Under the pieces are notes generated by a model. The model saw nothing but the letters and a program-made list of their open reading frames with translations, searched no databases and was not told the origin of the DNA. A stretch of DNA of 64,000 nt from Synergistota bacterium (lineage in GTDB: Bacteria > Synergistota > GBS-1), in contig JANXBX010000007.1 of NCBI GenBank assembly GCA_025060595.1, positions 1-64,000 of the forward strand, read 5' to 3'. Below, piece by piece: positions 1 through 64,000 of the stretch (position 1 is the first letter of the stretch; each line of letters begins with the position of its first letter). Position numbers and translations under genes: made by a program.

Positions 1-72
1 GGCTTGCGTTTTGCTATAAGAGAAGGTGGCAGAACTGTAGGTGCTGGAGTAGTCACAGAAATACTTGATTAG
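1..72 (+). CDS. tuf: Elongation factor Tu, C-terminal end (partial)
   Basis: The first 24 codons of the window, ending in TAG at 70-72, encode the C-terminus of EF-Tu: [20 protein letters not shown], then D. This is the nearly invariant end of domain 3 of the GTPase that brings aminoacyl-tRNA to the ribosome. The start lies upstream of the window. Position directly before rpsJ is the classical str-S10 junction. Confidence 0.95.
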
Positions 73-91
73 AATAGGGGAGGGTTGCACC

Positions 92-397
92 TTGACTCAA
101 AAAGTAAGAATAAAATTAAAAGCTTATGATCATAAGCTTCTAGATAGATCAGTATCACAAATAGTTGAAACAGCAGAAAGAACAGATGCAGAGATTAGTG
201 GCCCTATACCTTTACCTACGGAGATACATAAAATTTGTGTTTTACGATCTCCTCACAAAGATAAGCATTCAAGAGAACAGTTTGAGATACGTATACACAA
301 ACGATTAATAGATATAATCAGCCCAACGCCCAAAACCATTGAAGCACTTATGAAGCTTAATCTTCCTTCGGGGGTCGACATAGAAATAAAAACTTAA
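92..397 (+). CDS. rpsJ: 30S ribosomal protein S10
   Basis: A 101-residue S10 (RIKLKAYDH near the N-terminus, [10 protein letters not shown] in the middle), matching the usual length of about 102. S10 sits in the 30S head and also serves as NusE in antitermination. I place the start at TTG 92 because a strong Shine-Dalgarno sequence (GGGGAGGG, 76-83) precedes it by 8 bases. An in-frame start at 65 would lie inside the tuf stop region and add a non-conserved tail. First gene of the S10 operon. Confidence 0.95.
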
Positions 398-411
398 GGA
401 GGTTGATTAAA

Positions 412-1041
412 TTGCCCTTAGGTTTAATAGGCAGAAAGTTAGGTATGTCTCAAATTTTTAAACCTGACGGTAGAATAATTCCTGTTACTATAATAGAAGC
501 AGGACCTTGTGTAGTTGTAACTAAAAGAACTCTAAATAAAGAAGGATACAATGCTATCCAACTTGGTTTTGGATATGTTAAACCTTACAAAGTTAATAAA
601 CCTATAAAAGGTATATTTAAAAAGGCTGGTGTAGAGTTAAGAAAATACCTTAGAGAGTTCAAGGTAGACAATATTGAAGATTTCGAAGTAGGGCAAGAGC
701 TTAAAGTAGATATATTTAAGGAAGGAGAAAAGGTAGACATAACTGGAATAAGCAAAGGGAAAGGGTTTGCTGGCCCAATGAAGAGGCACGGTTTTAGCGG
801 AGGTCCTGCAAGCCATGGTTCTGCATTTCACCGTTATGGAAGCTCTTTAGGAGCCCATACAGAACCGGGACACGTCTTCAAGGGTAAAAAAATGGCTGGC
901 CATATGGGAAATACTAAAGTCACTATTCAGAACCTTGAAGTTGTTAAAGTCTATCCTGAGAGAAATCTCCTTCTAGTCAAGGGAAGTGTTCCGGGTAGCA
1001 GAAATAGCATTGTACTTATAAAGAAGGCAAAGAAGGGGTGA
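412..1041 (+). CDS. rplC: 50S ribosomal protein L3
   Basis: A 209-residue L3, with GLIGRKLGMSQIF at the N-terminus and the conserved loop rich in GPMKRHGFSGGPASHGS that reaches towards the peptidyl-transferase centre. The Shine-Dalgarno AAGGAGG at 396-402 rules out the TTG at 403, which touches it, and supports TTG 412 with 9-base spacing. Lies 14 bases after rpsJ in the same transcription unit. Confidence 0.95.
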   Translation: MPLGLIGRKLGMSQIFKPDGRIIPVTIIEAGPCVVVTKRTLNKEGYNAIQLGFGYVKPYKVNKPIKGIFKKAGVELRKYLREFKVDNIEDFEVGQELKVDIFKEGEKVDITGISKGKGFAGPMKRHGFSGGPASHGSAFHRYGSSLGAHTEPGHVFKGKKMAGHMGNTKVTIQNLEVVKVYPERNLLLVKGSVPGSRNSIVLIKKAKKG

Positions 1042-1047
1042 AGCTTT

Positions 1048-1686
1048 ATGCCAAAAGTTGCTGTCTTAGATGTGGAGACGGGTAAAGTAAAAAGAGAAAT
1101 AGAGGTTAATCCCAAAGTTTTTGAAGCACCTCTCCATAGACCATCAGTTCACCAAGCTGTAATTGCACATCTTGCTAACTTAAGACAGGGAACTGCTTGT
1201 ACTAAAACTCGTGGAGAAGTTCGAGGTGGAGGTAGAAAGCCATGGCGTCAAAAAGGAACAGGCAGAGCAAGACATGGTAGTATTCGTTCTCCATTGTGGG
1301 TTGGTGGAGGAGTTGTATTTGGACCCAAACCTCGAGATTATGATCAAAAGATTCCTAAAAAAGTGAGAAAGCTAGCTTTAAGAGCTGTTTTAACTTCCAA
1401 ATTTAAAGAAGGAAATATTATCGTTTTGGATAATATGAAACTCGATGCCCCTCCTAAAACTAAAAAAGTTATTGCTCTTCTTAACAAACTTGGAATAAGA
1501 AACCAAAAGTCATTGATAATTACAGATAAAAAAGATGAGATAATTCAAAGAAGTGCTCGTAATTTACCAAATGTTAATGTTCTTTGTGTAAATAATATAA
1601 ATGTTTATGATCTGTTGCTCTATGATAAACTTATCATGACGGAGGAGACGCTCAAGAGAATTGAGGAGGTGTGCGGTAATGAGTAA
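1048..1686 (+). CDS. rplD: 50S ribosomal protein L4
   Basis: L4, 212 residues. The extended loop that lines the peptide exit tunnel is visible (TRGEVRGGGRKPWRQKGTGR), followed by HGSIRSPLWVGGG. In many bacteria L4 also represses the S10 operon, but no leader can be judged here because the operon promoter is outside or within tuf. ATG start; its end overlaps rplW by 8 bases, suggesting translational coupling. Confidence 0.95.
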   Translation: MPKVAVLDVETGKVKREIEVNPKVFEAPLHRPSVHQAVIAHLANLRQGTACTKTRGEVRGGGRKPWRQKGTGRARHGSIRSPLWVGGGVVFGPKPRDYDQKIPKKVRKLALRAVLTSKFKEGNIIVLDNMKLDAPPKTKKVIALLNKLGIRNQKSLIITDKKDEIIQRSARNLPNVNVLCVNNINVYDLLLYDKLIMTEETLKRIEEVCGNE

Positions 1687-1978
1687 AGATCTTCATGATA
1701 TAATCATACGCCCAATAATAACAGAAAAATCCTTCAAAGCTATGGAAAAAGAAAGAAAATATACTTTTAAAGTTCCTATAGATGTTAACAAGATAGAGAT
1801 TAAGAAAGCTGTCGAAGAAATATTTAAGGTTAGAGTTAGTAAGGTTAACACAATAAGATTCAGGGGAAAACCGAGAAGATTAGGAATTTATAGGGGAAGA
1901 AAACCTGATTGGAAAAAGGCTATAGTCACGCTTGCTCCTGGTTATAAGATTCCTTTCTTTGAAAATATTGGTGTATGA
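1679..1978 (+). CDS. rplW: 50S ribosomal protein L23
   Basis: L23 of 99 residues, with [22 protein letters not shown] at the N-terminus and [13 protein letters not shown] near the end. L23 lies at the exit-tunnel mouth and docks trigger factor and SRP. I choose ATG 1679, preceded by GAGGAGG at 1663-1669 with 9-base spacing, rather than an earlier in-frame codon at 1661 that overlaps this ribosome binding site. Confidence 0.94.
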
Positions 1979-1992
1979 GGGAGGTTTTTAAA

Positions 1993-2817
1993 ATGGGAAT
2001 AAAAGGATTTAAGCCCATAACGCCAGGAAGGAGGTTTATGACGGTATCAAGTTTTGAAGAAATAACAAAAGAAGAACCAGAAAAGTCTTTACTACTTCCG
2101 CTTAAGCAAAAAGCTGGAAGAAATTCCATGGGACGCATTACTGTTCGCCATAGAGGCGGCGGACATAAAAAGATGTACCGTTTGATAGATTTTAAGAGAG
2201 ACAAGATAGGCATCCCTGCTAAAGTTGTAGCTATAGAATACGATCCTAATAGATCAGCTCGTATAGCTTTACTAAACTATGCAGATGGGGAAAAAAGATA
2301 TATTTTAGCCCCTGTTGGGCTAGAAGTTGGACAGACGGTAATCTCTGGACCAAATGCAGACATAAAACCAGGTAATGCTCTTCCCTTGAGATACATTCCA
2401 GAGGGAACATTAATACATAATATAGAGATCATTAAAGGAAAAGGGGGCCAGTTAGTTAGATCAGCTGGTGCAGCTGCTCAAATAATGGCTAAGGAAGGGG
2501 ATTACGCCCATATAAGATTACCATCAGGAGAAATAAGACTGATTCGTCTTGATTGCATGGCCACAGTAGGACAGGTCGGAAATGTAGATCACGAAAACAT
2601 TGTTATAGGAAAGGCTGGAAGGGCTCGCTGGCTTGGTTGGAGACCGTTTGTAAGAGGAATGACTATGAACCCGGTCGATCATCCCATGGGAGGAGGAGAA
2701 GGAAGAACAAAAAGTAATAAGCATCCATGTTCTCCATGGGGCGTTCCTGCAAAAGGCTACAAAACAAGGAAGAAGAATCATCCTACAGATAAGTGGATAG
2801 TTAAGAGGCGTAAGTGA
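1993..2817 (+). CDS. rplB: 50S ribosomal protein L2
   Basis: L2, 274 residues, full length. Conserved elements include [18 protein letters not shown], a central SH3-like domain and the C-terminal [18 protein letters not shown] containing the histidine close to the peptidyl-transferase centre. Start is ATG 1993 behind GGGAGG; the ATG at 1975 overlaps the rplW stop and is too early. Confidence 0.95.
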
Positions 2818-2831
2818 GGAGGTGTCATTTC

Positions 2832-3116
2832 GTGGGGAGGTCTCGCAAGAAAGGCCCTTATGTTGATCCTAAGCTTTTGAAGAGGATACTAGAAATGAAC
2901 CAAAAAGGAGAAAAAAAGGTTATAAAAACTTGGTCAAGAAGATCTACTATCGTACCTGAAATGGTAGGACACACAATTGCGGTTCATAATGGAAGAACAC
3001 ATATTCCGATTTACATCACAGAACAGATGGTTGGACATAAATTAGGAGAATTCGCGCCAACAAGAAAGTTCGGAGGCCATAGCGCCCCAACAGAAAGATC
3101 AACTGCTCTTAAGTGA
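2832..3116 (+). CDS. rpsS: 30S ribosomal protein S19
   Basis: S19, 94 residues, beginning [15 protein letters not shown] and ending [15 protein letters not shown] plus a short tail. It binds 16S rRNA in the 30S head with S13. Start chosen as GTG 2832, nine bases after GAGGAGG at 2816-2822; the in-frame ATG at 2814 lies before this site. Confidence 0.94.
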
Positions 3117-3128
3117 GGTGTTATAAAA

Positions 3129-3467
3129 ATGGAAGCAAAAGCTGTAGCTAAATATGTAAGAATATCACCCAAAAAGGTTAGACAAGTTATAAACCTAATA
3201 AGAAACAAACCCATAAATGAGGCTCTTCTAACTTTACGATATCTTCCTAAGAAAGCAGCTAGAATAGTTGAAAAGGTCTTGAAATCTGCCATTGCTAATG
3301 CTGAAAATAATTTCAACATGAACTTAGATAAACTTTACGTATATAGAATTTTTGTCGATCAAGGACCTACTATGAAAAGAATAAGACCTCGTGCTATGGG
3401 AAGAGCTTATCTTATAAGAAAAAGAACAAGTCATATAACTGTGATTGTGAAGGAGAAGGAGGGATAG
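3129..3467 (+). CDS. rplV: 50S ribosomal protein L22
   Basis: L22, 112 residues, with [19 protein letters not shown] at the N-terminus and the conserved beta-hairpin segment [15 protein letters not shown] that projects into the exit tunnel and is the site of macrolide-resistance changes in other bacteria. No deletion is visible in that hairpin. ATG start, 12 bases after rpsS. Confidence 0.95.
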
Positions 3468-3470
3468 TTT

Positions 3471-4157
3471 GTGGGGCAGAAAGTTCATCCTACAGCTTTT
3501 AGGCTTGGGACTATAAAAACATGGGACTCACGCTGGTTTGGAGAGGGAAAAACTTATACAGAACAACTTCACGAAGATATAAAAATAAGGGATTATCTTA
3601 AAGGAAGATGGTATCACGCCGGCATATCTAAGATAATTATAGAACGTATCGCTAATATAGTAAGAATTACTGTTTTAACCGCTCGCCCCGGCCTTGTTAT
3701 AGGAGCTAAAGGTGTTGAAATAGAAGATGCAAGAAAAAAGCTCCGCGAATTAACTGGTGGAAAGAGAATATTTATCAACGTTCAAGAAGTTAAAAAACCG
3801 GAAGTAGATGCTCAACTTGTTGCCGAACATATTGCTGCTCAGATAGAAAAGAGAGTTTCTCATAGAAGAGCAATGAAACAAGCTATTATGAGAGCCCTTC
3901 GCGCCGGAGCAAAAGGAATAAAGGTAATGTGTAGTGGTAGACTTGGCGGAGCAGAACTCGCTAGAAGAGAGTGGTATTTAGAGGGGAGGTTACCCCTCCA
4001 AACTATAAGAGCAGATATAGAATATGGTTTCGCTGAGGCGCTAACTATATATGGAAAAATCGGGGTAAAGGTTTGGATATTTCATGGAGAAGTTTTACCT
4101 GGACCTAAAGAGAGGGAGATTTCAACACCCATGGAGGTCGATACTGAATCAGAATAA
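3471..4157 (+). CDS. rpsC: 30S ribosomal protein S3
   Basis: S3, 228 residues, GTG start ([12 protein letters not shown]). The KH domain GxxG loop appears in [16 protein letters not shown], and the C-terminal half has [19 protein letters not shown]3 guards the mRNA entry channel and contributes to helicase activity. Only 3 bases separate it from rplV. Confidence 0.95.
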
Positions 4158-4172
4158 GGGGGTAAGTATAAG

Positions 4173-4601
4173 ATGTTAATGCCAAAGAGGGTTAAATATA
4201 GAAAACAGCAAAGAGGTCGCATGAAAGGACGTGCTAAAGGTGGTACAACCCTTATTTTTGGGGATTATGGCCTGCAAGCCTTAGAACCCGCCTGGATTAC
4301 AGCACAGCAAATAGAAGCAGCTCGTATCGCTATTACTCGCTCTCTTAAAAAGGGAGGAAGAATGTGGATAAGGGTATTTCCTGACAAACCAGTAACAAGA
4401 AAACCCGCAGAAACGAGGATGGGAAAGGGAAAGGGTAACGTAGATCATTGGGTTGCAGTAGTTAAACCGGGTAGAATTCTTTTTGAAATAATTGGTGTTT
4501 CCAGAGAAGAGGCTGAAGAAATCCTTAAGCAAGCAGATAGCAAGCTTCCGATCCGTACCAGAATCGTTTCTAGGGAAGGATTGGGAGGTGGAGCCAGATG
4601 A
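4173..4601 (+). CDS. rplP: 50S ribosomal protein L16
   Basis: L16, 142 residues, beginning [19 protein letters not shown], which is the common N-terminus in this family, so ATG 4173 is kept over the ATG two codons later. It lies near the A-site tRNA elbow on the 50S subunit. The final TGA overlaps the ATG of rpmC (ATGA). Confidence 0.95.
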
Positions 4602-4816
4602 AGGCAAAAGAGCTTAGAGATCTCACAATAGATGAGCTTAAAGAGAAATACAAAGAACTCAAAAAAGAGCTTTTTAACCTTAGATTTCAAAAGGCTGTGG
4701 GACAATTAGGAAACCCCATGAGAATAAGACAAGTTAAAAGAGATATAGCACGCATAAAGACTATTATAAGAGAAAAGGAACTAGGTATTACTTGGGTCTC
4801 AGAGAGAGGGGAGTGA
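4598..4816 (+). CDS. rpmC: 50S ribosomal protein L29
   Basis: L29, 72 residues, helical hairpin, with [17 protein letters not shown] and [20 protein letters not shown]. It neighbours L23 at the tunnel exit. The start overlaps the rplP stop by 4 bases, indicating coupled translation. Confidence 0.94.
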
Positions 4817-4822
4817 GAGGCT

Positions 4823-5107
4823 ATGGCAAAGGAGTTTATAGGTATCGTCATAAGCGACAAAATGGATAAAACAGTCATAGTTCAAGTAGAAAGAACAATG
4901 CTCCATCCTGTATACGGTAAGCCAGTAAAAAAGTGGTCTAAGTTTGTAGCTCATGATCCTGAAAACAAATGTGAATTAGGAGATAAAGTTAAGATAGAAC
5001 CTTCTAGACCTCTTAGCAAAACTAAAAGATGGAAAGTTGTAGAAATAATAGAAAAGGCCAAGACTGAAAAATTCGTTATGAAAGAGGAGGTGGATTCGCA
5101 GCTATGA
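4823..5107 (+). CDS. rpsQ: 30S ribosomal protein S17
   Basis: S17, 94 residues. OB-fold core is visible: [32 protein letters not shown], and [13 protein letters not shown] near the C-terminus. A primary 16S rRNA binder in 30S assembly. Ends in an ATGA overlap with rplN. Confidence 0.95.
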
Positions 5108-5472
5108 TTTATCAAGAAACTGTTCTTAAGGTTGCTGATAATTCCGGCGCTAAATTAATAAAATGTATAAGAGTGCTAGGCGGTAGCGAAAGGTTTTGGG
5201 GAAAGGTCGGCGATGTTATAGTGGCATCTGTTAAAGAAGCAATACCTAATTCTGGAATAGAAAAAGGAGACGTTGTAAAAGCCGTCATAGTTAGAACTAA
5301 AAAAGAGATAAGAAGAAAAGATGGAACTTATGTAAGATTTGATGATAATGCTGCAGTTTTGATAAATGACGCTGGTGAACCAAGAGGTACACGCATTTTC
5401 GGACCAGTAGCAAGAGAACTTAGAGATAAGAATTTTATGAAAATAATATCCTTAGCTCCAGAAGTAGTTTAA
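5104..5472 (+). CDS. rplN: 50S ribosomal protein L14
   Basis: L14, 122 residues, the standard length. Conserved: [20 protein letters not shown] and [20 protein letters not shown]. It forms an intersubunit bridge and is the binding point for RsfS. First gene of the spc section, still directly coupled to rpsQ. Confidence 0.96.
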
Positions 5473-5488
5473 GGAGGTTAAAATTAAA

Positions 5489-5806
5489 ATGCATGTCAAA
5501 AAAGGTGATAAAGTAATAGTTCTCTCAGGCAAGGATAAAGGAAAAGAAGGAAAAGTCCTAAAGGTTTTTCCAGACAAAAATAAAGTTTTGGTTGAACAAA
5601 TAAATGTAGTTAGAAAACACTCTCGCCCAACCCAAAAAACACCACAAGGAGGCATAATTCCACAAGAAGCACCTATTTATGCCTGTAAAGTTGCAGTTAT
5701 TTGTCCTGCATGTGGTAAACCAACAAGAATCGGACATGCTTTCTTAGAAGACGGAAGAAAAGTTAGAATATGTAAGAAATGTGAAGAGGTAATAGACAGC
5801 ATTTAA
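5489..5806 (+). CDS. rplX: 50S ribosomal protein L24 with C-terminal zinc ribbon
   Basis: L24, 105 residues. The KOW motif is at the N-terminus ([20 protein letters not shown]), followed by the linker [16 protein letters not shown]. Residues from about 72 onward carry two pairs of cysteines (CPAC and CKKC) that should bind zinc, a state known for L24 in some bacteria. L24 initiates 50S assembly. Start ATG 5489 follows AAGGAGG at 5471-5477. Confidence 0.95.
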
Positions 5807-5823
5807 GGAGGGTAGGTATAAAA

Positions 5824-6369
5824 ATGATTCCTCGCTTAAAAGAAAAATACAAAAATGAGGTAATTCCTAAAATGATGGAAAGATTCGGATATAAAAACGT
5901 GATGGAAGTTCCTCGTATAGAAAAGATAGTTATTAATGTCGGTGTTGGAGAGGCTAAGGATGATACAAGATACTTAGATTCTACAATAGAAGAACTAGCC
6001 ATGATTAGCGGCCAAAGACCTGTAATTGCAAGAGCTAAAAAGTCTATTGCGGGGTTTAAGCTTCGTGAAGGATCACCTATAGGATGTTTTGTTACTCTTA
6101 GAGGGAATAGAGCTTACGATTTTTTGGACAGGTTGATAAACATAGCTTTACCGAGAATAAAGGACTTTAGAGGACTCTCTCCACGGTCTTTTGATGGAAG
6201 AGGAAATTACACAATAGGTGTAAGAGAACAACTAATATTTCCCGAAGTTGATTATGATAAAGTTATGAAAGTAAGAGGAATGAGTATCACTATAGTCACC
6301 ACTGCTGAAAACGACGATGAAGCGAGAGCTCTTTTAGAGTTCTTAGGAATGCCCTTTAGACGGAGGTGA
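5824..6369 (+). CDS. rplE: 50S ribosomal protein L5
   Basis: L5, 181 residues, close to the family's usual 179. Recognisable blocks: [49 protein letters not shown]. It binds 5S rRNA with L18 in the central protuberance. ATG start preceded by AAGGAGGG. Confidence 0.96.
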
Positions 6370-6375
6370 TAAAGG

Positions 6376-6561
6376 TTGGCAAGAAAAGCCTCAATGGAAA
6401 AGGCGAAAAGAGAACCTAAGTTCAGGGTTAGGAAACATAATAGATGTCCATTATGTGGTAGACCTCGTGCCTTCTTAAGAAAATTCAACATGTGTCGTTT
6501 ATGTTTTAGAAAACTTGCCCGCGAGGGCAAAATTCCTGGCGTTATAAAGTCAAGCTGGTGA
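6376..6561 (+). CDS. rpsN: 30S ribosomal protein S14, zinc-binding type
   Basis: Short (61-residue) S14 of the zinc-containing class: CPLC at residues 24-27 and CRLC at 39-42 flank the core, and the end is [13 protein letters not shown]. The start is TTG 6376 with GGAGGTG just before it. This form replaces the longer zinc-free S14 of other bacteria. Confidence 0.95.
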
Positions 6562-6576
6562 GGAGGGAAAAGGAAA

Positions 6577-6975
6577 ATGTTCGTAACTGATCCAATAGGA
6601 GATATGCTCACGCGGATAAGAAATGCTAACATCGTTTATCACGAAAGTGTTGACATCCCTCTTTCTAAAATAAAATTGGAAATAGCAAAGATCCTAAAAA
6701 GAGAGGGCTTTATCAAGGGATTCAAGCTAGTTAAGGAGGACAAAATACCTATGATAAGGATTTTCTTAAAATACGGTCCTAATAAAGAAAAGGTCATCGC
6801 TGGCCTTAAAAGAGTAAGCAAACCTGGTCGAAGAGTCTATGTAGGAAAAGATAACCTTCCAAAAGTTATGGGAGGGCTTGGGATAGCAATTCTATCCACT
6901 TCAAATGGAATAATGACTGATAAGGAAGCTCGAGAAAAGGGTATCGGCGGAGAAGTTCTCTGCTATGTATGGTAA
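6577..6975 (+). CDS. rpsH: 30S ribosomal protein S8
   Basis: S8, 132 residues: [15 protein letters not shown] at the N-terminus, [10 protein letters not shown] in the middle and [20 protein letters not shown] before the end. It binds the central domain of 16S rRNA and is the autogenous repressor of spc operons in enterobacteria; no such site was identified here. Confidence 0.95.
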
Positions 6976-6990
6976 TGGAGGTGAATCGCT

Positions 6991-7533
6991 TTGTCTCGTA
7001 TAGGGAAAAAACCTATAGAGATCCCAGCAGGTATTAATATAGAAATAAAAGATAAGCTTGTTAAAGTTTCAGGCCCTAAGGGAGTATTAATGACCGAAGT
7101 TCATCCTGATATAGAAGTTAAATTAGAAGGAAAACAACTGAAAGTTATTAATTCCTTTGATGATAAATTTCACAAAGCAATACATGGAACTACAAGGGCA
7201 TTACTAACCAATATGATTGAAGGAGTATTAAAAGGATTTGAAGTAGAACTTGAAATTGTCGGGGTAGGGTATAGAGCAAGAATGGAAGGTAAAAAGCTCA
7301 TTCTATCCCTAGGTTACTCTCATCCCATAGAATACGAACCCCCACCTGGAATAACCATAGAAGTCCCTGACCAACAAAGGATAATAGTTAAGGGAATAGA
7401 TAAAAGACTTGTGGGACAGGTAGCAGCTATAATAAGGTCTTTTAGAGAACCGGATTCCTATAAAGGTAAGGGAATACGCTATAAAGGTGAAGAAGTAAGA
7501 CTTAAGCCCGGAAAAGCTGCTAAAACAGCATAA
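6991..7533 (+). CDS. rplF: 50S ribosomal protein L6
   Basis: L6, 180 residues, two related domains: SRIGKKPIEIPAGI at the N-terminus and the signature PDSYKGKGIRYKGEEVRLKP at the C-terminus. TTG start at 6991 behind GGAGGTGA. It lies near the sarcin-ricin loop on the factor-binding side of the 50S subunit. Confidence 0.95.
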   Translation: MSRIGKKPIEIPAGINIEIKDKLVKVSGPKGVLMTEVHPDIEVKLEGKQLKVINSFDDKFHKAIHGTTRALLTNMIEGVLKGFEVELEIVGVGYRARMEGKKLILSLGYSHPIEYEPPPGITIEVPDQQRIIVKGIDKRLVGQVAAIIRSFREPDSYKGKGIRYKGEEVRLKPGKAAKTA

Positions 7534-7554
7534 AGAAAGGAGTGTGATTTTATC

Positions 7555-7923
7555 TTGATTAAAGTTCCCTCGCGCCAAGAAATGAGAAAAATCAGACATA
7601 AAAGACTTAGAAAAAAGATAAGAGGAACTTCAGAAAGACCTAGATTATCTGTTTTTAAAAGTTTAAATCATATATATGCTCAATTAATAGACGATGATAC
7701 AGGACACACTATAATTGCTGTTTCGACTCTCTCTCCTGAGTTAAAGGGCAAGTACAAACATGGAGGCAATATTGAAGCTGCAAAGCTTGTAGGACAATTA
7801 ATAGCTCGCAAAGCCCTTGAAAAGAATATTAAGAGCGTCGTTTTTGACCGTGGTGGTCATAAGTATCATGGCGCTATAAAAGCACTCGCTGATGCCGCAA
7901 GGGCTGAAGGATTAGAGTTTTAA
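7555..7923 (+). CDS. rplR: 50S ribosomal protein L18
   Basis: L18, 122 residues: [20 protein letters not shown] then [20 protein letters not shown]. It binds 5S rRNA with L5. The start is taken as TTG 7555; the Shine-Dalgarno GAAAGGAG at 7535-7542 is 12 bases away, slightly long, but no other start fits the conserved N-terminus. Confidence 0.94.
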
Positions 7924-7943
7924 AAGGAGGAGTGTTGAAAATC

Positions 7944-8450
7944 ATGGCTGAAAAAAGAAAACGTATAGATGTTTCTGGTCTTAACTTAAAAGAAAGAGTA
8001 GTCAATATAAACAGGGTATGCAAAGTTGTTAAGGGAGGTAAAAGATACAAATTTAGTGCACTCGTAGTAGTGGGAGATGAAGAAAAACATGTAGGAGTGG
8101 GAATGGGAAAGGCCAAGGAAGTTCCTGAAGCCATAAGAAAGGGTATCGAAAATGCTAAAAAGAATATGATAGAAGTCAAAAAGGTAGGAACAACTATACC
8201 TCATGCTGTTATAGGTGAATTTGGAGCAGCTAAAGTCTTTCTGCGTCCAGCTGCACCTGGAACCGGCGTAATAGCAGGAGGAGCTGTACGTGCAATACTA
8301 GAACTTGGAGGGATAAAAGACATACTAACGAAATCAATAGGAAGAACCACCAATCCTATAAACGTAGCTAGAGCTACTATAGAAGCCTTATTACAGCTTA
8401 AAACAACAGAAGATATAGAGAGGTTAAGAGGGGGAGTGGCTAAGCAATGA
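7944..8450 (+). CDS. rpsE: 30S ribosomal protein S5
   Basis: S5, 168 residues from ATG 7944 ([19 protein letters not shown]). Double-stranded RNA-binding-like N-domain, then [21 protein letters not shown] and the C-terminal [21 protein letters not shown]. The earlier GTG 7932 is adjacent to the AAGGAGG (7924-7930) and is an unlikely start. The stop overlaps the ATG of rpmD. Confidence 0.93.
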
Positions 8451-8626
8451 AAACATTAAAAATTAAGTGGGTTAAAAGTTTTGTAGGTTACTCTCAAGAT
8501 CAGAGAGATACAATAAGAGCGTTAGGCTTTCGAAAGCTTAATCAAGTTATAGAAAAACCTGACATACCTCAAATAAGAGGCATGATCAAAAAAGTCCATC
8601 ATCTTATTGAAATTGAGGAGGGATAG
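8447..8626 (+). CDS. rpmD: 50S ribosomal protein L30
   Basis: A 59-residue gene in the canonical L30 slot between rpsE and rplO. It begins [20 protein letters not shown] and continues [20 protein letters not shown]; the family signature is the IGxxxxxRxTxxxLGL-like segment. ATG overlaps the rpsE TGA (ATGA), and the TAG ends 3 bases before rplO. Confidence 0.93.
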
Positions 8627-8629
8627 AAG

Positions 8630-9076
8630 GTGTTTAAGTTAAATACTCTTTATCCACCAAAAGGAGCAAATAAAAAACCTAAAAGAGTAGGAATTGGAAT
8701 CGGTTCCGGTCATGGGAAAACTTCATGCAAAGGACATAAAGGACAAAAGGCAAGATCTGGTGGAGGAGTTAGACTTGGTTTCGAAGGGGGACAGACACCT
8801 CTTGCTCTTAGAATACCCAAAAGGGGCTTTAATAATGGTCCTTTCAAAAAAGAATATGCTATTATTAACGTTGAAGATCTTAACATATTCGATAATAATC
8901 AAGTGGTTACTCCAGAACTTTTACTTGAAAAAGGACTAATTTCCGATATTTTTGATGGTGTTAAAATTCTTGGCAATGGAGAATTGAGGAAAACCCTTTT
9001 AGTTAAAGCACACGCATTTAGTAAATCCGCCATAGAAAAGATAGAAAAATCTGGAGGAAAGGCTGAGGTGATATAG
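8630..9076 (+). CDS. rplO: 50S ribosomal protein L15
   Basis: L15, 148 residues. The glycine-rich basic N-terminal tail ([20 protein letters not shown]) and the [20 protein letters not shown] block are diagnostic. GTG start at 8630. A late-assembly 50S protein. Directly adjoins secY with no spacer. Confidence 0.95.
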
Positions 9077-10366
9077 TTGTTTGAAGCTATAAGAAACCTC
9101 TTTAGGCTTCCAGATCTAAAGTCAAGGATAATTTTTACACTAGCAATCCTATTCATTTATAGACTTGGGGCACACATTCCTACACCGGGGATAGATACAA
9201 CCGCATTGATGAATCTTTTCTCTAAGGGTGGAATTCTAGGTTTCGTCGATCTATTTGCAGGGGGAGCTCTAAGAAGATTCTCTATTTTTGCATTAGGTGT
9301 TGCTCCTTACATAAACTCTGCTATAATAATGCAACTCTTAACAGTAGTGATCCCATATTTAGAAAAGCTTTCTAAAGAAGGAGAAGAAGGGAGGAAAAAA
9401 ATAACTCAGTATACAAGATATGGAACTGTAATTTTTGCAGCTTTGCAAGCCTTTGGTTTAACCTACTGGCTACAACATTTGGGGGTTTTATACGATACGG
9501 GATGGATAGCAAGAGTAACCATAGTTGCTACTGTAACAACAGGCAGTGTGTTTCTAATGTGGTTAGGAGAACAAATTTCAGATAATGGTATAGGAAATGG
9601 AATATCTATTATAATCTTTGCTGGAATAGTAGCTCAAATTCCTGAGGGGTTAGCTCAAACTCTCTCTTTAGTAAGCATTGGGGAAATAAGCTTTATAAAC
9701 TTGATCCTATTTGCTATAATAGCTGTCCTCGTAATTGCCGGGGTTATAGTAGTTCAAGAAGGGCAAAGAAGACTTCCGATTCAGTACGCTAAAAGAATAG
9801 TAGGTAGACAAATATATGGCGGCCAAACCACATTCTTACCTTTAAGAGTTAACATGGGTGGCGTTATCCCTATAATTTTTGCATCATCTATACTAATTTT
9901 TCCAAATACAATAGCTCAATTTTTACCAGAAAGTTTCCAAGGAATTTTTTCCATATTTAGACCAGGACATCCAATATACATGATTTCTTACGCCTTACTT
10001 ATAATATTTTTTACATATTTCTATACGGCTGTTATATTTAACCCTGCAGACGTAGCTGAAAACCTCAAAAAGTATGGTGGTTTCATCCCAGGAATAAGAC
10101 CAGGTAAACCTACCGCTGACTATATAGAAAAAATTCTAGCAAGGGTAACCCTTGGTGGAGCGATATTTTTAACAGGAATAGCTTTACTTCCAGTTATATT
10201 AACCAGGTTAGTAAATATAACTACTTTCTACTTTGGAGGAACAGCTTTACTTATAGTCGTCGGAGTTGCTCTTGAGACAGTCCATCAAATTGAGGCTTAT
10301 CTTATAATGAGACATTATGAAGGCTTTATTAAGCGAACGGGTGGAAAAGAACTCTTTAGATTCTGA
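9077..10366 (+). CDS. secY: Preprotein translocase subunit SecY
   Basis: SecY, 429 residues, ten predicted membrane segments; conserved GAHIPTPGID after TM1, the plug region, and NPADVAENLKKYGGFIPGIR before the last segments. It forms the protein-conducting channel with SecE and SecG and is driven by SecA or the ribosome. TTG start at 9077 immediately follows the rplO stop, with GAGGTGAT as ribosome binding site inside rplO. Confidence 0.96.
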   Translation: MFEAIRNLFRLPDLKSRIIFTLAILFIYRLGAHIPTPGIDTTALMNLFSKGGILGFVDLFAGGALRRFSIFALGVAPYINSAIIMQLLTVVIPYLEKLSKEGEEGRKKITQYTRYGTVIFAALQAFGLTYWLQHLGVLYDTGWIARVTIVATVTTGSVFLMWLGEQISDNGIGNGISIIIFAGIVAQIPEGLAQTLSLVSIGEISFINLILFAIIAVLVIAGVIVVQEGQRRLPIQYAKRIVGRQIYGGQTTFLPLRVNMGGVIPIIFASSILIFPNTIAQFLPESFQGIFSIFRPGHPIYMISYALLIIFFTYFYTAVIFNPADVAENLKKYGGFIPGIRPGKPTADYIEKILARVTLGGAIFLTGIALLPVILTRLVNITTFYFGGTALLIVVGVALETVHQIEAYLIMRHYEGFIKRTGGKELFRF

Positions 10367-10393
10367 ACTTACCTTACATTAGGAGGGATAACT

Positions 10394-11041
10394 TTGAATT
10401 TAGTGCTTTTAGGACCGCCAGGAGCAGGGAAAGGAACTTTGGCTTTTATGTTGATGAGGGACTATAATCTTCTTCATATATCTACTGGTGACATGTTAAG
10501 AGAAGCAGTTTCTAAAGGTACGGAATTAGGGAAAAAAGCAAACGAATACATGAGAAAAGGTCTACTTGTTCCAGACGAAATAATAATAGAAATGATAAAA
10601 GAAAAACTCCTAGAAACTCATAAAAACGGACTCATATTTGATGGTTTTCCAAGAACCATAAATCAAGCAAAGGCTTTAGACATTCTTCTTGAAGAAATAA
10701 ATGAGAAACTTAAAGCTGTAATCTTATTAAAAATATCAAAAAAAGTAATTCTTGAAAGATTGACTAATAGAAGAGTGTGTTCTAAATGTGGGGCTCTTTA
10801 TCACTTAAAACACTCTCCTCCAAAACTTGAAAATAAATGTGACATATGTGGTGGAGAACTTTACCAGAGAGAAGATGACAAAGAAGAGACTATCTTAAGG
10901 AGAATAAGCGTTTATAAGGATCAAACTGAACCTTTGATAGAATACTATAAAGAAAAAGGGCTTTTGATTGAAATAGATGCAGAACCTCACTTAGAGAAAG
11001 TATATGCTGAACTAAAGAGGTGCTTAGAAATTGGTAATTAG
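10394..11041 (+). CDS. adk: Adenylate kinase, zinc-lid type
   Basis: Adenylate kinase (AMP + ATP to 2 ADP), 215 residues. P-loop GPPGAGKGT at 7-15, FDGFPRTINQA in the NMP-binding part, and a long LID domain with CSKC and CDIC pairs (about residues 130-153) that bind structural zinc, as in Gram-positive and many thermophilic enzymes. TTG start at 10394 follows AGGAGGG. Overlaps map by 11 bases. Confidence 0.96.
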   Translation: MNLVLLGPPGAGKGTLAFMLMRDYNLLHISTGDMLREAVSKGTELGKKANEYMRKGLLVPDEIIIEMIKEKLLETHKNGLIFDGFPRTINQAKALDILLEEINEKLKAVILLKISKKVILERLTNRRVCSKCGALYHLKHSPPKLENKCDICGGELYQREDDKEETILRRISVYKDQTEPLIEYYKEKGLLIEIDAEPHLEKVYAELKRCLEIGN

Positions 11042-11777
11042 TTCCAATAAGGAATTAAATCTTATCTCAGTAGCATGTAGAATAGTAGCCGAAACGCTTA
11101 TCAGATTAAGCGAATACATAAAGCCAGGTGTAAGCACCCTATACCTTGATAGAGTGGCAGAAAGGTATATCTTAAGCAGAGGGGGATTTCCTGCCTTTAA
11201 AGGCTATAAAGGTTATCCAGCCACATTATGCATTTCCATTAATAAAGAAGTAGTACATGGCATACCATCTCATTCTAAAATATTAAAAGAAGGAGATATT
11301 GTAAGTATAGATGTCGGAGTCAAATACAAAGGTTACTACGGAGATGGAGCATGGACTTTTCCTGTAGGTGAAATCAACGATGAGGCTAGAAAACTTATAG
11401 AAGTTACAAAGTCATCTTTAGATTTGGCCATAAGCATAGCAAAAGCAGGAGTAACCACAGGTGATATAGGAAACGCTATTCAAAGCTACGTAGAATCACA
11501 CGGCTTTTCCGTTGTAAGGGATTACGCAGGTCACGGAATAGGTAAAGAACTTCACGAGTTCCCTCAACTTCCTAATTTTGGTAAGCCCGGAACAGGTCCA
11601 AGATTGGAAGAAGGAATGGTTCTAGCAATAGAACCAATGGTTAACTCGGGGAGTTATGAGGTTGAGGTTCTACCAGATGGTTGGACAGTAGTAACAAAAG
11701 ATGGCAGTCTTTCTGCTCACTTTGAACATACTATACTTGTTAGGAAGGAGGATTCTTTAATATTAACCAAGATTTAG
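11031..11777 (+). CDS. map: Methionine aminopeptidase, type I
   Basis: MetAP type Ia, 248 residues, which removes the initiator methionine. The five metal ligands are seen in order: Asp in SIDVGVKYKG, Asp in YYGDGAW, His in GHGIGKELHE, Glu in AIEPM and Glu in HFEHTILV. Start TTG 11031 lies within the end of adk with AAGAGG ahead of it. Its last codons contain the Shine-Dalgarno of the next gene. Confidence 0.95.
   Translation: MVISSNKELNLISVACRIVAETLIRLSEYIKPGVSTLYLDRVAERYILSRGGFPAFKGYKGYPATLCISINKEVVHGIPSHSKILKEGDIVSIDVGVKYKGYYGDGAWTFPVGEINDEARKLIEVTKSSLDLAISIAKAGVTTGDIGNAIQSYVESHGFSVVRDYAGHGIGKELHEFPQLPNFGKPGTGPRLEEGMVLAIEPMVNSGSYEVEVLPDGWTVVTKDGSLSAHFEHTILVRKEDSLILTKI
11745..11751 (+). 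promoter_or_regulatory. Ribosome binding site for an ATT-initiated gene
   Basis: AAGGAGG inside the end of map, ten bases before the ATT codon at 11762. It is as strong as the sites of the ribosomal protein genes around it and serves no ATG, GTG or TTG in the downstream frame, so it decides the unusual start of the KOW gene. Confidence 0.75.
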
Positions 11778-12055
11778 AAAGCTTAATCGGTAGAGTTGTT
11801 ATATCTAAAGCTGGAAAGGATAAAGGAAAGCCATTTGTTATAATTGGTGTTGATTTTGAAAATGAAAGGCTTCTTTTGTGCGATGGCCAAAAGAGAAAAA
11901 TAGAGAATCCCAAAAGAAAAAACTTCATTCATATTCAATTTACTAATTATTATTTAGAAGATGTTAAAAAAAAGCTTCTTAGCGGAGAAACTCTATTTAA
12001 TTCTACTATAAAAGAGGGATTAAAAAGATTGACCGAAAAAAGGGGAGGTGTGTAA
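11762..12055 (+). CDS. KOW-domain RNA-binding protein (L14e-like), apparent ATT start
   Basis: A 97-residue protein in the slot between map and infA, where clostridia and relatives carry a KOW-domain RNA-binding gene. The KOW-type segment is LIGRVVISKAGKDKG near residues 7-21; the rest is basic and ends LKRLTEKRGGV. Role is probably ribosome-associated, otherwise unknown. The frame is closed by TAG at 11741-11743, and the codons from there to the conserved segment are GAA GGA GGA TTC TTT AAT ATT AAC CAA GAT and on, with no ATG, GTG or TTG. The only sensible start is ATT 11762, ten bases after AAGGAGG. A start-less pseudogene is unlikely because the whole frame is intact and conserved. Confidence 0.8.
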   Translation: MNQDLESLIGRVVISKAGKDKGKPFVIIGVDFENERLLLCDGQKRKIENPKRKNFIHIQFTNYYLEDVKKKLLSGETLFNSTIKEGLKRLTEKRGGV

Positions 12056-12062
12056 ATAATTT

Positions 12063-12281
12063 ATGCCAAAAGATGAAGTAATTGAAGTGATAGGAAAGGT
12101 TATTGAGCCCCTCCCTAACGCTATGTTCAGGGTAAAGCTCGAAAATGGGCACGAGGTTTTAGCCCATGTTTCTGGCAAAATGAGGATGAATTTTATAAGA
12201 ATTTTACCAGGAGATAAAGTTTTAGTTCAGATTTCTCCTTATGATATAACTCGGGGCAGAATTGTATATCGCTATAAGTGA
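12063..12281 (+). CDS. infA: Translation initiation factor IF-1
   Basis: IF-1, 72 residues, a single OB-fold: [20 protein letters not shown], then [19 protein letters not shown] and [15 protein letters not shown]. It occupies the A site of the 30S subunit during initiation. ATG 12063; the GGGGAGGTG site is in the end of the KOW gene. Confidence 0.96.
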
Positions 12282-12295
12282 GGAGGTGTATTTTC

Positions 12296-12409
12296 TTGAA
12301 AATCAGAGCTTCTGTTAAACCAAGATGTGAAAAATGTAAGATAGTTAGGCGCAAGGGGCAGATAAGAATCATATGCTCTAATCCCCGCCACAAACAAAAA
12401 CAAGGATAA
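12296..12409 (+). CDS. rpmJ: 50S ribosomal protein L36, zinc type
   Basis: A 37-residue L36 starting at TTG 12296 after GAGGAGGTG. It reads [20 protein letters not shown], then [16 protein letters not shown]. The zinc ligands C11, C14, C27 and H32 are all present. Standard position between infA and rpsM. Confidence 0.96.
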
Positions 12410-12430
12410 TTATGAAGGAGGAATGAGAAT

Positions 12431-12802
12431 ATGGCAAGAATAGCAGGAGTAGATCTCCCTAAAGATAAGAGGGTAGAAATAGCTTTAACTTATATCTATG
12501 GAATAGGTCTTTCGAGGTCCAGAGAAATACTTAAAAATACAGGTGTTAACCCTGATAAGAGAGTAAAAGACCTTACTGAAGAAGAAATAGCTAAAATAAG
12601 AGACTTTATTGAAAAAAACTATAAGGTTGAAGGAGAATTACGAAGGGAAGTAGCAATGAACATTAAAAGATTAATTGAAATAGGGTGCTATAGAGGAATA
12701 AGGCATAAACTTGGACTACCTGTTAGAGGACAAAGAACAAGAAGCAATGCAAGAACAAGGAAAGGTCCGAGACGCACTGTAGGTGCAAAAAGAAGCAAGT
12801 AA
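12431..12802 (+). CDS. rpsM: 30S ribosomal protein S13
   Basis: S13, 123 residues: [20 protein letters not shown] at the N-terminus, then [19 protein letters not shown] and [12 protein letters not shown]. It bridges the 30S head and the 50S subunit and touches the P-site tRNA. ATG start with AAGGAGG before it; first gene of the alpha section. Confidence 0.96.
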
Positions 12803-12826
12803 TTTGTTGAAGAGGAGGGTGTATGT

Positions 12827-13225
12827 ATGGCACAAACTAAATCACGCGGAAAAAGAAAGAAGAAAGAAAAGAAAACAGTACTATCTGGGATTGCTCATAT
12901 AAAGGCTACTTTTAACAATACCATTGTAGCCATAACAGATAAGGAAGGAAATCTTTTATGTTGGGCAAGTGGAGGAACGGTAGGTTACAAAGGAACAAGA
13001 AAATCTACTCCTTATGCTGCTCAGCTAGCAGCTGAACAAGCAGCAAAGAAGGCTATAGATCAATATGGGATGAGAGAAATCGATGTATGTGTTAAAGGAC
13101 CTGGAGCTGGTAGAGAAGCAGCTATAAGATCTTTGCAAGCTGCAGGATTAGAAATTAAAACTATTAAGGATGTTACTCCTATTCCCCATGATGGTTGTCG
13201 TCCTCCATCAAGGCGCAGAGTATAA
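12827..13225 (+). CDS. rpsK: 30S ribosomal protein S11
   Basis: S11, 132 residues, with a lysine/arginine-rich N-terminal tail, then [18 protein letters not shown] and the conserved end [18 protein letters not shown]. It lies on the platform near the Shine-Dalgarno helix. ATG start after GAGGAGGG. Confidence 0.96.
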
Positions 13226-13249
13226 TCCTGAAAGGAGGTTATAACTTTA

Positions 13250-13885
13250 ATGAGTAAGTATATTGGTCCAATATGCAGGTTATGCAGAACTGAGGGGGTC
13301 AAGCTATTTTTAAAAGGAGAAAAATGTTCTTCAGATAAGTGTCCCTTATCTAGAAGACCATTCTTTCCCGGAATGCACGGTAGAGAAAGAAAAAGAAAGC
13401 TAACAGAATATGGATTAAGACTAAGAGAAAAACAAAAGCTAAAGAAAATATATGGAATGAGAGAAGAGCAGTTTGAGAAATTTTTTGAAATTGCAGCAAA
13501 ACAAAAGGGAATGACCGGTGACAATCTTTTAAGGTTGCTTGAAAGAAGACTTGATAACATAATTTTCAGACTTGGTTTTGCACCAAGTAGAAGAGCAGCT
13601 CGTCAAATTGTTAATCACGGACATATCCTAGTTAATGGTAGAAAGGTCACAGTGCCTTCATATTTAGTTAACCCGGGAGATGTAATAGAAGTAAAACCTA
13701 AAAGTAGAGAATCAGAATTATTTAAACACCTTCCTGAATCAGTAAACCCTGCTTCCATTCCTTCTTGGCTTGAAGTTGACATAAATAACTTTAAAGGAAG
13801 AGTCGTAAACTTACCCGAAGTAGATCAGATAGACACTGCAAAACTAGTTAATATGCAGTTAGTTGTAGAATTCTACTCCCGTTAG
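13250..13885 (+). CDS. rpsD: 30S ribosomal protein S4, zinc-binding N-terminus
   Basis: S4, 211 residues. The N-terminus carries four cysteines (C9, C12, C26, C31 in the CRLC and CSSDKC segments) that make the structural zinc site of the C+ form. The S4 RNA-binding domain follows ([33 protein letters not shown]). A primary 16S binder and often the autogenous regulator of the alpha operon. Confidence 0.96.
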
Positions 13886-13898
13886 GAGGTTTTAAAGG

Positions 13899-14855
13899 AT
13901 GAAACTTTTGACACCTCATATAGAAAGCAGGGTCTTAGACTCAAAATATGGATTATTTATTGTTGAACCCTTAAATAGAGGTTTTGGTAACACTCTAGGT
14001 AATGCTTTAAGAAGGGTCCTCCTTTCTTCCCTCTCAGGAGCTGCTGTAACTGCTGTAAGAATAGAGGGAGTTTTACATGAGTTTTCCACGATACCTGGCA
14101 TAAGAGAGGATGTCATAGAGATCCTCTTCAATGTTAAAAATATTAAATTAAAACTGTATTCTAATGAACCCAAGGTTTTAAGGATAGAAGCTCAGGGAGA
14201 GAAAGAAGTAAAAGCAGGCGATATAGAAGCTGATAGCGATATTGAAATAGTAAATCCAGATCACCATATAGCTACACTCGATGAAGGAGCAACCCTGAAG
14301 ATGGATCTTTATGTAGAAAATGGCATTGGGTATCTCCCTCTCGAAAGAGAAAGGAAGTCAAATTTACCTATTGATTTTCTTCTCATAGATGCTATTTTTA
14401 GCCCGGTTACAAAAGTAGCCTATAAAGTCGAAGAAACTCGCTATGAGCAGTTTACTCAGTGTGAAAGACTCACCTTAGAGATCTGGACAGATGGTAGAAT
14501 ATCACCTGAGGAAGCGTTATCTCAAGCAGCAAACATACTTATAGGATACTTCTCAGAGTTTTCTAAAATCCTTCCTGGTACGAGTACCCAAAAAGGAGCT
14601 GAAACTCATGAACTTAAGGAAGACAACCTCTTTTCTCTCCCGATAAAAGAGCTTGAGCTTTCTGTTAGATCTGAAAACTGTTTATTGAGAGCAGGTATTA
14701 AAACAGTTGGAGAACTTATACAAAAGACACCTGAGGAACTTCTTAAAATAAGGAACTTAGGGAAGAAGTCTTTAATTGAAATCCAAGAAAAGCTTCAAAA
14801 GCTTGGTTTAAGTCTTAAAGAAGGAGAAAAATCAAGCGCTAAGGAGGGAGAGTAA
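13899..14855 (+). CDS. rpoA: RNA polymerase alpha subunit
   Basis: RpoA, 318 residues. The N-terminal dimerisation domain shows [20 protein letters not shown]. The C-terminal domain (from about 240) shows [20 protein letters not shown] and [13 protein letters not shown], the part that contacts UP elements and activators. ATG start after AGGAGG at 13884-13889. A single base separates it from rplQ. Confidence 0.97.
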
Positions 14856-14856
14856 G

Positions 14857-15210
14857 ATGCGCCATCGTAAGAAAGGAAGAAAGTTAAGCAGAACCACAAG
14901 TCATAGAAAAACATTACTGAGAAATCTTGCTATATCATTGATAATAAATGAAAGGATTATAACCACGGAAGCAAAAGCTAAAGAGCTTAGAAAAGTAGTA
15001 GAGAAGCTTATAACTAAAGCAAAAGAGGGTTCTCTTCATATGAGAAGGCAGATAATAGCTTTTATACCTCATAAAGAAGCTGTCCGGAAGTTATTCAACG
15101 AAATTGCACCAAGATACAAAGATAGAAATGGCGGTTATACACGAATATTAAAAATAGGAGAGAGAGAAGGAGACTCAGCTTTTATGGCATTAGTAGAACT
15201 CCTTAGATGA
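14857..15210 (+). CDS. rplQ: 50S ribosomal protein L17
   Basis: L17, 117 residues: [20 protein letters not shown] at the start, [14 protein letters not shown] at the end. It surrounds the exit tunnel. Its TGA overlaps the ATG of the following ABC ATPase by four bases, tying the ECF transport genes to the ribosomal transcription unit. Confidence 0.96.
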
Positions 15211-16031
15211 TAAAGCTTCTCAATGTAAGCTTTAGCTATAATGGAAAAGAAATCTTTAAGAATATAAATCTTGAAATAAAAGAAGGAGAATGGATAGCTT
15301 TAGTTGGAGCTAATGGTTCTGGTAAAAGTACGCTAATAAAACTTCTTAATGGTATTCTTATACCAAACGAAGGACAAGTCTTAATAGATGATCTAAATAC
15401 AAAAGAGGAAAAAGCAATATGGGAAATAAGAAAAAGAGTTGGAGTAGTCTTTCAAAATCCAGATACTCAAATAGTAGCTTCTATAGTGGAGGATGATATA
15501 GCTTTCGGTCCCGAAAATCTTGGATTACCTCCAGACGAAATAAAAGACAGAGTCGAACAAGTATTAAACATACTAGAGCTTACGGATTTTCGCTTTTCAC
15601 CTACATATGCTCTTTCAGGAGGGCAGAAGCAAAAGCTTGCCATAGCCGGAATTTTAGCAATGAAACCTAAGTATCTTGTATTAGATGAGCCGACATCTAT
15701 GCTAGATCCTCCCTCACGAAAGGATATAAATAAAATCTTAAAATTTCTTTATAACAAGGAAAAAATTACTGTCATTTATTCTACCCACAACCCTGAAGAA
15801 GTTATTCTTGCTAATAGAGTGATAGCCCTATTTAAGGGAAGTATAGTTTTTGATGGAAAACCCGAGGAATTCTTTTTAGAACCAGAAAGAGTTTGGAATT
15901 ATGGGGTTAAAATTCCCATTATAACGTATCTATGCTATAAATTAAAGCAACGAGGTCTTAAAGTAAACTTTCCCATATTTGAACCTAAGGAACTAAGTGA
16001 AGAATTATGGCGATTGAAGTTAAAAACGTAA
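15207..16031 (+). CDS. ecfA1: ECF transporter energizing ATPase A1
   Basis: ABC ATPase, 274 residues, first of the pair that powers energy-coupling-factor vitamin and metal uptake. Walker [10 protein letters not shown] at 34-42, Q-loop [20 protein letters not shown] (the typical ECF form), signature LSGGQKQK, Walker [12 protein letters not shown] and H-loop STH. The order A1-A2-T-truA after rplQ is the conserved general ECF module, which is shared by many substrate-binding S components encoded elsewhere; queT at 53751-54200 is one candidate. Confidence 0.92.
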
Positions 16032-16834
16032 GTTTTCATTACGCTATAGGAACACCTTTTGAAAAAAAAGCCTTGTATGATATTTCTTTTAGCCTTGAAT
16101 ATGGAGAAAACCTTGGTATACTTGGTCCTACTGGTTCAGGTAAATCTACTTTAATTCAACTCCTTAATGGTATTTTGCTTCCCACAGATGGAAAGGTTAT
16201 AATAGACGGGCTTGATACAAGAGACAAAAAAAACGGCCCAAAGATAAGAGAGCTTGTAGGAGTGGTTTTCCAATTTCCAGAAAATCAATTTTTTGAAGAT
16301 ACGGTTTATGATGAAATTGCTTTCGGAGCAAGGAATCTTAAACTTTCAAAGGAAGAAATCCATAAAAGAGTTTTAGAAGCCATTAGGATTTTAGATCTTC
16401 CTGAAGACATCTTAAGCAAGTCTCCTTTCGATCTAAGTGGAGGAGAGAAAAGAAAGGTAGCAATAGCAAGCATTTTAGTGAGAAAGCCTAAGTACCTGGT
16501 TCTCGATGAACCATTTGCAGGCATGGATTATCCAGGAACTAAGGCACTCCTTAAACTTTTTAAATCCCTACATAGGAAATGCTCTTTAATTATAGTAACT
16601 CACACTCTTGATGATCTTCTTAGCTTGGTTGATAAAGTTCTATTCCTGGAAGAAGGAAGAATAAAAGCCTTTGGAGGGATAAGGGAATTAATGAGTATAG
16701 AAAACCTAAAAGATTATGTTCCTTTAATTAAGTTTTTAATAGAATTAAATGAGAGAGGATTTTCTTTTTCCACTAATAGCTTTGATTTGGATTCTCTAGA
16801 GGAGGAAATTATAAAAAATGTCTTATCTACCTAA
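16007..16834 (+). CDS. ecfA2: ECF transporter energizing ATPase A2
   Basis: Second ECF ATPase, 275 residues. Walker A GPTGSGKST (40-48), FQFPENQFFEDTVYDEIAFG as Q-loop, signature LSGGEKRKVAIAS, Walker B LVLDEPFAGMD. It overlaps ecfA1 by 25 bases and ecfT by 17. It forms a heterodimer with A1 and couples to the T protein. Confidence 0.92.
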   Translation: MAIEVKNVSFHYAIGTPFEKKALYDISFSLEYGENLGILGPTGSGKSTLIQLLNGILLPTDGKVIIDGLDTRDKKNGPKIRELVGVVFQFPENQFFEDTVYDEIAFGARNLKLSKEEIHKRVLEAIRILDLPEDILSKSPFDLSGGEKRKVAIASILVRKPKYLVLDEPFAGMDYPGTKALLKLFKSLHRKCSLIIVTHTLDDLLSLVDKVLFLEEGRIKAFGGIRELMSIENLKDYVPLIKFLIELNERGFSFSTNSFDLDSLEEEIIKNVLST

Positions 16835-17621
16835 CTGGGGAATAGGGACATTCATCCCTTTAGATTCTTTAATTCACCGTCTTGATCCACGCGTAAAGAT
16901 AGTTTCTGTAGTAATTCTTATTATCTTCCTATTCACAGCCAATAGCTTACCTGAACTTATACCTTATCTTGCTCTTTCCTTACTTTTATTTTATTTATCA
17001 AAGATCTCCTTTAAAGCTTTAATTAAAAGTCTTAAGCCCATTCTATTTCTCCTTATTTTTGCCCTTATTTTTCAAGTTTTTTTCACGCCAGGGGAAGTTC
17101 TATTAAAGATCAGCTTTCTCTCTATAACTAAAGAAGGTTTAAATCTAGCTTTAGTTATAGGTTTGAGGCTTATTCTTCTGGTGCTCCTGACAAATTTGTT
17201 AACTTTTACTACATCACCAGTTTCCATAACCGATGGAATAGAAGATCTCTTAAAAATCCTTAAATTTTTCAGAATCCCATCTCATGAGATAGCTATGACG
17301 ATGAGCATATCTTTAAGATTTATTCCTACTTTGTTTGAGGAAGCTGAAAGAATAATGAAAGCCCAGATGGCAAGGGGAGCAGAATTCGGAACAGGGAAAT
17401 TTTTTGAAAGAATAAAAGGATACGTACCTCTTGTAATACCTCTTTTTATTGGAGTATTTAGAAAGGCTGAAGAATTAGCAATCGCTATGGAGTCTCGCTG
17501 TTATAGAGGAGGAGAGGGAAGGACAAGAATTAAAAAACTCCATCTTGCAGCAAGAGACTACGTAGCAATTATATTTATTTTTATCTTTCTATTTTTGAAT
17601 ATAACACTAAAATGGCTTTAA
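16818..17621 (+). CDS. ecfT: ECF transporter transmembrane protein T
   Basis: CbiQ/EcfT family membrane protein, 267 residues, several hydrophobic segments between about 30 and 130 and one at the C-terminus. The two coupling helices carry the basic motifs that contact the ATPases: AQMARGAEFG and AMESRCYRGGEGRTR. Opens with LDPRVKIV, the typical N-terminal segment. Overlaps truA by 10 bases. Confidence 0.92.
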   Translation: MSYLPNWGIGTFIPLDSLIHRLDPRVKIVSVVILIIFLFTANSLPELIPYLALSLLLFYLSKISFKALIKSLKPILFLLIFALIFQVFFTPGEVLLKISFLSITKEGLNLALVIGLRLILLVLLTNLLTFTTSPVSITDGIEDLLKILKFFRIPSHEIAMTMSISLRFIPTLFEEAERIMKAQMARGAEFGTGKFFERIKGYVPLVIPLFIGVFRKAEELAIAMESRCYRGGEGRTRIKKLHLAARDYVAIIFIFIFLFLNITLKWL

Positions 17622-18373
17622 ATAATCTTCTAATCTTATCTTATGATGGCACTCCCTTTTACGGATGGCAAAAACAGCCTAACCTTCCAACAATACAGGG
17701 AGAGTTAGAAAAGATTCTTTCAAAAATCTTCGATACCGAGATTAAAATTACTGGCGCAGGCAGAACAGATAAAGGAGTACATGCTTTGAGACAAGTTGCA
17801 AACTTCTTCTCTCCCACAGATTTTGATCCCTTAATTTTAAGAAAGGCGTTAAACTCACTTCTACCTGAAGAAATCAGGGTTATAAAGATAATTAAAGGTA
17901 TATCTCCAAACTTTGACGCGAGAAAAAGTGCTATGTGGAGAGAGTATAAATATTTTATTTATAGAGGAGGAATAATGCTTCCTTTTTTAAACAGATACTG
18001 TTACCATCTAAAGAAAAGCTTAAATCTACCCCTCATTAAGAAGTTAAGCTCTCTCTTTGTTGGAACGCACGATTTTTCTGCTTTCTGCGATGATGAGGAA
18101 GAGAATAAAAGCAAAATTAGAACAATCTACTCTTTTAATCTCAAAGAAAAAGGAAATTTCCTAATATTCACAATAAGAGCAGATTCTTTCCTAAGGCACA
18201 TGGTAAGGATAATGCTTTCCACGTTAATAGATATAGCCTTAGGCAAAAAAGAGGAGAAAACATTAGAAAGGGCTTTAAGCTCTGGAGAAAGAAAACTAAC
18301 ATCTGCTGCCTTACCTCCCCAAGGTCTCTGGTTATGGAAAGTGGGTTTTAAACAGGAAGATATTAAAAAATGA
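17612..18373 (+). CDS. truA: tRNA pseudouridine(38-40) synthase TruA
   Basis: TruA, 253 residues, isomerises uridines 38-40 in tRNA anticodon stems. The catalytic Asp53 lies in GAGRTDKGVHA; GWQKQPNLPTIQGELE and SFLRHMVRIML are further family blocks. ATG 17612 lies within the end of ecfT. Its stop overlaps the next gene (ATGA), so the ribosomal/ECF unit runs on into the xanthine dehydrogenase-like genes. Confidence 0.95.
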   Translation: MALNNLLILSYDGTPFYGWQKQPNLPTIQGELEKILSKIFDTEIKITGAGRTDKGVHALRQVANFFSPTDFDPLILRKALNSLLPEEIRVIKIIKGISPNFDARKSAMWREYKYFIYRGGIMLPFLNRYCYHLKKSLNLPLIKKLSSLFVGTHDFSAFCDDEEENKSKIRTIYSFNLKEKGNFLIFTIRADSFLRHMVRIMLSTLIDIALGKKEEKTLERALSSGERKLTSAALPPQGLWLWKVGFKQEDIKK

Positions 18374-19134
18374 GTTATTCTCTTAAAGCTTTCGAATATT
18401 TCTCTCCAAAAAGCCTAAACGAAGTTCTTGAAATTTTATGCATAGAAGAAAATGCTGTCGTTTTTGCAGGAGGAACAGATATCTTAATAAAGATAAAAGA
18501 AGGAATTATTTCCCCCAAACTTCTATTAGATTTAAAGAAAATAGATGAACTATGGTTATTCTCCTTCGAACATGATAAAGGACTGACAATAGGAGCTACA
18601 AATACTCTAAATGAAATTCTAGAATCCCACGTAGTTAAGAAATATTTCCCAATTTTAATTGAGTGTTGTCTAAAAATAGGAAATCACGAGTTAAGAAATA
18701 AAGCTACTTTAGTAGGCAATATATGTAGTGATTTCCCAGTAGCAGATTCCCTATTTGCTCTTTTTCTTCACGACGCTGAAGTTGAAATAATATCTAAAGA
18801 AGGCAGAAAGAAAGTTGGTTTAAGTGAGCTTTTTAATAACTCTGGAAAACTAAACTTAAAGAAAGAGGAAATCATCACTAAAGTTTTTATCCCCTATAAA
18901 GGAGAGTATCATGGAAAGTACTACAGATCTTTGAAGAGATTCTTAGTACCTCGTGCAAGTTTTGGCATAGCTTATATAAAGTCTAAGGATCTTACAAGGA
19001 TAGCAATAGGCAACATCAGCTCTAAAATAAGTCTGTTTTCCTCTCCAAAAGAATTAAAGGAGACCTTACAAACAGTATATCTTGAGGAAGAAGAATTCCT
19101 TTTAATTGAAAAGGTTGTAAAGGAGCTTAAGTAA
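18370..19134 (+). CDS. FAD-binding subunit of a molybdopterin dehydrogenase (xanthine dehydrogenase type)
   Basis: A 254-residue protein of the CoxM/XdhB family. The FAD pyrophosphate loop is VVFAGGTDILIKIK (about 32-45), the second FAD motif appears as VGNICSDFPVADS (about 116-128), and the C-terminal CODH-type domain follows (VPRASFGIAYIKS). Such subunits pass electrons from a molybdenum hydroxylase through [2Fe-2S] clusters. The [2Fe-2S] gene follows 2 bases later, but no molybdenum-cofactor subunit is in the window. Somewhat short compared with the usual 280-290 residues. Substrate is not evident; the adjacent permease suggests a purine. Confidence 0.85.
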   Translation: MSYSLKAFEYFSPKSLNEVLEILCIEENAVVFAGGTDILIKIKEGIISPKLLLDLKKIDELWLFSFEHDKGLTIGATNTLNEILESHVVKKYFPILIECCLKIGNHELRNKATLVGNICSDFPVADSLFALFLHDAEVEIISKEGRKKVGLSELFNNSGKLNLKKEEIITKVFIPYKGEYHGKYYRSLKRFLVPRASFGIAYIKSKDLTRIAIGNISSKISLFSSPKELKETLQTVYLEEEEFLLIEKVVKELK

Positions 19135-19136
19135 CA

Positions 19137-19388
19137 ATGCAAAAAGTAAAAATAAAACTTAATGGTAATCCCTATGAAATAGAGGTTAAGCCCTACGAAA
19201 CTTTGCTTGATATTTTGCTTAGACTTGGTATAATATCTAGCCATAAAAGCTGGTGTAACAAAGGAGAATGTGGAAACTGTGTAGTTTTAATTGACGGTAG
19301 ACCTTTTAACTCTTGTTTGGTTCTTGCTCCAGAAGTTAACGGAAAAGATATACTAACCATTACAAAAGAGTCTAATAGAATGTTATAA
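19137..19388 (+). CDS. [2Fe-2S] subunit of xanthine dehydrogenase type, lacking the second cluster domain
   Basis: An 83-residue plant-type ferredoxin domain: the cluster cysteines sit in CNKGECGNC and SCLVLAP, with VVLIDGRPFNSC the usual context. Family members (XdhC, CoxS) normally have about 150-160 residues and a second, helical [2Fe-2S] domain with a CGFCTPG-like motif. Here the frame stops at 19386-19388 before that domain, and the following 90 bases do not encode it in any frame I could read. Either a functional shortened electron carrier or a decayed gene; the flanks do not decide it. Confidence 0.8.
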   Translation: MQKVKIKLNGNPYEIEVKPYETLLDILLRLGIISSHKSWCNKGECGNCVVLIDGRPFNSCLVLAPEVNGKDILTITKESNRML

Positions 19389-19435
19389 ACAAGTATAAAG
19401 GACGTTTTATCATCTTTAAGATTAAGCTACTTGTT
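19388..19435 (+). promoter_or_regulatory. Structured leader ahead of the purine permease, class unknown
   Basis: AACAAGTA (19388-19395) is perfectly complementary to TACTTGTT (19428-19435). Inside it, TAAAG (19396-19400) can pair with CTTTA a few bases later, leaving an asymmetric 3' internal loop, AGATTAAGC. The element lies about 50 bases upstream of the permease start. It does not show the conserved nucleotides of the guanine/adenine riboswitch. A small xanthine-type element is conceivable but I cannot confirm it. Confidence 0.3.
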
Positions 19436-19482
19436 AAATAACTAAAGTTTATCAAAAATTTATTTGTAGGAGGAGATAAAAC

Positions 19483-20883
19483 ATGAAAGATTCTACATGT
19501 AGAGAAATGATTTATTATATTGATGAAGTTCCTCCATCCTTAGAAAGCATCTTACTGGGCTTTCAACATGTTTTGACTCTTTTTGGAGCTACTATAGCAG
19601 TCCCTTTAATCTTAGGAGGAGCTATGGGGTTTAGTTCCGACCAAATGACCATTCTTATAGGAGCAGTTATGATTACAGCCGGAGTTGCTACCTTACTTCA
19701 AGTTACGATTGGAACGAGACTTCCTATAGTTCAGAGCATGTCTTTTTCTTTCATAGGACCTATACTATCTATAATCAAACAAACAGGTGGAGGATTAGTT
19801 AGCATGCAGTATGTAGCAGGCGCCATAATAAGCGGAAGCTTAGTAGAAATACTTGTGGGGTGGAGCGGTCTTATAGGTAAGATTAGAAGGTGGGTTACTC
19901 CTGTTGTTATCGGCCCCGTGATAATAATGATAGGATTATCCCTGTTTAGCGTGGGTGCCCCGAAAGCGGGAACTCACTGGCCAACAGCGTTAGTGGTAAT
20001 TCTTTCAATATTTCTATTCTCTCAGATATTAAGCCCTAAATATAAGTTTTTTAGGCTATTTCCTGTTCTTTTAGCAATAATAATAGGCTATGCCTTCTGC
20101 GCTTTTGGAACCTTCTTAGGAGTATTTCCTAAGGGACATCCATCCCATGTAGATTTCTCCATAATAACTCAATCTCCTTGGATTAGACCTTTCGACAAGT
20201 TAGTTTTTCCATGGGGCTTTCCAAAATTCAACTTGGCTTTCTTTCTCACCATACTTGCAGGATACTTGGCTTCAATGATAGAGTCCTTTGGAGATTACTT
20301 TTCTTGCTCTTATATGTCAAGAGCCTCCAATCCCACTCCTAAAGTTATAAATAAAGGAATAGCAATCGAAGGTCTTGGATGTCTTCTATCTGGAATATGG
20401 GGAGGCTTTGCTACAACTAGTTACTCTGAAAACATAGGCTTAATAGGGTTAACCCGGGTAGCTTCAAGATACGTAGTTGGCATTGGAGGAATGATCCTTA
20501 TCCTTCTTGGAATATTTAATAAGTTTGGGGCTTGTATTGCAACAATACCAGAGCCTGTTGTAGGAGCTATGTACTGTACAGTTTTTGGGATAATAGCCGC
20601 TATAGGAATCCAACAGCTCACAAGGGTTGACATGCAATCTGGCAGAAACCTTCTAGTTGTTGGCTTTACACTGTTTATGGCTTTGAGTTTACCAGCCTAT
20701 ATCGAAGGTGTCCCGGGACTATACCCCCCGAAACCTATAACTTTAGAATGGGCTCCTTGGCTAGCCAACGCTTTGAATGCCATTCTCTCCACAGAAATGG
20801 CAGTAGCAGCTATAGTGGGACTACTACTTGATAATCTTATCCCCGGAACAGATAAAGAAAGAGGTCTCGTTGATTGGAAATAA
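19483..20883 (+). CDS. Uracil/xanthine permease, NCS2 family
   Basis: NCS2 nucleobase transporter, 466 residues, about 14 membrane segments. Conserved blocks: QHVLTLFGATIAVPLILGGA near the N-terminus, QSMSFSFIGPI in TM3, ESFGDYFS in TM8, and TTSYSENIGLIGLTRVASR, the family signature around TM10. Imports a purine or uracil with protons. Next to xanthine dehydrogenase-like subunits, a purine (xanthine or urate) is the more likely substrate. ATG 19483 follows AGGAGGAG. Confidence 0.9.
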   Translation: MKDSTCREMIYYIDEVPPSLESILLGFQHVLTLFGATIAVPLILGGAMGFSSDQMTILIGAVMITAGVATLLQVTIGTRLPIVQSMSFSFIGPILSIIKQTGGGLVSMQYVAGAIISGSLVEILVGWSGLIGKIRRWVTPVVIGPVIIMIGLSLFSVGAPKAGTHWPTALVVILSIFLFSQILSPKYKFFRLFPVLLAIIIGYAFCAFGTFLGVFPKGHPSHVDFSIITQSPWIRPFDKLVFPWGFPKFNLAFFLTILAGYLASMIESFGDYFSCSYMSRASNPTPKVINKGIAIEGLGCLLSGIWGGFATTSYSENIGLIGLTRVASRYVVGIGGMILILLGIFNKFGACIATIPEPVVGAMYCTVFGIIAAIGIQQLTRVDMQSGRNLLVVGFTLFMALSLPAYIEGVPGLYPPKPITLEWAPWLANALNAILSTEMAVAAIVGLLLDNLIPGTDKERGLVDWK

Positions 20884-20937
20884 AGGCTTCCCTAAAGAGA
20901 GTTATAATGCTATAATAAAGTATGAAGTCAAACTTAA

Positions 20938-21100
20938 TATGCTGACCTTTGGGTGAACGGGAAGACCGGTGAAAATCCGGCACGGCTCCGCCCACGGTAA
21001 TAGGGGGACGAAAGGCTTAAAAGCCACTGGGGTTATAGCCCTGGGAAGGCAAGCCAAGTAGAATGATCCCTTAAGTCCGGAGACCGGCTCAAAGGTAATA
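20938..21100 (+). promoter_or_regulatory. Cobalamin riboswitch
   Basis: Upstream of the btuB-like gene the classic elements appear in order: a P1 strand GACCTTTGGG, GGTGAAAATCCGGCACGG, CCCACGGTAATAGG, AAGCCACTGGG, CTGGGAAGG, AAGCCAAGTAGAATGATCCC (the B12-box region), and TAAGTCCGGAGACCGGCTC followed by AAAGGT, which closes P1 with ACCTTT. It binds adenosylcobalamin-type ligands and is expected to switch off the uptake genes when cobalamin is plentiful. It occupies most of the 322-base gap between the permease and the receptor gene. Confidence 0.93.
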
Positions 21101-21137
21101 AGAGCTCCTGCGGAGGGAGGAGCGGATGGCTTATATA

Positions 21138-21180
21138 AAAGCCTGGCTTTTACCTTGGAGTAGGAGCCAGGCTTTAAATT
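21138..21180 (+). terminator. Intrinsic terminator, expression platform of the cobalamin riboswitch
   Basis: A perfect 11-base stem, AAAGCCTGGCT (21138-21148) with AGCCAGGCTTT (21165-21175), followed by TTTAAATTTTATTT-like bases. It lies between the riboswitch and the btuB start. A preceding smaller hairpin, GCTCCT/AGGAGC (21104-21123), may compete with it. Expected to form when cobalamin is bound. Confidence 0.75.
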
Positions 21181-21205
21181 TTATTTCTATTAGGAGGAGA
21201 AAACC

Positions 21206-23191
21206 TTGATAAAGAAGCTTTTTTTGATTCTTTTCATATTTACATTTTTAACTTTTTTCTCATCTGAGATTAAAGCTCAGGTTTTCGAATTAAGTCCAAT
21301 CGAAGTTTACGACTCTATTATAAACATTCTTGAGGCAGAGCCTTCTTCATATTCGGTTATATTTCCATCAAAATTTGAAGGAGAATTTAAAGATTTAGGA
21401 GAATTACTCTCCAAAATACCTGGCATTCATGTAACAAAACTTGGGGGAAGAGGAGCATATACAGTAGTATCCATAAGAGGCAGCACATCCGCCCAAGTTG
21501 TTGTATATCTTAACGGCATTTTGTTGAATGCTAGCGGAGAGGGAGCTATTGATATTTCAACAATACCACTTAATGCTATTGAAAGAATAGAAATTTACAG
21601 AGGAAGCGTGCCAGCACGTTTTGGAATACCCGGAATAGGGGGGGTAATAAACATAGTTACATTGGAAAAAGCTGACTTTAAAACGTTTAAGACAACTATC
21701 GGATCTTTTAGAAGCTTTGCCTTAGAAAATATTACTTCTATAAAAAACGGCTTATTTTCTATAAACCTTGAAACTAGCAAAGGGAACTATCCGTATCATA
21801 ATGACAATGGGACTCCTTACAATCTTGAAGACGATTACGAAACAAGAAGGCAAAATAATGCTCATAGAATATCAGACATAAAAATATCAAAAGAGATTAG
21901 CCAGAATGGAAAGCTATTTTTAAATTACTTTTCCAAACACAAAGGTCTACCTAAACCAGCACCGGGAAGCGATAAAGAAGGAAATATCTCTCACTCCAAC
22001 CTATCTGACGAAAGATTTATTGCTGAGATATCTAAAGAAATTTCTTTCTCCAATAATCTAAAGGGAGACATCTCTTTATACGGTGTATATTCAGAGCGAG
22101 AGTTTTTAAATCCTTATGAAGATGTAGGATGGTATGGTCAAAAACATAACTGGTATAACTCTTATAAGGTCGGAACTCAAGTTTCGCTCAATTACCTAAT
22201 AAACCAGAATAATTTTTTAGAAGTCTACTTAGATCTTTTTAAAGAGGGACTTAATCCTGGAGGCGATATAGTTAAACAGGGGGAATTTTCTCCTCTCAAG
22301 GGAATAAAAACTTACGAAAGAAATATCCTTAGCATTTCTCTTGATTACACGGTTTTAAGGGAAAGATTTTCTATCATTCCTTGGTTTAGATTTCTAAAAT
22401 CAGATGACAGGTCAGAGAAACTAAATGGTGAAACTCTTTCCTCTTCATCTGAACACCTTTCTTATGGCTTGAGAGTTAAATATGCCTTAAATGAAAACTG
22501 GAGTATTAAATTCACATGGGGGATACTAAGCCGAATTCCGAATTTCTATGAAAAATTTGGAGACGGGGCCTTTATAATACCCAATCCTTACCTTGAAAAT
22601 GAAGAGGGAAAAAATTTTGATTTAAGCTTAGAGTACAGAGGAAGAAACGTGGCAGGATATATAACTTACTTCCAAAGCGACATGGACAACTTGGTTGAAT
22701 TTATAATGCTTAATCCTAGATTTGGCCGATATATAAACATCAGTGGTGCCAGAATAAAAGGAGTAGAAAGTAGTCTCAGTTATATTCTCAAAAACGGTTG
22801 GAGTCTTTCTTTATCCTATACTTATATGGAAACAGAAAGCGAAGTTCCTGGCTATAAGAAAGGAAAACCTTTACCTAATAGACCCGAGCACAATCTAAAT
22901 TTAAGAGTTGAACGCTCATGGAAAAATTATGAAGCTTTCATAGAGGGAGAACTTACAAGCGAAAATTACTTTGACACCGGAGGTTTAGTGAAATTTAATG
23001 ATTGGTGGACAGTGAACTTGGGACTTTCTTATAGGTTTTCTGAAAAAGAAAAGCTTACCTTAACCATAAACAATATAACAGATAACCAAAGATTCAGAAC
23101 TAAGCCTGCTTTTGGTTTTGGTCCCGAAAAAATTGCAGATTATCCCCCTGTTGGAAGAAACTTTTATTTAACCTACATCAAAAACTTTTAA
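21206..23191 (+). CDS. btuB: TonB-dependent outer-membrane cobalamin receptor
   Basis: 661 residues: signal peptide (about 1-24), a TonB-box-like FELSPIEVYDS segment, a plug domain (LLSKIPGIHVTK, VVSIRGSTSAQVVVYLNGI, IERIEIYRGSVPARFG, GVINIVT) and a long beta-barrel ending in an aromatic residue (YIKNF). Imports cobalamin or a related corrinoid across the outer membrane using TonB energy; the ligand assignment rests on the riboswitch and the btuF/C/D genes downstream. TTG start after TAGGAGGAG. Confidence 0.92.
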   Translation: MIKKLFLILFIFTFLTFFSSEIKAQVFELSPIEVYDSIINILEAEPSSYSVIFPSKFEGEFKDLGELLSKIPGIHVTKLGGRGAYTVVSIRGSTSAQVVVYLNGILLNASGEGAIDISTIPLNAIERIEIYRGSVPARFGIPGIGGVINIVTLEKADFKTFKTTIGSFRSFALENITSIKNGLFSINLETSKGNYPYHNDNGTPYNLEDDYETRRQNNAHRISDIKISKEISQNGKLFLNYFSKHKGLPKPAPGSDKEGNISHSNLSDERFIAEISKEISFSNNLKGDISLYGVYSEREFLNPYEDVGWYGQKHNWYNSYKVGTQVSLNYLINQNNFLEVYLDLFKEGLNPGGDIVKQGEFSPLKGIKTYERNILSISLDYTVLRERFSIIPWFRFLKSDDRSEKLNGETLSSSSEHLSYGLRVKYALNENWSIKFTWGILSRIPNFYEKFGDGAFIIPNPYLENEEGKNFDLSLEYRGRNVAGYITYFQSDMDNLVEFIMLNPRFGRYINISGARIKGVESSLSYILKNGWSLSLSYTYMETESEVPGYKKGKPLPNRPEHNLNLRVERSWKNYEAFIEGELTSENYFDTGGLVKFNDWWTVNLGLSYRFSEKEKLTLTINNITDNQRFRTKPAFGFGPEKIADYPPVGRNFYLTYIKNF

Positions 23192-23212
23192 TATAAAGGA
23201 GGTGATTTTTAA

Positions 23213-24331
23213 ATGGAGCTAAAAAGAAAAACATTTTATTTGCTAATTCTATTTCTCATACTAATACCTCTTTGGGGATGCGTCGGAGTAGGAGAGGGTA
23301 ATTGGACACCCTCTAATCTCTTTGCCTTAATAGTTGGGGTTGACTCAGGGTATACTAGTGGTAATCTTTCCTCAGTTGACCTTATAGGAGAAAGCTTCCA
23401 TACCCAAAATATCCTATCAGGCTTTAGCGGAGATACTATAATAAAAACCTTCAAAAAATATGCTTTTATCGTAGAAAGACCATCCTGGGGAACTATACCT
23501 TCACCAACCAAAGTTTATGAAGCAGGTAGGTGGGAAAGACCTATAAAGGAATACACACTAGGCAAAAATATATACGATATGGTTTTCCTAGGTGAAGATA
23601 AGGCTTACGCTATTCCATGGGGAGAACCTTTTATCCAAAAAATTAATCCATTGACAGGAGAGGAAATTAGGAGGATCGATTTATCTGTATATTCCTATGG
23701 TAATGATAATTCACCCAATTCAACTAAAGGCTTAGTTGCTGAAGGGAAGCTGTTTATCATACTCCAGCGATTTGATTCAGGATCTTTCGATTATGCACCT
23801 GGAACTGTAGTTATAATTGATCTAGATTCAGATACCATCAAAAGAGCTTTAACTCTTAATGGCAAAAATCCTATGGATATGGAATACCATAATAGAAAAA
23901 TCTATATAGTTGAAACTGGAAACTATTTTAATCCTAATGATGATATTATAGATGTGATAGACTTGAACAAGGATGACTTAAAAGCTGAAAAGCTATGTGA
24001 CAACCCACTTAACGATATGGATATATATTCTCTTGAGATAACCGAAAAAGGGGAAGCATATATTTTGGGAGGGGATTGGTATACATGTAAAGTCTTTAAA
24101 ATTAATCTTCACACTGGAATCTTAGGAAATGAGATTTACGAGGGAGGGTATATCACAAATATAAAATATGATCCTTATTCAAAATACCTATTCATATTGG
24201 ACAGGGGTAGGGGCAATGGAGATGGAAAGCTCATAATATATGATACAGAGGAAGAAAAAATTATTAAAGAGATACTCGAGGAGAATTTAGGCTATCCTCC
24301 CTACTCTATAGATATCTTAGCTTTTGACTAA
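23213..24331 (+). CDS. Propeller-type surface lipoprotein of the cobalamin locus
   Basis: 372 residues. An N-terminal signal with lipobox LWGC (Cys at about 23) predicts a lipoprotein. The rest contains repeated blade-like units with patterns such as NIYDMVFLGEDKAYAI, NPMDMEYHNRKIYIVE and YSLEITEKGEAYILGG, resembling YncE-like beta-propellers. Position 21 bases after the receptor, under the same riboswitch, suggests a cobalamin-related role, perhaps a partner that captures ligand at the receptor. That role is inference; a precise family was not recognised. Confidence 0.75.
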   Translation: MELKRKTFYLLILFLILIPLWGCVGVGEGNWTPSNLFALIVGVDSGYTSGNLSSVDLIGESFHTQNILSGFSGDTIIKTFKKYAFIVERPSWGTIPSPTKVYEAGRWERPIKEYTLGKNIYDMVFLGEDKAYAIPWGEPFIQKINPLTGEEIRRIDLSVYSYGNDNSPNSTKGLVAEGKLFIILQRFDSGSFDYAPGTVVIIDLDSDTIKRALTLNGKNPMDMEYHNRKIYIVETGNYFNPNDDIIDVIDLNKDDLKAEKLCDNPLNDMDIYSLEITEKGEAYILGGDWYTCKVFKINLHTGILGNEIYEGGYITNIKYDPYSKYLFILDRGRGNGDGKLIIYDTEEEKIIKEILEENLGYPPYSIDILAFD

Positions 24332-24339
24332 TAAGAAAC

Positions 24340-24420
24340 TTGGAGGGGTTTGAGACTCTTCCCCGCCCGCTCCCCCTGAGGAAAAGGGTCTCTTTCCCCT
24401 CCAAACTTACTTATTTATTT
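24340..24420 (+). terminator. GC-rich terminator between lipoprotein gene and exbB
   Basis: TTGGAGGGG (24340-24348) pairs with CCCCTCCAA (24396-24404); an inner arm GAGAC...GTCTC extends it, and ACTTACTTATTTATTT follows. It is strikingly GC-rich for this AT-rich region. It should end most transcripts from the riboswitch, so exbB-btuF-exbD-tonB-btuCD is probably expressed by read-through or from its own promoter in the 24405-24464 gap, where I see no clear promoter. Confidence 0.7.
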
Positions 24421-24464
24421 AATATATAAGAAATCCTAATCTTTTTCAAGGGAGAGTTATCAAC

Positions 24465-24989
24465 ATGGAATGGTTTAACAAAGGTGGGCTTTTAATGTAT
24501 CCTATTCTCTTATGCTCCATCTTTGCATTTGCTATATTCTTAGAAAGATTTTTCCTTTTAATAAACAAAAAGAAAACAATAGGAGCCTTTAAAAAGGAAT
24601 TAGAAAGTTTGGTTAAAGAAAAACCTTTTAATGTGAAAGAGCTAAAAGAGATTCTAGATATATTGATAGAGGTAGAAGTTAAAAGATTATCCAGAGGCAT
24701 AGGTGCTCTAGCTCTAATAGCAAGAGTTAGCACTTTACTTGGCCTTCTTGGAACAGTTTTAGGAATGATTGAGGTTTTTAAAAAGATAGCTGAGGGGAAG
24801 CTTGGCGACCCCGAAGCTTTGGCTAGTGGCATATGGGTTGCCCTTTTGACTACCGTATTTGGCTTATCTGTTGCTATCCCGTCAGTATTCATGCATGGTA
24901 TTCTCTCTTCTTTGGTTTCTAGGAAAGAGGAAGAATTTACAAAATTGGGAGAGGAAATTCTAAAGGACTATCCTAAAAATGAAAGGTAG
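24465..24989 (+). CDS. exbB: ExbB/TolQ-family proton channel protein
   Basis: 174 residues, three membrane segments. WFNKGGLLMYPILLCSIFAF is the first; the conserved family core appears at about 75-140 (ARVSTLLGLLGTVLGMIEVF, ASGIWVALLTTVFGLSVAIP). Works with ExbD and TonB to energise the outer-membrane receptor. Shorter than typical ExbB (about 200-240). Overlaps btuF by 11 bases. Confidence 0.9.
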   Translation: MEWFNKGGLLMYPILLCSIFAFAIFLERFFLLINKKKTIGAFKKELESLVKEKPFNVKELKEILDILIEVEVKRLSRGIGALALIARVSTLLGLLGTVLGMIEVFKKIAEGKLGDPEALASGIWVALLTTVFGLSVAIPSVFMHGILSSLVSRKEEEFTKLGEEILKDYPKNER

Positions 24990-25875
24990 ACTAATTGTCA
25001 TCCTTATCATATTTTTCTGTCTAAAAACCTCTATATTATGGGGAATCACTATCGAAGGACCATTCAGCTATAGAATAAATCTTGACACTCCTGTAAAAAG
25101 AATTGTCTCTCTTTCTCCAGCTATAACAGAAACTTTATTCGCAATAGGAGCCGGAACTAAAATAGTGGGAGCCACTATTTTTGATAACTACCCTGAAAAA
25201 GCAAAATTAATACCGCGAGTTGGTGATTTTTCTAACCCAAACTTAGAAAAAATACTTCAACTGAAACCGGACCTTGTTATAGGTATAGTTAACATACACG
25301 AAAAACTTCTGATAAAGCTCCTGAATTTAGGCATACCATGTTATGCTTTTAAACTATATACTTCTTTAGAAGAGCTTTACTTATCCATAGACATCTTAGG
25401 TAAGTTTACTGGCATGGAAAAGGAAGCAAAAGAGTTAATCAGAAATATAAAAGATGAGTTTAAAATCTTATCAGAGAAAAGCAAGAAACTAGAAAAACGA
25501 CCACGGGTCTTTCTCGCTATATGGGATTCACCTCTTACCACAGTAAGTAAAAAAAGCTATATTAACGAACTTATCGAGATTGCGGGTGGAGAAAATATAG
25601 TTTCTGAAACAGATGTTTTCTTTCCTATTTATAGCTTAGAAAAACTTATCAAAATCTCTCCTGATATAATAATAGTTGCAGAAGGAGAAGGAAGCATGGG
25701 AGTAAGTAAGGAACGACTACTTAAGGTTCTAGATGGAAAGGGATTAGAAGCTGTGAAAAAAGGAAATGTATTTGAAATCAATGGAGATATCATTTTCAGA
25801 CTATCTCCTAGAGTTTTAGAGGGAGCCAGAACCTTATACGAAATCTTTAAAAAATGGTCAGAAAAAGAAGAGTGA
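24979..25875 (+). CDS. btuF: Cobalamin ABC transporter substrate-binding protein
   Basis: 298 residues: signal peptide to about 22, then the cluster A-1-type periplasmic binding fold (RIVSLSPAITETLFAIGAGT, DFSNPNLEKILQLKPDLVIG, VVEG-like PDIIIVAEGEGSMG). Delivers cobalamin from the periplasm to BtuCD. Its insertion between exbB and exbD, with overlaps of 11 and 22 bases, argues that TonB energisation and ABC uptake are co-translated here. Confidence 0.88.
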   Translation: MKGRLIVILIIFFCLKTSILWGITIEGPFSYRINLDTPVKRIVSLSPAITETLFAIGAGTKIVGATIFDNYPEKAKLIPRVGDFSNPNLEKILQLKPDLVIGIVNIHEKLLIKLLNLGIPCYAFKLYTSLEELYLSIDILGKFTGMEKEAKELIRNIKDEFKILSEKSKKLEKRPRVFLAIWDSPLTTVSKKSYINELIEIAGGENIVSETDVFFPIYSLEKLIKISPDIIIVAEGEGSMGVSKERLLKVLDGKGLEAVKKGNVFEINGDIIFRLSPRVLEGARTLYEIFKKWSEKEE

Positions 25876-26246
25876 AAGAGGAAGAAACTTTTTTAGATCT
25901 TACACCACTGATAGATATAATATTTCAACTTATAATATTCTTTGTGCTTACAACAGCCTTTGCTCCCTTCGCTATAAGAGTTGACCTTCCAAAAGCACAA
26001 TCCTCTCCACTCAAAGAAGAAAGGTCAATAATGATAAATATAACGAAAGACGAAAGGATTTTCTGGAAAAACGAGGAAATCAATATGGAGGAGCTTTTAA
26101 GGAGAGTAGAAATTAACAATAAAAATATTGTCTATCTCATAAAAGGAGATAAAGGCGTAAAATATGGTAAGGTAGTAGAGTTATTAGACAAGCTTAAGAA
26201 AAAAGGCATAGAAAAGGTGGGATTAGTTGTTGAACCAGAAAGCTAG
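25854..26246 (+). CDS. exbD: ExbD/TolR-family protein
   Basis: 130 residues. One membrane segment with the essential Asp in FLDLTPLIDIIFQLIIFFVL (about residues 12-31), then the periplasmic domain, including VDLPKAQSS and YGKVVELLDKLKKKGIEKVG. Couples proton flow through ExbB to TonB. Overlaps btuF by 22 bases and tonB by 20. Confidence 0.92.
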   Translation: MVRKRRVKEEETFLDLTPLIDIIFQLIIFFVLTTAFAPFAIRVDLPKAQSSPLKEERSIMINITKDERIFWKNEEINMEELLRRVEINNKNIVYLIKGDKGVKYGKVVELLDKLKKKGIEKVGLVVEPES

Positions 26247-26952
26247 ATTTTCTATATTTTTTCTTTCATCTCTTATATTTCACTTACTTATACTTCAATG
26301 TCTCACTTTTCCACGCATTCCTTTAGAAAAAAAAGTATTACAGGTAACCCTCGTCGAGAACACTACAAAACACCTTATAAAGGGAGAAGAGTTTTTAAAA
26401 GGCGGTACCACAAAGCATTGGAAAACAGATAAAAGTTTTAATATTCTTTCAGATGTCAAGTTAAGCATTAGAAATATATCTACGAATAAAGCCTTTCTAA
26501 ACTTAAAAGTTACAGTTAAATCTCAAAACGCTAAATACCAAAAACCTTTCAAAAAAGAGGCAAACAAGATAGCTTCACAAGAAGAAACAAAGGAAAATGT
26601 AAAGCAAAGTCTAGAAAGAAGAGAAATTGCTACCACTCAGGAAAGGGAACTGAAATCTGAAAAAGAATCTGAAGAAATGCTATTCATTCCTCCAAAACCT
26701 ATAAATTCAAGAAAACCAGCTTATCCCTTACTCGCAAGGAAAATGAAATACGAAGGAATAGTAGTTTTAGATATAGAAGTTTTACCTGACGGAAGCGTAG
26801 GAGAAGTTAAAATAGTGGAATCTTCAGGGTATGAACTACTTGACAAGGCTGCCTCTGAAGAGGTTAAAAATTGGCAATTTATTCCAGCTTATAGAAATGG
26901 TAAACCCGTAAAGAGCATAGTAAGGCAGAAAGTAATTTTCAAACTCAAATGA
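26227..26952 (+). CDS. tonB: TonB energy-transducing protein
   Basis: 241 residues, N-terminal membrane anchor (about 7-25), a lysine/glutamate-rich linker rather than a proline-rich one, and the TonB C-terminal domain from about 160: PAYPLLARKMKYEGIVVLDI, VVESSGYELLDKAA-like, and NWQFIPAYRNGKPVKS. Start taken as TTG 26227; the next codon is also TTG. Overlaps the exbD end. Confidence 0.9.
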   Translation: MLNQKARFSIFFLSSLIFHLLILQCLTFPRIPLEKKVLQVTLVENTTKHLIKGEEFLKGGTTKHWKTDKSFNILSDVKLSIRNISTNKAFLNLKVTVKSQNAKYQKPFKKEANKIASQEETKENVKQSLERREIATTQERELKSEKESEEMLFIPPKPINSRKPAYPLLARKMKYEGIVVLDIEVLPDGSVGEVKIVESSGYELLDKAASEEVKNWQFIPAYRNGKPVKSIVRQKVIFKLK

Positions 26953-27896
26953 GGATTAGAAAATTTTCTATCTTTCTTTTTTTACTTTTCACATTATTCT
27001 TTTCCTTATATAAAGGCCCTGTAAAGCTTACCTTAGAGGAGATTCTTAACGGATCACCGATATTTTGGCAAGTTAGGCTTCCTCGAACAGTTCACGCTCT
27101 TATAGTAGGAGCTTCATTAGCTATATCCGGCTCCGTTTTACAGGCTGTTTTTAGAAATCCATTAGCTGAACCGTACTTTCTTGGTATATCCTCTGGAGCT
27201 GCAGTTGGAGCTGCTATAAGCACTCTTTTAAAAACTAACTGGAGCCTTGAATTAACCTCCTTTATAGGAGCTATTCTTTCATTTCTTTTAGTTTACAAGG
27301 TTTCTGTTTATAATGGATTTTTGTCCACAGAGAGACTTCTTCTTTCAGGAATTGGTGTAAGCGCTTTTCTCTCCGCCTTAATAGGTTTTTTGCTTTACTT
27401 TAAAGGAAATGACTTTCACGGATTATTGTTTTGGCTTTGGGGAAACCTTGGAATCTCCTCATGGAACAACATAATTAGAATCACACCAGTTTTAGTAATA
27501 TCATCAATATTTATTCTGAGATATTCTCAAGAACTTAATTTAATATTGTGGGGAGATGAACACGCTTCTCAAATGGGAGTGGACTCTATAAAAATTAAGA
27601 AGGAACTTGTGATACTTTCTTCCCTTCTAGCAGCTGTTTCTGTATCTTCAAGCGGGATAATAGGCTTTGTAGGGTTAGTAATACCTCATATGGTAAGACT
27701 TGTCATCTCTCCCGATCATAGAAAGCTCCTTCCCTTTTCAGCGCTACTAGGAGGGAGCTTTTTGTTATTCACGGACACAATGGCAAGGATATTAATCCCT
27801 CCCATTGAAATACCTGTAGGTATAATTACAGCATTGCTGGGTTCACCATTTTTCATATATCTTCTTATAAGAGGAAAGAACAATGCTTCAAGTTAA
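26949..27896 (+). CDS. btuC: Cobalamin ABC transporter permease (FecCD family)
   Basis: 315 residues with about nine membrane segments. Family blocks: WQVRLPRTVHALIVGASLAI, GSVLQAVFRNPLAEPYFLGI, SSGAAVGAA, and GIIGFVGLVIPHMVRL, the cytoplasmic coupling region. Inner-membrane channel for BtuF-delivered cobalamin. ATG overlaps the tonB stop by 4 bases. Confidence 0.92.
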   Translation: MRIRKFSIFLFLLFTLFFSLYKGPVKLTLEEILNGSPIFWQVRLPRTVHALIVGASLAISGSVLQAVFRNPLAEPYFLGISSGAAVGAAISTLLKTNWSLELTSFIGAILSFLLVYKVSVYNGFLSTERLLLSGIGVSAFLSALIGFLLYFKGNDFHGLLFWLWGNLGISSWNNIIRITPVLVISSIFILRYSQELNLILWGDEHASQMGVDSIKIKKELVILSSLLAAVSVSSSGIIGFVGLVIPHMVRLVISPDHRKLLPFSALLGGSFLLFTDTMARILIPPIEIPVGIITALLGSPFFIYLLIRGKNNASS

Positions 27897-28656
27897 AGAT
27901 CTATATGCCGGCTATAATAATAAGGCTATAATAAAAAACATAAACTTTAGCCTAAAAGAGGGGGATATTTTAGTCCTACTGGGGCCTAATGGTTCCGGAA
28001 AAAGCACGGTTATAAAGACCATGTCCGGTATTCTTAAACCCTTCAAAGGAAATATCATGTTTAACGATACCGACCTTATATCTCTTAAACCCCGCGATAG
28101 GGCAAAGATAATTGCTACTTTGCCACAATCGCTAAGTTTTGATTTTCCTTTTTCAGTTGAGGAGGTAGTTGCTATGGGACGCTATCCCCATCATGGAAAA
28201 GGAAAAGAAATAGTAGAATGGGCTATAGAAAGGCTTGACCTTCAAAATCTAAGAAAAAGAAAAATAACATCTTTAAGTGGGGGAGAGTTTAAAAGAGTTG
28301 TTATAGCAAAAACCCTAGCCCAATCCTCTAAAATACTCCTTCTTGATGAACCTATGAATAATTTAGATTTAAAACATCAATTTCTTTTATACGACATACT
28401 GGTAGAACTGTCAAACAATGGATCTATTATTATCTGCGCACTTCATGATATAAATATAACCTTCGCTTTAGCATCCTCAGTGATGCTTCTAAAAGATGGT
28501 GTTCCTTTAGCTTTCGGTCTACCTAAAAGTGTGCTGACTCCTGAACTTTTAGAAGAGGTTTTTCAGATCAAGTTTTCAATTTGTGATAGATGTGGAAGCT
28601 TCCTTTCTTCTCATCAACCACAAGATTGTCATTACACCAATGCTAATAATTATTAA
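27883..28656 (+). CDS. btuD: Cobalamin ABC transporter ATPase
   Basis: 257 residues. Walker A GPNGSGKST at 34-42, Q-loop TLPQS, signature LSGGEFKRV, Walker B ILLLDEPMNNLD, H-loop ALHDI. C-terminal residues from about 220 contain FSICDRCGSF and a short Cys/His tail. It overlaps btuC by 14 bases, and its last 81 bases are also the end of the convergent TRAP permease gene on the other strand, so no terminator fits between them. Confidence 0.92.
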   Translation: MLQVKDLYAGYNNKAIIKNINFSLKEGDILVLLGPNGSGKSTVIKTMSGILKPFKGNIMFNDTDLISLKPRDRAKIIATLPQSLSFDFPFSVEEVVAMGRYPHHGKGKEIVEWAIERLDLQNLRKRKITSLSGGEFKRVVIAKTLAQSSKILLLDEPMNNLDLKHQFLLYDILVELSNNGSIIICALHDINITFALASSVMLLKDGVPLAFGLPKSVLTPELLEEVFQIKFSICDRCGSFLSSHQPQDCHYTNANNY

Positions 28657-30888
28657 AACTGGATTAAGCGTTGAAGTAACCAAGGCAAGAACCCCTATAA
28701 CTACCCTAAGTAATAAATTGATTTTACCTTTAAAATACCCAGTTACTGCTACTCCAAGCATATACATCATTAAGATGGTTACCGAAAGGAGGAAAAGTAT
28801 TTTAAGGATTACCATTACATTCCAAGTTTTTATAGTTATTAAGAACATCTCAGGGTTTAGAAAATAAATATACGGCCCTATAAAACCAGCTAGAGCATAC
28901 CTTACTGAGTTTTTCGAGGTTTGCCAGAAATCTCCTCCAGCAAGAGCGGAACCAGCATAAGAAGCCAAAGCAACTGGAGGAGTAAGATCGGCCAAAATAC
29001 CAAAGTAAAATACAAAAAAGTGAGCGGCAAGCAAAGCCACAGGTGTACCATAGCCAAGCACTCTTTCCATATATATTCCTCCTGTTTCTGCCACAGCCTT
29101 ATATACCGCAGGAGCAGCAACAAGAGAAGTTATAACATAATTTGCAGTTGTAGGAACACCCATGCCAAGTATCAAACTAAAAACCATACTCATTATAAGT
29201 ATCAATATTAAAACGCCACCTGTAAGATCCACAAGCTTATAACCAAGACTTGTTACAAGTCCAGTCATAGTAAGAACTCCTTGGATTAAACCAGCACTCG
29301 CAGCCGCAAGCATTATAGATGTACTCGTCCTTCCAGCATCTATCATAGACTCAAAAGTCGCCTTAAACATAGCTTTACCCTGATCGCTTTTAGAAAACCA
29401 TCCAATCAATAGCGAAAATACAATACCAAATACCCCACTCATAAACAAAACAGATTCTTTTCTGATACCCATATACTTTACTAAAGCTAGGAAACCGATA
29501 AAAAGAAAGCTCATGAAAAACTTTTCGTTAAAACTTATGCTTCTCTTATAAGTTAGTCCTGCAATGACAAGAAAAAGCAAGAAAACAAAAAGAACAAAAG
29601 AGACAGGCTTAGCAATTTTATCCTCAGTAAACATAAGGAGAGTTGTAAAAAGCAAGATAATAGAATATATCTTTTCGCTTCCTGAGATCTCATCCTTAGA
29701 TATCCACGCTACCCATATAGCTATACCTAAACAAGATATAGCAGCTATATGAGGAGCTATTCCCCACACAAGAGCAACTGTTATTACAACTATTGGAAGT
29801 AAAATATAAGCTTTTCTCGTAAAGTAAGATAAAGGCATCAGACTTTCCTTTGATACACCTTTTAGCCCCAATCTTTTCGTTTCGAGGTCTATAAATATAT
29901 ATACTCCTGCATAGTACACAATAGCCGGTATAATCGCAGCAATAATAATCTTATTATAAGGAATACCTAAAAACTGAGCCATTATAAAAGCAGCAGCCCC
30001 CATTATAGGAGGCATAAGTTGTCCTCCTGTTGAAGCTACAGGTTCCACAGCACCAGCTATTTCTGGAGGATAACCTGCTTTTTTCATTAAAGGTATAGTA
30101 AAAGTCCCAGTAGTTAACACATTTGCCACGGAACTACCACTTACAGTTCCCATAAGAGCACTTGACACTACTGCAGACTTAGCAGGCCCACCAGGTTTAG
30201 TCCCAAATATGGTTATCATCAACTGAGTCATATAATCGCTTACACCTATCTTTAGTAAAAAGGCTCCAAAGAATATAAAAGCAAAAACATAAATAGTCAT
30301 AACGAAAAAGGGGGTACCAAAGATACCTTGATCAAGGTAAAGATACTGAACGAATCTTGACCAGTTATAATTGGTATCTTCTATTCCTATAACAAGGAAA
30401 ACGAGAACTATAGCAGGAAGTATCCATCCCAAGCTTCTTCTTGTAGCCTCTAAGACCAAAGCTATAGCTATAAGACCAAAAGGAATGTCCCATCCAGAAA
30501 CCTCATAGTAGACTGTAAAGGAAGGATATCTTGCAAACATATAAAACATGCTTGAAAGACTTAAAAGAACTAAGATATAATCAAACCAATGAACTTTCGT
30601 CATGTAATCCTCCTTTAATAAAGGAGGGTAAACTAAGAAAGCTATCAAAAGCAACATTCCAAGCACAAAAGCCATTCCTTGCTTATCCTGAAAACCTTGC
30701 TGAAGAACACTTACCTCTATTCCCAATTTTGCGAGAAGATCATAAAGATAAAAATGAAACCTAAAGATAAAAAGCACCTCATACACTCCTATCAGAATGG
30801 CAGCTAATTTTACTATAAAATCAACTCGAGAAGAGTACTTTCTTGTCCTTTCTATAACAACTGTAATCTTATCTTCTAATTTATCCAT
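28576..30888 (-). CDS. TRAP transporter fused permease, TAXI type
   Basis: 770 residues, many membrane segments: fused small (DctQ-like) and large (DctM-like) subunits. Typical blocks include PPIMGAAAFIMAQFLGIPY, MGTVSGSSVANVLTTGTFTI, and near the end GMGVPTTANYVITSLVAAP. Works with the TAXI binding protein at 31342-32331; ligands of such systems are organic acids or amino acids such as glutamate. Start is ATG 30888 behind GGGAGGG; an in-frame TTG at 30903 lies before that site. The C-terminus overlaps btuD by 81 bases. Confidence 0.93.
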   Translation of the reverse strand: MDKLEDKITVVIERTRKYSSRVDFIVKLAAILIGVYEVLFIFRFHFYLYDLLAKLGIEVSVLQQGFQDKQGMAFVLGMLLLIAFLVYPPLLKEDYMTKVHWFDYILVLLSLSSMFYMFARYPSFTVYYEVSGWDIPFGLIAIALVLEATRRSLGWILPAIVLVFLVIGIEDTNYNWSRFVQYLYLDQGIFGTPFFVMTIYVFAFIFFGAFLLKIGVSDYMTQLMITIFGTKPGGPAKSAVVSSALMGTVSGSSVANVLTTGTFTIPLMKKAGYPPEIAGAVEPVASTGGQLMPPIMGAAAFIMAQFLGIPYNKIIIAAIIPAIVYYAGVYIFIDLETKRLGLKGVSKESLMPLSYFTRKAYILLPIVVITVALVWGIAPHIAAISCLGIAIWVAWISKDEISGSEKIYSIILLFTTLLMFTEDKIAKPVSFVLFVFLLFLVIAGLTYKRSISFNEKFFMSFLFIGFLALVKYMGIRKESVLFMSGVFGIVFSLLIGWFSKSDQGKAMFKATFESMIDAGRTSTSIMLAAASAGLIQGVLTMTGLVTSLGYKLVDLTGGVLILILIMSMVFSLILGMGVPTTANYVITSLVAAPAVYKAVAETGGIYMERVLGYGTPVALLAAHFFVFYFGILADLTPPVALASYAGSALAGGDFWQTSKNSVRYALAGFIGPYIYFLNPEMFLITIKTWNVMVILKILFLLSVTILMMYMLGVAVTGYFKGKINLLLRVVIGVLALVTSTLNPVLIIISIGVMTILWLMRRKEASTSITN

Positions 30889-31385
30889 TTCACTCCCTCC
30901 CAACTAAATATAATGAAAACTAAAGGTTCTTTCCTTAACTTAAACTTGACCTTACCCTCTTTCCTCATTTCTTGAACCAAGTATTTCCCGTCTAACCTTA
31001 TACTAGGCCTGTTTAAAGGAATAAACCAATAGATCCATTCATTCCCTAAGAAAAGCCTCATCTCTTTGACAAAAAACCCATTTTCTATTCTATTGAAATC
31101 AATAGGTTGACCTGCATCAAACTGCTGCCATCTTGATTCTATAGCCCATATGCCATCCCCGGTTACCTTAAACTTATCTATAACCTCTGTTAACGATACA
31201 CTATGAATATAAGACAGGGTTATTATAACCTCCGAATTAAAGAAGAGGGAACATATATATGTTCCCTCTTCTGTCCTTATCTCTAATAACTTTATAGGTA
31301 AAAACAGTAAAGAAGTTATCAAAATTAAGCTTAAGAAAAGCTTAGCGCTTAAGTTCTGCTGGAACCTTAAGACCTTTCTCCTCAA
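30876..31385 (-). CDS. DUF1850 protein of the TAXI transporter locus
   Basis: 169 residues. N-terminal hydrophobic segment (about 14-33) and the DUF1850 core, ITLSYIHSVSLTEVIDKFKV, with QFDAGQPIDF further on. Genes of this family lie between TAXI binding protein and fused permease genes in many bacteria; the role is unknown. Its start is uncertain: the in-frame TTG 31385 overlaps the binding-protein gene by 44 bases and lacks its own ribosome binding site. Overlaps the permease start by 13 bases. Confidence 0.82.
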   Translation of the reverse strand: MRRKVLRFQQNLSAKLFLSLILITSLLFLPIKLLEIRTEEGTYICSLFFNSEVIITLSYIHSVSLTEVIDKFKVTGDGIWAIESRWQQFDAGQPIDFNRIENGFFVKEMRLFLGNEWIYWFIPLNRPSIRLDGKYLVQEMRKEGKVKFKLRKEPLVFIIFSWEGVKWIN

Positions 31386-32331
31386 AGAATTTTACAGCCC
31401 CTGGATGAAGAGGCACTGTCAAACCCTCGAACGCTTCACTCATCTTTATCTGCTTAGCAAGCTGATGAGCTGTTGCGAGGTCATCAATACTTGTATAAAG
31501 TATCCTGGTTAACTCATAGACAACATCAACAGGGAGTTTTTCATCTACAACTAATGTAGCTTTAACAGCTATCGTTTGAACATTTTCATCCATTCCCTTA
31601 TAAGTTCCTTTAGGAATAGTTGCTCTCACATAGAAAGGATATCCTTGCTCGTGAAGCTTCTTAACTATATCATCAGGAATAGGTATAAGCTTAACAGGAA
31701 CACTAACAGCTATCATCTCAATTGCAGGTGCAGGATAACCTATTACCGTAAATTCCGCATCAACTTGACCTAAAACTAAGCTTTGAGCTGCTTCCTCAAA
31801 AGTCTGATATATCTTATTTACCTTATCCCATAAACCCGCTGCCTTAAGAACTCTCTCAGCTGTTTGAGCAACTCCGCTTCCCGCCGCCCCAACAACAACT
31901 CTCTTACCAACAAGATCCTCCAGCTTCTTCAGGCCACTATCCGCTCTTACAACTAACTGTAACGGCTCAGGATAAAGCGTAGCAACTGCCCTTAAATTCT
32001 TAACAGGGTTACCTTCAAACTGTGCCATACCCTTAATCGCATAATAGGTAACATCGTTTTGAGCTATACCCACCTGAGCTTCTCCCTTTGCAATAGCTCT
32101 TACATTTGCCACACTCGCCCCACTTGTAACTCCCTTGGCAGCCAAAACTTGACTCTTTTGATTAATAACCTTCGCCAACATAGAACCGATAGCAAAATAG
32201 ACGCTTCCGGGACCGGAACCCGTGTAAATAGTTACTTCAAACTTTTCAGCAGCGATAGAATTAGATATTGGCGATAAAGCTACACATATCAAAGCTAAAA
32301 TTGCAAGAATTCCTATACCTTTTTTACACAT
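31342..32331 (-). CDS. TAXI-family TRAP transporter substrate-binding protein
   Basis: 329 residues: signal peptide (about 1-28), then TIYTGSGPGSVYFAIGSMLA, the ligand-binding beginning of the TAXI family, GVTSGASVANVRAIAKGEAQ and VVGAAGSGVAQTAERVL. Captures the ligand in the periplasm for the fused permease. First gene of a binding protein-DUF1850-permease operon, driven by the promoter at 32366-32394. Confidence 0.92.
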   Translation of the reverse strand: MCKKGIGILAILALICVALSPISNSIAAEKFEVTIYTGSGPGSVYFAIGSMLAKVINQKSQVLAAKGVTSGASVANVRAIAKGEAQVGIAQNDVTYYAIKGMAQFEGNPVKNLRAVATLYPEPLQLVVRADSGLKKLEDLVGKRVVVGAAGSGVAQTAERVLKAAGLWDKVNKIYQTFEEAAQSLVLGQVDAEFTVIGYPAPAIEMIAVSVPVKLIPIPDDIVKKLHEQGYPFYVRATIPKGTYKGMDENVQTIAVKATLVVDEKLPVDVVYELTRILYTSIDDLATAHQLAKQIKMSEAFEGLTVPLHPGAVKFFEEKGLKVPAELKR

Positions 32332-32365
32332 TGTTTTTCACCTCCTATATAATTCTATTAATTTT

Positions 32366-32394
32366 AAAATAACATTATATGAGAAGAATGTCAA
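32366..32394 (-). promoter_or_regulatory. Sigma70-type promoter of the TAXI TRAP operon
   Basis: On the minus strand: TTGACA (32394-32389), a 17-base spacer, and TATTTT (32371-32366), with TGT just before it as an extended -10. A strong AGGAGGTG lies between it and the ATG at 32331. Confidence 0.7.
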
Positions 32395-32409
32395 GCACTG
32401 TCCATGTTT

Positions 32410-33390
32410 TCATATCATATACTTTTTTATATCTTCGGGAGAAAATTTACTTGCCATCATACTTATCTCTTGCTGTCCATCTTTCACAACAACGCTATCT
32501 ATAGAACCCCATGGAGCATCACTATACCTTAAAACAATTCCACAAGCTAGATCAAGAACATGAGATGGAATTTGCTTACCTCTAAGTATTCCTATAGGTC
32601 CTGGGTAATATTCTGCCTTCAATATAAAATCACCAGGTAACGCAAGTTTAAGCAAAATCTCATTTTCCTCTAAATTTCTTCCAACTATAAGTTTAACACA
32701 ATCGCTTAATCTAAAATGCCTTCCATACTTGAGTATCTCAGCATCGAAAATCTTAGCATCTGGATCATAATTCAATAAATCCTTAACCCTTTTCGAGAAC
32801 GTCGGGTCAGTAAGGATACAACCACCTCCAGGGGAGGGGAAAAAATTAATTCCCCATTCTTTAGCAAGCTCTAACTGCCTTTTTCTTGACCTTCCCATTA
32901 TATCAAGCAAATTTTCTCTTTTTAACCAACCTTCTCTTTCGGGAAGAGTGGGTAAAAGAAGCTTAGCTGAAAGAGGCCTTACCAATAGATCCCCTAAACC
33001 ACTATCTCTCGCTATAATTGACATAACTTCTTTCCTCTGAGACATCGGTCTTTCCCCAAGAACTTCACCGGTAACAACAAAATGGGCTTCTATTTCCTCC
33101 ATGTACCTTTTTGCTTCCTTCAACATCATAATCTTACAATCTATACAAGGATTTACTCCTTTACCTCTTCCATATTTAGGATTCTTAACGAGCTCCCATA
33201 TTTTTTCATTCACATCTATTATCTTTAGTGAAAGATTCAGCTCCTTAGACACTCTAATAGCTGATTCGCTTTTCCAGAAAATAGAAGAACAAAAGAGAGG
33301 ATAAATTTCTATATTCTCCCTTTGGAGCAATTTCGCAGCCAGTATACTATCTAATCCTCCCGAAAGAAGTAAAACCGCTTTCACACGCAT
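32410..33390 (-). CDS. PP-loop ATPase of tRNA-thiolation type
   Basis: 326 residues. The pyrophosphatase loop LLLSGGLDSILAAKLL begins at about 7, a cysteine pair CIDC appears near 82-85, and a second half includes SPGGGCILTDPTFSKRV. Related to MnmA/ThiI-type enzymes that adenylate uridine before sulfur transfer, but it has no THUMP domain and is distinct from the true mnmA at 39514-40533. The exact substrate is unknown. Its ATG overlaps the pstB stop (TAATG), so it is co-translated with the phosphate transporter genes. Confidence 0.75.
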   Translation of the reverse strand: MRVKAVLLLSGGLDSILAAKLLQRENIEIYPLFCSSIFWKSESAIRVSKELNLSLKIIDVNEKIWELVKNPKYGRGKGVNPCIDCKIMMLKEAKRYMEEIEAHFVVTGEVLGERPMSQRKEVMSIIARDSGLGDLLVRPLSAKLLLPTLPEREGWLKRENLLDIMGRSRKRQLELAKEWGINFFPSPGGGCILTDPTFSKRVKDLLNYDPDAKIFDAEILKYGRHFRLSDCVKLIVGRNLEENEILLKLALPGDFILKAEYYPGPIGILRGKQIPSHVLDLACGIVLRYSDAPWGSIDSVVVKDGQQEISMMASKFSPEDIKKYMI

Positions 33391-34148
33391 TAACCAAACT
33401 TTCCTGTAAGAAATTCCTCCGTTCTCTTATCTTTAGGAGTGGTGAACATAATTCTCGTAGAGCCAAACTCTATAAGCTCCCCAAGATAAAGAAAAGCAGC
33501 ATAGTCAGAAACCCTTCCAGCCTGAGCTATATTGTGAGTAACAAGAATAACCGTTACGCTTTTTTTAAGCTCTATCATCAGTTCCTCAATTCTCGATGTA
33601 GCTATAGGATCGAGAGCGGAGGTAGGTTCATCTAAAAGAAGAACATCGGGGTTCATTGCTAAAGCCCTCGCTATACACAATCTCTGCTGCTGACCTCCCG
33701 AAAGAAAAGTTCCTAATTTATAAAGGTGATCTTTTACCTCATCCCATAAAGCCGCTTTTTTAAGAGAATCTTCAACTATCCTATCCAACTCGCTTCTAGG
33801 AAGTTTAATACCATTTAGTTTATATCCAGCTATCACATTATCATATATACTCATAGTAGGAAAGGGATTAGGCCGTTGAAAAACCATTCCTATTTTTCTT
33901 CTAACAAGCATAGGATCCATCTTATATATATCTTCACCATGCAAAAGTACCTTGCCTTCTACTCTTGCATTTGGAGAAAGCTCGTGCATACGGTTTAAAC
34001 ATCTAATGAAGGTTGTTTTTCCACAACCAGAAGGTCCCATTATAGCAGTAACTTTATTTTGAGGAAAAGACAATGTTATACCTCTTAAAACCTCTTGATC
34101 TCCATAATATGCCTTGAGATTCTCAGTTTTTAAAATCTCGTTTTCCAT
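33390..34148 (-). CDS. pstB: Phosphate ABC transporter ATPase
   Basis: 252 residues from ATG 34148 ([20 protein letters not shown]). Walker [10 protein letters not shown] (38-46), [16 protein letters not shown]-loop [16 protein letters not shown] (typical PstB), signature [16 protein letters not shown] and Walker [13 protein letters not shown]. An in-frame extension upstream to 34220 has no family match. Overlaps pstA by 19 bases. Confidence 0.95.
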
Positions 34149-34981
34149 TTTCTCGTCATCACCCTCGCTATTATACTTAAAATTAAAACCAAGGTGACTA
34201 AAAGAAACGAAGCCCCCCATGCTATTTTATGCCACTCTTCATAAGGACTTGTAGCATAGTTAAATATCAACAAAGATAGAGCGCTAATAGGCTTTAAAAT
34301 ACTCAAGGTCAAATATGAACTACCAAAAGCAGTAAAAAGAAGGGGAGCCGTCTCACCCGCAATTCTAGCAATGCCTATTAACGTTCCCGTTAAAATACCG
34401 CTCAAACTTGCAGGCAAAATTACTTTTAAAATTGCCCTATAGTAAGGGACACCTAAAGCTAAAGCAGACTCTTTCAAAGGTAGAGGTATTAATTTAATAG
34501 TTTCTTCTGTAGACCTCACCACTAATGGCAGCATTATAATAGCTAAGGATAACCCCCCAGCCAAGGCAGAAAAGCCTTTCATAGGCTTAACTACCCATAA
34601 GTAAACCACTATACCAATAACTATAGATGGAATACTCTGCAGCACTTCTAAACAAAGTCTCGCTATCCTAGTAACTACGCTTTCTTTTTGCTCAGCCATA
34701 TAAATTCCAGCTAAAACCCCCAAAGGAACCGATATAAAGCTTGCTACAACTATTAATATCCCAGTCCCTAAAAGCGCATTTAATATACCACCGCCTTCTT
34801 CTCCGGGAGGCTTTGGAAGTTCAAAAACAAAATTCCAACTTATTATTTCTATTCCCCTTTGTATTATATAAAAAAGTATAAGAAACAAAGGGATTATAGC
34901 TATTAGTGAAAGGAAAATTACAGTAATTTTAAAAACTTTATTTTTAACAAACCTCAGTCTATCATGTTCTATCTTACGCAT
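34130..34981 (-). CDS. pstA: Phosphate ABC transporter permease PstA
   Basis: 283 residues with about six membrane segments; [20 protein letters not shown], the EAA-like loop [20 protein letters not shown], and [18 protein letters not shown] are characteristic of PstA. Overlaps pstC by 8 bases. Confidence 0.93.
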
Positions 34982-35855
34982 ACCTTCTCTCCGTCACGCT
35001 TATCTTTTTAATTATATATCTTCCAACCAAGCTTATAACAGTAGTTATTATAAGAAGAAAGAAACCTATCCCCACTAAAGAAGATAAATGAAGTATTTCT
35101 GTAGCCTCAGCAAACTCATTAGCTATAAGACTTGCCATAGTATTTCCTGGAGAAAAAATGCTTGAAGGAATCTCGTTTGAATTACCTATCAGCATCGTTA
35201 CAGCCATAGTTTCCCCTATCGCTCTTCCAAGGGAAAGCAAAATCCCAGCAAATATTCCTGATCTCGCATAAGGTAGAATAACAAATCTTATAACCTCGTA
35301 TTTAGTAGCCCCAAGTGAGTAGGCAGCTTCCTTTATATCTGTAGGAACAAGCTCTATTACTTCCCTACCAATAGAAGCAGAGTAGGGAATTATCATAACA
35401 GCTAAGACTATCGAAGCAGTAAAAATTCCTACTCCTACTGGTGGAACATTTAAAAATACTTCAATTTTTCTAACAAAGGGAACAAGAACAAATAATCCCC
35501 AAAATCCATAAATCACGGATGGAATACCCGCTAGAAGTTCTACTAGATTTTTAAATATCGAAGCTATAAATCCTTCCTTAAGGTATTCTCCCAAAAGAAT
35601 AGAAATGGAAATGGAAATAGGAACAGATATAATAAGGGCCAAAAAGGATGTTAAAGTAGTTCCGATAAAAAACGGAAGAGCTCCAAAGTTAAGCTTTATC
35701 GGATCCCACTCCTTACCAAAGAAGAACTTCAGGCCAAATGCTTTAAGAGAGGGAATAAAATTAATTAACAGCGTTAAAAAGGCCGCTATAAGCAAAATTA
35801 TAGTAATACACGCTCCCATAAAAACCATTATGTTAAATAGCCGATCCTTCAACAC
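34974..35855 (-). CDS. pstC: Phosphate ABC transporter permease PstC
   Basis: 293 residues, about six membrane segments: FFGKEWDPIKLNFGALPFFI, LLAGIPSVIYGFWGLF, AAYSLGATKYEVIRFVILPY and GRAIGETMAVTMLIGNS are typical. GTG start after GGGAGGG. It is the first gene of the unit: no phosphate-binding protein (pstS) precedes it, and the gene upstream runs the other way. Confidence 0.93.
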   Translation of the reverse strand: MLKDRLFNIMVFMGACITIILLIAAFLTLLINFIPSLKAFGLKFFFGKEWDPIKLNFGALPFFIGTTLTSFLALIISVPISISISILLGEYLKEGFIASIFKNLVELLAGIPSVIYGFWGLFVLVPFVRKIEVFLNVPPVGVGIFTASIVLAVMIIPYSASIGREVIELVPTDIKEAAYSLGATKYEVIRFVILPYARSGIFAGILLSLGRAIGETMAVTMLIGNSNEIPSSIFSPGNTMASLIANEFAEATEILHLSSLVGIGFFLLIITTVISLVGRYIIKKISVTERRYA

Positions 35856-35994
35856 TATTTTTATACCCTCCCATCTTTTTACTACTAATGATTATATAGG
35901 TAAAGCCAAAATAAAGCAATTACCCTATGGTTTTAAACTTTTTCATATGCTAAAATTCTTAATATCAAGACTCCTAAGGGAGGCGATCTTACTC

Positions 35995-36348
35995 ATGACT
36001 CCTCCAAAAATAGAGAAATATAAGTTTGGAACGATAGTAATCGATGGAATCGAATATAAAAGCGATGTAGTTGTAACCCCAGAAGGTGTTTTTTCTGATT
36101 GGTGGAGAATTGAGGGACATAAACTTCACTTTGAAGACATAGAAGAATTCTTGTCAAAGTCGGTTATAGATGTCCTTATCGTTGGTACAGGAGCAAGTGG
36201 AATAATGAAAGTAACCGAAGACCTTCTAAAGGAACTTAAAGCAAGAGGAATAGAAGTAATAGCCTTACCATCACAAGAAGCTTGTGAAATTTATAATAAA
36301 CTCAAAGACAGAAAGAGAGTAATGGGGGTGTTTCACTTAACATGTTAG
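35995..36348 (+). CDS. Mth938-like domain protein
   Basis: 117 residues from ATG 35995, 11 bases after AAGGGAGG. Pattern IEKYKFGTIVIDGIEYKSDV, WWRIEGHKLHFEDIEEFL, VLIVGTGASGIMKV and KARGIEVIALPSQEACEIYN match the Mth938/DUF498 fold, a small globular domain also found in NDUFAF3. Function in bacteria is unclear. Its stop overlaps the purH start by 7 bases, so it probably belongs to the purine/one-carbon operon. Confidence 0.82.
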   Translation: MTPPKIEKYKFGTIVIDGIEYKSDVVVTPEGVFSDWWRIEGHKLHFEDIEEFLSKSVIDVLIVGTGASGIMKVTEDLLKELKARGIEVIALPSQEACEIYNKLKDRKRVMGVFHLTC

Positions 36349-37715
36349 AAGGTATTAAAAGAGCACTTTTTGCCCTTAGCGACAAAAGTGATTCTGAAAG
36401 TTTTGTCAAGTTCTTGCTTGAGAGAAACATAGAAGTTTATGCAACGGAAGGAACAGCCTCATATCTTGAAAAAAATGGCTTAAAAGTTAAAAGACTTTCC
36501 CTTCTCACGGGCTTTTCAGACAAATGCGGAGGCAGAGTCAAAACTTTAAACGAGGAGATCTTCTCAAGAATCCTTTGCAGACCAGGAGACCCAGAATTCA
36601 AGGAAAAATTCGACATGGTAGTTGTTGATCTCTATCCTTTCAAAAACTTTAAAAGTATAGAAAACATAGATATAGGAGGAGTTTCTTTACTTAGGGCAGC
36701 TGCTAAAAACTATGAGCACGTGATAGTAATATGCGACAAGAGAGATTATAAAAACATTATGAAAACTCTTAGCGAAAAAGAAAACCTGTCATTTGAAGAA
36801 AGAAAATTCCTTGCCTTTAAGGCTTTTAGAAAAACAATGATCTATGACTTTGAAATTTCCTTATGGCTTTCTCCAGAAAGCGGGGTAATGCCTTTGAGAT
36901 ACGGAGAAAATCCACATCAAAAGGGATTTTTTTACTCTCTATCTGATGGAATGCCTTTTCACTATCAAGGGGATAAGCCCCTATCCTTTAATAACATTCT
37001 TGACGCTTACCGAGCTTGGCTCCTTGTAAATGAGTTTAGAGAGCCAGCATGTGCAATAATAAAACATGCCTCTCCTTGCGGAGTCGCTATATCTAAAAAC
37101 CCTGAAGAAACTTTTATAAAAGCTTTCGAGTGCGACCCGACATCAGCATATGGAGGCATAGTTGCATTTAATTTCCCAATCACTACTGATATTTTGAAAC
37201 TCATGGAAAACAAGTTTTTTGATCTTATAGTTATACCTGAGTTACCTTCTTTCGATTTGAAAAAGAGATTCTTAGTACCAAAAAGTTGGGACTTAGAATT
37301 AGACCTAAAATTAGCCTTTTCAGGAATATTGATCCAGAACCCCGATAAAGAATTTTTCTTACCCAATGGAATAAGTAAAGATGCCACCTTTGCATTTAAA
37401 GTTGCCAAGCATCTTTATTCCAACGCCATAGTAATTGCCAAGGACTGCACGACAGTAGGCTTATGTGGAGGACAACCTAGTAGGATATACGCAGTAAAAA
37501 TAGCTCTCGAAAGAGCTAGAGATAAAGCAAAAGGGGGAGTTTTAGCCAGTGATGGCTTCTTTCCATTTCCAGACAGCATAGAGGAAGCACATCGCTATGA
37601 AATAAAAACTATTATCGCTCCAAAGGGTTCTAAAAAAGATGAGGAGGTTAAGAAGAGAGCAGACGAGTTAGGAATAGAGCTTATTTTCGTCGAAGAAAGA
37701 CATTTCAGACATTAA
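36342..37715 (+). CDS. purH: Bifunctional AICAR transformylase/IMP cyclohydrolase, short form
   Basis: 457 residues, catalysing the last two steps of IMP synthesis. The N-terminal cyclohydrolase domain shows LFALSDKSDSESFVKFLLER, ATEGTASYLEKNG and VVVDLYPF; the transformylase domain shows LRYGENPHQKGFFYS, IIKHASPCGVAISKNP, DPTSAYGGIVAFN and ASDGFFPFPDSIEEA. Typical PurH is about 510-530 residues, but shorter ones are known in thermophiles such as Thermotoga. The usual cyclohydrolase KTLHPxIxxGIL reads KTLNEEIFSRIL. Followed by fhs, which makes its formyl donor. Confidence 0.92.
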   Translation: MLEGIKRALFALSDKSDSESFVKFLLERNIEVYATEGTASYLEKNGLKVKRLSLLTGFSDKCGGRVKTLNEEIFSRILCRPGDPEFKEKFDMVVVDLYPFKNFKSIENIDIGGVSLLRAAAKNYEHVIVICDKRDYKNIMKTLSEKENLSFEERKFLAFKAFRKTMIYDFEISLWLSPESGVMPLRYGENPHQKGFFYSLSDGMPFHYQGDKPLSFNNILDAYRAWLLVNEFREPACAIIKHASPCGVAISKNPEETFIKAFECDPTSAYGGIVAFNFPITTDILKLMENKFFDLIVIPELPSFDLKKRFLVPKSWDLELDLKLAFSGILIQNPDKEFFLPNGISKDATFAFKVAKHLYSNAIVIAKDCTTVGLCGGQPSRIYAVKIALERARDKAKGGVLASDGFFPFPDSIEEAHRYEIKTIIAPKGSKKDEEVKKRADELGIELIFVEERHFRH

Positions 37716-37738
37716 GCAAAACGGGGGTGAATATTAAA

Positions 37739-39409
37739 ATGATCAGCGATATCGAAATAGCTCGGAGCGTCAAACTACAAAAGATTACTAAAATAGCCTC
37801 AAACCTTAAGATACCTGAAGATAAACTTATACCTTATGGATGGTACAAAGCTAAAGTGGATTGGCGTTATCTTAGAGAGCTTAATAACCGAGAGGATGGC
37901 AAATTAATAATGGTCACTGCCATAACACCTACTCCTGCAGGTGAAGGGAAAACAACCACAACTATAGGATTAGCCCAGGCTTTGGCTAAACTTAATAAAA
38001 AGGCAATGCTATGTATTAGAGAACCTTCTTTAGGACCCTGTTTTGGTATTAAAGGTGGAGCAGCAGGTGGAGGAATGTCCCAGGTCCTCCCGATGGAAGA
38101 AATAAATCTCCACTTCACAGGTGATATTCATGCTGTTGGAGCTGCTCATAACCTTCTCTCCGCAATAATAGACAATCACATATATCAGGAAAATTCTCTT
38201 AATATTGACCCCCGAAGAGTAAAATGGGGTAGAGTTATAGATATGAATGACAGAGCTCTTCGTAAAATAATAATAGGCCTTGGAGGCCCTGCCCATGGCA
38301 TTCCTCGCGAAAGCCGATTTGATATAACAGCAGCATCAGAGGTTATGGCTATACTCTGCTTGTCTAAAGATATGGACGAGCTCAAAGAGAGACTAGGAAA
38401 CATAGTAGTCGCTCAAACCTACGATAGAAAATTTATTAAGGCTAAAGATTTAAGAGCCCAAGGAGCTATGGCCGCCCTTCTAAAGGATGCTTTGAGTCCA
38501 AACCTGGTTCAAACTATAGAAGGGGTACCTGCTTTCGTTCATGGCGGACCATTTGCAAATATCGCTCACGGAACAAACAGTATTATAGCCACGAAAATGG
38601 CTTTAAAGTTATGCGATTATACAGTTGTTGAAACGGGATTTGCAACTGATCTAGGAGCTGAAAAGTTCTTTAACATAGTTTGCAGGACAGGTGGTTTTAA
38701 GCCAGATGCAGTAGTGATCGTAACTACAATCAGAGCTTTAAAAATGCACGGGGGAAAGGCTAAAGAAGAACTTAATAAAGAAGATCTTGAAGCATTAGAA
38801 AAGGGATGTGAAAACCTTAAAAAGCATATAGAAAATATAAAGCTTCATGGTCTTCCGGTAGTTGTTGCTCTGAATAAATTCATTTATGATACTTCAGCAG
38901 AGATAAAGCTTGTTAGAGAACTGGTCCTATCAGAGGGAGCAAGATTTGCTACCTCTGAAGTATGGGAAAGGGGAGGAGAGGGGGGAATAGAACTAGCTCT
39001 GGAAGTTCTCAAAGCAATAGAAGAAGATCCTAACAACTTTAAATACCTATATGAGTTAAACCTACCTATTAAGGAAAAAATTGAAAGGATAGCTAAGTTT
39101 ATGTATGGAGCAGATGGCGTTGAATACGATAGAAAAGCTGAAGAAGAAATAAGTGAATTAGAAAGGGCAGGCTATAAAGATCTTCCATTGTGTATGGCTA
39201 AAACGCAGCTTTCATTATCGGACGACCCTAACTTAAAGGGCAGACCTAGTGGCTTCAAGATAAAGGTTAGAGATGTTCTTCTTTTAGCAGGTGCCGGATT
39301 CATAGTCCCAATAGCAGGGGACATAATGACGATGCCAGGCTTGCCTAAGAAACCCGCAGCTGAACTCGTAGATATAGATTCAGAAGGAAATATAAGCGGA
39401 TTATTTTAA
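37739..39409 (+). CDS. fhs: Formate-tetrahydrofolate ligase
   Basis: 556 residues from ATG 37739 (MISDIEIARS). ATP-dependent formation of 10-formyl-tetrahydrofolate. P-loop TPTPAGEGKTTTTIGLAQAL near 62-81, REPSLGPCFGIKGGAAGGG, FTGDIHAVGAAHNLL and VPIAGDIMTMPGLP at the end are diagnostic. Provides formyl groups for PurH just upstream (23-base gap) or acts in acetogenic/glycine-type one-carbon flow. The GTG at 37727 overlaps the ribosome binding site. Confidence 0.96.
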   Translation: MISDIEIARSVKLQKITKIASNLKIPEDKLIPYGWYKAKVDWRYLRELNNREDGKLIMVTAITPTPAGEGKTTTTIGLAQALAKLNKKAMLCIREPSLGPCFGIKGGAAGGGMSQVLPMEEINLHFTGDIHAVGAAHNLLSAIIDNHIYQENSLNIDPRRVKWGRVIDMNDRALRKIIIGLGGPAHGIPRESRFDITAASEVMAILCLSKDMDELKERLGNIVVAQTYDRKFIKAKDLRAQGAMAALLKDALSPNLVQTIEGVPAFVHGGPFANIAHGTNSIIATKMALKLCDYTVVETGFATDLGAEKFFNIVCRTGGFKPDAVVIVTTIRALKMHGGKAKEELNKEDLEALEKGCENLKKHIENIKLHGLPVVVALNKFIYDTSAEIKLVRELVLSEGARFATSEVWERGGEGGIELALEVLKAIEEDPNNFKYLYELNLPIKEKIERIAKFMYGADGVEYDRKAEEEISELERAGYKDLPLCMAKTQLSLSDDPNLKGRPSGFKIKVRDVLLLAGAGFIVPIAGDIMTMPGLPKKPAAELVDIDSEGNISGLF

Positions 39410-39498
39410 CCTTTGAAAAACATATAAAACTTCAAATGTCTTGCTTCTTCACCCATTAATAAAAGGGCACCGAATGGAAAGATAATTCATAGGAACCA

Positions 39499-39536
39499 GG
39501 GGAGGAAGGGTTTTTATTCTTCTATTATTCCTCCCC
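39499..39536. terminator. Hairpin at the convergent fhs/mnmA ends
   Basis: GGGGAGGAA (39499-39507) and TTCCTCCCC (39528-39536) form a perfect 9-base stem with a 20-base loop. The stem overlaps the last codons of mnmA. No long T-tract follows on either side, so it may act as a transcript-end stabiliser rather than a strong terminator. Confidence 0.4.
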
Positions 39537-40533
39537 AAATAACTTGATTTCCTGAATAGAAGGTAGCAACTTGCCCTGGAGTCACGGCTGTAATAGGTTC
39601 TTCTAATACTACTTTTACCCTTCCATCCTGAACCGGAACAGCTAATGCTTTAGAAGGAGGAGTATGATATCTAATCTTTACATCTCCCTTAACCTCTTTT
39701 TCCTCAGAAAGCCAATTAACTTGTTTCACCTTGAATTCACTTTTGAATAGCTCTTCAAGAGCTCCAAGAACTACTTCATTTCTCTCTGCATTTAAAGCAA
39801 TTATATACTGTCTAATCCCTGTAGCAACACCAAGTCTCCTTCTTTGCCCTATAGTATAAAGAGCTATTCCCTCATGCTCTCCCAAAATTTTTCCAGAGAT
39901 ATCTCTTATAACACCTTTCTTTAACTTATCCTTAAGTTTATCCTTTATAAACTCCCTAAAGTTCCCTTCTATGAAACAAATATCCTGACTTCCCCGAGGA
40001 CTTATAATATCAGCTATCCCTAAATCTTGAGCCTTTTTTAAGACCCACTCACGTGTCTTCTCCCCTAAAGGGAAAATTGCCTTTTCAAGTAATTCCCTAT
40101 CTACAAGAGAAAGGAAATAAGATTGATCTTTTTTAGGGTCCTTACCTTTAAATAAACCGAATGGAAACCTTTTAACTATAGCATAATGTCCCGTAGCTAT
40201 ATAACTTGCTCCTAGCGATTCTGCTAATTCCCAAAGCTTTAAAAACTTTATCCTACGATTACATATAGCACAGGGATTTGGTGTCCTTCCCTCGAGGTAT
40301 TCCCCTAAAAAATAATCTATAACTTCAGTTTTAAATAAAGAGGTTAAATCAATTTCCAATAAGTTTATACCTAACCTACTAGCTATTTTTCTTGCTTTCT
40401 CAGAGGAGTGATTCTCGCTCAGGATGAAATTCACTCCCACAACATCATAGCCTTGCTCCTTAAGAAGAAAAGCAGAAACAGCGCTATCCACTCCTCCACT
40501 AAGCCCTATAACCACTTTCTCCGTCATCTTCAT
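39514..40533 (-). CDS. mnmA: tRNA-specific 2-thiouridylase MnmA
   Basis: 339 residues. PP-loop GLSGGVDSAVSAFLL, catalytic Cys pair in PCAICNRRIKF and SQDICFIEG, plus ATGHYAIV and YTIGQRRRLGVATG. Thiolates U34 of Lys, Glu and Gln tRNAs. Its first ATG overlaps the stop of the E1-like gene (ATGA); a second ATG two codons on is equally possible. Confidence 0.95.
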   Translation of the reverse strand: MKMTEKVVIGLSGGVDSAVSAFLLKEQGYDVVGVNFILSENHSSEKARKIASRLGINLLEIDLTSLFKTEVIDYFLGEYLEGRTPNPCAICNRRIKFLKLWELAESLGASYIATGHYAIVKRFPFGLFKGKDPKKDQSYFLSLVDRELLEKAIFPLGEKTREWVLKKAQDLGIADIISPRGSQDICFIEGNFREFIKDKLKDKLKKGVIRDISGKILGEHEGIALYTIGQRRRLGVATGIRQYIIALNAERNEVVLGALEELFKSEFKVKQVNWLSEEKEVKGDVKIRYHTPPSKALAVPVQDGRVKVVLEEPITAVTPGQVATFYSGNQVIWGGIIEE

Positions 40534-41204
40534 AACTCTATTAGATAAACTTCTCCCTCCAGAGTATCTATCATCATTAACCTATTCACCAGGGATTTCC
40601 CAACACCAAACAATATCTTAATAACTTCACAAACTTCATATCCGGCCACTATAGCCACAACCGGAACGATAGCAGGTATAACCTCAGGAGTTTTTGCCCC
40701 TTCAGGATAAAGCTTTTCCAAAACGCTATCATCTTTAATAACACAAACTCTTCCCCACCACCCATGTACAGCTCCATGAACTAAAGGTATCCCAAGTTTT
40801 GAAACTGATTTTATAAGAATCCTCCTTGAGGGAATATTATCCAAAGCATCTACAACAACATTCGCCCCCAATATAAGCCTATCTACGTTTTCCTCAGAGA
40901 GCTTTTCTCTAATAGGAATTAACTGAACCTCAGGATTTATCTCCTGAACTCTCTTCAAAGCCTCTTCCACCTTAGGTCTACCAAGGTTATCTAACCTTGA
41001 AAGTATTTGCCTATTGAGATTGCTCTCCTCAAATACTTCTGGATCTATGGCTATTATTTTACCAACTCCCAATCTTGCAAGGCTTTCTATGACAAATCCC
41101 CCTAATCCACCACATCCTACCACTGCAACAACACTTTTCCTCAGCTTATTCTGTCCTTCCTCTCCCCACAAGACAACTTGTCTCGAATATATTTTGTCCA
41201 GCAA
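40530..41204 (-). CDS. ThiF/MoeB/HesA-family adenylyltransferase (E1-like)
   Basis: About 224 residues. Rossmann segment VAVVGCGGLGGFVIESLARL, the ATP/Asp region AIDPEVFEESNLNRQIL and VVDALDNIPSRRILI. Activates a sulfur-carrier protein or modifies tRNA (TcdA-like). The zinc CxxC pairs of MoeB/ThiF are absent, so it is not a standard MoeB. Translational coupling with mnmA hints at a sulfur or tRNA modification role. The TTG at 41204 is favoured, because GGGAGGG lies before it; an in-frame GTG at 41222 precedes that site. Confidence 0.8.
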   Translation of the reverse strand: MLDKIYSRQVVLWGEEGQNKLRKSVVAVVGCGGLGGFVIESLARLGVGKIIAIDPEVFEESNLNRQILSRLDNLGRPKVEEALKRVQEINPEVQLIPIREKLSEENVDRLILGANVVVDALDNIPSRRILIKSVSKLGIPLVHGAVHGWWGRVCVIKDDSVLEKLYPEGAKTPEVIPAIVPVVAIVAGYEVCEVIKILFGVGKSLVNRLMMIDTLEGEVYLIEL

Positions 41205-41276
41205 AGCCTTTCCCTCCCACACGTTAAGCTAAAAACTGCTTAAATTATACACTCCTCTAAACACTTTTAAAAGACC

Positions 41277-41305
41277 TTGACAAAAACAAAGAAGAGTGCT
41301 ATCCT
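41277..41305 (+). promoter_or_regulatory. Promoter of the RpiR/aminotransferase operon
   Basis: TTGACA (41277-41282), 17-base spacer, TATCCT (41300-41305) with an extended-10 TGC directly before it. The start codon of the regulator follows at 41360. On the other strand, TATAAT (41249-41244) may serve the divergent E1-like gene. Confidence 0.65.
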
Positions 41306-41359
41306 TTTTGAAGGAAAAGTTACATTTTTTAAATTAAAAAGAAGAGGATTTTTCTTCAA

Positions 41360-42238
41360 ATGGTTGGATTAATAGAGCAACTAAGAGAAAATCAAGAAAA
41401 GTTTACATCTGCTCAAAGAAAATTAGCTAAGTTTCTATTAGAAAACCTTGAAAAGGTAGCTTTTATGTCTACTTCCACCTTAGCAAGAATGGCAGGTGTT
41501 AGTGAAGCCACAGTCATTAGATTTTCCCAACTCGTTGGGTACAAGGGATTTCCAGAACTTAAAGAAGCCTTAAGAGAAATAGTTCTTAGAAGATTAGACA
41601 CATCTAAGAGATTAAGTGATTATATCAAAACAGAGGAAGGAGACCATATATTACTCAAAATTCTCAAAAAAGAGAAAGCTATTCTCGATTTACTTATAGA
41701 AACAGCATCCGTAAACGACTTTGAAAAAGTTGTAGATGCCATAGAAAAGGCAAAAAGAATATTCATCATATCCCATAGAAGTGTCTATGCAATAGGTTAT
41801 TACCTCAGCTTTTATCTTAATCTCTTAGGATATCAAAATTTCCTTCTCAAAGGAAAGGAATTATCTTACGAGCTCCTTTCATCTTCTAAAGAGGGAGACT
41901 TAGCAATAGCTATTACTTTCCCCAGATATTCCGCAGAAACGGTCGAGCTTTTCTCTTTCGCAGTTCAAAGAAATATAGAAACAATAGCCATTACCGATGA
42001 TTACCTTTCTCCCATAGCCTCTAAAGCATCATATGTTTTATCCGTCCCAACGGATTTTATCTCCTTTGTTGATTCTCTTACAGCTCCAATGAGCTTAATT
42101 AATGCTATTATAGTTGCTCTGAGCTTGAAAAAGCCAGAAGAATATAAAGCAAGACTTGAAAATCTTGAAAAAATTTGGAAAAGCAAGAATATATACTGGC
42201 AAGAAAAGATAAAGGAGGCAGAAGAAGATGAAAAATGA
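41360..42238 (+). CDS. RpiR/MurR-family transcriptional regulator
   Basis: 292 residues. N-terminal helix-turn-helix domain (KFTSAQRKLAKFLLENLEK, FMSTSTLARMAGVSEATVIR, FSQLVGYKGFPELKEAL) and a SIS sugar-isomerase domain from about 110 (KRIFIISHRSVYAIGYYLSF, SSKEGDLAIAITFPRYSAET). Members sense phosphosugars or other metabolites. As first gene of the operon it most likely controls the aminotransferase/CoA-transferase genes that follow. Overlaps the next gene by 11 bases. Confidence 0.9.
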   Translation: MVGLIEQLRENQEKFTSAQRKLAKFLLENLEKVAFMSTSTLARMAGVSEATVIRFSQLVGYKGFPELKEALREIVLRRLDTSKRLSDYIKTEEGDHILLKILKKEKAILDLLIETASVNDFEKVVDAIEKAKRIFIISHRSVYAIGYYLSFYLNLLGYQNFLLKGKELSYELLSSSKEGDLAIAITFPRYSAETVELFSFAVQRNIETIAITDDYLSPIASKASYVLSVPTDFISFVDSLTAPMSLINAIIVALSLKKPEEYKARLENLEKIWKSKNIYWQEKIKEAEEDEK

Positions 42239-43574
42239 TTTTGTTTTCTACAGAGATTTCAAGCATTACCATCCAATAGTCGAAAGAGGCGAAGGGATAT
42301 ACATATATGACAAAAACGGTAAAAAATATATAGATGCTTGCTCAGGAGCTCTCGTTTCCAACTTAGGACATGGCATAAAAGAAATAGCTGAAGCTATATA
42401 TGAACAAGCTCAAAAAATAGCCTTTGCCCATCTTTCAATGCTCGTTAGTGAACCAGCTATAGAACTAGCTCTTTTACTTAAAGATCTCGCTCCTGGAGAT
42501 TTAAACTATACCTGGTTCGTATCTGGTGGTTCCGAAGCTGTAGAATCTGCTATAAAGCTCGCTCGTCAATATTTCTTAGAAAGAGACAGTGAAAAAAGCT
42601 CTAAGTATAAAATAATAGGGAGATGGAACTCCTTCCACGGAAACACTCTCGGAGCTTTAGCTATAGGCGGACACATTTCAAGAAGAAAGCCCTATATCCC
42701 TATGTTCATGGAGTTCCCACATATAAATCCCCACTACTGCTATCGCTGTCCATTTAAGCTAGAATATCCCTCCTGTGATTTAAGATGTGCTTTCGAGCTA
42801 GAAGATGTAGTAAAGAGAGAAGGGGCCCAGTACATCGCTGCCTTCATAGCAGAACCTGTAGTTGGCGCTACCGTTGGAGCTTTAGTCCCTCCACCAGAGT
42901 ATTGGCCTATAGTGAGAGAAATATGTGATAAATACGATATTCTTTTAATAGCAGATGAGGTTATGACAGGGCTTGGTAGGACAGGTGAAAACTTTGCTGT
43001 AAACCACTGGAAAGTAATCCCTGATATGATAGTTTTAGGGAAAGGGATGTCGGCAGGATATAGTCCATTAGCTGGAGTTATAGTAAGCGAAAAGATTACC
43101 GAAACAATCAAGAAAGGTAGTGGAAGATTTATTCATGGTCACACTTACGGAGGAAACCCTCTATCCTGTGCTACAGGTGTTGCAGTACTCAAGTACATTC
43201 TTAAACACAATTTAATAGAAAACGTTAAAAACATGGGAGCTTATTTAGAAACTCTTTTAAGAAAAGATCTCTGCGAGATTCCTATAATTGGTGACATTAG
43301 AGGTATAGGACTGATGTGGGGAATAGAAATAGTTAAGGATAAAAACACTAAGGAACCTTTTCCAAGATCAGTAAATGCAATATCGAAAGTAACTAACATT
43401 CTTACTGAAATGGGTCTATTAGTTTACCCAGGAAGTGGAGCTGCAGACGGTATAAGAGGAGATCATTTCATGATAGCTCCTCCATTCACCTTGAAAGAGG
43501 AAGAAGCCATTGAAATAGTCCATCTATTAAGAGAAGGCCTGAAAAAGGCTTCCGAGATCTTATTAAGGGAGTGA
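42228..43574 (+). CDS. Class III (PLP-dependent) aminotransferase
   Basis: 448 residues. PLP fold type I: VSGGSEAVESAIKLARQYFL, SFHGNTLGALAIGG, LLIADEVMTGLGRTG and the Schiff-base lysine in VLGKGMSAGYSPLAG. A Cys-rich stretch, HYCYRCPFKLEYPSCDLRC, is seen near 166-184 and is typical of one subgroup. Family members act on omega-amino groups (beta-alanine, GABA, ornithine, taurine). With the CoA-transferase and thiolase downstream, an amino-acid fermentation step is likely; the substrate cannot be read from sequence. Confidence 0.9.
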   Translation: MKNDFVFYRDFKHYHPIVERGEGIYIYDKNGKKYIDACSGALVSNLGHGIKEIAEAIYEQAQKIAFAHLSMLVSEPAIELALLLKDLAPGDLNYTWFVSGGSEAVESAIKLARQYFLERDSEKSSKYKIIGRWNSFHGNTLGALAIGGHISRRKPYIPMFMEFPHINPHYCYRCPFKLEYPSCDLRCAFELEDVVKREGAQYIAAFIAEPVVGATVGALVPPPEYWPIVREICDKYDILLIADEVMTGLGRTGENFAVNHWKVIPDMIVLGKGMSAGYSPLAGVIVSEKITETIKKGSGRFIHGHTYGGNPLSCATGVAVLKYILKHNLIENVKNMGAYLETLLRKDLCEIPIIGDIRGIGLMWGIEIVKDKNTKEPFPRSVNAISKVTNILTEMGLLVYPGSGAADGIRGDHFMIAPPFTLKEEEAIEIVHLLREGLKKASEILLRE

Positions 43575-43582
43575 TTGTTAAT

Positions 43583-44251
43583 ATGGGTTCTTATTTTAAA
43601 CCTATAATGACTCCAGATGAAGCTGTTAAAGATATTTTTGATGGAGCAACTATAATGATAGGAGGATTCAATGTAGGTGGGATTCCTTATTCCTTAGTCG
43701 AAGCTCTGCTTAGAAAAGGAGTTAAAAATCTAACATTGATATGTAATGACACAGCTTATGAAGATGTGGGACATGGCAAACTCATAGCAAATGGTCAAGT
43801 CAAAAAGGTAATCGCTTCCCATATAGGACTAAATAAAATGACTCAAAAGCTATATAATGAAGGTCTTTTAGAAGTGGAATTTGTTCCCCAAGGCACTCTT
43901 GCTGAAAGAATAAGAGCAGGCGGCTTCGGTCTTGGAGGAGTACTTACACCTACAGGCATTGGAACCTTAGCAGAAAAAGGAAAACAAGTTTTAGAAATAA
44001 ATGGCAAAAAATATATTCTTGAGCTCCCCTTACGTGCCGATTTCTCCTTAATAAAAGCAAAGAAAGCCGACAAGATAGGAAACCTTTGGTACTGGGGAAA
44101 TGCAAGAAACTTCAATCCACTTATGGCAGCAGCTGCTGACATAGTTATAGCCGAGGTAGAGATTCTCGTAAATGTTGGAGAAATTGATCCAAATGACGTT
44201 CACACACCGGGAATACTAGTAGATAGATTGGTAATATCTGGAGGTGAGTAG
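43583..44251 (+). CDS. atoD: 3-oxoacid CoA-transferase, alpha subunit
   Basis: 222 residues from ATG 43583. Family I CoA-transferase alpha chain: DGATIMIGGFNVGGIPYSLV and the oxyanion-hole region RIRAGGFGLGGVLTPTGIGT. Pairs with the beta chain at 44254. Transfers CoA between acetyl-CoA or succinyl-CoA and acids such as acetoacetate. An earlier GTG (43571) lies in the ribosome binding site. Confidence 0.9.
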   Translation: MGSYFKPIMTPDEAVKDIFDGATIMIGGFNVGGIPYSLVEALLRKGVKNLTLICNDTAYEDVGHGKLIANGQVKKVIASHIGLNKMTQKLYNEGLLEVEFVPQGTLAERIRAGGFGLGGVLTPTGIGTLAEKGKQVLEINGKKYILELPLRADFSLIKAKKADKIGNLWYWGNARNFNPLMAAAADIVIAEVEILVNVGEIDPNDVHTPGILVDRLVISGGE

Positions 44252-44253
44252 TA

Positions 44254-44925
44254 TTGATACCCAATATACCTGAAGAAGAAGCCAAAATAAGGATAGCAAA
44301 AAGAATAGCTAAAGAATTTAAAGATGGGGATGTGGTTAACCTTGGAATAGGTATACCATCTCTTGTGGCTGATTATATTCCCAAAGATATTCACGTAATA
44401 TTTCACACAGAAAATGGTATGCTTGGTGCTGGCCCTAAAGTTAAAGAGGAAGAAGGAACGATAGATATTATAGGAGCTGGAGGAGTGAAAATTACCGTTC
44501 TTCCAGGCGGCTCTTTTTTTAGTAGTGATATTTCTTTTGGATTAATTCGTGGAGGACATATAGATATAACAGTATTAGGAACATTAGAAGTAGACGAAGA
44601 GGGAAATCTTGCAAATTGGATGATCCCAGGAAAACTCACTCCCGGCATGGGAGGAGCAATGGATCTTGTAACGGGATCGAAAAAGGTTTTTGTGGCAACA
44701 TTACATACAGCTAAAGGAAAACCGAAAATAGTAAAGAGATGTTCACTACCTTTAACAGGACAAAAAGTCGTAAGCAAGATATTTACTGAATTAGCAGTCT
44801 TTGAGGTTACAAAGAAAGGTTTAGTCCTCGAAGAAATCGCTCCAGATGTCGACTTAAAAACACTAAGAGAAATCACAGAACCAGATTTCAAAGTTAAGGA
44901 ACCACTTAAAATAATGGAGGTATGA
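44254..44925 (+). CDS. atoA: 3-oxoacid CoA-transferase, beta subunit
   Basis: 223 residues, TTG start behind GGAGGTGAG. Contains GDVVNLGIGIPSLVADYI and the catalytic glutamate in HTENGMLGAGP that forms the gamma-glutamyl-CoA thioester. Together with atoD makes a complete family I enzyme. Its stop overlaps the region of the thiolase starts (ATGATG). Confidence 0.92.
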   Translation: MIPNIPEEEAKIRIAKRIAKEFKDGDVVNLGIGIPSLVADYIPKDIHVIFHTENGMLGAGPKVKEEEGTIDIIGAGGVKITVLPGGSFFSSDISFGLIRGGHIDITVLGTLEVDEEGNLANWMIPGKLTPGMGGAMDLVTGSKKVFVATLHTAKGKPKIVKRCSLPLTGQKVVSKIFTELAVFEVTKKGLVLEEIAPDVDLKTLREITEPDFKVKEPLKIMEV

Positions 44926-44930
44926 TGAAA

Positions 44931-46109
44931 ATGAGTAGGGTAGTCATACTTTCAGCAGTTAGAACTCCAGGAGGGAGGTTTGGAGGTTCTCTATCATCTT
45001 TCACAGCAGCGGAGCTAGGAGCTATTGCTATTAGGGAAGCCATTATAAGAGCAAATATACCTATTGAAGTAATTGGAGAAGTAATAATGGGCAACGCCTG
45101 GCAAGCAGGGGTTGGACCTAATGTAGCAAGAATAAGCGCAATCTTCGCAGGGCTACCTGAAAGCGTATCAGCCTTTACGGTTAATAAAAGATGCGGTTCC
45201 GGTTTAAAAGCAGTAATGCTTGGAGCCGATGCTATATTATTAGGAAGGGAAAAGGTAGTGGTAGCAGGAGGAACAGAAGCAACAAGTCAGGTCCCCTATA
45301 TACTTCAAGGTGCAAGATGGGGATACAAGATGGGTCATCAAGAAATATACGATGCCCTTCACAAAGATGGTTTCTTCTGTCCTATGGCTAATATGATGAT
45401 GGGAGCCACAGCAGAAATCTTGGTTCAAGAATACAATATATCTCGAAGAGAACAAGATGAATACGCTCTGGAATCACACAGAAGAGCTATACACGCTATT
45501 GACTCTGGAAAATTTAATGAAGAAATCGTTCCAGTAGAAGTTAAAGACAAAACAGGCACCTTTTTATTTAAACAAGATGAAATTCCTCGCAGAGATACCT
45601 CTCTTGAAAAACTTGCAAAACTTCCTCCTGTGTTTAAAGAAAACGGTACTATTACTGCTGGAACAAGCTCTGCTTTATGCGATGCGGCAGCAGCCGTTGT
45701 CCTAGCTGATGAAGACTGGGCAAAAGCCGAGGGCTTAAAACCTTTAGCAAGAATACTTTCATATACAAGTATCGGAATAGCACCAGATCACATGGGATTA
45801 GGTCCTGTAAAAGCTGTTCCTAAAGCACTATCATTAGCAGGTATCTCTTTAAAAGATATAGATTTAATAGAACTTAACGAAGCATTTGCAGCCCAAGTAA
45901 TAGCTGTAGAAAGGGAACTTGGCTTAGATCACACAAAAGTAAATATACACGGAGGAGCAATAGCACTAGGACATCCTATTGGAGCAACAGGATCTAAAAT
46001 TCTGACAACTTTAATCCATGCCCTTAAAACTTATGACAAGCAATTTGGTCTTGTGACTCTTTGTATAGGTGGAGGACAAGGTATTGCTATGGTGATCGAA
46101 AGATTATAA
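44931..46109 (+). CDS. Acetyl-CoA C-acetyltransferase (thiolase)
   Basis: 392 residues from ATG 44931, ten bases after GGAGG (earlier ATGs at 44922 and 44925 are too close). Catalytic Cys in NKRCGSGLKAV, active-site NEAFAAQ, His in NIHGGAIALGHPIGATG and second Cys in TLCIGGGQGIAM. Cleaves or forms acetoacetyl-CoA or longer 3-oxoacyl-CoAs. Last gene of the aminotransferase operon, it would convert the CoA-transferase product to acetyl-CoA. Confidence 0.94.
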   Translation: MSRVVILSAVRTPGGRFGGSLSSFTAAELGAIAIREAIIRANIPIEVIGEVIMGNAWQAGVGPNVARISAIFAGLPESVSAFTVNKRCGSGLKAVMLGADAILLGREKVVVAGGTEATSQVPYILQGARWGYKMGHQEIYDALHKDGFFCPMANMMMGATAEILVQEYNISRREQDEYALESHRRAIHAIDSGKFNEEIVPVEVKDKTGTFLFKQDEIPRRDTSLEKLAKLPPVFKENGTITAGTSSALCDAAAAVVLADEDWAKAEGLKPLARILSYTSIGIAPDHMGLGPVKAVPKALSLAGISLKDIDLIELNEAFAAQVIAVERELGLDHTKVNIHGGAIALGHPIGATGSKILTTLIHALKTYDKQFGLVTLCIGGGQGIAMVIERL

Positions 46110-46616
46110 TATTTCTATTTTTAAACTCTCGCTCATCTCTTTCAAAGCCCATTTGTGTTTTTCCTCTGTTATACTTGCACACCCATCCTTATAAACCTTA
46201 ACTGGATAACCTAACATCTTGGCATGAGCGCTCGTATAGAGAACACATATATTTGTTAAAACCCCAACAACGTATATTTCATTTATTTTTTCCTTTTCAA
46301 GAATATCTTTAAGCTGAGTTTCTATAAAGCCATCATAAGTTTTCTTTTCTACCAAGATATCCTCGGGTTGAGGTGCAATCTCATCTATAACTTTAGCCCC
46401 CCAACTTCCCTTACTTGCATGAGGAGGCCAATCCTTAAATTCTTTATCATCTTCAGAATGAGCATCACATATGTAAAATACTTTTCCTTCCTTCCTAAAC
46501 TCATGAACCCTTTCTTTAATAAAGGGGACTATCCTCCTACCAGATTCACCAATATAGAGCTTCCCAGCAGGGTTTACAAAATCATTAAGCATGTCAATTA
46601 CAAATAAAGCTTTCAT
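46104..46616 (-). CDS. Isochorismatase-family hydrolase, nicotinamidase-like
   Basis: 170 residues from ATG 46616. Catalytic Asp in [14 protein letters not shown], putative metal ligands in ICDAHSEDDKEF and WPPHA, Lys in VEKKTYDGF, and the nucleophilic Cys in GVLTNICVLYTSAHA. This arrangement fits nicotinamidase (nicotinamide to nicotinate, NAD salvage), though other amidases share it. Ends convergently with the thiolase gene, overlapping by 6 bases. Confidence 0.85.
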   Translation of the reverse strand: MKALFVIDMLNDFVNPAGKLYIGESGRRIVPFIKERVHEFRKEGKVFYICDAHSEDDKEFKDWPPHASKGSWGAKVIDEIAPQPEDILVEKKTYDGFIETQLKDILEKEKINEIYVVGVLTNICVLYTSAHAKMLGYPVKVYKDGCASITEEKHKWALKEMSESLKIEIL

Positions 46617-46848
46617 CTTCCTCACCCCCTTTATTAAGCATAATAGATATAAGTTTATAGAGCTCTTTCTCTTCTAAGAAAGAGACGAGAAAGAGCTCTA
46701 TTTCCCACTTTCCAGGAGATACTTCCTCTATCTCTGAAACTTTTAAGGGAAGAACGCCAAAAAGGTGAATATTTTCTAATAAAAACTTTATTTTCTTATA
46801 ACTATCTACCTTTAGACTTACCAGGCGAATATGGGAAAACTTTCGCAA
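46594..46848 (-). CDS. Small protein between glyA and the nicotinamidase-like gene, DUF4911-like
   Basis: 84 residues, TTG start at 46848 overlapping the glyA end by 31 bases; its end overlaps the next gene by 23. Content [20 protein letters not shown] and a hydrophobic, acidic C-terminal half resemble the small DUF4911-type proteins, but I am not certain. Function unknown. An inverted repeat of 15 bases lies inside it. Confidence 0.55.
46657..46701. repeat. 15-base perfect inverted repeat inside a small gene
   Basis: ATAGAGCTCTTTCTC (46657-46671) and GAGAAAGAGCTCTAT (46687-46701) are exact complements around a 15-base loop. The repeat lies in the coding frame of the small gene (encoding [13 protein letters not shown]), so it may be chance plus codon choice, or a processing or attenuation hairpin within the glyA operon. 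Confidence 0.8.
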
Positions 46849-48056
46849 ATTTCCTTAACCCTACTTTTAACTAAAGAAAGCTCCCTTTCATTATATCTAT
46901 TTTTAATCGCTCTATATATAAGATCAGCAATCTCCTCCATTTCTTTAGTTCCCATGCCTCTTGTTGTCAAAGCTGGTGTTCCTAATCTTATTCCACTTGT
47001 TATAAATGGAGAATTAGGATCGTAAGGAATCATATTCTTATTTACAGTAATTCCCACACTCTCTAAGAGTTTTTCAGCTTCTCTTCCGGTTATATTAAAA
47101 TTTCTTAGGTCAATCAATATTAAATGATTATCCGTACCTCCACTTACAAGCCTAAAACCTCTATCTTTAAGAGACTTCGCAAGAACCTTAGCATTCTCAA
47201 CTATTTTTTGAGCATACTCCTTAAAGCTAGAAGTTGACGCCTCAAGGAAGCACACCGCTTTTGCCGCTATCACATGCATTAATGGCCCGCCTTGTATACC
47301 TGGGAAAACCATCTTATCTATTTGAGAAGCATATTCTCCTTTACACAAAATAAAAGCACCTCGTGGTCCCCTCAGGGTTTTGTGAGTTGTAGAAGTAATA
47401 AAGTCAGAATGAGTTACAGGGTTAGGATGAACGCCACCTGCTACTAAGCCAGCTATATGAGCCATATCAACCATAAGATAAGCATTTACAGCATCAGCTA
47501 TCTCCTTAAACTTTTTAAAGTCTATTACTCTAGGATAGGCACTTGCTCCCGCAACTATAAGCTTTGGTCTTTCTTTTTCTGCTAATTTATAAATTTCCTC
47601 ATAGTTTAACAATTCCGTTTCCCTATCTACACCATAATGAACAACCTCATAGAATATCCCTGAAAAGTTAACAGGACTCCCATGAGAAAGGTGTCCTCCA
47701 TGAGCCAGATTCATCGCCATCAGCTTCTCTCCAGGCTTTAAAAATGCAAAATAAACTGCCATATTAGCTTGCGTTCCACAATGAGGTTGAACATTAGCAT
47801 GCTCAGCACCAAAAAGCTCACAAACTCTCCTTTTTGCTATTTCTTCAATCCTTTCTACATATTCACAACCACCGTAATACTTCTTACCAGGATATCCCTC
47901 AGCATACTTATTTGTTAAAACCGATCCCTGAGCCTCAAGTATCGCTAAAGAAACAAAGTTCTCACTTGGGATAAGCTCAAGATGCTCCTTTTGTCTCCTC
48001 TCTTCACTAGCTATAAGAGACGCTATCTCTGGATCTACCTTCGCAATAAAATTCAT
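46818..48056 (-). CDS. glyA: Serine hydroxymethyltransferase
   Basis: 412 residues from ATG 48056, six bases after GAGGAGG. Interconverts serine and glycine, yielding methylene-tetrahydrofolate. [10 protein letters not shown] near the start, [29 protein letters not shown] and the PLP lysine in [13 protein letters not shown]. Supplies the one-carbon pool used by PurH and Fhs of this window. Confidence 0.96.
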
Positions 48057-48059
48057 CAC

Positions 48060-48557
48060 TTACCTCCTCTCTACTTTTAAGATTTCTTTTATTAACCTTA
48101 TAGCATCCTCAGGAGAGGATGCTTCATATATCCCTTTAGCCTCGAAGCCTCTCCTTTTAAGTTCCCAACCAGCCAAACTTACAACAGGTTTTTCAAGCCT
48201 TAAACCTATTGCAATTTCACTCAGGGTCCCATATTCCCCTTCAAAGGCTACTAATATATCTGATGCCTGCGCTATAATGAAATTTCTAAAATGACCTAAA
48301 GCTGTTGGAATAGCGTAAGTTAAATATGGATTTCCTTCATCACGAGAAGAACCGGGAAGTATCCCTATCACTACACCTCCCTCTTGATACACCCCTTTAG
48401 CCACTGCTTCCATTATTCCCCCTCTTCCACCACAAAGCGTAACCCACCCTTCTCTAGCTATTAACCTGCCCATTTTAATTGCAGAGTCTTCAACATCTTG
48501 GCTAAGATTATAACCTCCACCAATCACTCCCACATAAAGCTTCTTTTCCAAAACCAT
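48060..48557 (-). CDS. SLOG-domain protein, TIGR00725 family
   Basis: 165 residues, Rossmann-like SLOG fold related to the LOG lysine-decarboxylase-like proteins. Segments VGVIGGGYNLSQDVEDSAIK, LCGGRGGIMEAVAKGV (nucleotide-binding glycine loop), GILPGSSRDEGNPY and EGEYGTLSEIAIGLRLEKPV. The family is thought to bind nucleotides or related ligands, function undefined. Four bases before glyA, in the same unit. Confidence 0.85.
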   Translation of the reverse strand: MVLEKKLYVGVIGGGYNLSQDVEDSAIKMGRLIAREGWVTLCGGRGGIMEAVAKGVYQEGGVVIGILPGSSRDEGNPYLTYAIPTALGHFRNFIIAQASDILVAFEGEYGTLSEIAIGLRLEKPVVSLAGWELKRRGFEAKGIYEASSPEDAIRLIKEILKVERR

Positions 48558-48704
48558 CCCCCCTTTTCTCCTAATTTTATCATATATAAAAGCTTTATCT
48601 TCTAATTATAAAGCAAACCTTTTAGTTTCTCTACAATGCGTGTCTTTGTTTTCTATATCTTGTGGTATATACTAAAGAAGATCCTAGATATTGGGGGTTG
48701 TTAA

Positions 48705-49199
48705 ATGAAGTGCCCTTTTTGTGGAGAACCGGAAAGTAAAGTTATAGATTCAAGACCTGTTGAAGATGGATCAGTTATAAGGAGGAGAAGAGAGTGCTTA
48801 AAATGCACAAAGAGATTTACTACTTATGAAAGAATAGAATCTCACTCTATACTTGTTATAAAGAAAGATGGAAGAAGAGAGATGTTTGACAGAGAAAAAA
48901 TAATAAGAGGACTTTTAAAAGCCTGTGAAAAGCGTCCTGTATCAAGGGAAAAAATCGAGGAAATAGCTGATGGAATAGAAGCAGAATTGAGATCTGAAGG
49001 AAGAAAAGAAATAACAAGTAAGGAAATAGGGGAGAGAGTTATAGAGGCTCTTAAAGAACTTGATAAGGTAGCTTACGTTAGATTCGCTTCCGTTTATAGA
49101 GAATTTACAGATTTAACACATTTTATAAAGGAGCTAGAAAACCTATTGAATAAAACCATAGAGATAAAGGAGGCGAAGAGGAATGGTAAAGAACCTTAA
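48705..49199 (+). CDS. nrdR: Transcriptional repressor NrdR
   Basis: 164 residues. N-terminal zinc ribbon (CPFCG at 3-7, CLKC further on, [20 protein letters not shown]) and an ATP-cone ([20 protein letters not shown]). Binds dATP/ATP and represses ribonucleotide reductase genes. It directly precedes nrdD, overlapping by 17 bases, so it may control its own operon; no clear NrdR box was found upstream. Confidence 0.95.
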
Positions 49200-51267
49200 C
49201 CTCTTCGAATTTGGTGAAACAACAGATAAAGCGCTGCTTGTTGAGGCAATATCAAGAGAGGAAACTAGCTCTTGGGATCCTAGAAAAATATACGAGGCTC
49301 TCATAAGAGAAGCAAAAGTAGAGCCTTTGATAGCTCACCAAATAACGAAAGAGGTAGAAGAAATTTTGTTAAACAGCGGAATAAAACGTACAACAACCGC
49401 TTTTATAAGAGAACTTGTAAATGTAAAGCTTTTTGAGCATGGTTTACCTGGAAGAATAATGGACCATGCCCGCGTTGGTATGCCAATATATGACGTAGAA
49501 GAGGTTATATTCTTCCCAAACAAGGAAAACTCTAACACGTCTCATAATCCAGAATCCATAAACTTAACTATAGCTGAAACTATATTAAAAGAATACGCTC
49601 TAAAAAAGGTATTCTCCCCTGATGTTGCTGACGCTCATCTTGAAGGAGATATTCATATTCATGACCTTGGCATGATAAATAGACCATACTGTTCTGGTCA
49701 ATCCCCAGCATACGTCGTTAAGTTTGGCTTAAATATCCCCTCTATTACTTCTGTTTCTTACCCAGCTCGCCATGCAGAAGTTCTACTTGCTCATCTTTTG
49801 AAGATGACCTCCGTTCTTCAAAATCACTTTGCGGGAGCAATAGGTTGGGATGCAGTTAATATGTTTTTTGCTCCATTCATCGAAGGCAGATCAGATAAAG
49901 AGGTCAAACAATTAGCTCAGATGTTAATCTTTGAATTTAATCAACTTGCAGGTGGAAGAGGAGGCCAGGTGGCCTTTACAGATATAAACCTCTATTGGGA
50001 GATTCCAGCTCACTTTAAAGATGTTCCAGCTTTAGGACCAGGTGGAAAACTTACCGATAAAACTTACGGAGAGTACTTGAAAGAATCTCAAAGGTTTCTA
50101 AAGGCATTATTTGAAGTATATCTCGAAGGAGATGCTCAGGGTAAACCTTTCTTTTTCCCCAAACCACTCCTTCACATAACTGAGGAATTTTTTAAAACCC
50201 CTGGGTGGGAAGAATTCTTAGAACTTGCATGCGAAGTTGCATCTGAAAAAGGAAATACCTATTTCGTATTTGACAGAGGAGGACAAGCTAAACTCTCAGA
50301 ATGCTGTCGACTTCAGTTCGAATTAACTGAAGAGGACTTGAGAGAAGCGTCTACTCCCTGGAAAATGAGATTTTCAGCACTCCAAAATGTAACTATAAAC
50401 CTCCCGAGGATAGCCTACAAAGCCAAAACGCAGGAAGAGATCTTCAAAGGAATAGATAAAGCTATGGAGCTTGCCATCTTGGCACACCTTCAAAAAAGGG
50501 ACTTCATTAAGAAACTCTTAAGCTTGGGAATAGTAAGTCCATTAACACTTTTACTAATAAACCATGATGGAGAACCCTATCTCCGTTGGAATAAGGTCTC
50601 CTTCCTAATAGGACTTCTAGGATTAAACGAAGCAGTACAATATTGGACAGGTAAGGAACTTCACGAATCTGAGGAGGCTTATAAACTGGGACTTACAATA
50701 GTAAACTATATGTCATTAAAATGTCAAGAGCTAGGCCAAAAGTTTAACCTGAGACTCGTTCTTGAGCAAACACCTGCAGAATCTACCGCTTATCGCCTTG
50801 CTCGCCTTGACTTAAAACACTATCCTGATAAAGCTTCAAGGGTTGTTAAAGGAAGTATTCATGATGGGGGGGTTTATTACACGAACTCTACGCACCTAAA
50901 TTATTCAGCAGACATTAACCCAATAGAAAGGGTTATAAAGGAAGGGGAATTTCATCCGCTTATAAAAGCAGGAGCTATAACTCACATCTGGATGGGTGAA
51001 TACAAACCAAATCCGAAAGCCTTAGCCAAATTTGTAGAGAAAACATTTAGAAATAGTCAAAATACCCAGATAGCCTTTTCTCCAGAATTTACTATATGTC
51101 TAGACTGTGGGAAAACCTCAAGAGGCTTAAATGAATTCTGCCCCTACTGTAGATCCAAAAACATAGATGGTATAACAAGAATAACCGGATACTTTACAAG
51201 AACATCAAGCTGGAACAAAGGTAAGAAAGCGGAATTAAAAGATAGAAGGAGGCTCAAAATAGCTTGA
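49183..51267 (+). CDS. nrdD: Anaerobic ribonucleoside-triphosphate reductase (class III)
   Basis: 694 residues. An ATP-cone-like N-terminal domain ([20 protein letters not shown]), the reductase core ([42 protein letters not shown]), then the zinc site with CLDC and CPYC near 640-655. The glycyl-radical glycine is expected in [12 protein letters not shown] near the C-terminus. Reduces ribonucleotides without oxygen. Overlaps nrdG by 4 bases. Confidence 0.95.
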
Positions 51268-51944
51268 GTATAAAGGTTGCGACTTGGCTTGAAACAAGCT
51301 TTATAGATTGGGACGGCAATATAACAGCAGTACTTTTCACACCAGGCTGTAATTTCCGCTGCCCCTTCTGTCATAATCACGAAATAGTCTTTTACAAAGG
51401 AGAAGGAGCTCCCTTAGAAGAAGTTTTAGAATCTTTAGAAAAATACAAAGAATGGTTGGATGGCATAGTAATAAGCGGAGGAGAACCGACTATACATGAA
51501 ATGTTACCAGATGCTATCAAAATGATAAAAGAAAAGGGATGGAAAGTTAAGCTTGACACAAATGGTTCTAATCCTGAAATGATCGAATTGCTTCTTAAAG
51601 AACAATTGGTAGATTATATAGCGATGGATATTAAAACTTCTTTTGACAAATATGAAAAGGTTACCGGAGTGAAGGTTAATAAAGAAGCAATCTTAAGAAG
51701 TATAAAAATATTACTTCCATTAGAAGGAAAAGTGGAATTTAGAACAACAGTAGTGCCTCATGCTGTTAGCGCTGAAGATATTCGAGAAATAAGAAAAATT
51801 ATAGGAAGTAGGGCAAAATACGTACTTCAAGCTTTCTCCCCAGAAAACACTAGCAATCCCTTTTTTAAAAATCTTAAACCTTACAAAGCTTGCGAAGTTC
51901 GCCTTTGGGACAAAAATGCTATACTCCGAGGATTTAAAGATTAG
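51264..51944 (+). CDS. nrdG: Anaerobic ribonucleotide reductase activating protein (radical SAM)
   Basis: 226 residues, TTG start overlapping the nrdD stop. Radical SAM motif C29-x3-C33-x2-C36 in FTPGCNFRCPFCHN; VISGGEPTIHEMLPDAIKMI and LDTNGSNPEM follow, as in the NrdG2 group. Generates the glycyl radical on NrdD. With nrdR-nrdD it is the only ribonucleotide reductase set in the window, supporting strict anaerobic life. Confidence 0.93.
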   Translation: MSIKVATWLETSFIDWDGNITAVLFTPGCNFRCPFCHNHEIVFYKGEGAPLEEVLESLEKYKEWLDGIVISGGEPTIHEMLPDAIKMIKEKGWKVKLDTNGSNPEMIELLLKEQLVDYIAMDIKTSFDKYEKVTGVKVNKEAILRSIKILLPLEGKVEFRTTVVPHAVSAEDIREIRKIIGSRAKYVLQAFSPENTSNPFFKNLKPYKACEVRLWDKNAILRGFKD

Positions 51945-51959
51945 ATATATAATATAACT

Positions 51960-53066
51960 TCACTCTGGTTCTCTTCCCGTCCTCGCATTATTTCCCTGAA
52001 ATGTTGGCCAGTTAGACTGAGAACTGCTCGTTTTCACACAATAAAGTTTTCCACTAACAGTTCCTACAAAAAGCCTTTCCCCTTTTGCCACAGGAGATGA
52101 ATAAGCTACATTATCTAATTCAAGACTCCACCTTTTCTCACCGCTTGAAGTCTCGATACAATAAAGCTTACCTTTTAAATCAACAAAATAAATATATCCA
52201 GCCGTAGGACATAGCGAAGAAGGATATCCTCCATCAGCTTTATAAGACCAAATAATGCTTCCTCTTTTAGGGCTTATAGCATATAAGCTACCATCTGATA
52301 GAGATAAGAGAACTTTATTATCGCTATAAGAAGGGGGAGAAACTATTTTTTTGTTAAATGAAACTTCCCACAATTTTGCTCCATCATCAAGGTCTAAACA
52401 ATAAAGCTTTCCTGAAGATGTAGCTACATATACTTGACTATTATCATCTATACACACTTCTAGTTCCACAGGAGCATCCGAATCAAAATTCCATAAAACC
52501 TCACCATTAGAAACACTTATACAGTAAACCTTCCCCAAAGAAGAACCTATAACAAGTTTCCCTTTTTCTATAGCTGGAGATGCATATAAAGCTCCTTCTA
52601 ACTTCTTAAGCCAAACAGGGTTTCCGTCTAGAGAAAATGCATATATACTACCATCTGTACTTGCAAAAAACATTTTATTCTCATATAAGGCAGGGGATGA
52701 GGTCAATGGAGAAGAAACCTCTTTTTCCCAAATCCTACTACCGTTATCCAAACTTAAACAATAAATTTTACCCTTTGTCAACGCAGAAGAGGTTATAAAA
52801 ACTCTTCCACTCGCCATAAGAGGTGTTGAAAAAATAGTTTCATCCTCGCTTAGCTCTACTCTCCAAACCACTCTACCATCCACATCAAGACAAACAACCA
52901 ACCCTTCTAAACCATTAATAACTATTTTATTCCCATCTATGCTTGGAGAAGAGTATACTGAAAAACCTAAAGAGTAGCTCCATATTTCTTCCCCTTCTTC
53001 CTCTTCTTCACAAGCATGTAAGCTAAGACATAAAACCACTATTAGAAGAAGTAATAGTTTTTTCAA
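51960..53066 (-). CDS. PQQ-like beta-propeller lipoprotein
   Basis: 368 residues. Signal peptide with lipobox LHAC (Cys at 19), then an acidic linker and seven to eight repeats of the type GKLYCIxxxxGxxxW (for example GKVYCISVSNGEVLWNF and GKLYCLDLDDGAKLWEV), the PQQ/BamB-like blade pattern. Could be an outer-membrane assembly factor or a surface sensor; no PQQ-enzyme active-site residues were recognised. TTG start overlaps the coiled-coil gene stop by 4 bases. Confidence 0.85.
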   Translation of the reverse strand: MKKLLLLLIVVLCLSLHACEEEEEGEEIWSYSLGFSVYSSPSIDGNKIVINGLEGLVVCLDVDGRVVWRVELSEDETIFSTPLMASGRVFITSSALTKGKIYCLSLDNGSRIWEKEVSSPLTSSPALYENKMFFASTDGSIYAFSLDGNPVWLKKLEGALYASPAIEKGKLVIGSSLGKVYCISVSNGEVLWNFDSDAPVELEVCIDDNSQVYVATSSGKLYCLDLDDGAKLWEVSFNKKIVSPPSYSDNKVLLSLSDGSLYAISPKRGSIIWSYKADGGYPSSLCPTAGYIYFVDLKGKLYCIETSSGEKRWSLELDNVAYSSPVAKGERLFVGTVSGKLYCVKTSSSQSNWPTFQGNNARTGREPE

Positions 53067-53713
53067 GATTTTCCCTCATCTCCTTTTTCTTTTGAAAGCT
53101 TTCTAAAAGTTTTTTCAAGTTGAAGAAAAACTAAAAAAGATAAAAGAACTAAATTAACTATCAAAAGACTAATTATCTTAAACTGGGTTCCTTTGGAATT
53201 CTCAAACTCTCTTTTGGAGAGTTCAGTAAGCTTTCTAAGCTCTTCTCCCGCCGATATCAAATGATCCTTAAGAGCCTGAGCCTCCTTTGTCAGATCTTCA
53301 ACATTTTTAAACACCACCATGGCTCTTCTCATTACAGTAGTGAGAAAATCAAGTTTACTTAGAAACTCTTCCCTTACAAACTTACTTTCCTCATCCAACC
53401 TCTTTAAGATATCCCCACGTAAGCCATCCAAGAGCCCTTTAATAGAAAGGATCTCCTCTCTCAACGGCTCAAGATCGGTTCTAGAAGCCTCTATTTTCTT
53501 AAAAATTTCCATTAAAATCTTTTGAAGTTCAGAAAGACCAATTTGTAAAGTTTTTAAGGTTTCCGAAAAACCTTTAATGTCCTCTCCTGTTATAACTATG
53601 CTCCCCACTTGAGGCTGAAGATGCACAGTTCCAATCTCTCGGGAGTAAACCTCTGAGGTCAAAAAAACAAGAAAAATTATACCTATTAATATTAACCCTC
53701 GTTTCTTTTTCAA
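53063..53713 (-). CDS. Secreted/membrane coiled-coil protein, unknown function
   Basis: 216 residues. Signal peptide (about 1-24), a long helical region with heptad-like leucines (LKTLQIGLSELQKILMEIFK, REEILSIKGLLDGLRGDILK) and one membrane segment near 178-198 followed by a short basic tail. Predicted periplasmic coiled coil anchored in the inner membrane. Co-translated with the propeller lipoprotein. TTG start 9 bases after AAGGAGG. No family recognised. Confidence 0.8.
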   Translation of the reverse strand: MKKKRGLILIGIIFLVFLTSEVYSREIGTVHLQPQVGSIVITGEDIKGFSETLKTLQIGLSELQKILMEIFKKIEASRTDLEPLREEILSIKGLLDGLRGDILKRLDEESKFVREEFLSKLDFLTTVMRRAMVVFKNVEDLTKEAQALKDHLISAGEELRKLTELSKREFENSKGTQFKIISLLIVNLVLLSFLVFLQLEKTFRKLSKEKGDEGKS

Positions 53714-53750
53714 TTAGGGGCACCTCCTTTTTTAACTAACCTTATCAGGC

Positions 53751-54200
53751 TTAAAAGTAATCTTTATTGTTAAGAACCCATCGTAAAAAGGGGTATCCTA
53801 ATGCGAAACAAGCAATAGCCTCTCCTAAAGCTATATACATAACTGTAACCCAATAAGGAAGATTAAAGATGAAATGTAAATATAAACTTACTCCAAAAGC
53901 ATTAACTACAATAGGAGGTAAGGGGGCAAGCTGTGGTTTTGGCATAATTGAGGTTAAGAATCCAGCAAGTAAGGTGCATAAGCTCCCCCCAATTACGTCC
54001 CATACACCTAGTCCGCCATATATATTAGCAACTATACATCCTCCAAACAAACCCCACATATAAACCCTTCTCACATAAGGCAAAACTGTGAGAGCTTCCG
54101 TAATTCTAACCTGGACAGGGCCATAACTTATAGGAGCTAAGAGAATAGTTAGAACAGCATACAAGCTTCCTATTAAGGCTACTTTTGTTATGATCTTCAT
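53751..54200 (-). CDS. queT: Queuosine precursor ECF transporter substrate component QueT
   Basis: 149 residues, about five membrane segments, with KVALIGSLYAVLTILLAPIS, SYGPVQVRITEALTVLPY and GGCIVANIYGGLGVWDVIGG, the QueT signature. It binds a queuine precursor and needs an ECF module such as ecfA1-ecfA2-ecfT at 15207-17621. No ribosome binding site precedes the ATG. A -10 lies only 8 bases upstream, so the transcript is probably leaderless and no preQ1 riboswitch can fit. Confidence 0.87.
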   Translation of the reverse strand: MKIITKVALIGSLYAVLTILLAPISYGPVQVRITEALTVLPYVRRVYMWGLFGGCIVANIYGGLGVWDVIGGSLCTLLAGFLTSIMPKPQLAPLPPIVVNAFGVSLYLHFIFNLPYWVTVMYIALGEAIACFALGYPFLRWVLNNKDYF

Positions 54201-54207
54201 GGTAGTT

Positions 54208-54213
54208 ATTATA
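54208..54213 (-). promoter_or_regulatory. Extended -10 promoter giving a leaderless queT mRNA
   Basis: On the minus strand TGGTATAAT occurs, with TATAAT at 54213-54208, followed by seven bases and the queT ATG at 54200. Transcription would begin about one or two bases before or at the ATG. A poor -35 is expected for an extended -10. The gap contains no Shine-Dalgarno sequence. Confidence 0.6.
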
Positions 54214-54289
54214 CCACAATCTTATGATATACTTAGAAAGTGAAGAAAAGAAGCAGAGAAATGGATAGAGGGTGGAGGAGGAGGAAAAA

Positions 54290-55060
54290 ATGACCCCGAA
54301 AGAAATAAGAACCCTTATAAGGGAAGAAAGATGGACAAAACCCACATCAGGTTTAGCACCATCTTATGCTCAAGCTAATCTAGTAATTCTCCCTAAAGAA
54401 GATGCTTTTGATTTCCTCCTTTTTGCTCAAAGAAATCCAAAACCCTGTCCTATATTAGAAGTTTTAGATGTGGGAGACCCTAAACCTAAGATTATGGCTT
54501 CCGACGCTGATATTAGATATGATTTACCTAAGTACCGGATATACATAAATGGGGAACTTGTAGATGAACCGTTAAACATAGAAAAGTACTGGAGAGATGA
54601 CCTCGTAGCCTTTTTAATAGGATGCAGCTTCTCTTTTGAATGGGCTCTTTTAGAAGAAGGTATCCCTGTGAGACACATAGAAAATGGAAGAAATGTGCCG
54701 ATGTATATAACTAATATACAATGTATACCCGCAGGAAAGTTTCGAGGTCCTATGGTAGTTAGCGCTCGCCCAATACCGTTTAATCTAGTCACAAGAGCTA
54801 CCCTAATAACATCAAGGTTTCCAAGAGTACATGGAGCCCCAATCCACATAGGCTACCCAGAGTTAATAGGTATAAGAAATATAATGGAACCGGATTTTGG
54901 TGATCCCCCTATAATCGAAGAAGGAGACATTATGGTTTTTTGGGCATGTGGGGTAACGCCTCAAGCTATTGCTATGCAAATCAAACTTAAATTTATGATA
55001 ACCCATTCTCCAGGCCACATGTTTATAACAGATATCAAGAATTCAGAACTTACACTTTAA
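54290..55060 (+). CDS. DUF1445 family protein, putative hydro-lyase
   Basis: 256 residues from ATG 54290 behind GGAGGAGGAGG. Conserved segments: SGLAPSYAQANLVILPKEDA, FAQRNPKPCPILEV, DLVAFLIGCSFSFEWALLEE, and near the end FWACGVTPQAIAMQIK and HSPGHMFITDI. The family is annotated as hydro-lyase; human D-glutamate cyclase contains this domain. Chemistry in this organism is unproven. Sits 15 bases before the MtdB-like gene, suggesting joint function. Confidence 0.88.
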   Translation: MTPKEIRTLIREERWTKPTSGLAPSYAQANLVILPKEDAFDFLLFAQRNPKPCPILEVLDVGDPKPKIMASDADIRYDLPKYRIYINGELVDEPLNIEKYWRDDLVAFLIGCSFSFEWALLEEGIPVRHIENGRNVPMYITNIQCIPAGKFRGPMVVSARPIPFNLVTRATLITSRFPRVHGAPIHIGYPELIGIRNIMEPDFGDPPIIEEGDIMVFWACGVTPQAIAMQIKLKFMITHSPGHMFITDIKNSELTL

Positions 55061-55075
55061 AGAGGTGTCCTAAAA

Positions 55076-55972
55076 ATGGAAGGTAGAAAAAAGATTTTTC
55101 TTTTTATTACAAGCGAAAAACACCCGAGCCCTTTTGACATTTTCGTAATGTATGATGCGGGAGCAGATGCAGTTTTATCTTATGGGAATGTTCTACCAGA
55201 AGAAGTTTCTAAACTCGTTATTGATACAATGTTCTCAAGGGGACCAAAAGGCATAAAGAACACTGCTATCCTTATAGGAGGAAATACAATAAATGAAGGT
55301 AAAAGATTGCTTGAAGAAGTCAAAAAAACTTTATTTGCACCTTTTGAAATATCCTTTGCCTTTGATCCCCGAGGAGCATGTACTACTGGAGCAGCTATAG
55401 TAGCTCTTGTTAAAAAGTTTTTTGAATTAAAACTTGGAGAAAATTTAGAGGGGAAAACTGCTTCGATCCTTGCAGGAGGAGGTAACATAGGTTCAATGAC
55501 ATCTTACATCTTAGCTTCTCAAAAAGTTAAAGTTAACATAGTAGACATAGACCTACATCGAGCAAATGAAACCGCTTCAAACATAAACTTTGAATACAGC
55601 GAGGAAATTGCTCACGCCTTTGGAGTAGATAAGATTGAAGAAGCTTGCTTAGATTCTGATCTAATTATATCTACAGGACCACCAGGCGTGGAAATCCTGA
55701 AATTGGAAAAGTTAAAAAAATTAAAGAAGTGTAAATTACTATTAGACACAAATCCTATACCACCTTATGGTATAGAAGGACTTACGCCAGACTACATGGT
55801 AAACGAAGTCATACCTGGCATATATGGCATTGGATCTAAAGCTATAGGAGCTTTAAAACTTAAAACAGAGAGAGCTTTCCTTAAAAAAACATTAGAAGCT
55901 CCAAAAGGATTCTTCGGGCCTTTTGAAGCCTTTGAGATCGCTTATTCTATGACTTCTTTTAATGTCGGATAA
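55076..55972 (+). CDS. Methylene-tetrahydromethanopterin/methylene-tetrahydrofolate dehydrogenase-like protein (MtdB family)
   Basis: 298 residues. N-terminal Mpt_N-type segment KHPSPFDIFVMYDAGADAVL, then VIDTMFSRGPKGIKNTAILI and AFDPRGACTTGAAIVALVKK; the NAD(P)-binding glycine loop is ASILAGGGNIGSM near 130-142. It matches MtdB/MtdA of methylotrophs, which oxidise methylene-tetrahydro(methano)pterin with NAD(P)+. No other methanopterin gene is in the window. It may replace folD for methylene-tetrahydrofolate here, or have acquired another activity with the DUF1445 partner. Confidence 0.8.
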   Translation: MEGRKKIFLFITSEKHPSPFDIFVMYDAGADAVLSYGNVLPEEVSKLVIDTMFSRGPKGIKNTAILIGGNTINEGKRLLEEVKKTLFAPFEISFAFDPRGACTTGAAIVALVKKFFELKLGENLEGKTASILAGGGNIGSMTSYILASQKVKVNIVDIDLHRANETASNINFEYSEEIAHAFGVDKIEEACLDSDLIISTGPPGVEILKLEKLKKLKKCKLLLDTNPIPPYGIEGLTPDYMVNEVIPGIYGIGSKAIGALKLKTERAFLKKTLEAPKGFFGPFEAFEIAYSMTSFNVG

Positions 55973-56027
55973 TGTATCTTATGTTAAATAAACCGCTTAA
56001 AATAATATCGAAAGGAGGTTTTAATCA

Positions 56028-57050
56028 ATGCTTGAGGAACTCAGGAAAAAAATTTCTGAGATAGATGATAAAATAAAAGCCCTGTTAGATGAGAGAGCTA
56101 ATATTGCCAAAAAAATTGGGGAATATAAAAAGAAAGAAGGTTTGCCCCTTTGGGATCCACAAAGGGAACAAGAAATTCTCATTTGGGCTGGAAAATATAA
56201 GGATATTTTCAGAGAAATAATAGGCTTTTGCAGGACAATACAAGAACCAATAAAAGTATGCTTTCTTGGACCAGAAGGAAGTTTTTCCCACCAAGCAGCT
56301 ATAAAACTATTTTCCCATTACACAGAGTTGATACCTTGTAAAAACTTTAGAGAGCTTTTTGATGCGGTCGAAGGCGGAAAAAGTAACTTTTCTATTCTGC
56401 CAATAGATAATAGCTTAGCCGGTCCCGTTGGAGAAGTACTGGATCTACTTTTAGAAAGAAACGTGTATATAGTAGGAGAAAAATATGAGAAAATAGACAT
56501 TTGCCTTCTTTCCAATAAAAACTTTGAGGAAATCAAAGAAGTTTACTCTCATCCTCACGCCTTAGAGCAATGTAGAAATTATCTTGCAGAAAAGCTTCCA
56601 AATGCTAACATCATTAGTGTAGATAGCACATCTAAAGCAGCTTTACTAGCAAAAGAAAAGAACGAAGCTGCTTTAGGCAGCGAGCTTTTATCAAAAACAT
56701 ATGACTTAAAAATCATAGACAAATCGATCCAAGATAGAAAGAATAACTATACGAGGTTTATAGTCATATCAAAAGAACCATCTGAAGGAGATAAAACAAG
56801 CCTTATCTTTAGCGTTAAAAACGTCCCTGGAGCATTACATAGAGCTTTAGGACCTTTTGCAAAAAGAGAAATCGACCTTACAAGCATCCACTCAAGACCT
56901 GTAAAGACTAAACCATGGGATTATATTTTTTTCATGGACTTTAAAGGAAGCTTAAAAGACAATAAAGTTAAAGAAGCTTTAAGAGAGCTTGAGGAAATAT
57001 CTACATTTATAAAAATCCTAGGATCTTACCCATTAGCTCAAGTAACTTGA
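56028..57050 (+). CDS. pheA: Chorismate mutase/prephenate dehydratase
   Basis: 340 residues. N-terminal chorismate mutase (LRKKISEIDDKIKALLDERA, residues 1 to about 75), prephenate dehydratase (FLGPEGSFSHQAAIKLFSHY, LPIDNSLAGPVGEVLDLLLE, NYTRFIVIS) and C-terminal ACT domain (PGALHRALGPFAKREIDLTS). The regulatory ESRP motif is read as HSRP here. Makes phenylpyruvate. Ends convergently with tyrA, overlapping by 13 bases. Confidence 0.94.
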   Translation: MLEELRKKISEIDDKIKALLDERANIAKKIGEYKKKEGLPLWDPQREQEILIWAGKYKDIFREIIGFCRTIQEPIKVCFLGPEGSFSHQAAIKLFSHYTELIPCKNFRELFDAVEGGKSNFSILPIDNSLAGPVGEVLDLLLERNVYIVGEKYEKIDICLLSNKNFEEIKEVYSHPHALEQCRNYLAEKLPNANIISVDSTSKAALLAKEKNEAALGSELLSKTYDLKIIDKSIQDRKNNYTRFIVISKEPSEGDKTSLIFSVKNVPGALHRALGPFAKREIDLTSIHSRPVKTKPWDYIFFMDFKGSLKDNKVKEALRELEEISTFIKILGSYPLAQVT

Positions 57051-57868
57051 TATAGGTTTTGTCTCTCCTTCTTTATCTTTTCAAAAAAGTTTTCTTTTTC
57101 CAATTCGCTCATGTTAAGAATTTCTACTATAAGATCAAATAAATCTTTGAGTCTCTTTTCTATAAAATCCCTATTATCTGAAACAATGTCCCTCCACATT
57201 ATGGGATCGCTTAAAGCTGGCCTTGTTAAATCTCTAAAGTTTCCGGCCACAAGCTTTCTAGCCACATCTTCTGTAGATACTAACTCTACTAGCGCAACAG
57301 AAATAAGATAAGGGACATGGCTTATAAGAGCAACAACCAAATCGTGAGTCTCTGGGTCAAGTATATAAGGTTTAGCCCCTATGGATTTAACCATGTAAAT
57401 CAACTCTTCTACTCTTCCCCTATCAAAAGGCGATACAGGAGTTAATATATAGGGAGCACCTTCGTAAAGATCCTCCCTTCCATATTCAACCCCTCTTTTT
57501 TCAGAGCCAGTCATGGGATGCCCTCCTATAAACGCAAGGTCCTCCCTTAAAATCGATGTTATCTCTTTAACTACACTTCTCTTTGTACTTCCAAGATCAC
57601 TTATCAAAGCACCCCTTCTAACATATGACTGAACTTCCTTAAAGAGTGAACCTATGCTCTTAACTGGAGTAGCGAAGAATACATAATCCGCATCTATAAC
57701 ACCTTCTTCAAGCGAGAGAGTCCACTCATCTAAAGCCCCCAACTCTAAGGCTTTTACACCTGTTTCTTCTTTCCTAACAACACCCTTAACAAAAGCTCCT
57801 ATCCTTCTTCTTAAAGCCATTCCAAGAGAACCCCCCATAAGCCCAACGCCTACTATGGAAACTTTCAA
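57038..57868 (-). CDS. tyrA: Prephenate dehydrogenase
   Basis: 276 residues. NAD(P) Rossmann GVGLMGGSLGMALRRR at the N-terminus, LISDLGSTKRSVVKEI, the catalytic His region FIGGHPMTGSEKRGVEYG and ALISHVPYLISVALVE. Oxidative decarboxylation of prephenate to 4-hydroxyphenylpyruvate. Faces pheA, so the Phe and Tyr branches are regulated by separate promoters. Confidence 0.94.
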   Translation of the reverse strand: MKVSIVGVGLMGGSLGMALRRRIGAFVKGVVRKEETGVKALELGALDEWTLSLEEGVIDADYVFFATPVKSIGSLFKEVQSYVRRGALISDLGSTKRSVVKEITSILREDLAFIGGHPMTGSEKRGVEYGREDLYEGAPYILTPVSPFDRGRVEELIYMVKSIGAKPYILDPETHDLVVALISHVPYLISVALVELVSTEDVARKLVAGNFRDLTRPALSDPIMWRDIVSDNRDFIEKRLKDLFDLIVEILNMSELEKENFFEKIKKERQNLYQVT

Positions 57869-57970
57869 AAAACACCACCCCTTACATAGAAGTCTTAAAG
57901 AATAACTTTATATCACTTTACTGGATATACAACCTATAAGGTTCTGTACAAACCAGGCCTAACTTTAGTA

Positions 57971-58612
57971 TTATCTGAAAAGCTTAAATTTCATTAAAAC
58001 CACAGGAGCTAATAAGAGAAGCCAAGATAAACTTCTGACTCCACCAACTTCGCATCCTCCCCCACCATAGGTGTAAACTTTAGCTATAACTAAAGTAACT
58101 CTAATTTCCCACCATACTGAACTACCATCATAATCAGAATTATCCCCTACAACTATAGTCAGCGGCGATATAGAAGATATATAAGCCCCCAGGGAATCCC
58201 TGTCGATAACCTCCCAATTTCCCCAAAACTCATTAAAAGCTATAACTATATCCTCTCCATCATTATAAATCAAAGAGGGAATTTCTATAGAAAGCGGAAT
58301 ATTCCCCATTCCATGTGCACGAAATTTCATACTTAATCCGTAAAGGTAGACACTATCATAATAAGATACATAGGAATCTATGAGATCTTTAAGTTTTAAC
58401 AACCCATGATCCGTAGTATATCGTTCTATATCAGACCAGGTATAAAGTCTCTCATAGAAATACCATGGGAAATAAACATTCAAATCATTTTCAGTAATAA
58501 TTCTATGAGGTAAGATATGAGCTTTATCATTAGCGCTTGCAAGCCCTGTCCAAATCCATAATAATAAGATGCTTATCCCAAAAACAATTTTCAACCCTTT
58601 AACTTTAAACAT
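57971..58612 (-). CDS. Secreted protein with Synerg-CTERM-like C-terminal sorting tail
   Basis: 213 residues. Signal peptide (about 1-28), a mainly beta-rich, tryptophan/tyrosine-containing middle, and a C-terminus with GGGGCEVGG followed by a hydrophobic stretch (LSWLLLLAPVVLM) and a basic end (KFKLFR). This is the layout of Synerg-CTERM tails known from Synergistota, where a GGGxC motif precedes the membrane segment and the protein is probably cleaved and lipid-attached. The middle matched no family I know. It lies alone, 102 bases from tyrA. Confidence 0.7.
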   Translation of the reverse strand: MFKVKGLKIVFGISILLLWIWTGLASANDKAHILPHRIITENDLNVYFPWYFYERLYTWSDIERYTTDHGLLKLKDLIDSYVSYYDSVYLYGLSMKFRAHGMGNIPLSIEIPSLIYNDGEDIVIAFNEFWGNWEVIDRDSLGAYISSISPLTIVVGDNSDYDGSSVWWEIRVTLVIAKVYTYGGGGCEVGGVRSLSWLLLLAPVVLMKFKLFR

Positions 58613-58774
58613 TTTAACCTCACCTCCTCATGAATACAACTTAAATTCTAATATTAGTTACTATAAAAATCAATAAGATCTAAAATAACTTGTTATATCA
58701 GAAATTCAGAAATTATAAAACAACATTGAATAAGCAGTTACTTAGAAACAAAGTTCAACAATATGGGTTATCCC

Positions 58775-58803
58775 TTGAAAGGTTAAAAAAGGGCCTGTAT
58801 AAT
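58775..58803 (+). promoter_or_regulatory. Promoter of the tungstate transporter operon
   Basis: TTGAAA (58775-58780), 17-base spacer, TATAAT (58798-58803): near-consensus sigma70. About 36 bases separate it from the wtpA ATG. The remaining 58613-58774 gap is very AT-rich, with no recognisable RNA motif; a molybdenum/tungsten cofactor riboswitch was looked for and not seen. Confidence 0.75.
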
Positions 58804-58839
58804 CTCAGTATCAGAAAAACCGCCGTATAAAAACGATAG

Positions 58840-60645
<1,806 letters not shown>

Positions 60646-60653
<8 letters not shown>

Positions 60654-61686
60654 GCTTGAGAATGTGTATAGAAAGTGGCGTGACTTTTATCTCGAAAGCA
60701 TATCTTTTGAGGTAGAAGAGGGAGAGTACTTTATTATTCTGGGACCAAGCGGTGCGGGGAAAACTCTCCTACTTGAGGTAATTGCAGGGATTTTCTTCCC
60801 AGAAAAGGGTAAGATTTACTGGAATGGAGAGGATATTACCTATCTTGAACCGGAAAGAAGAGGCTTCGCTTATGTTCCACAGAATTACGGTCTTTTCCCC
60901 CACATGAGCGTATATGAAAACATAGCTTATGGATTAAGACTCAAAAAAATGACAGAAAAATATATATCTCGAAAGGTAAGAGAAATAGCTGACATCCTAG
61001 GTATAGGGGACTTGCTTAACCGAAAACCTAAGACTTTAAGCGGAGGAGAGGCTCAACGAGTTGCAATAGCTAGAAGCCTAGTCATGAACGCTAAGCTTTT
61101 GCTTTTAGACGAACCTTTTGCCAACCTCGATCCATTAACATCATCAAAGCTTCTATCAGATTTCAGAAATTGGCGAAAAGATATCGATTTTACTGCTATA
61201 CATGTAACACACTCTTTCGAGGAAGCACTATCTTTGGGTGATAAAGTAGGCATAATGCTTGATGGACAGCTTGCTCAAGTGGGTAGTATAAGGGAGGTTT
61301 TCTCAAAACCGAAAGATGAAAGAATAGCCTCCTTTTTAGGGTTCGAAAACATAATAGAAGGAATGGCCCAAGGGGAAGAGCTCAAAGCTAATGGAATTTA
61401 CATAAAGCTACCCAAAAGCCTTTACGGCAAAGCTAGAATAGCTATACGACCTGAAGATGTAATAATTTCAGAAAGCCCTTTTAAAAGCTCCGTCCGTAAC
61501 ATATTTGAAGCCACCATTTCAGATATTCATGATCTAGGAGGGATCCTTAAAATTACACTTAAAGTTGAAAACTTAACCATAAAAGCTTTAATAACAAAAT
61601 CATCTGCTTTGGAACTAGGAATAGCTATGGGGAAAAAAGTTTTTGTAGGATTTAAAGCTACAGCAATTCATATTTTTGAGAGATAA
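60646..61686 (+). CDS. wtpC: Tungstate/molybdate ABC transporter ATPase
   Basis: 346 residues. Walker [20 protein letters not shown] (from 33), Q-loop [20 protein letters not shown], signature [16 protein letters not shown], Walker [13 protein letters not shown]-loop HVTHSFEEA, then a C-terminal oxyanion-sensing domain (about 285-346, [10 protein letters not shown]). TTG start inside the end of wtpB. Confidence 0.92.
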
Positions 61687-61688
61687 AA

Positions 61689-61730
61689 ATACAGGGAAGC
61701 AAGAAAAGGCTTTTTCTTGCTTCCCTGTAT
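61689..61730. terminator. Bidirectional terminator between wtpC and the DJ-1/PfpI gene
   Basis: ATACAGGGAAGCAAGAAAA (61689-61707) and its exact complement (61712-61730) form a 19-base perfect stem with a 4-base loop, GGCT. A-rich bases on the left give a T-tract for the minus-strand gene, and GTCTTCTTC follows on the right. Confidence 0.85.
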
Positions 61731-61741
61731 GTCTTCTTCAT

Positions 61742-62326
61742 CTATATCTCTATTTTAGCTCCGAGTAACTCAACAAACTTTCTAATCCATTCAGGGTGAG
61801 CCGGCCAAGCAGGTGCGGTCACAAATATATCATCAACTACAGCATTAGAGAACGTGCTGTTTGGAGGAACATAGGTAGCACCTGCAAGTTCCACCTCAGC
61901 AGCAACTGCAGGATATGCACAGATCTTTTTCCCACTTATAACCTTAGCTGCTGTCAAAAGTTGAGGACCATGACATATTGCAGCAATAGGCTTTTTATTT
62001 TCCGCAAACTTTTTCACAAGTTCAACCACCTTAGGGTTAATCCTTAAATACTCTGGAGCCCTACCACCAGGTATAACCAGGCCATCGTAATCCTCAACCT
62101 TAACCTCATTAAAATCTTTAGTTATAGCGAAAAAGTGTCCAGGTTTTTCGCTATAAGTTTGATCCCCCTCAAAGTCATGAATAGCTGTTTTTACCCTCTC
62201 ACCAGGCTTCTTACCAGGACATATCGTATCTACTTTATAACCAAGCATAAGAAGCATCTGATATGGAACCATTGCCTCATAGTCCTCTACGAAGTCTCCC
62301 ACCAATACCAATATTCTTTTACTCAT
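61742..62326 (-). CDS. DJ-1/PfpI-family protein
   Basis: 194 residues. RILVLVGDFVEDYEAMVPYQ, DYDGLVIPGGRAPEYLR and the nucleophilic Cys in IAAICHGPQLLTAA, with His following. Family members are proteases, glyoxalase/deglycase-type enzymes or chaperones; the sequence does not distinguish them. Not linked in sequence to the hydrogenase genes upstream apart from 16-base spacing to hypB. Confidence 0.88.
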   Translation of the reverse strand: MSKRILVLVGDFVEDYEAMVPYQMLLMLGYKVDTICPGKKPGERVKTAIHDFEGDQTYSEKPGHFFAITKDFNEVKVEDYDGLVIPGGRAPEYLRINPKVVELVKKFAENKKPIAAICHGPQLLTAAKVISGKKICAYPAVAAEVELAGATYVPPNSTFSNAVVDDIFVTAPAWPAHPEWIRKFVELLGAKIEI

Positions 62327-62342
62327 CTCGCCTCGCCCCCTT

Positions 62343-62993
62343 TTAGAACCTATTTATTTTAGATACTATCCAATTTACGAACTCCTCTATACCTTCTTCA
62401 GTTTCACAGGAGACTTCGAAAACTGGCATATCGGGCGCAATTCTCCTTATAGGCATATAAAATCTCTCCTTATTAAACTTAAAAAGAGGCAGTATATCAA
62501 TCTTATTCAAAACTATAGCCTTAGAAACCTTAACTACTACAGGATATTTCTCTGGTTTATCATCTCCCTCAGGAACGCTTAAAACCCCTATCTTGTAATC
62601 CTCTCCTAAGTCGAAAGCAGTAGGACAAACTAAGTTTCCTACATTTTCTATAAATAGGATCTCCATATCATCAAGAGGCAGCTCCTCTATAGCCTTGCCT
62701 ACCAGATTAGCATCCAAGTGACAACCACCCTCAGTATTTATCTGAACAACCGGAACCCCGGCTTTATGTATAAGCTCGGCATCCCTAATAGTTGTTAAAT
62801 CTCCCTCTATAACTCCTATCTTATATTTATCCTTTAACCTATTTATAACCCTTAAAAGTAGCGATGTTTTTCCCGCGCCAGGTGATCCAATAAGATTAAA
62901 GGTTACTATACCTTTTTCCTTGAAGATCTTCCTATTCGTCTCTGCTACCCGTTTCTCCGCTTCAAGGACTTTTCTCACTATCTTTATCTCCAA
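62343..62993 (-). CDS. hypB: Hydrogenase nickel incorporation GTPase HypB
   Basis: About 216 residues (TTG 62993; an in-frame GTG at 63005 is possible). P-loop NLIGSPGAGKTSLLLRVINR, GVIEGDLTT, the metal-binding EGGCHLDANLVGKAI and base-recognition VLNKIDILP. Inserts nickel into the hydrogenase large subunit with HypA. It has no N-terminal His-rich nickel store. Overlaps hypA by 32 or more bases. Confidence 0.9.
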   Translation of the reverse strand: MEIKIVRKVLEAEKRVAETNRKIFKEKGIVTFNLIGSPGAGKTSLLLRVINRLKDKYKIGVIEGDLTTIRDAELIHKAGVPVVQINTEGGCHLDANLVGKAIEELPLDDMEILFIENVGNLVCPTAFDLGEDYKIGVLSVPEGDDKPEKYPVVVKVSKAIVLNKIDILPLFKFNKERFYMPIRRIAPDMPVFEVSCETEEGIEEFVNWIVSKINRF

Positions 62994-63348
62994 GTTTATC
63001 TTCACTCCTTTCAATTTCAAGTCCAATTAACTCAAATTCATTTCCTCCATCAATATCAAGCTCCTCACTTCCACACTTAGGACAAGCTCCAAAGAAATCA
63101 TCAATATCAAAAGAGTGACCACATGAACGACACATACCTCTAAAAGGTACTTCCTCCAACTCAAGTTTAGCCCCTTTAGCTATACTTCCCTCAGCCAAAG
63201 AGCCAAAGGCAAAACTTAATAGGTCAGGAACAACTCCTACAAGCTTTCCCACCCTAACCCTAACCTTAAGTATCCTACATGCCCCATATTTAACTGCTTC
63301 CTCTAAAACTACACTAATTAAAGCTTCCGCTAAAGAGAACTCATGCAT
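62962..63348 (-). CDS. hypA: Hydrogenase nickel insertion protein HypA
   Basis: 128 residues: MHEFSLAEALISVVLEEAVK with the nickel-binding N-terminal His, and the zinc site CRSCG...CPKCG near 73-93. Delivers nickel to the large subunit. Overlaps the maturation protease gene by 19 bases. An acidic C-terminal extension follows the conserved core and is shared in sequence with the hypB start region. Confidence 0.93.
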   Translation of the reverse strand: MHEFSLAEALISVVLEEAVKYGACRILKVRVRVGKLVGVVPDLLSFAFGSLAEGSIAKGAKLELEEVPFRGMCRSCGHSFDIDDFFGACPKCGSEELDIDGGNEFELIGLEIERSEDKLGDKDSEKSP

Positions 63349-63797
63349 GTTTTTAATTTACTATTTATAAAGCTATAAAGTAATTTTTCGACTTCTCTAG
63401 CAATCTCTCGCGTTCTCCGACTTAGCCCAGCACCAAAGGAAAAATCTTCACCTTTTATACTTAATATCCAAGATTCCGGTTTATTTTTATAAATCTGATC
63501 AAGGAGGCATAAAAGATCTGCCGGATATAGCGTATGAGAAACATAGTTTAGGGGAGCATGGTGCTCCCCTACCTCTATTTTTCTTAAAGACCAAATTTCC
63601 TCACCAGCTGAAGCATCTATAAATATTAAATACCTTGCGTTTCTGAACTCTTCAATAAGCTCTGGCATAAGCTGATGTAGAAGGAGAACTTTTACCTTCT
63701 TTTCTCCTCCAAATCTAACTTTTACTCTTGCCCCTATCCATATGCCTACACCATCATCTTTTCTTAAGTAGTTTCCGTAGCCTATTACAACTATCAG
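63330..63797 (-). CDS. Hydrogenase maturation protease, apparent CTG or ATA start
   Basis: About 155 residues that cleave the C-terminal peptide of the NiFe-hydrogenase large subunit after metal insertion. The conserved N-terminus IVVIGYGNYLRKDDGVG (with nickel-ligand Glu/Asp positions expected in this family) and FIDASAGEEI are encoded. The frame has no ATG, GTG or TTG between its upstream stop at 63839 and an ATG at 63668, which would delete this N-terminus. CTG 63797 or ATA 63794 gives the right family start; AAAGG precedes ATA by 6 bases. Overlaps or directly adjoins the large-subunit stop. Confidence 0.8.
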   Translation of the reverse strand: MIVVIGYGNYLRKDDGVGIWIGARVKVRFGGEKKVKVLLLHQLMPELIEEFRNARYLIFIDASAGEEIWSLRKIEVGEHHAPLNYVSHTLYPADLLCLLDQIYKNKPESWILSIKGEDFSFGAGLSRRTREIAREVEKLLYSFINSKLKTCMSSL

Positions 63798-64000
63798 GAA
63801 CCTTTCACCAACTCTTTTATTTTGTTTCCTTCGGCATCATAAATCACAACCTGAAGTGGCATTTTACCAATAGCATGAGTAGCACATGAAAGACATGGAT
63901 CATAACATCTTATAGCAACCTCCAGCATATTTAAGAAACCCTCTTTTATTTCCGGTCCTCTTATATACTCTTTGGCAACAAGCTCCACAGCTTTATTCAT
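63794..64000 (-). CDS. NiFe-hydrogenase large subunit, C-terminal part (partial)
   Basis: The last 68 residues of the large subunit; the start is beyond the right edge, so ATG at 64000 is internal. The C-terminal nickel ligands are in CYDPCLSCATHA. The usual cleavage point is after the His, releasing an extension of about 26 residues ending ELVKGS. Group 3-type enzymes (F420- or NAD(P)-linked or methyl-viologen type) have such ends. Its protease and hypA, hypB follow. Confidence 0.9.
   Translation of the reverse strand: MNKAVELVAKEYIRGPEIKEGFLNMLEVAIRCYDPCLSCATHAIGKMPLQVVIYDAEGNKIKELVKGS

Follow-up and report, generated by a model that had tools for sequence, protein, structure and literature searches.

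A CTG codon as the probable start of a [NiFe]-hydrogenase maturation protease gene, and recurrent CTG starts at aligned positions in one bacterial family

Results

An ordinary [NiFe]-hydrogenase maturation protease without an ATG, GTG or TTG start

The protease encoded near the end of the window (the whole stretch of 64,000 nucleotides that was analysed, positions 1-64000 of the 101,784-base contig C7) is in all likelihood an ordinary [NiFe]-hydrogenase maturation protease, translated from the CTG at 63797 with the normal initiator tRNA and positioned there by the sequence GGTGA. Our support for this start, and for the other CTG starts described below, is comparative throughout. It comes from four draft genomes representing one family: the source genome G000 (34 contigs, 99% complete), G001 of the same genus, whose phylum we take to be Synergistota, and G002 and G003 of two other genera. 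The public record of G001 is the MAG 'bacterium 42_11' (LGFB01000048.1).

The gene belongs to a minus-strand operon with the order NuoE/NuoF-like subunits, NuoG-like Fe-S subunit, hydrogenase small subunit, large subunit, protease, HypA and HypB (Table 1), the subunit names being our own reading except where a profile match is cited. Its frame, which on the minus strand from 63839 to 63330 reads as a stop followed by CRRKQNKRVGERFLIVVIGYGNYLRKDDGVG... through to the terminal TAG, is bounded by the stops at 63839-63837 and 63332-63330 and contains no ATG, GTG or TTG before the ATG at 63668. An earlier note on this DNA had held that no ordinary start precedes 63668 and that the conserved N-terminus lies upstream of it. 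Reading of the frame and the position of the TIGR00072 match (69.5 bits against a cut-off of 47.45; residues 3-141 numbered from CTG 63797) confirmed both points. The ATG at 63668 was ruled out as the start, since the conserved N-terminus and the TIGR00072 domain begin upstream and initiation there would cost more than a quarter of that domain.

The partner expected of such a protease, a large subunit carrying the DPCxxC motif (DPCLSCATH) followed by 22 residues, is encoded directly upstream, and the protease N-terminus carries GYGN, matching the family's GxGN. HybD was the sole match when solved structures were compared by sequence, with an E-value of only 0.5; D15 of the protease lines up with HybD residue 16, and its D61 does not vary across the family. 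We take the HybD metal-binding residues to be E16, D62 and H93. The candidate metal-binding histidine of the G000 protease is that within YVSHTLYP. In the aligned stretch of the G002 protease (L005 277-729), ASKFLP stands where G000 has SHTLYP, and no histidine occurs there.

Table 1. Coordinates of the features discussed, in the window unless a locus handle is given
Feature	Position	Strand	Remarks
[NiFe]-hydrogenase large subunit, whole gene	contig 65221-63794	-	VhuU/frhA profile matches
Large-subunit C-terminal part	63794..64000	-	DPCLSCATH and 22-residue tail; stop TGA 63796-63794
Hydrogenase maturation protease	63330..63797	-	155 residues from CTG 63797; stop TAG 63332-63330; TIGR00072
Proposed start CTG	63795..63797	-	overlaps large-subunit stop TGA 63796-63794; same column CTG in G001, G002
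GGTGA, Shine-Dalgarno-like	63805..63809	-	7 nt before CTG; spacing kept in three genomes
hypA	62962..63348	-	ATG start overlapping protease end; TIGR00100, PF01155
hypB	62343..62993	-	TTG start 62993, aligned with ATG in G002; TIGR00073
KOW-like gene, between map and infA	11762..12055 (frame 11744-12055)	+	proposed ATT start 11762
Shine-Dalgarno of KOW-like gene, AAGGAGGA	11745..11752	+	9 nt before ATT; kept in G002, G003
Homoaconitase-type protein (G000)	L128 16868	-	proposed CTG start
HycI protease (G000)	L049 15142	+	proposed CTG start
AcpS (G000)	L003 9222	-	proposed CTG start
HisB (G000)	L151		proposed CTG start
PolX (G000)	L190		proposed CTG start
FtsW (G000)	L131 9208	-	single-genome case
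Radical activase (G000)	L061 7866	-	single-genome case
GntR regulator (G000)	L120 15133	-	single-genome case
Radical SAM protein (G000)	L137 10054	-	single-genome case
RecO (G000)	L053 4090	-	single-genome case

The CTG is kept at the same junction in two relatives

The protease comparison rests on three genomes (G000, G001 and G002); no protease match was found in G003. In both G001 and G002, whose proteases are 64% and 53% identical to that of G000, the gene adjoins the large subunit, has no ATG, GTG or TTG available, and carries CTG in the matching column 7 nt after GGTGA. The junctions read GGTGAAAGGTTC-CTG-ATA-GTT-GTA-ATA-GGC in G000, GGTGAAGGATCC-CTG-TTA-GCT-GTA-ATA-GGA in G001 and GGTGAGAGATCT-CTG-ATA-TCT-ATA-ATA-GGT in G002. 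Of the two start codons that the earlier note had favoured, CTG 63797 thus held up, being present at the same column in both relatives, while ATA 63794 (63794-63792, minus strand) was rejected, as its column is not conserved and reads TTA in the sister species G001. Most outgroup homologs have an ATG or GTG 3-5 codons before GxGN; the CTG stands four codons before. Read from the CTG, the protease would begin about one residue later than most homologs, a point against this start.

In the large-subunit frame, the C of this CTG falls at the third, fourfold-degenerate position of a codon (TCC in G000, CCC in G001, CTC in G002), and a single silent change at the CTG column would yield ATG, GTG or TTG in all three genomes. 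Fourfold-degenerate sites are near-saturated, agreeing with G000 at only 42% in G001 and 36% in G002, and a C of G000 at such sites is still C in 29% and 13% of cases, respectively. CTG makes up only 3.6% of the leucine codons of G000, and of the aligned leucine positions where G000 has CTG, G001 keeps the codon at 1 of 10 and G002 at 0 of 5. A shared CTG in two relatives that both lack an ordinary start is therefore more than a chance match.

These data also bear on whether the gene has decayed or been misread. The genomes are drafts and the G002 protease lacks the candidate histidine, but the proposed comparison with relatives gave CTG, not ATG, at the 63797 column in three separately assembled genomes, which excludes a sequence error; moreover, the frames are intact and protein identity is well above silent-site identity. 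Taken together, error or decay is a highly improbable account of the missing ordinary start. Equally improbable, in our judgement, is a -1 ribosomal frameshift late in the large-subunit gene that would join large subunit and protease in one fusion and dispense with a separate start. The protease frame is indeed open upstream of the CTG for 13 (G000), 9 (G001) and 9 (G002) codons, overlapping the large-subunit gene. However, no common slippery heptamer was apparent by eye (GTG AAA GGT TCC TGA; GTG AAG GAT CCC TGT TAG; GTG AGA GAT CTC TGA), the outgroup proteases are separate ATG or GTG genes, and no fusion is called for at the other genes that start at CTG. Folding of the local RNA gave no structure common to the three junctions.

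Reinitiation after the large subunit had been named in the earlier note as another route. As a full account, such termination-reinitiation would have ribosomes restart at any near-cognate codon beside the large-subunit stop, the CTG being no specific signal. The CTG does overlap the large-subunit stop in 3/3 genomes that carry the protease, and hypA and hypB likewise overlap their upstream genes. Yet the stop has moved to TAG in G001 and the CTG is retained there, indicating that it is no by-product of a fixed TGA, whereas the nearby near-cognate ATA has changed. Furthermore, the CTG starts of HisB and PolX (see below) lie well beyond the upstream stop in some genomes, and since CTG starts of the family are found up to ~50 nt past such a stop, CTG use here does not depend on a stop that overlaps the codon. 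We therefore consider reinitiation unlikely as the full explanation, although it is compatible with the junction and may help the CTG.

CTG recurs at aligned start positions across the family

We scored each gene for coding signal ahead of its first ordinary start and ranked the genes accordingly, a screen that makes no use of annotation. Among 377 gene calls (first 370 kb), a KOW-like gene at 11744 ranked first and the protease second. Further cases came from larger samples: 770 kb for G000, 400 kb for G003 and, as a control, 400 kb for G010, a genome from another family. Start columns were then fixed by homology across the four family genomes. The aligned start of HisB is CTG in 4/4 genomes, with ATG or GTG at 26 outgroup loci, and that of PolX is likewise CTG in 4/4. 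The homoaconitase-type (HacA-type) protein starts at CTG/CTG/GTG, each after an identical AGGTGA and 6 nt; HycI at CTG/CTG/TTG/ATG; AcpS at CTG/TTG, with profile position 1 exactly at the CTG; and Map at CTG/TTG. Including the hydrogenase protease (3/3), this amounts to 17 CTG starts among 22 copies of seven genes, and in some of them CTG interchanges with ATG, GTG and TTG at a fixed column. This recurrence supports the earlier suggestion of a generally relaxed start choice. Several other CTG genes have the stop of the preceding gene within or next to their Shine-Dalgarno sequence (AGGTGA, GGGGTGA), an arrangement that may compensate for the weak codon.

Four CTG starts (hydrogenase protease, AcpS, HycI and HacA-type) fall within the G000 sample, HisB and PolX lying outside it. 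At the reported 0.024% of bacterial starts (PMC11497404), ~0.2 would be expected among its 742 genes; that percentage rests on annotation, which discourages CTG, and is probably an underestimate. We also asked which codons follow Shine-Dalgarno sequences. A first statistic was too noisy; under a stricter version CTG was the top non-ordinary codon in G003 (6/106 exposures, mean 1%) and was not singled out in G000 (2/204). The case for CTG starts in the family rests mainly on the aligned start columns.

Starts other than CTG

The second non-canonical start that the earlier note had placed, without coordinates, in the window is probably that of the KOW-like gene. Three genera share its apparent start ATT AAC, preceded by the Shine-Dalgarno GGAGGA, with no ordinary start upstream; outgroup copies have ATG, GTG or TTG available. 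The protein has no match in Pfam, and its assignment as KOW-like is our own reading. By analogy with infC, the gene is possibly IF3-sensitive. infC itself appears to start at ATT in G002 (GGAGGTGA-TATGTT-ATT) and, in the control G010 (L110 8705 (+), G010:C1:208705), at an ATA that follows GGAGGTGA, no ordinary start being available nearby. The latter is the clear case in the control sample and matches the known rare-start use of infC; a TrkA-like gene was also flagged in that sample.

In G000 only, FtsW and a glycyl-radical-activase-like protein may use ACG, a GntR regulator may use ATA and a radical SAM protein ATT, while RecO lacks an ordinary start and its codon is unclear. Ten more window genes whose frames are open ahead of the first ordinary start were set aside: their profile positions agree with an ordinary start, except in one case that offered no N-terminal evidence. 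rpmJ had been suspected as a rare-start gene, but it has a TTG preceded by a good Shine-Dalgarno.

The initiator tRNA looks ordinary

An altered initiator tRNA was rejected as an explanation: matches to the G003 copy are 97-100% in all four genomes, and the copy that was read carries CAU and the three G-C pairs. The G003 initiator tRNA (L185) measures 76 nt against 77 nt in G010, the difference lying in the D-loop, and is otherwise ordinary. IF3 is present at normal length in all four family genomes. Its C-terminal motif (L074-L077) is EGW(S/A) in the family, EGRYM in most sampled outgroups and EGSYM in two; a link between the family motif and relaxed start choice is possible.

Discussion

Collectively, our comparisons point to direct initiation at the protease CTG. 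GGTGA, lying among the final large-subunit codons seven bases before the CTG, would position the ribosome there, ribosomes finishing the large subunit could hand over to it, and the usual initiator tRNA would presumably decode it as formyl-methionine. Given the weakness of CUG, expression of the protease may be low, and, more speculatively, the weak start might be retained because a helper that acts catalytically is required in far smaller amounts than its stoichiometric substrate. Full conservation of CTG in HisB, PolX and the hydrogenase protease suggests selection, while the start-codon swaps in the remaining CTG genes suggest drift. As a broader and distinctly more tentative reading, CTG could be a regular fourth start codon of the family, at work in some tens of genes, while ATT, and perhaps ACG and ATA as well, would serve more rarely; the cause would be looser discrimination by the initiation machinery.

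CTG thus seems to be a working start codon in this family that standard gene finders overlook, and annotation of the lineage likely truncates, misplaces or drops hisB, polX, acpS and the hydrogenase proteases. CUG is regarded as nearly unusable for starting translation in bacteria. The reason for its rarity next to GUG and UUG has been called unclear (PMC11497404), and a family in which CTG is conserved in some genes and swaps with ATG, GTG and TTG at fixed columns offers a natural system for that question. Rare starts as such are already known; in the part of the literature that was covered, our searches turned up no account of a lineage in which conserved CTG starts recur, so that it is the recurrence and conservation of CTG in one family that we found unreported.

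Compared with known systems, the operon resembles in layout the one that encodes HydABCSL, a bifurcating [NiFe] hydrogenase, in Acetomicrobium mobile (PMC8880783). Its protease is of the same family as the HybD/HycI maturation proteases and likewise hydrogenase-associated; unlike its outgroup homologs, which start at ATG or GTG, it appears to start at CTG. The same codon works at a very low level in E. coli reporters, with 0.86% of AUG activity (PMC11497404), and is also found in annotated genomes. There, ancestral starts have changed to CUG in 2 of 61,358 cases for AUG, 1 of 5,080 for GUG and 1 of 2,468 for UUG, that is, four switches among ~69,000 (PMC5622118), whereas the family has conserved CTG in at least seven genes. 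The ATT start of infC, repressed by IF3 in E. coli and others (PMC5472188), is likewise a conserved non-ordinary start behind a Shine-Dalgarno; infC, however, is one self-regulated gene, whereas the family CTG starts occur in several unrelated genes and are known here from sequence comparison. Streptomyces sigR offers a well-studied parallel, where a rare start holds one operon product below its partner and is misplaced by gene finders. The sigR start is a GTC, experimentally proven and IF3-repressed (PMC5472188), whereas that of the protease is a CTG supported by comparative evidence.
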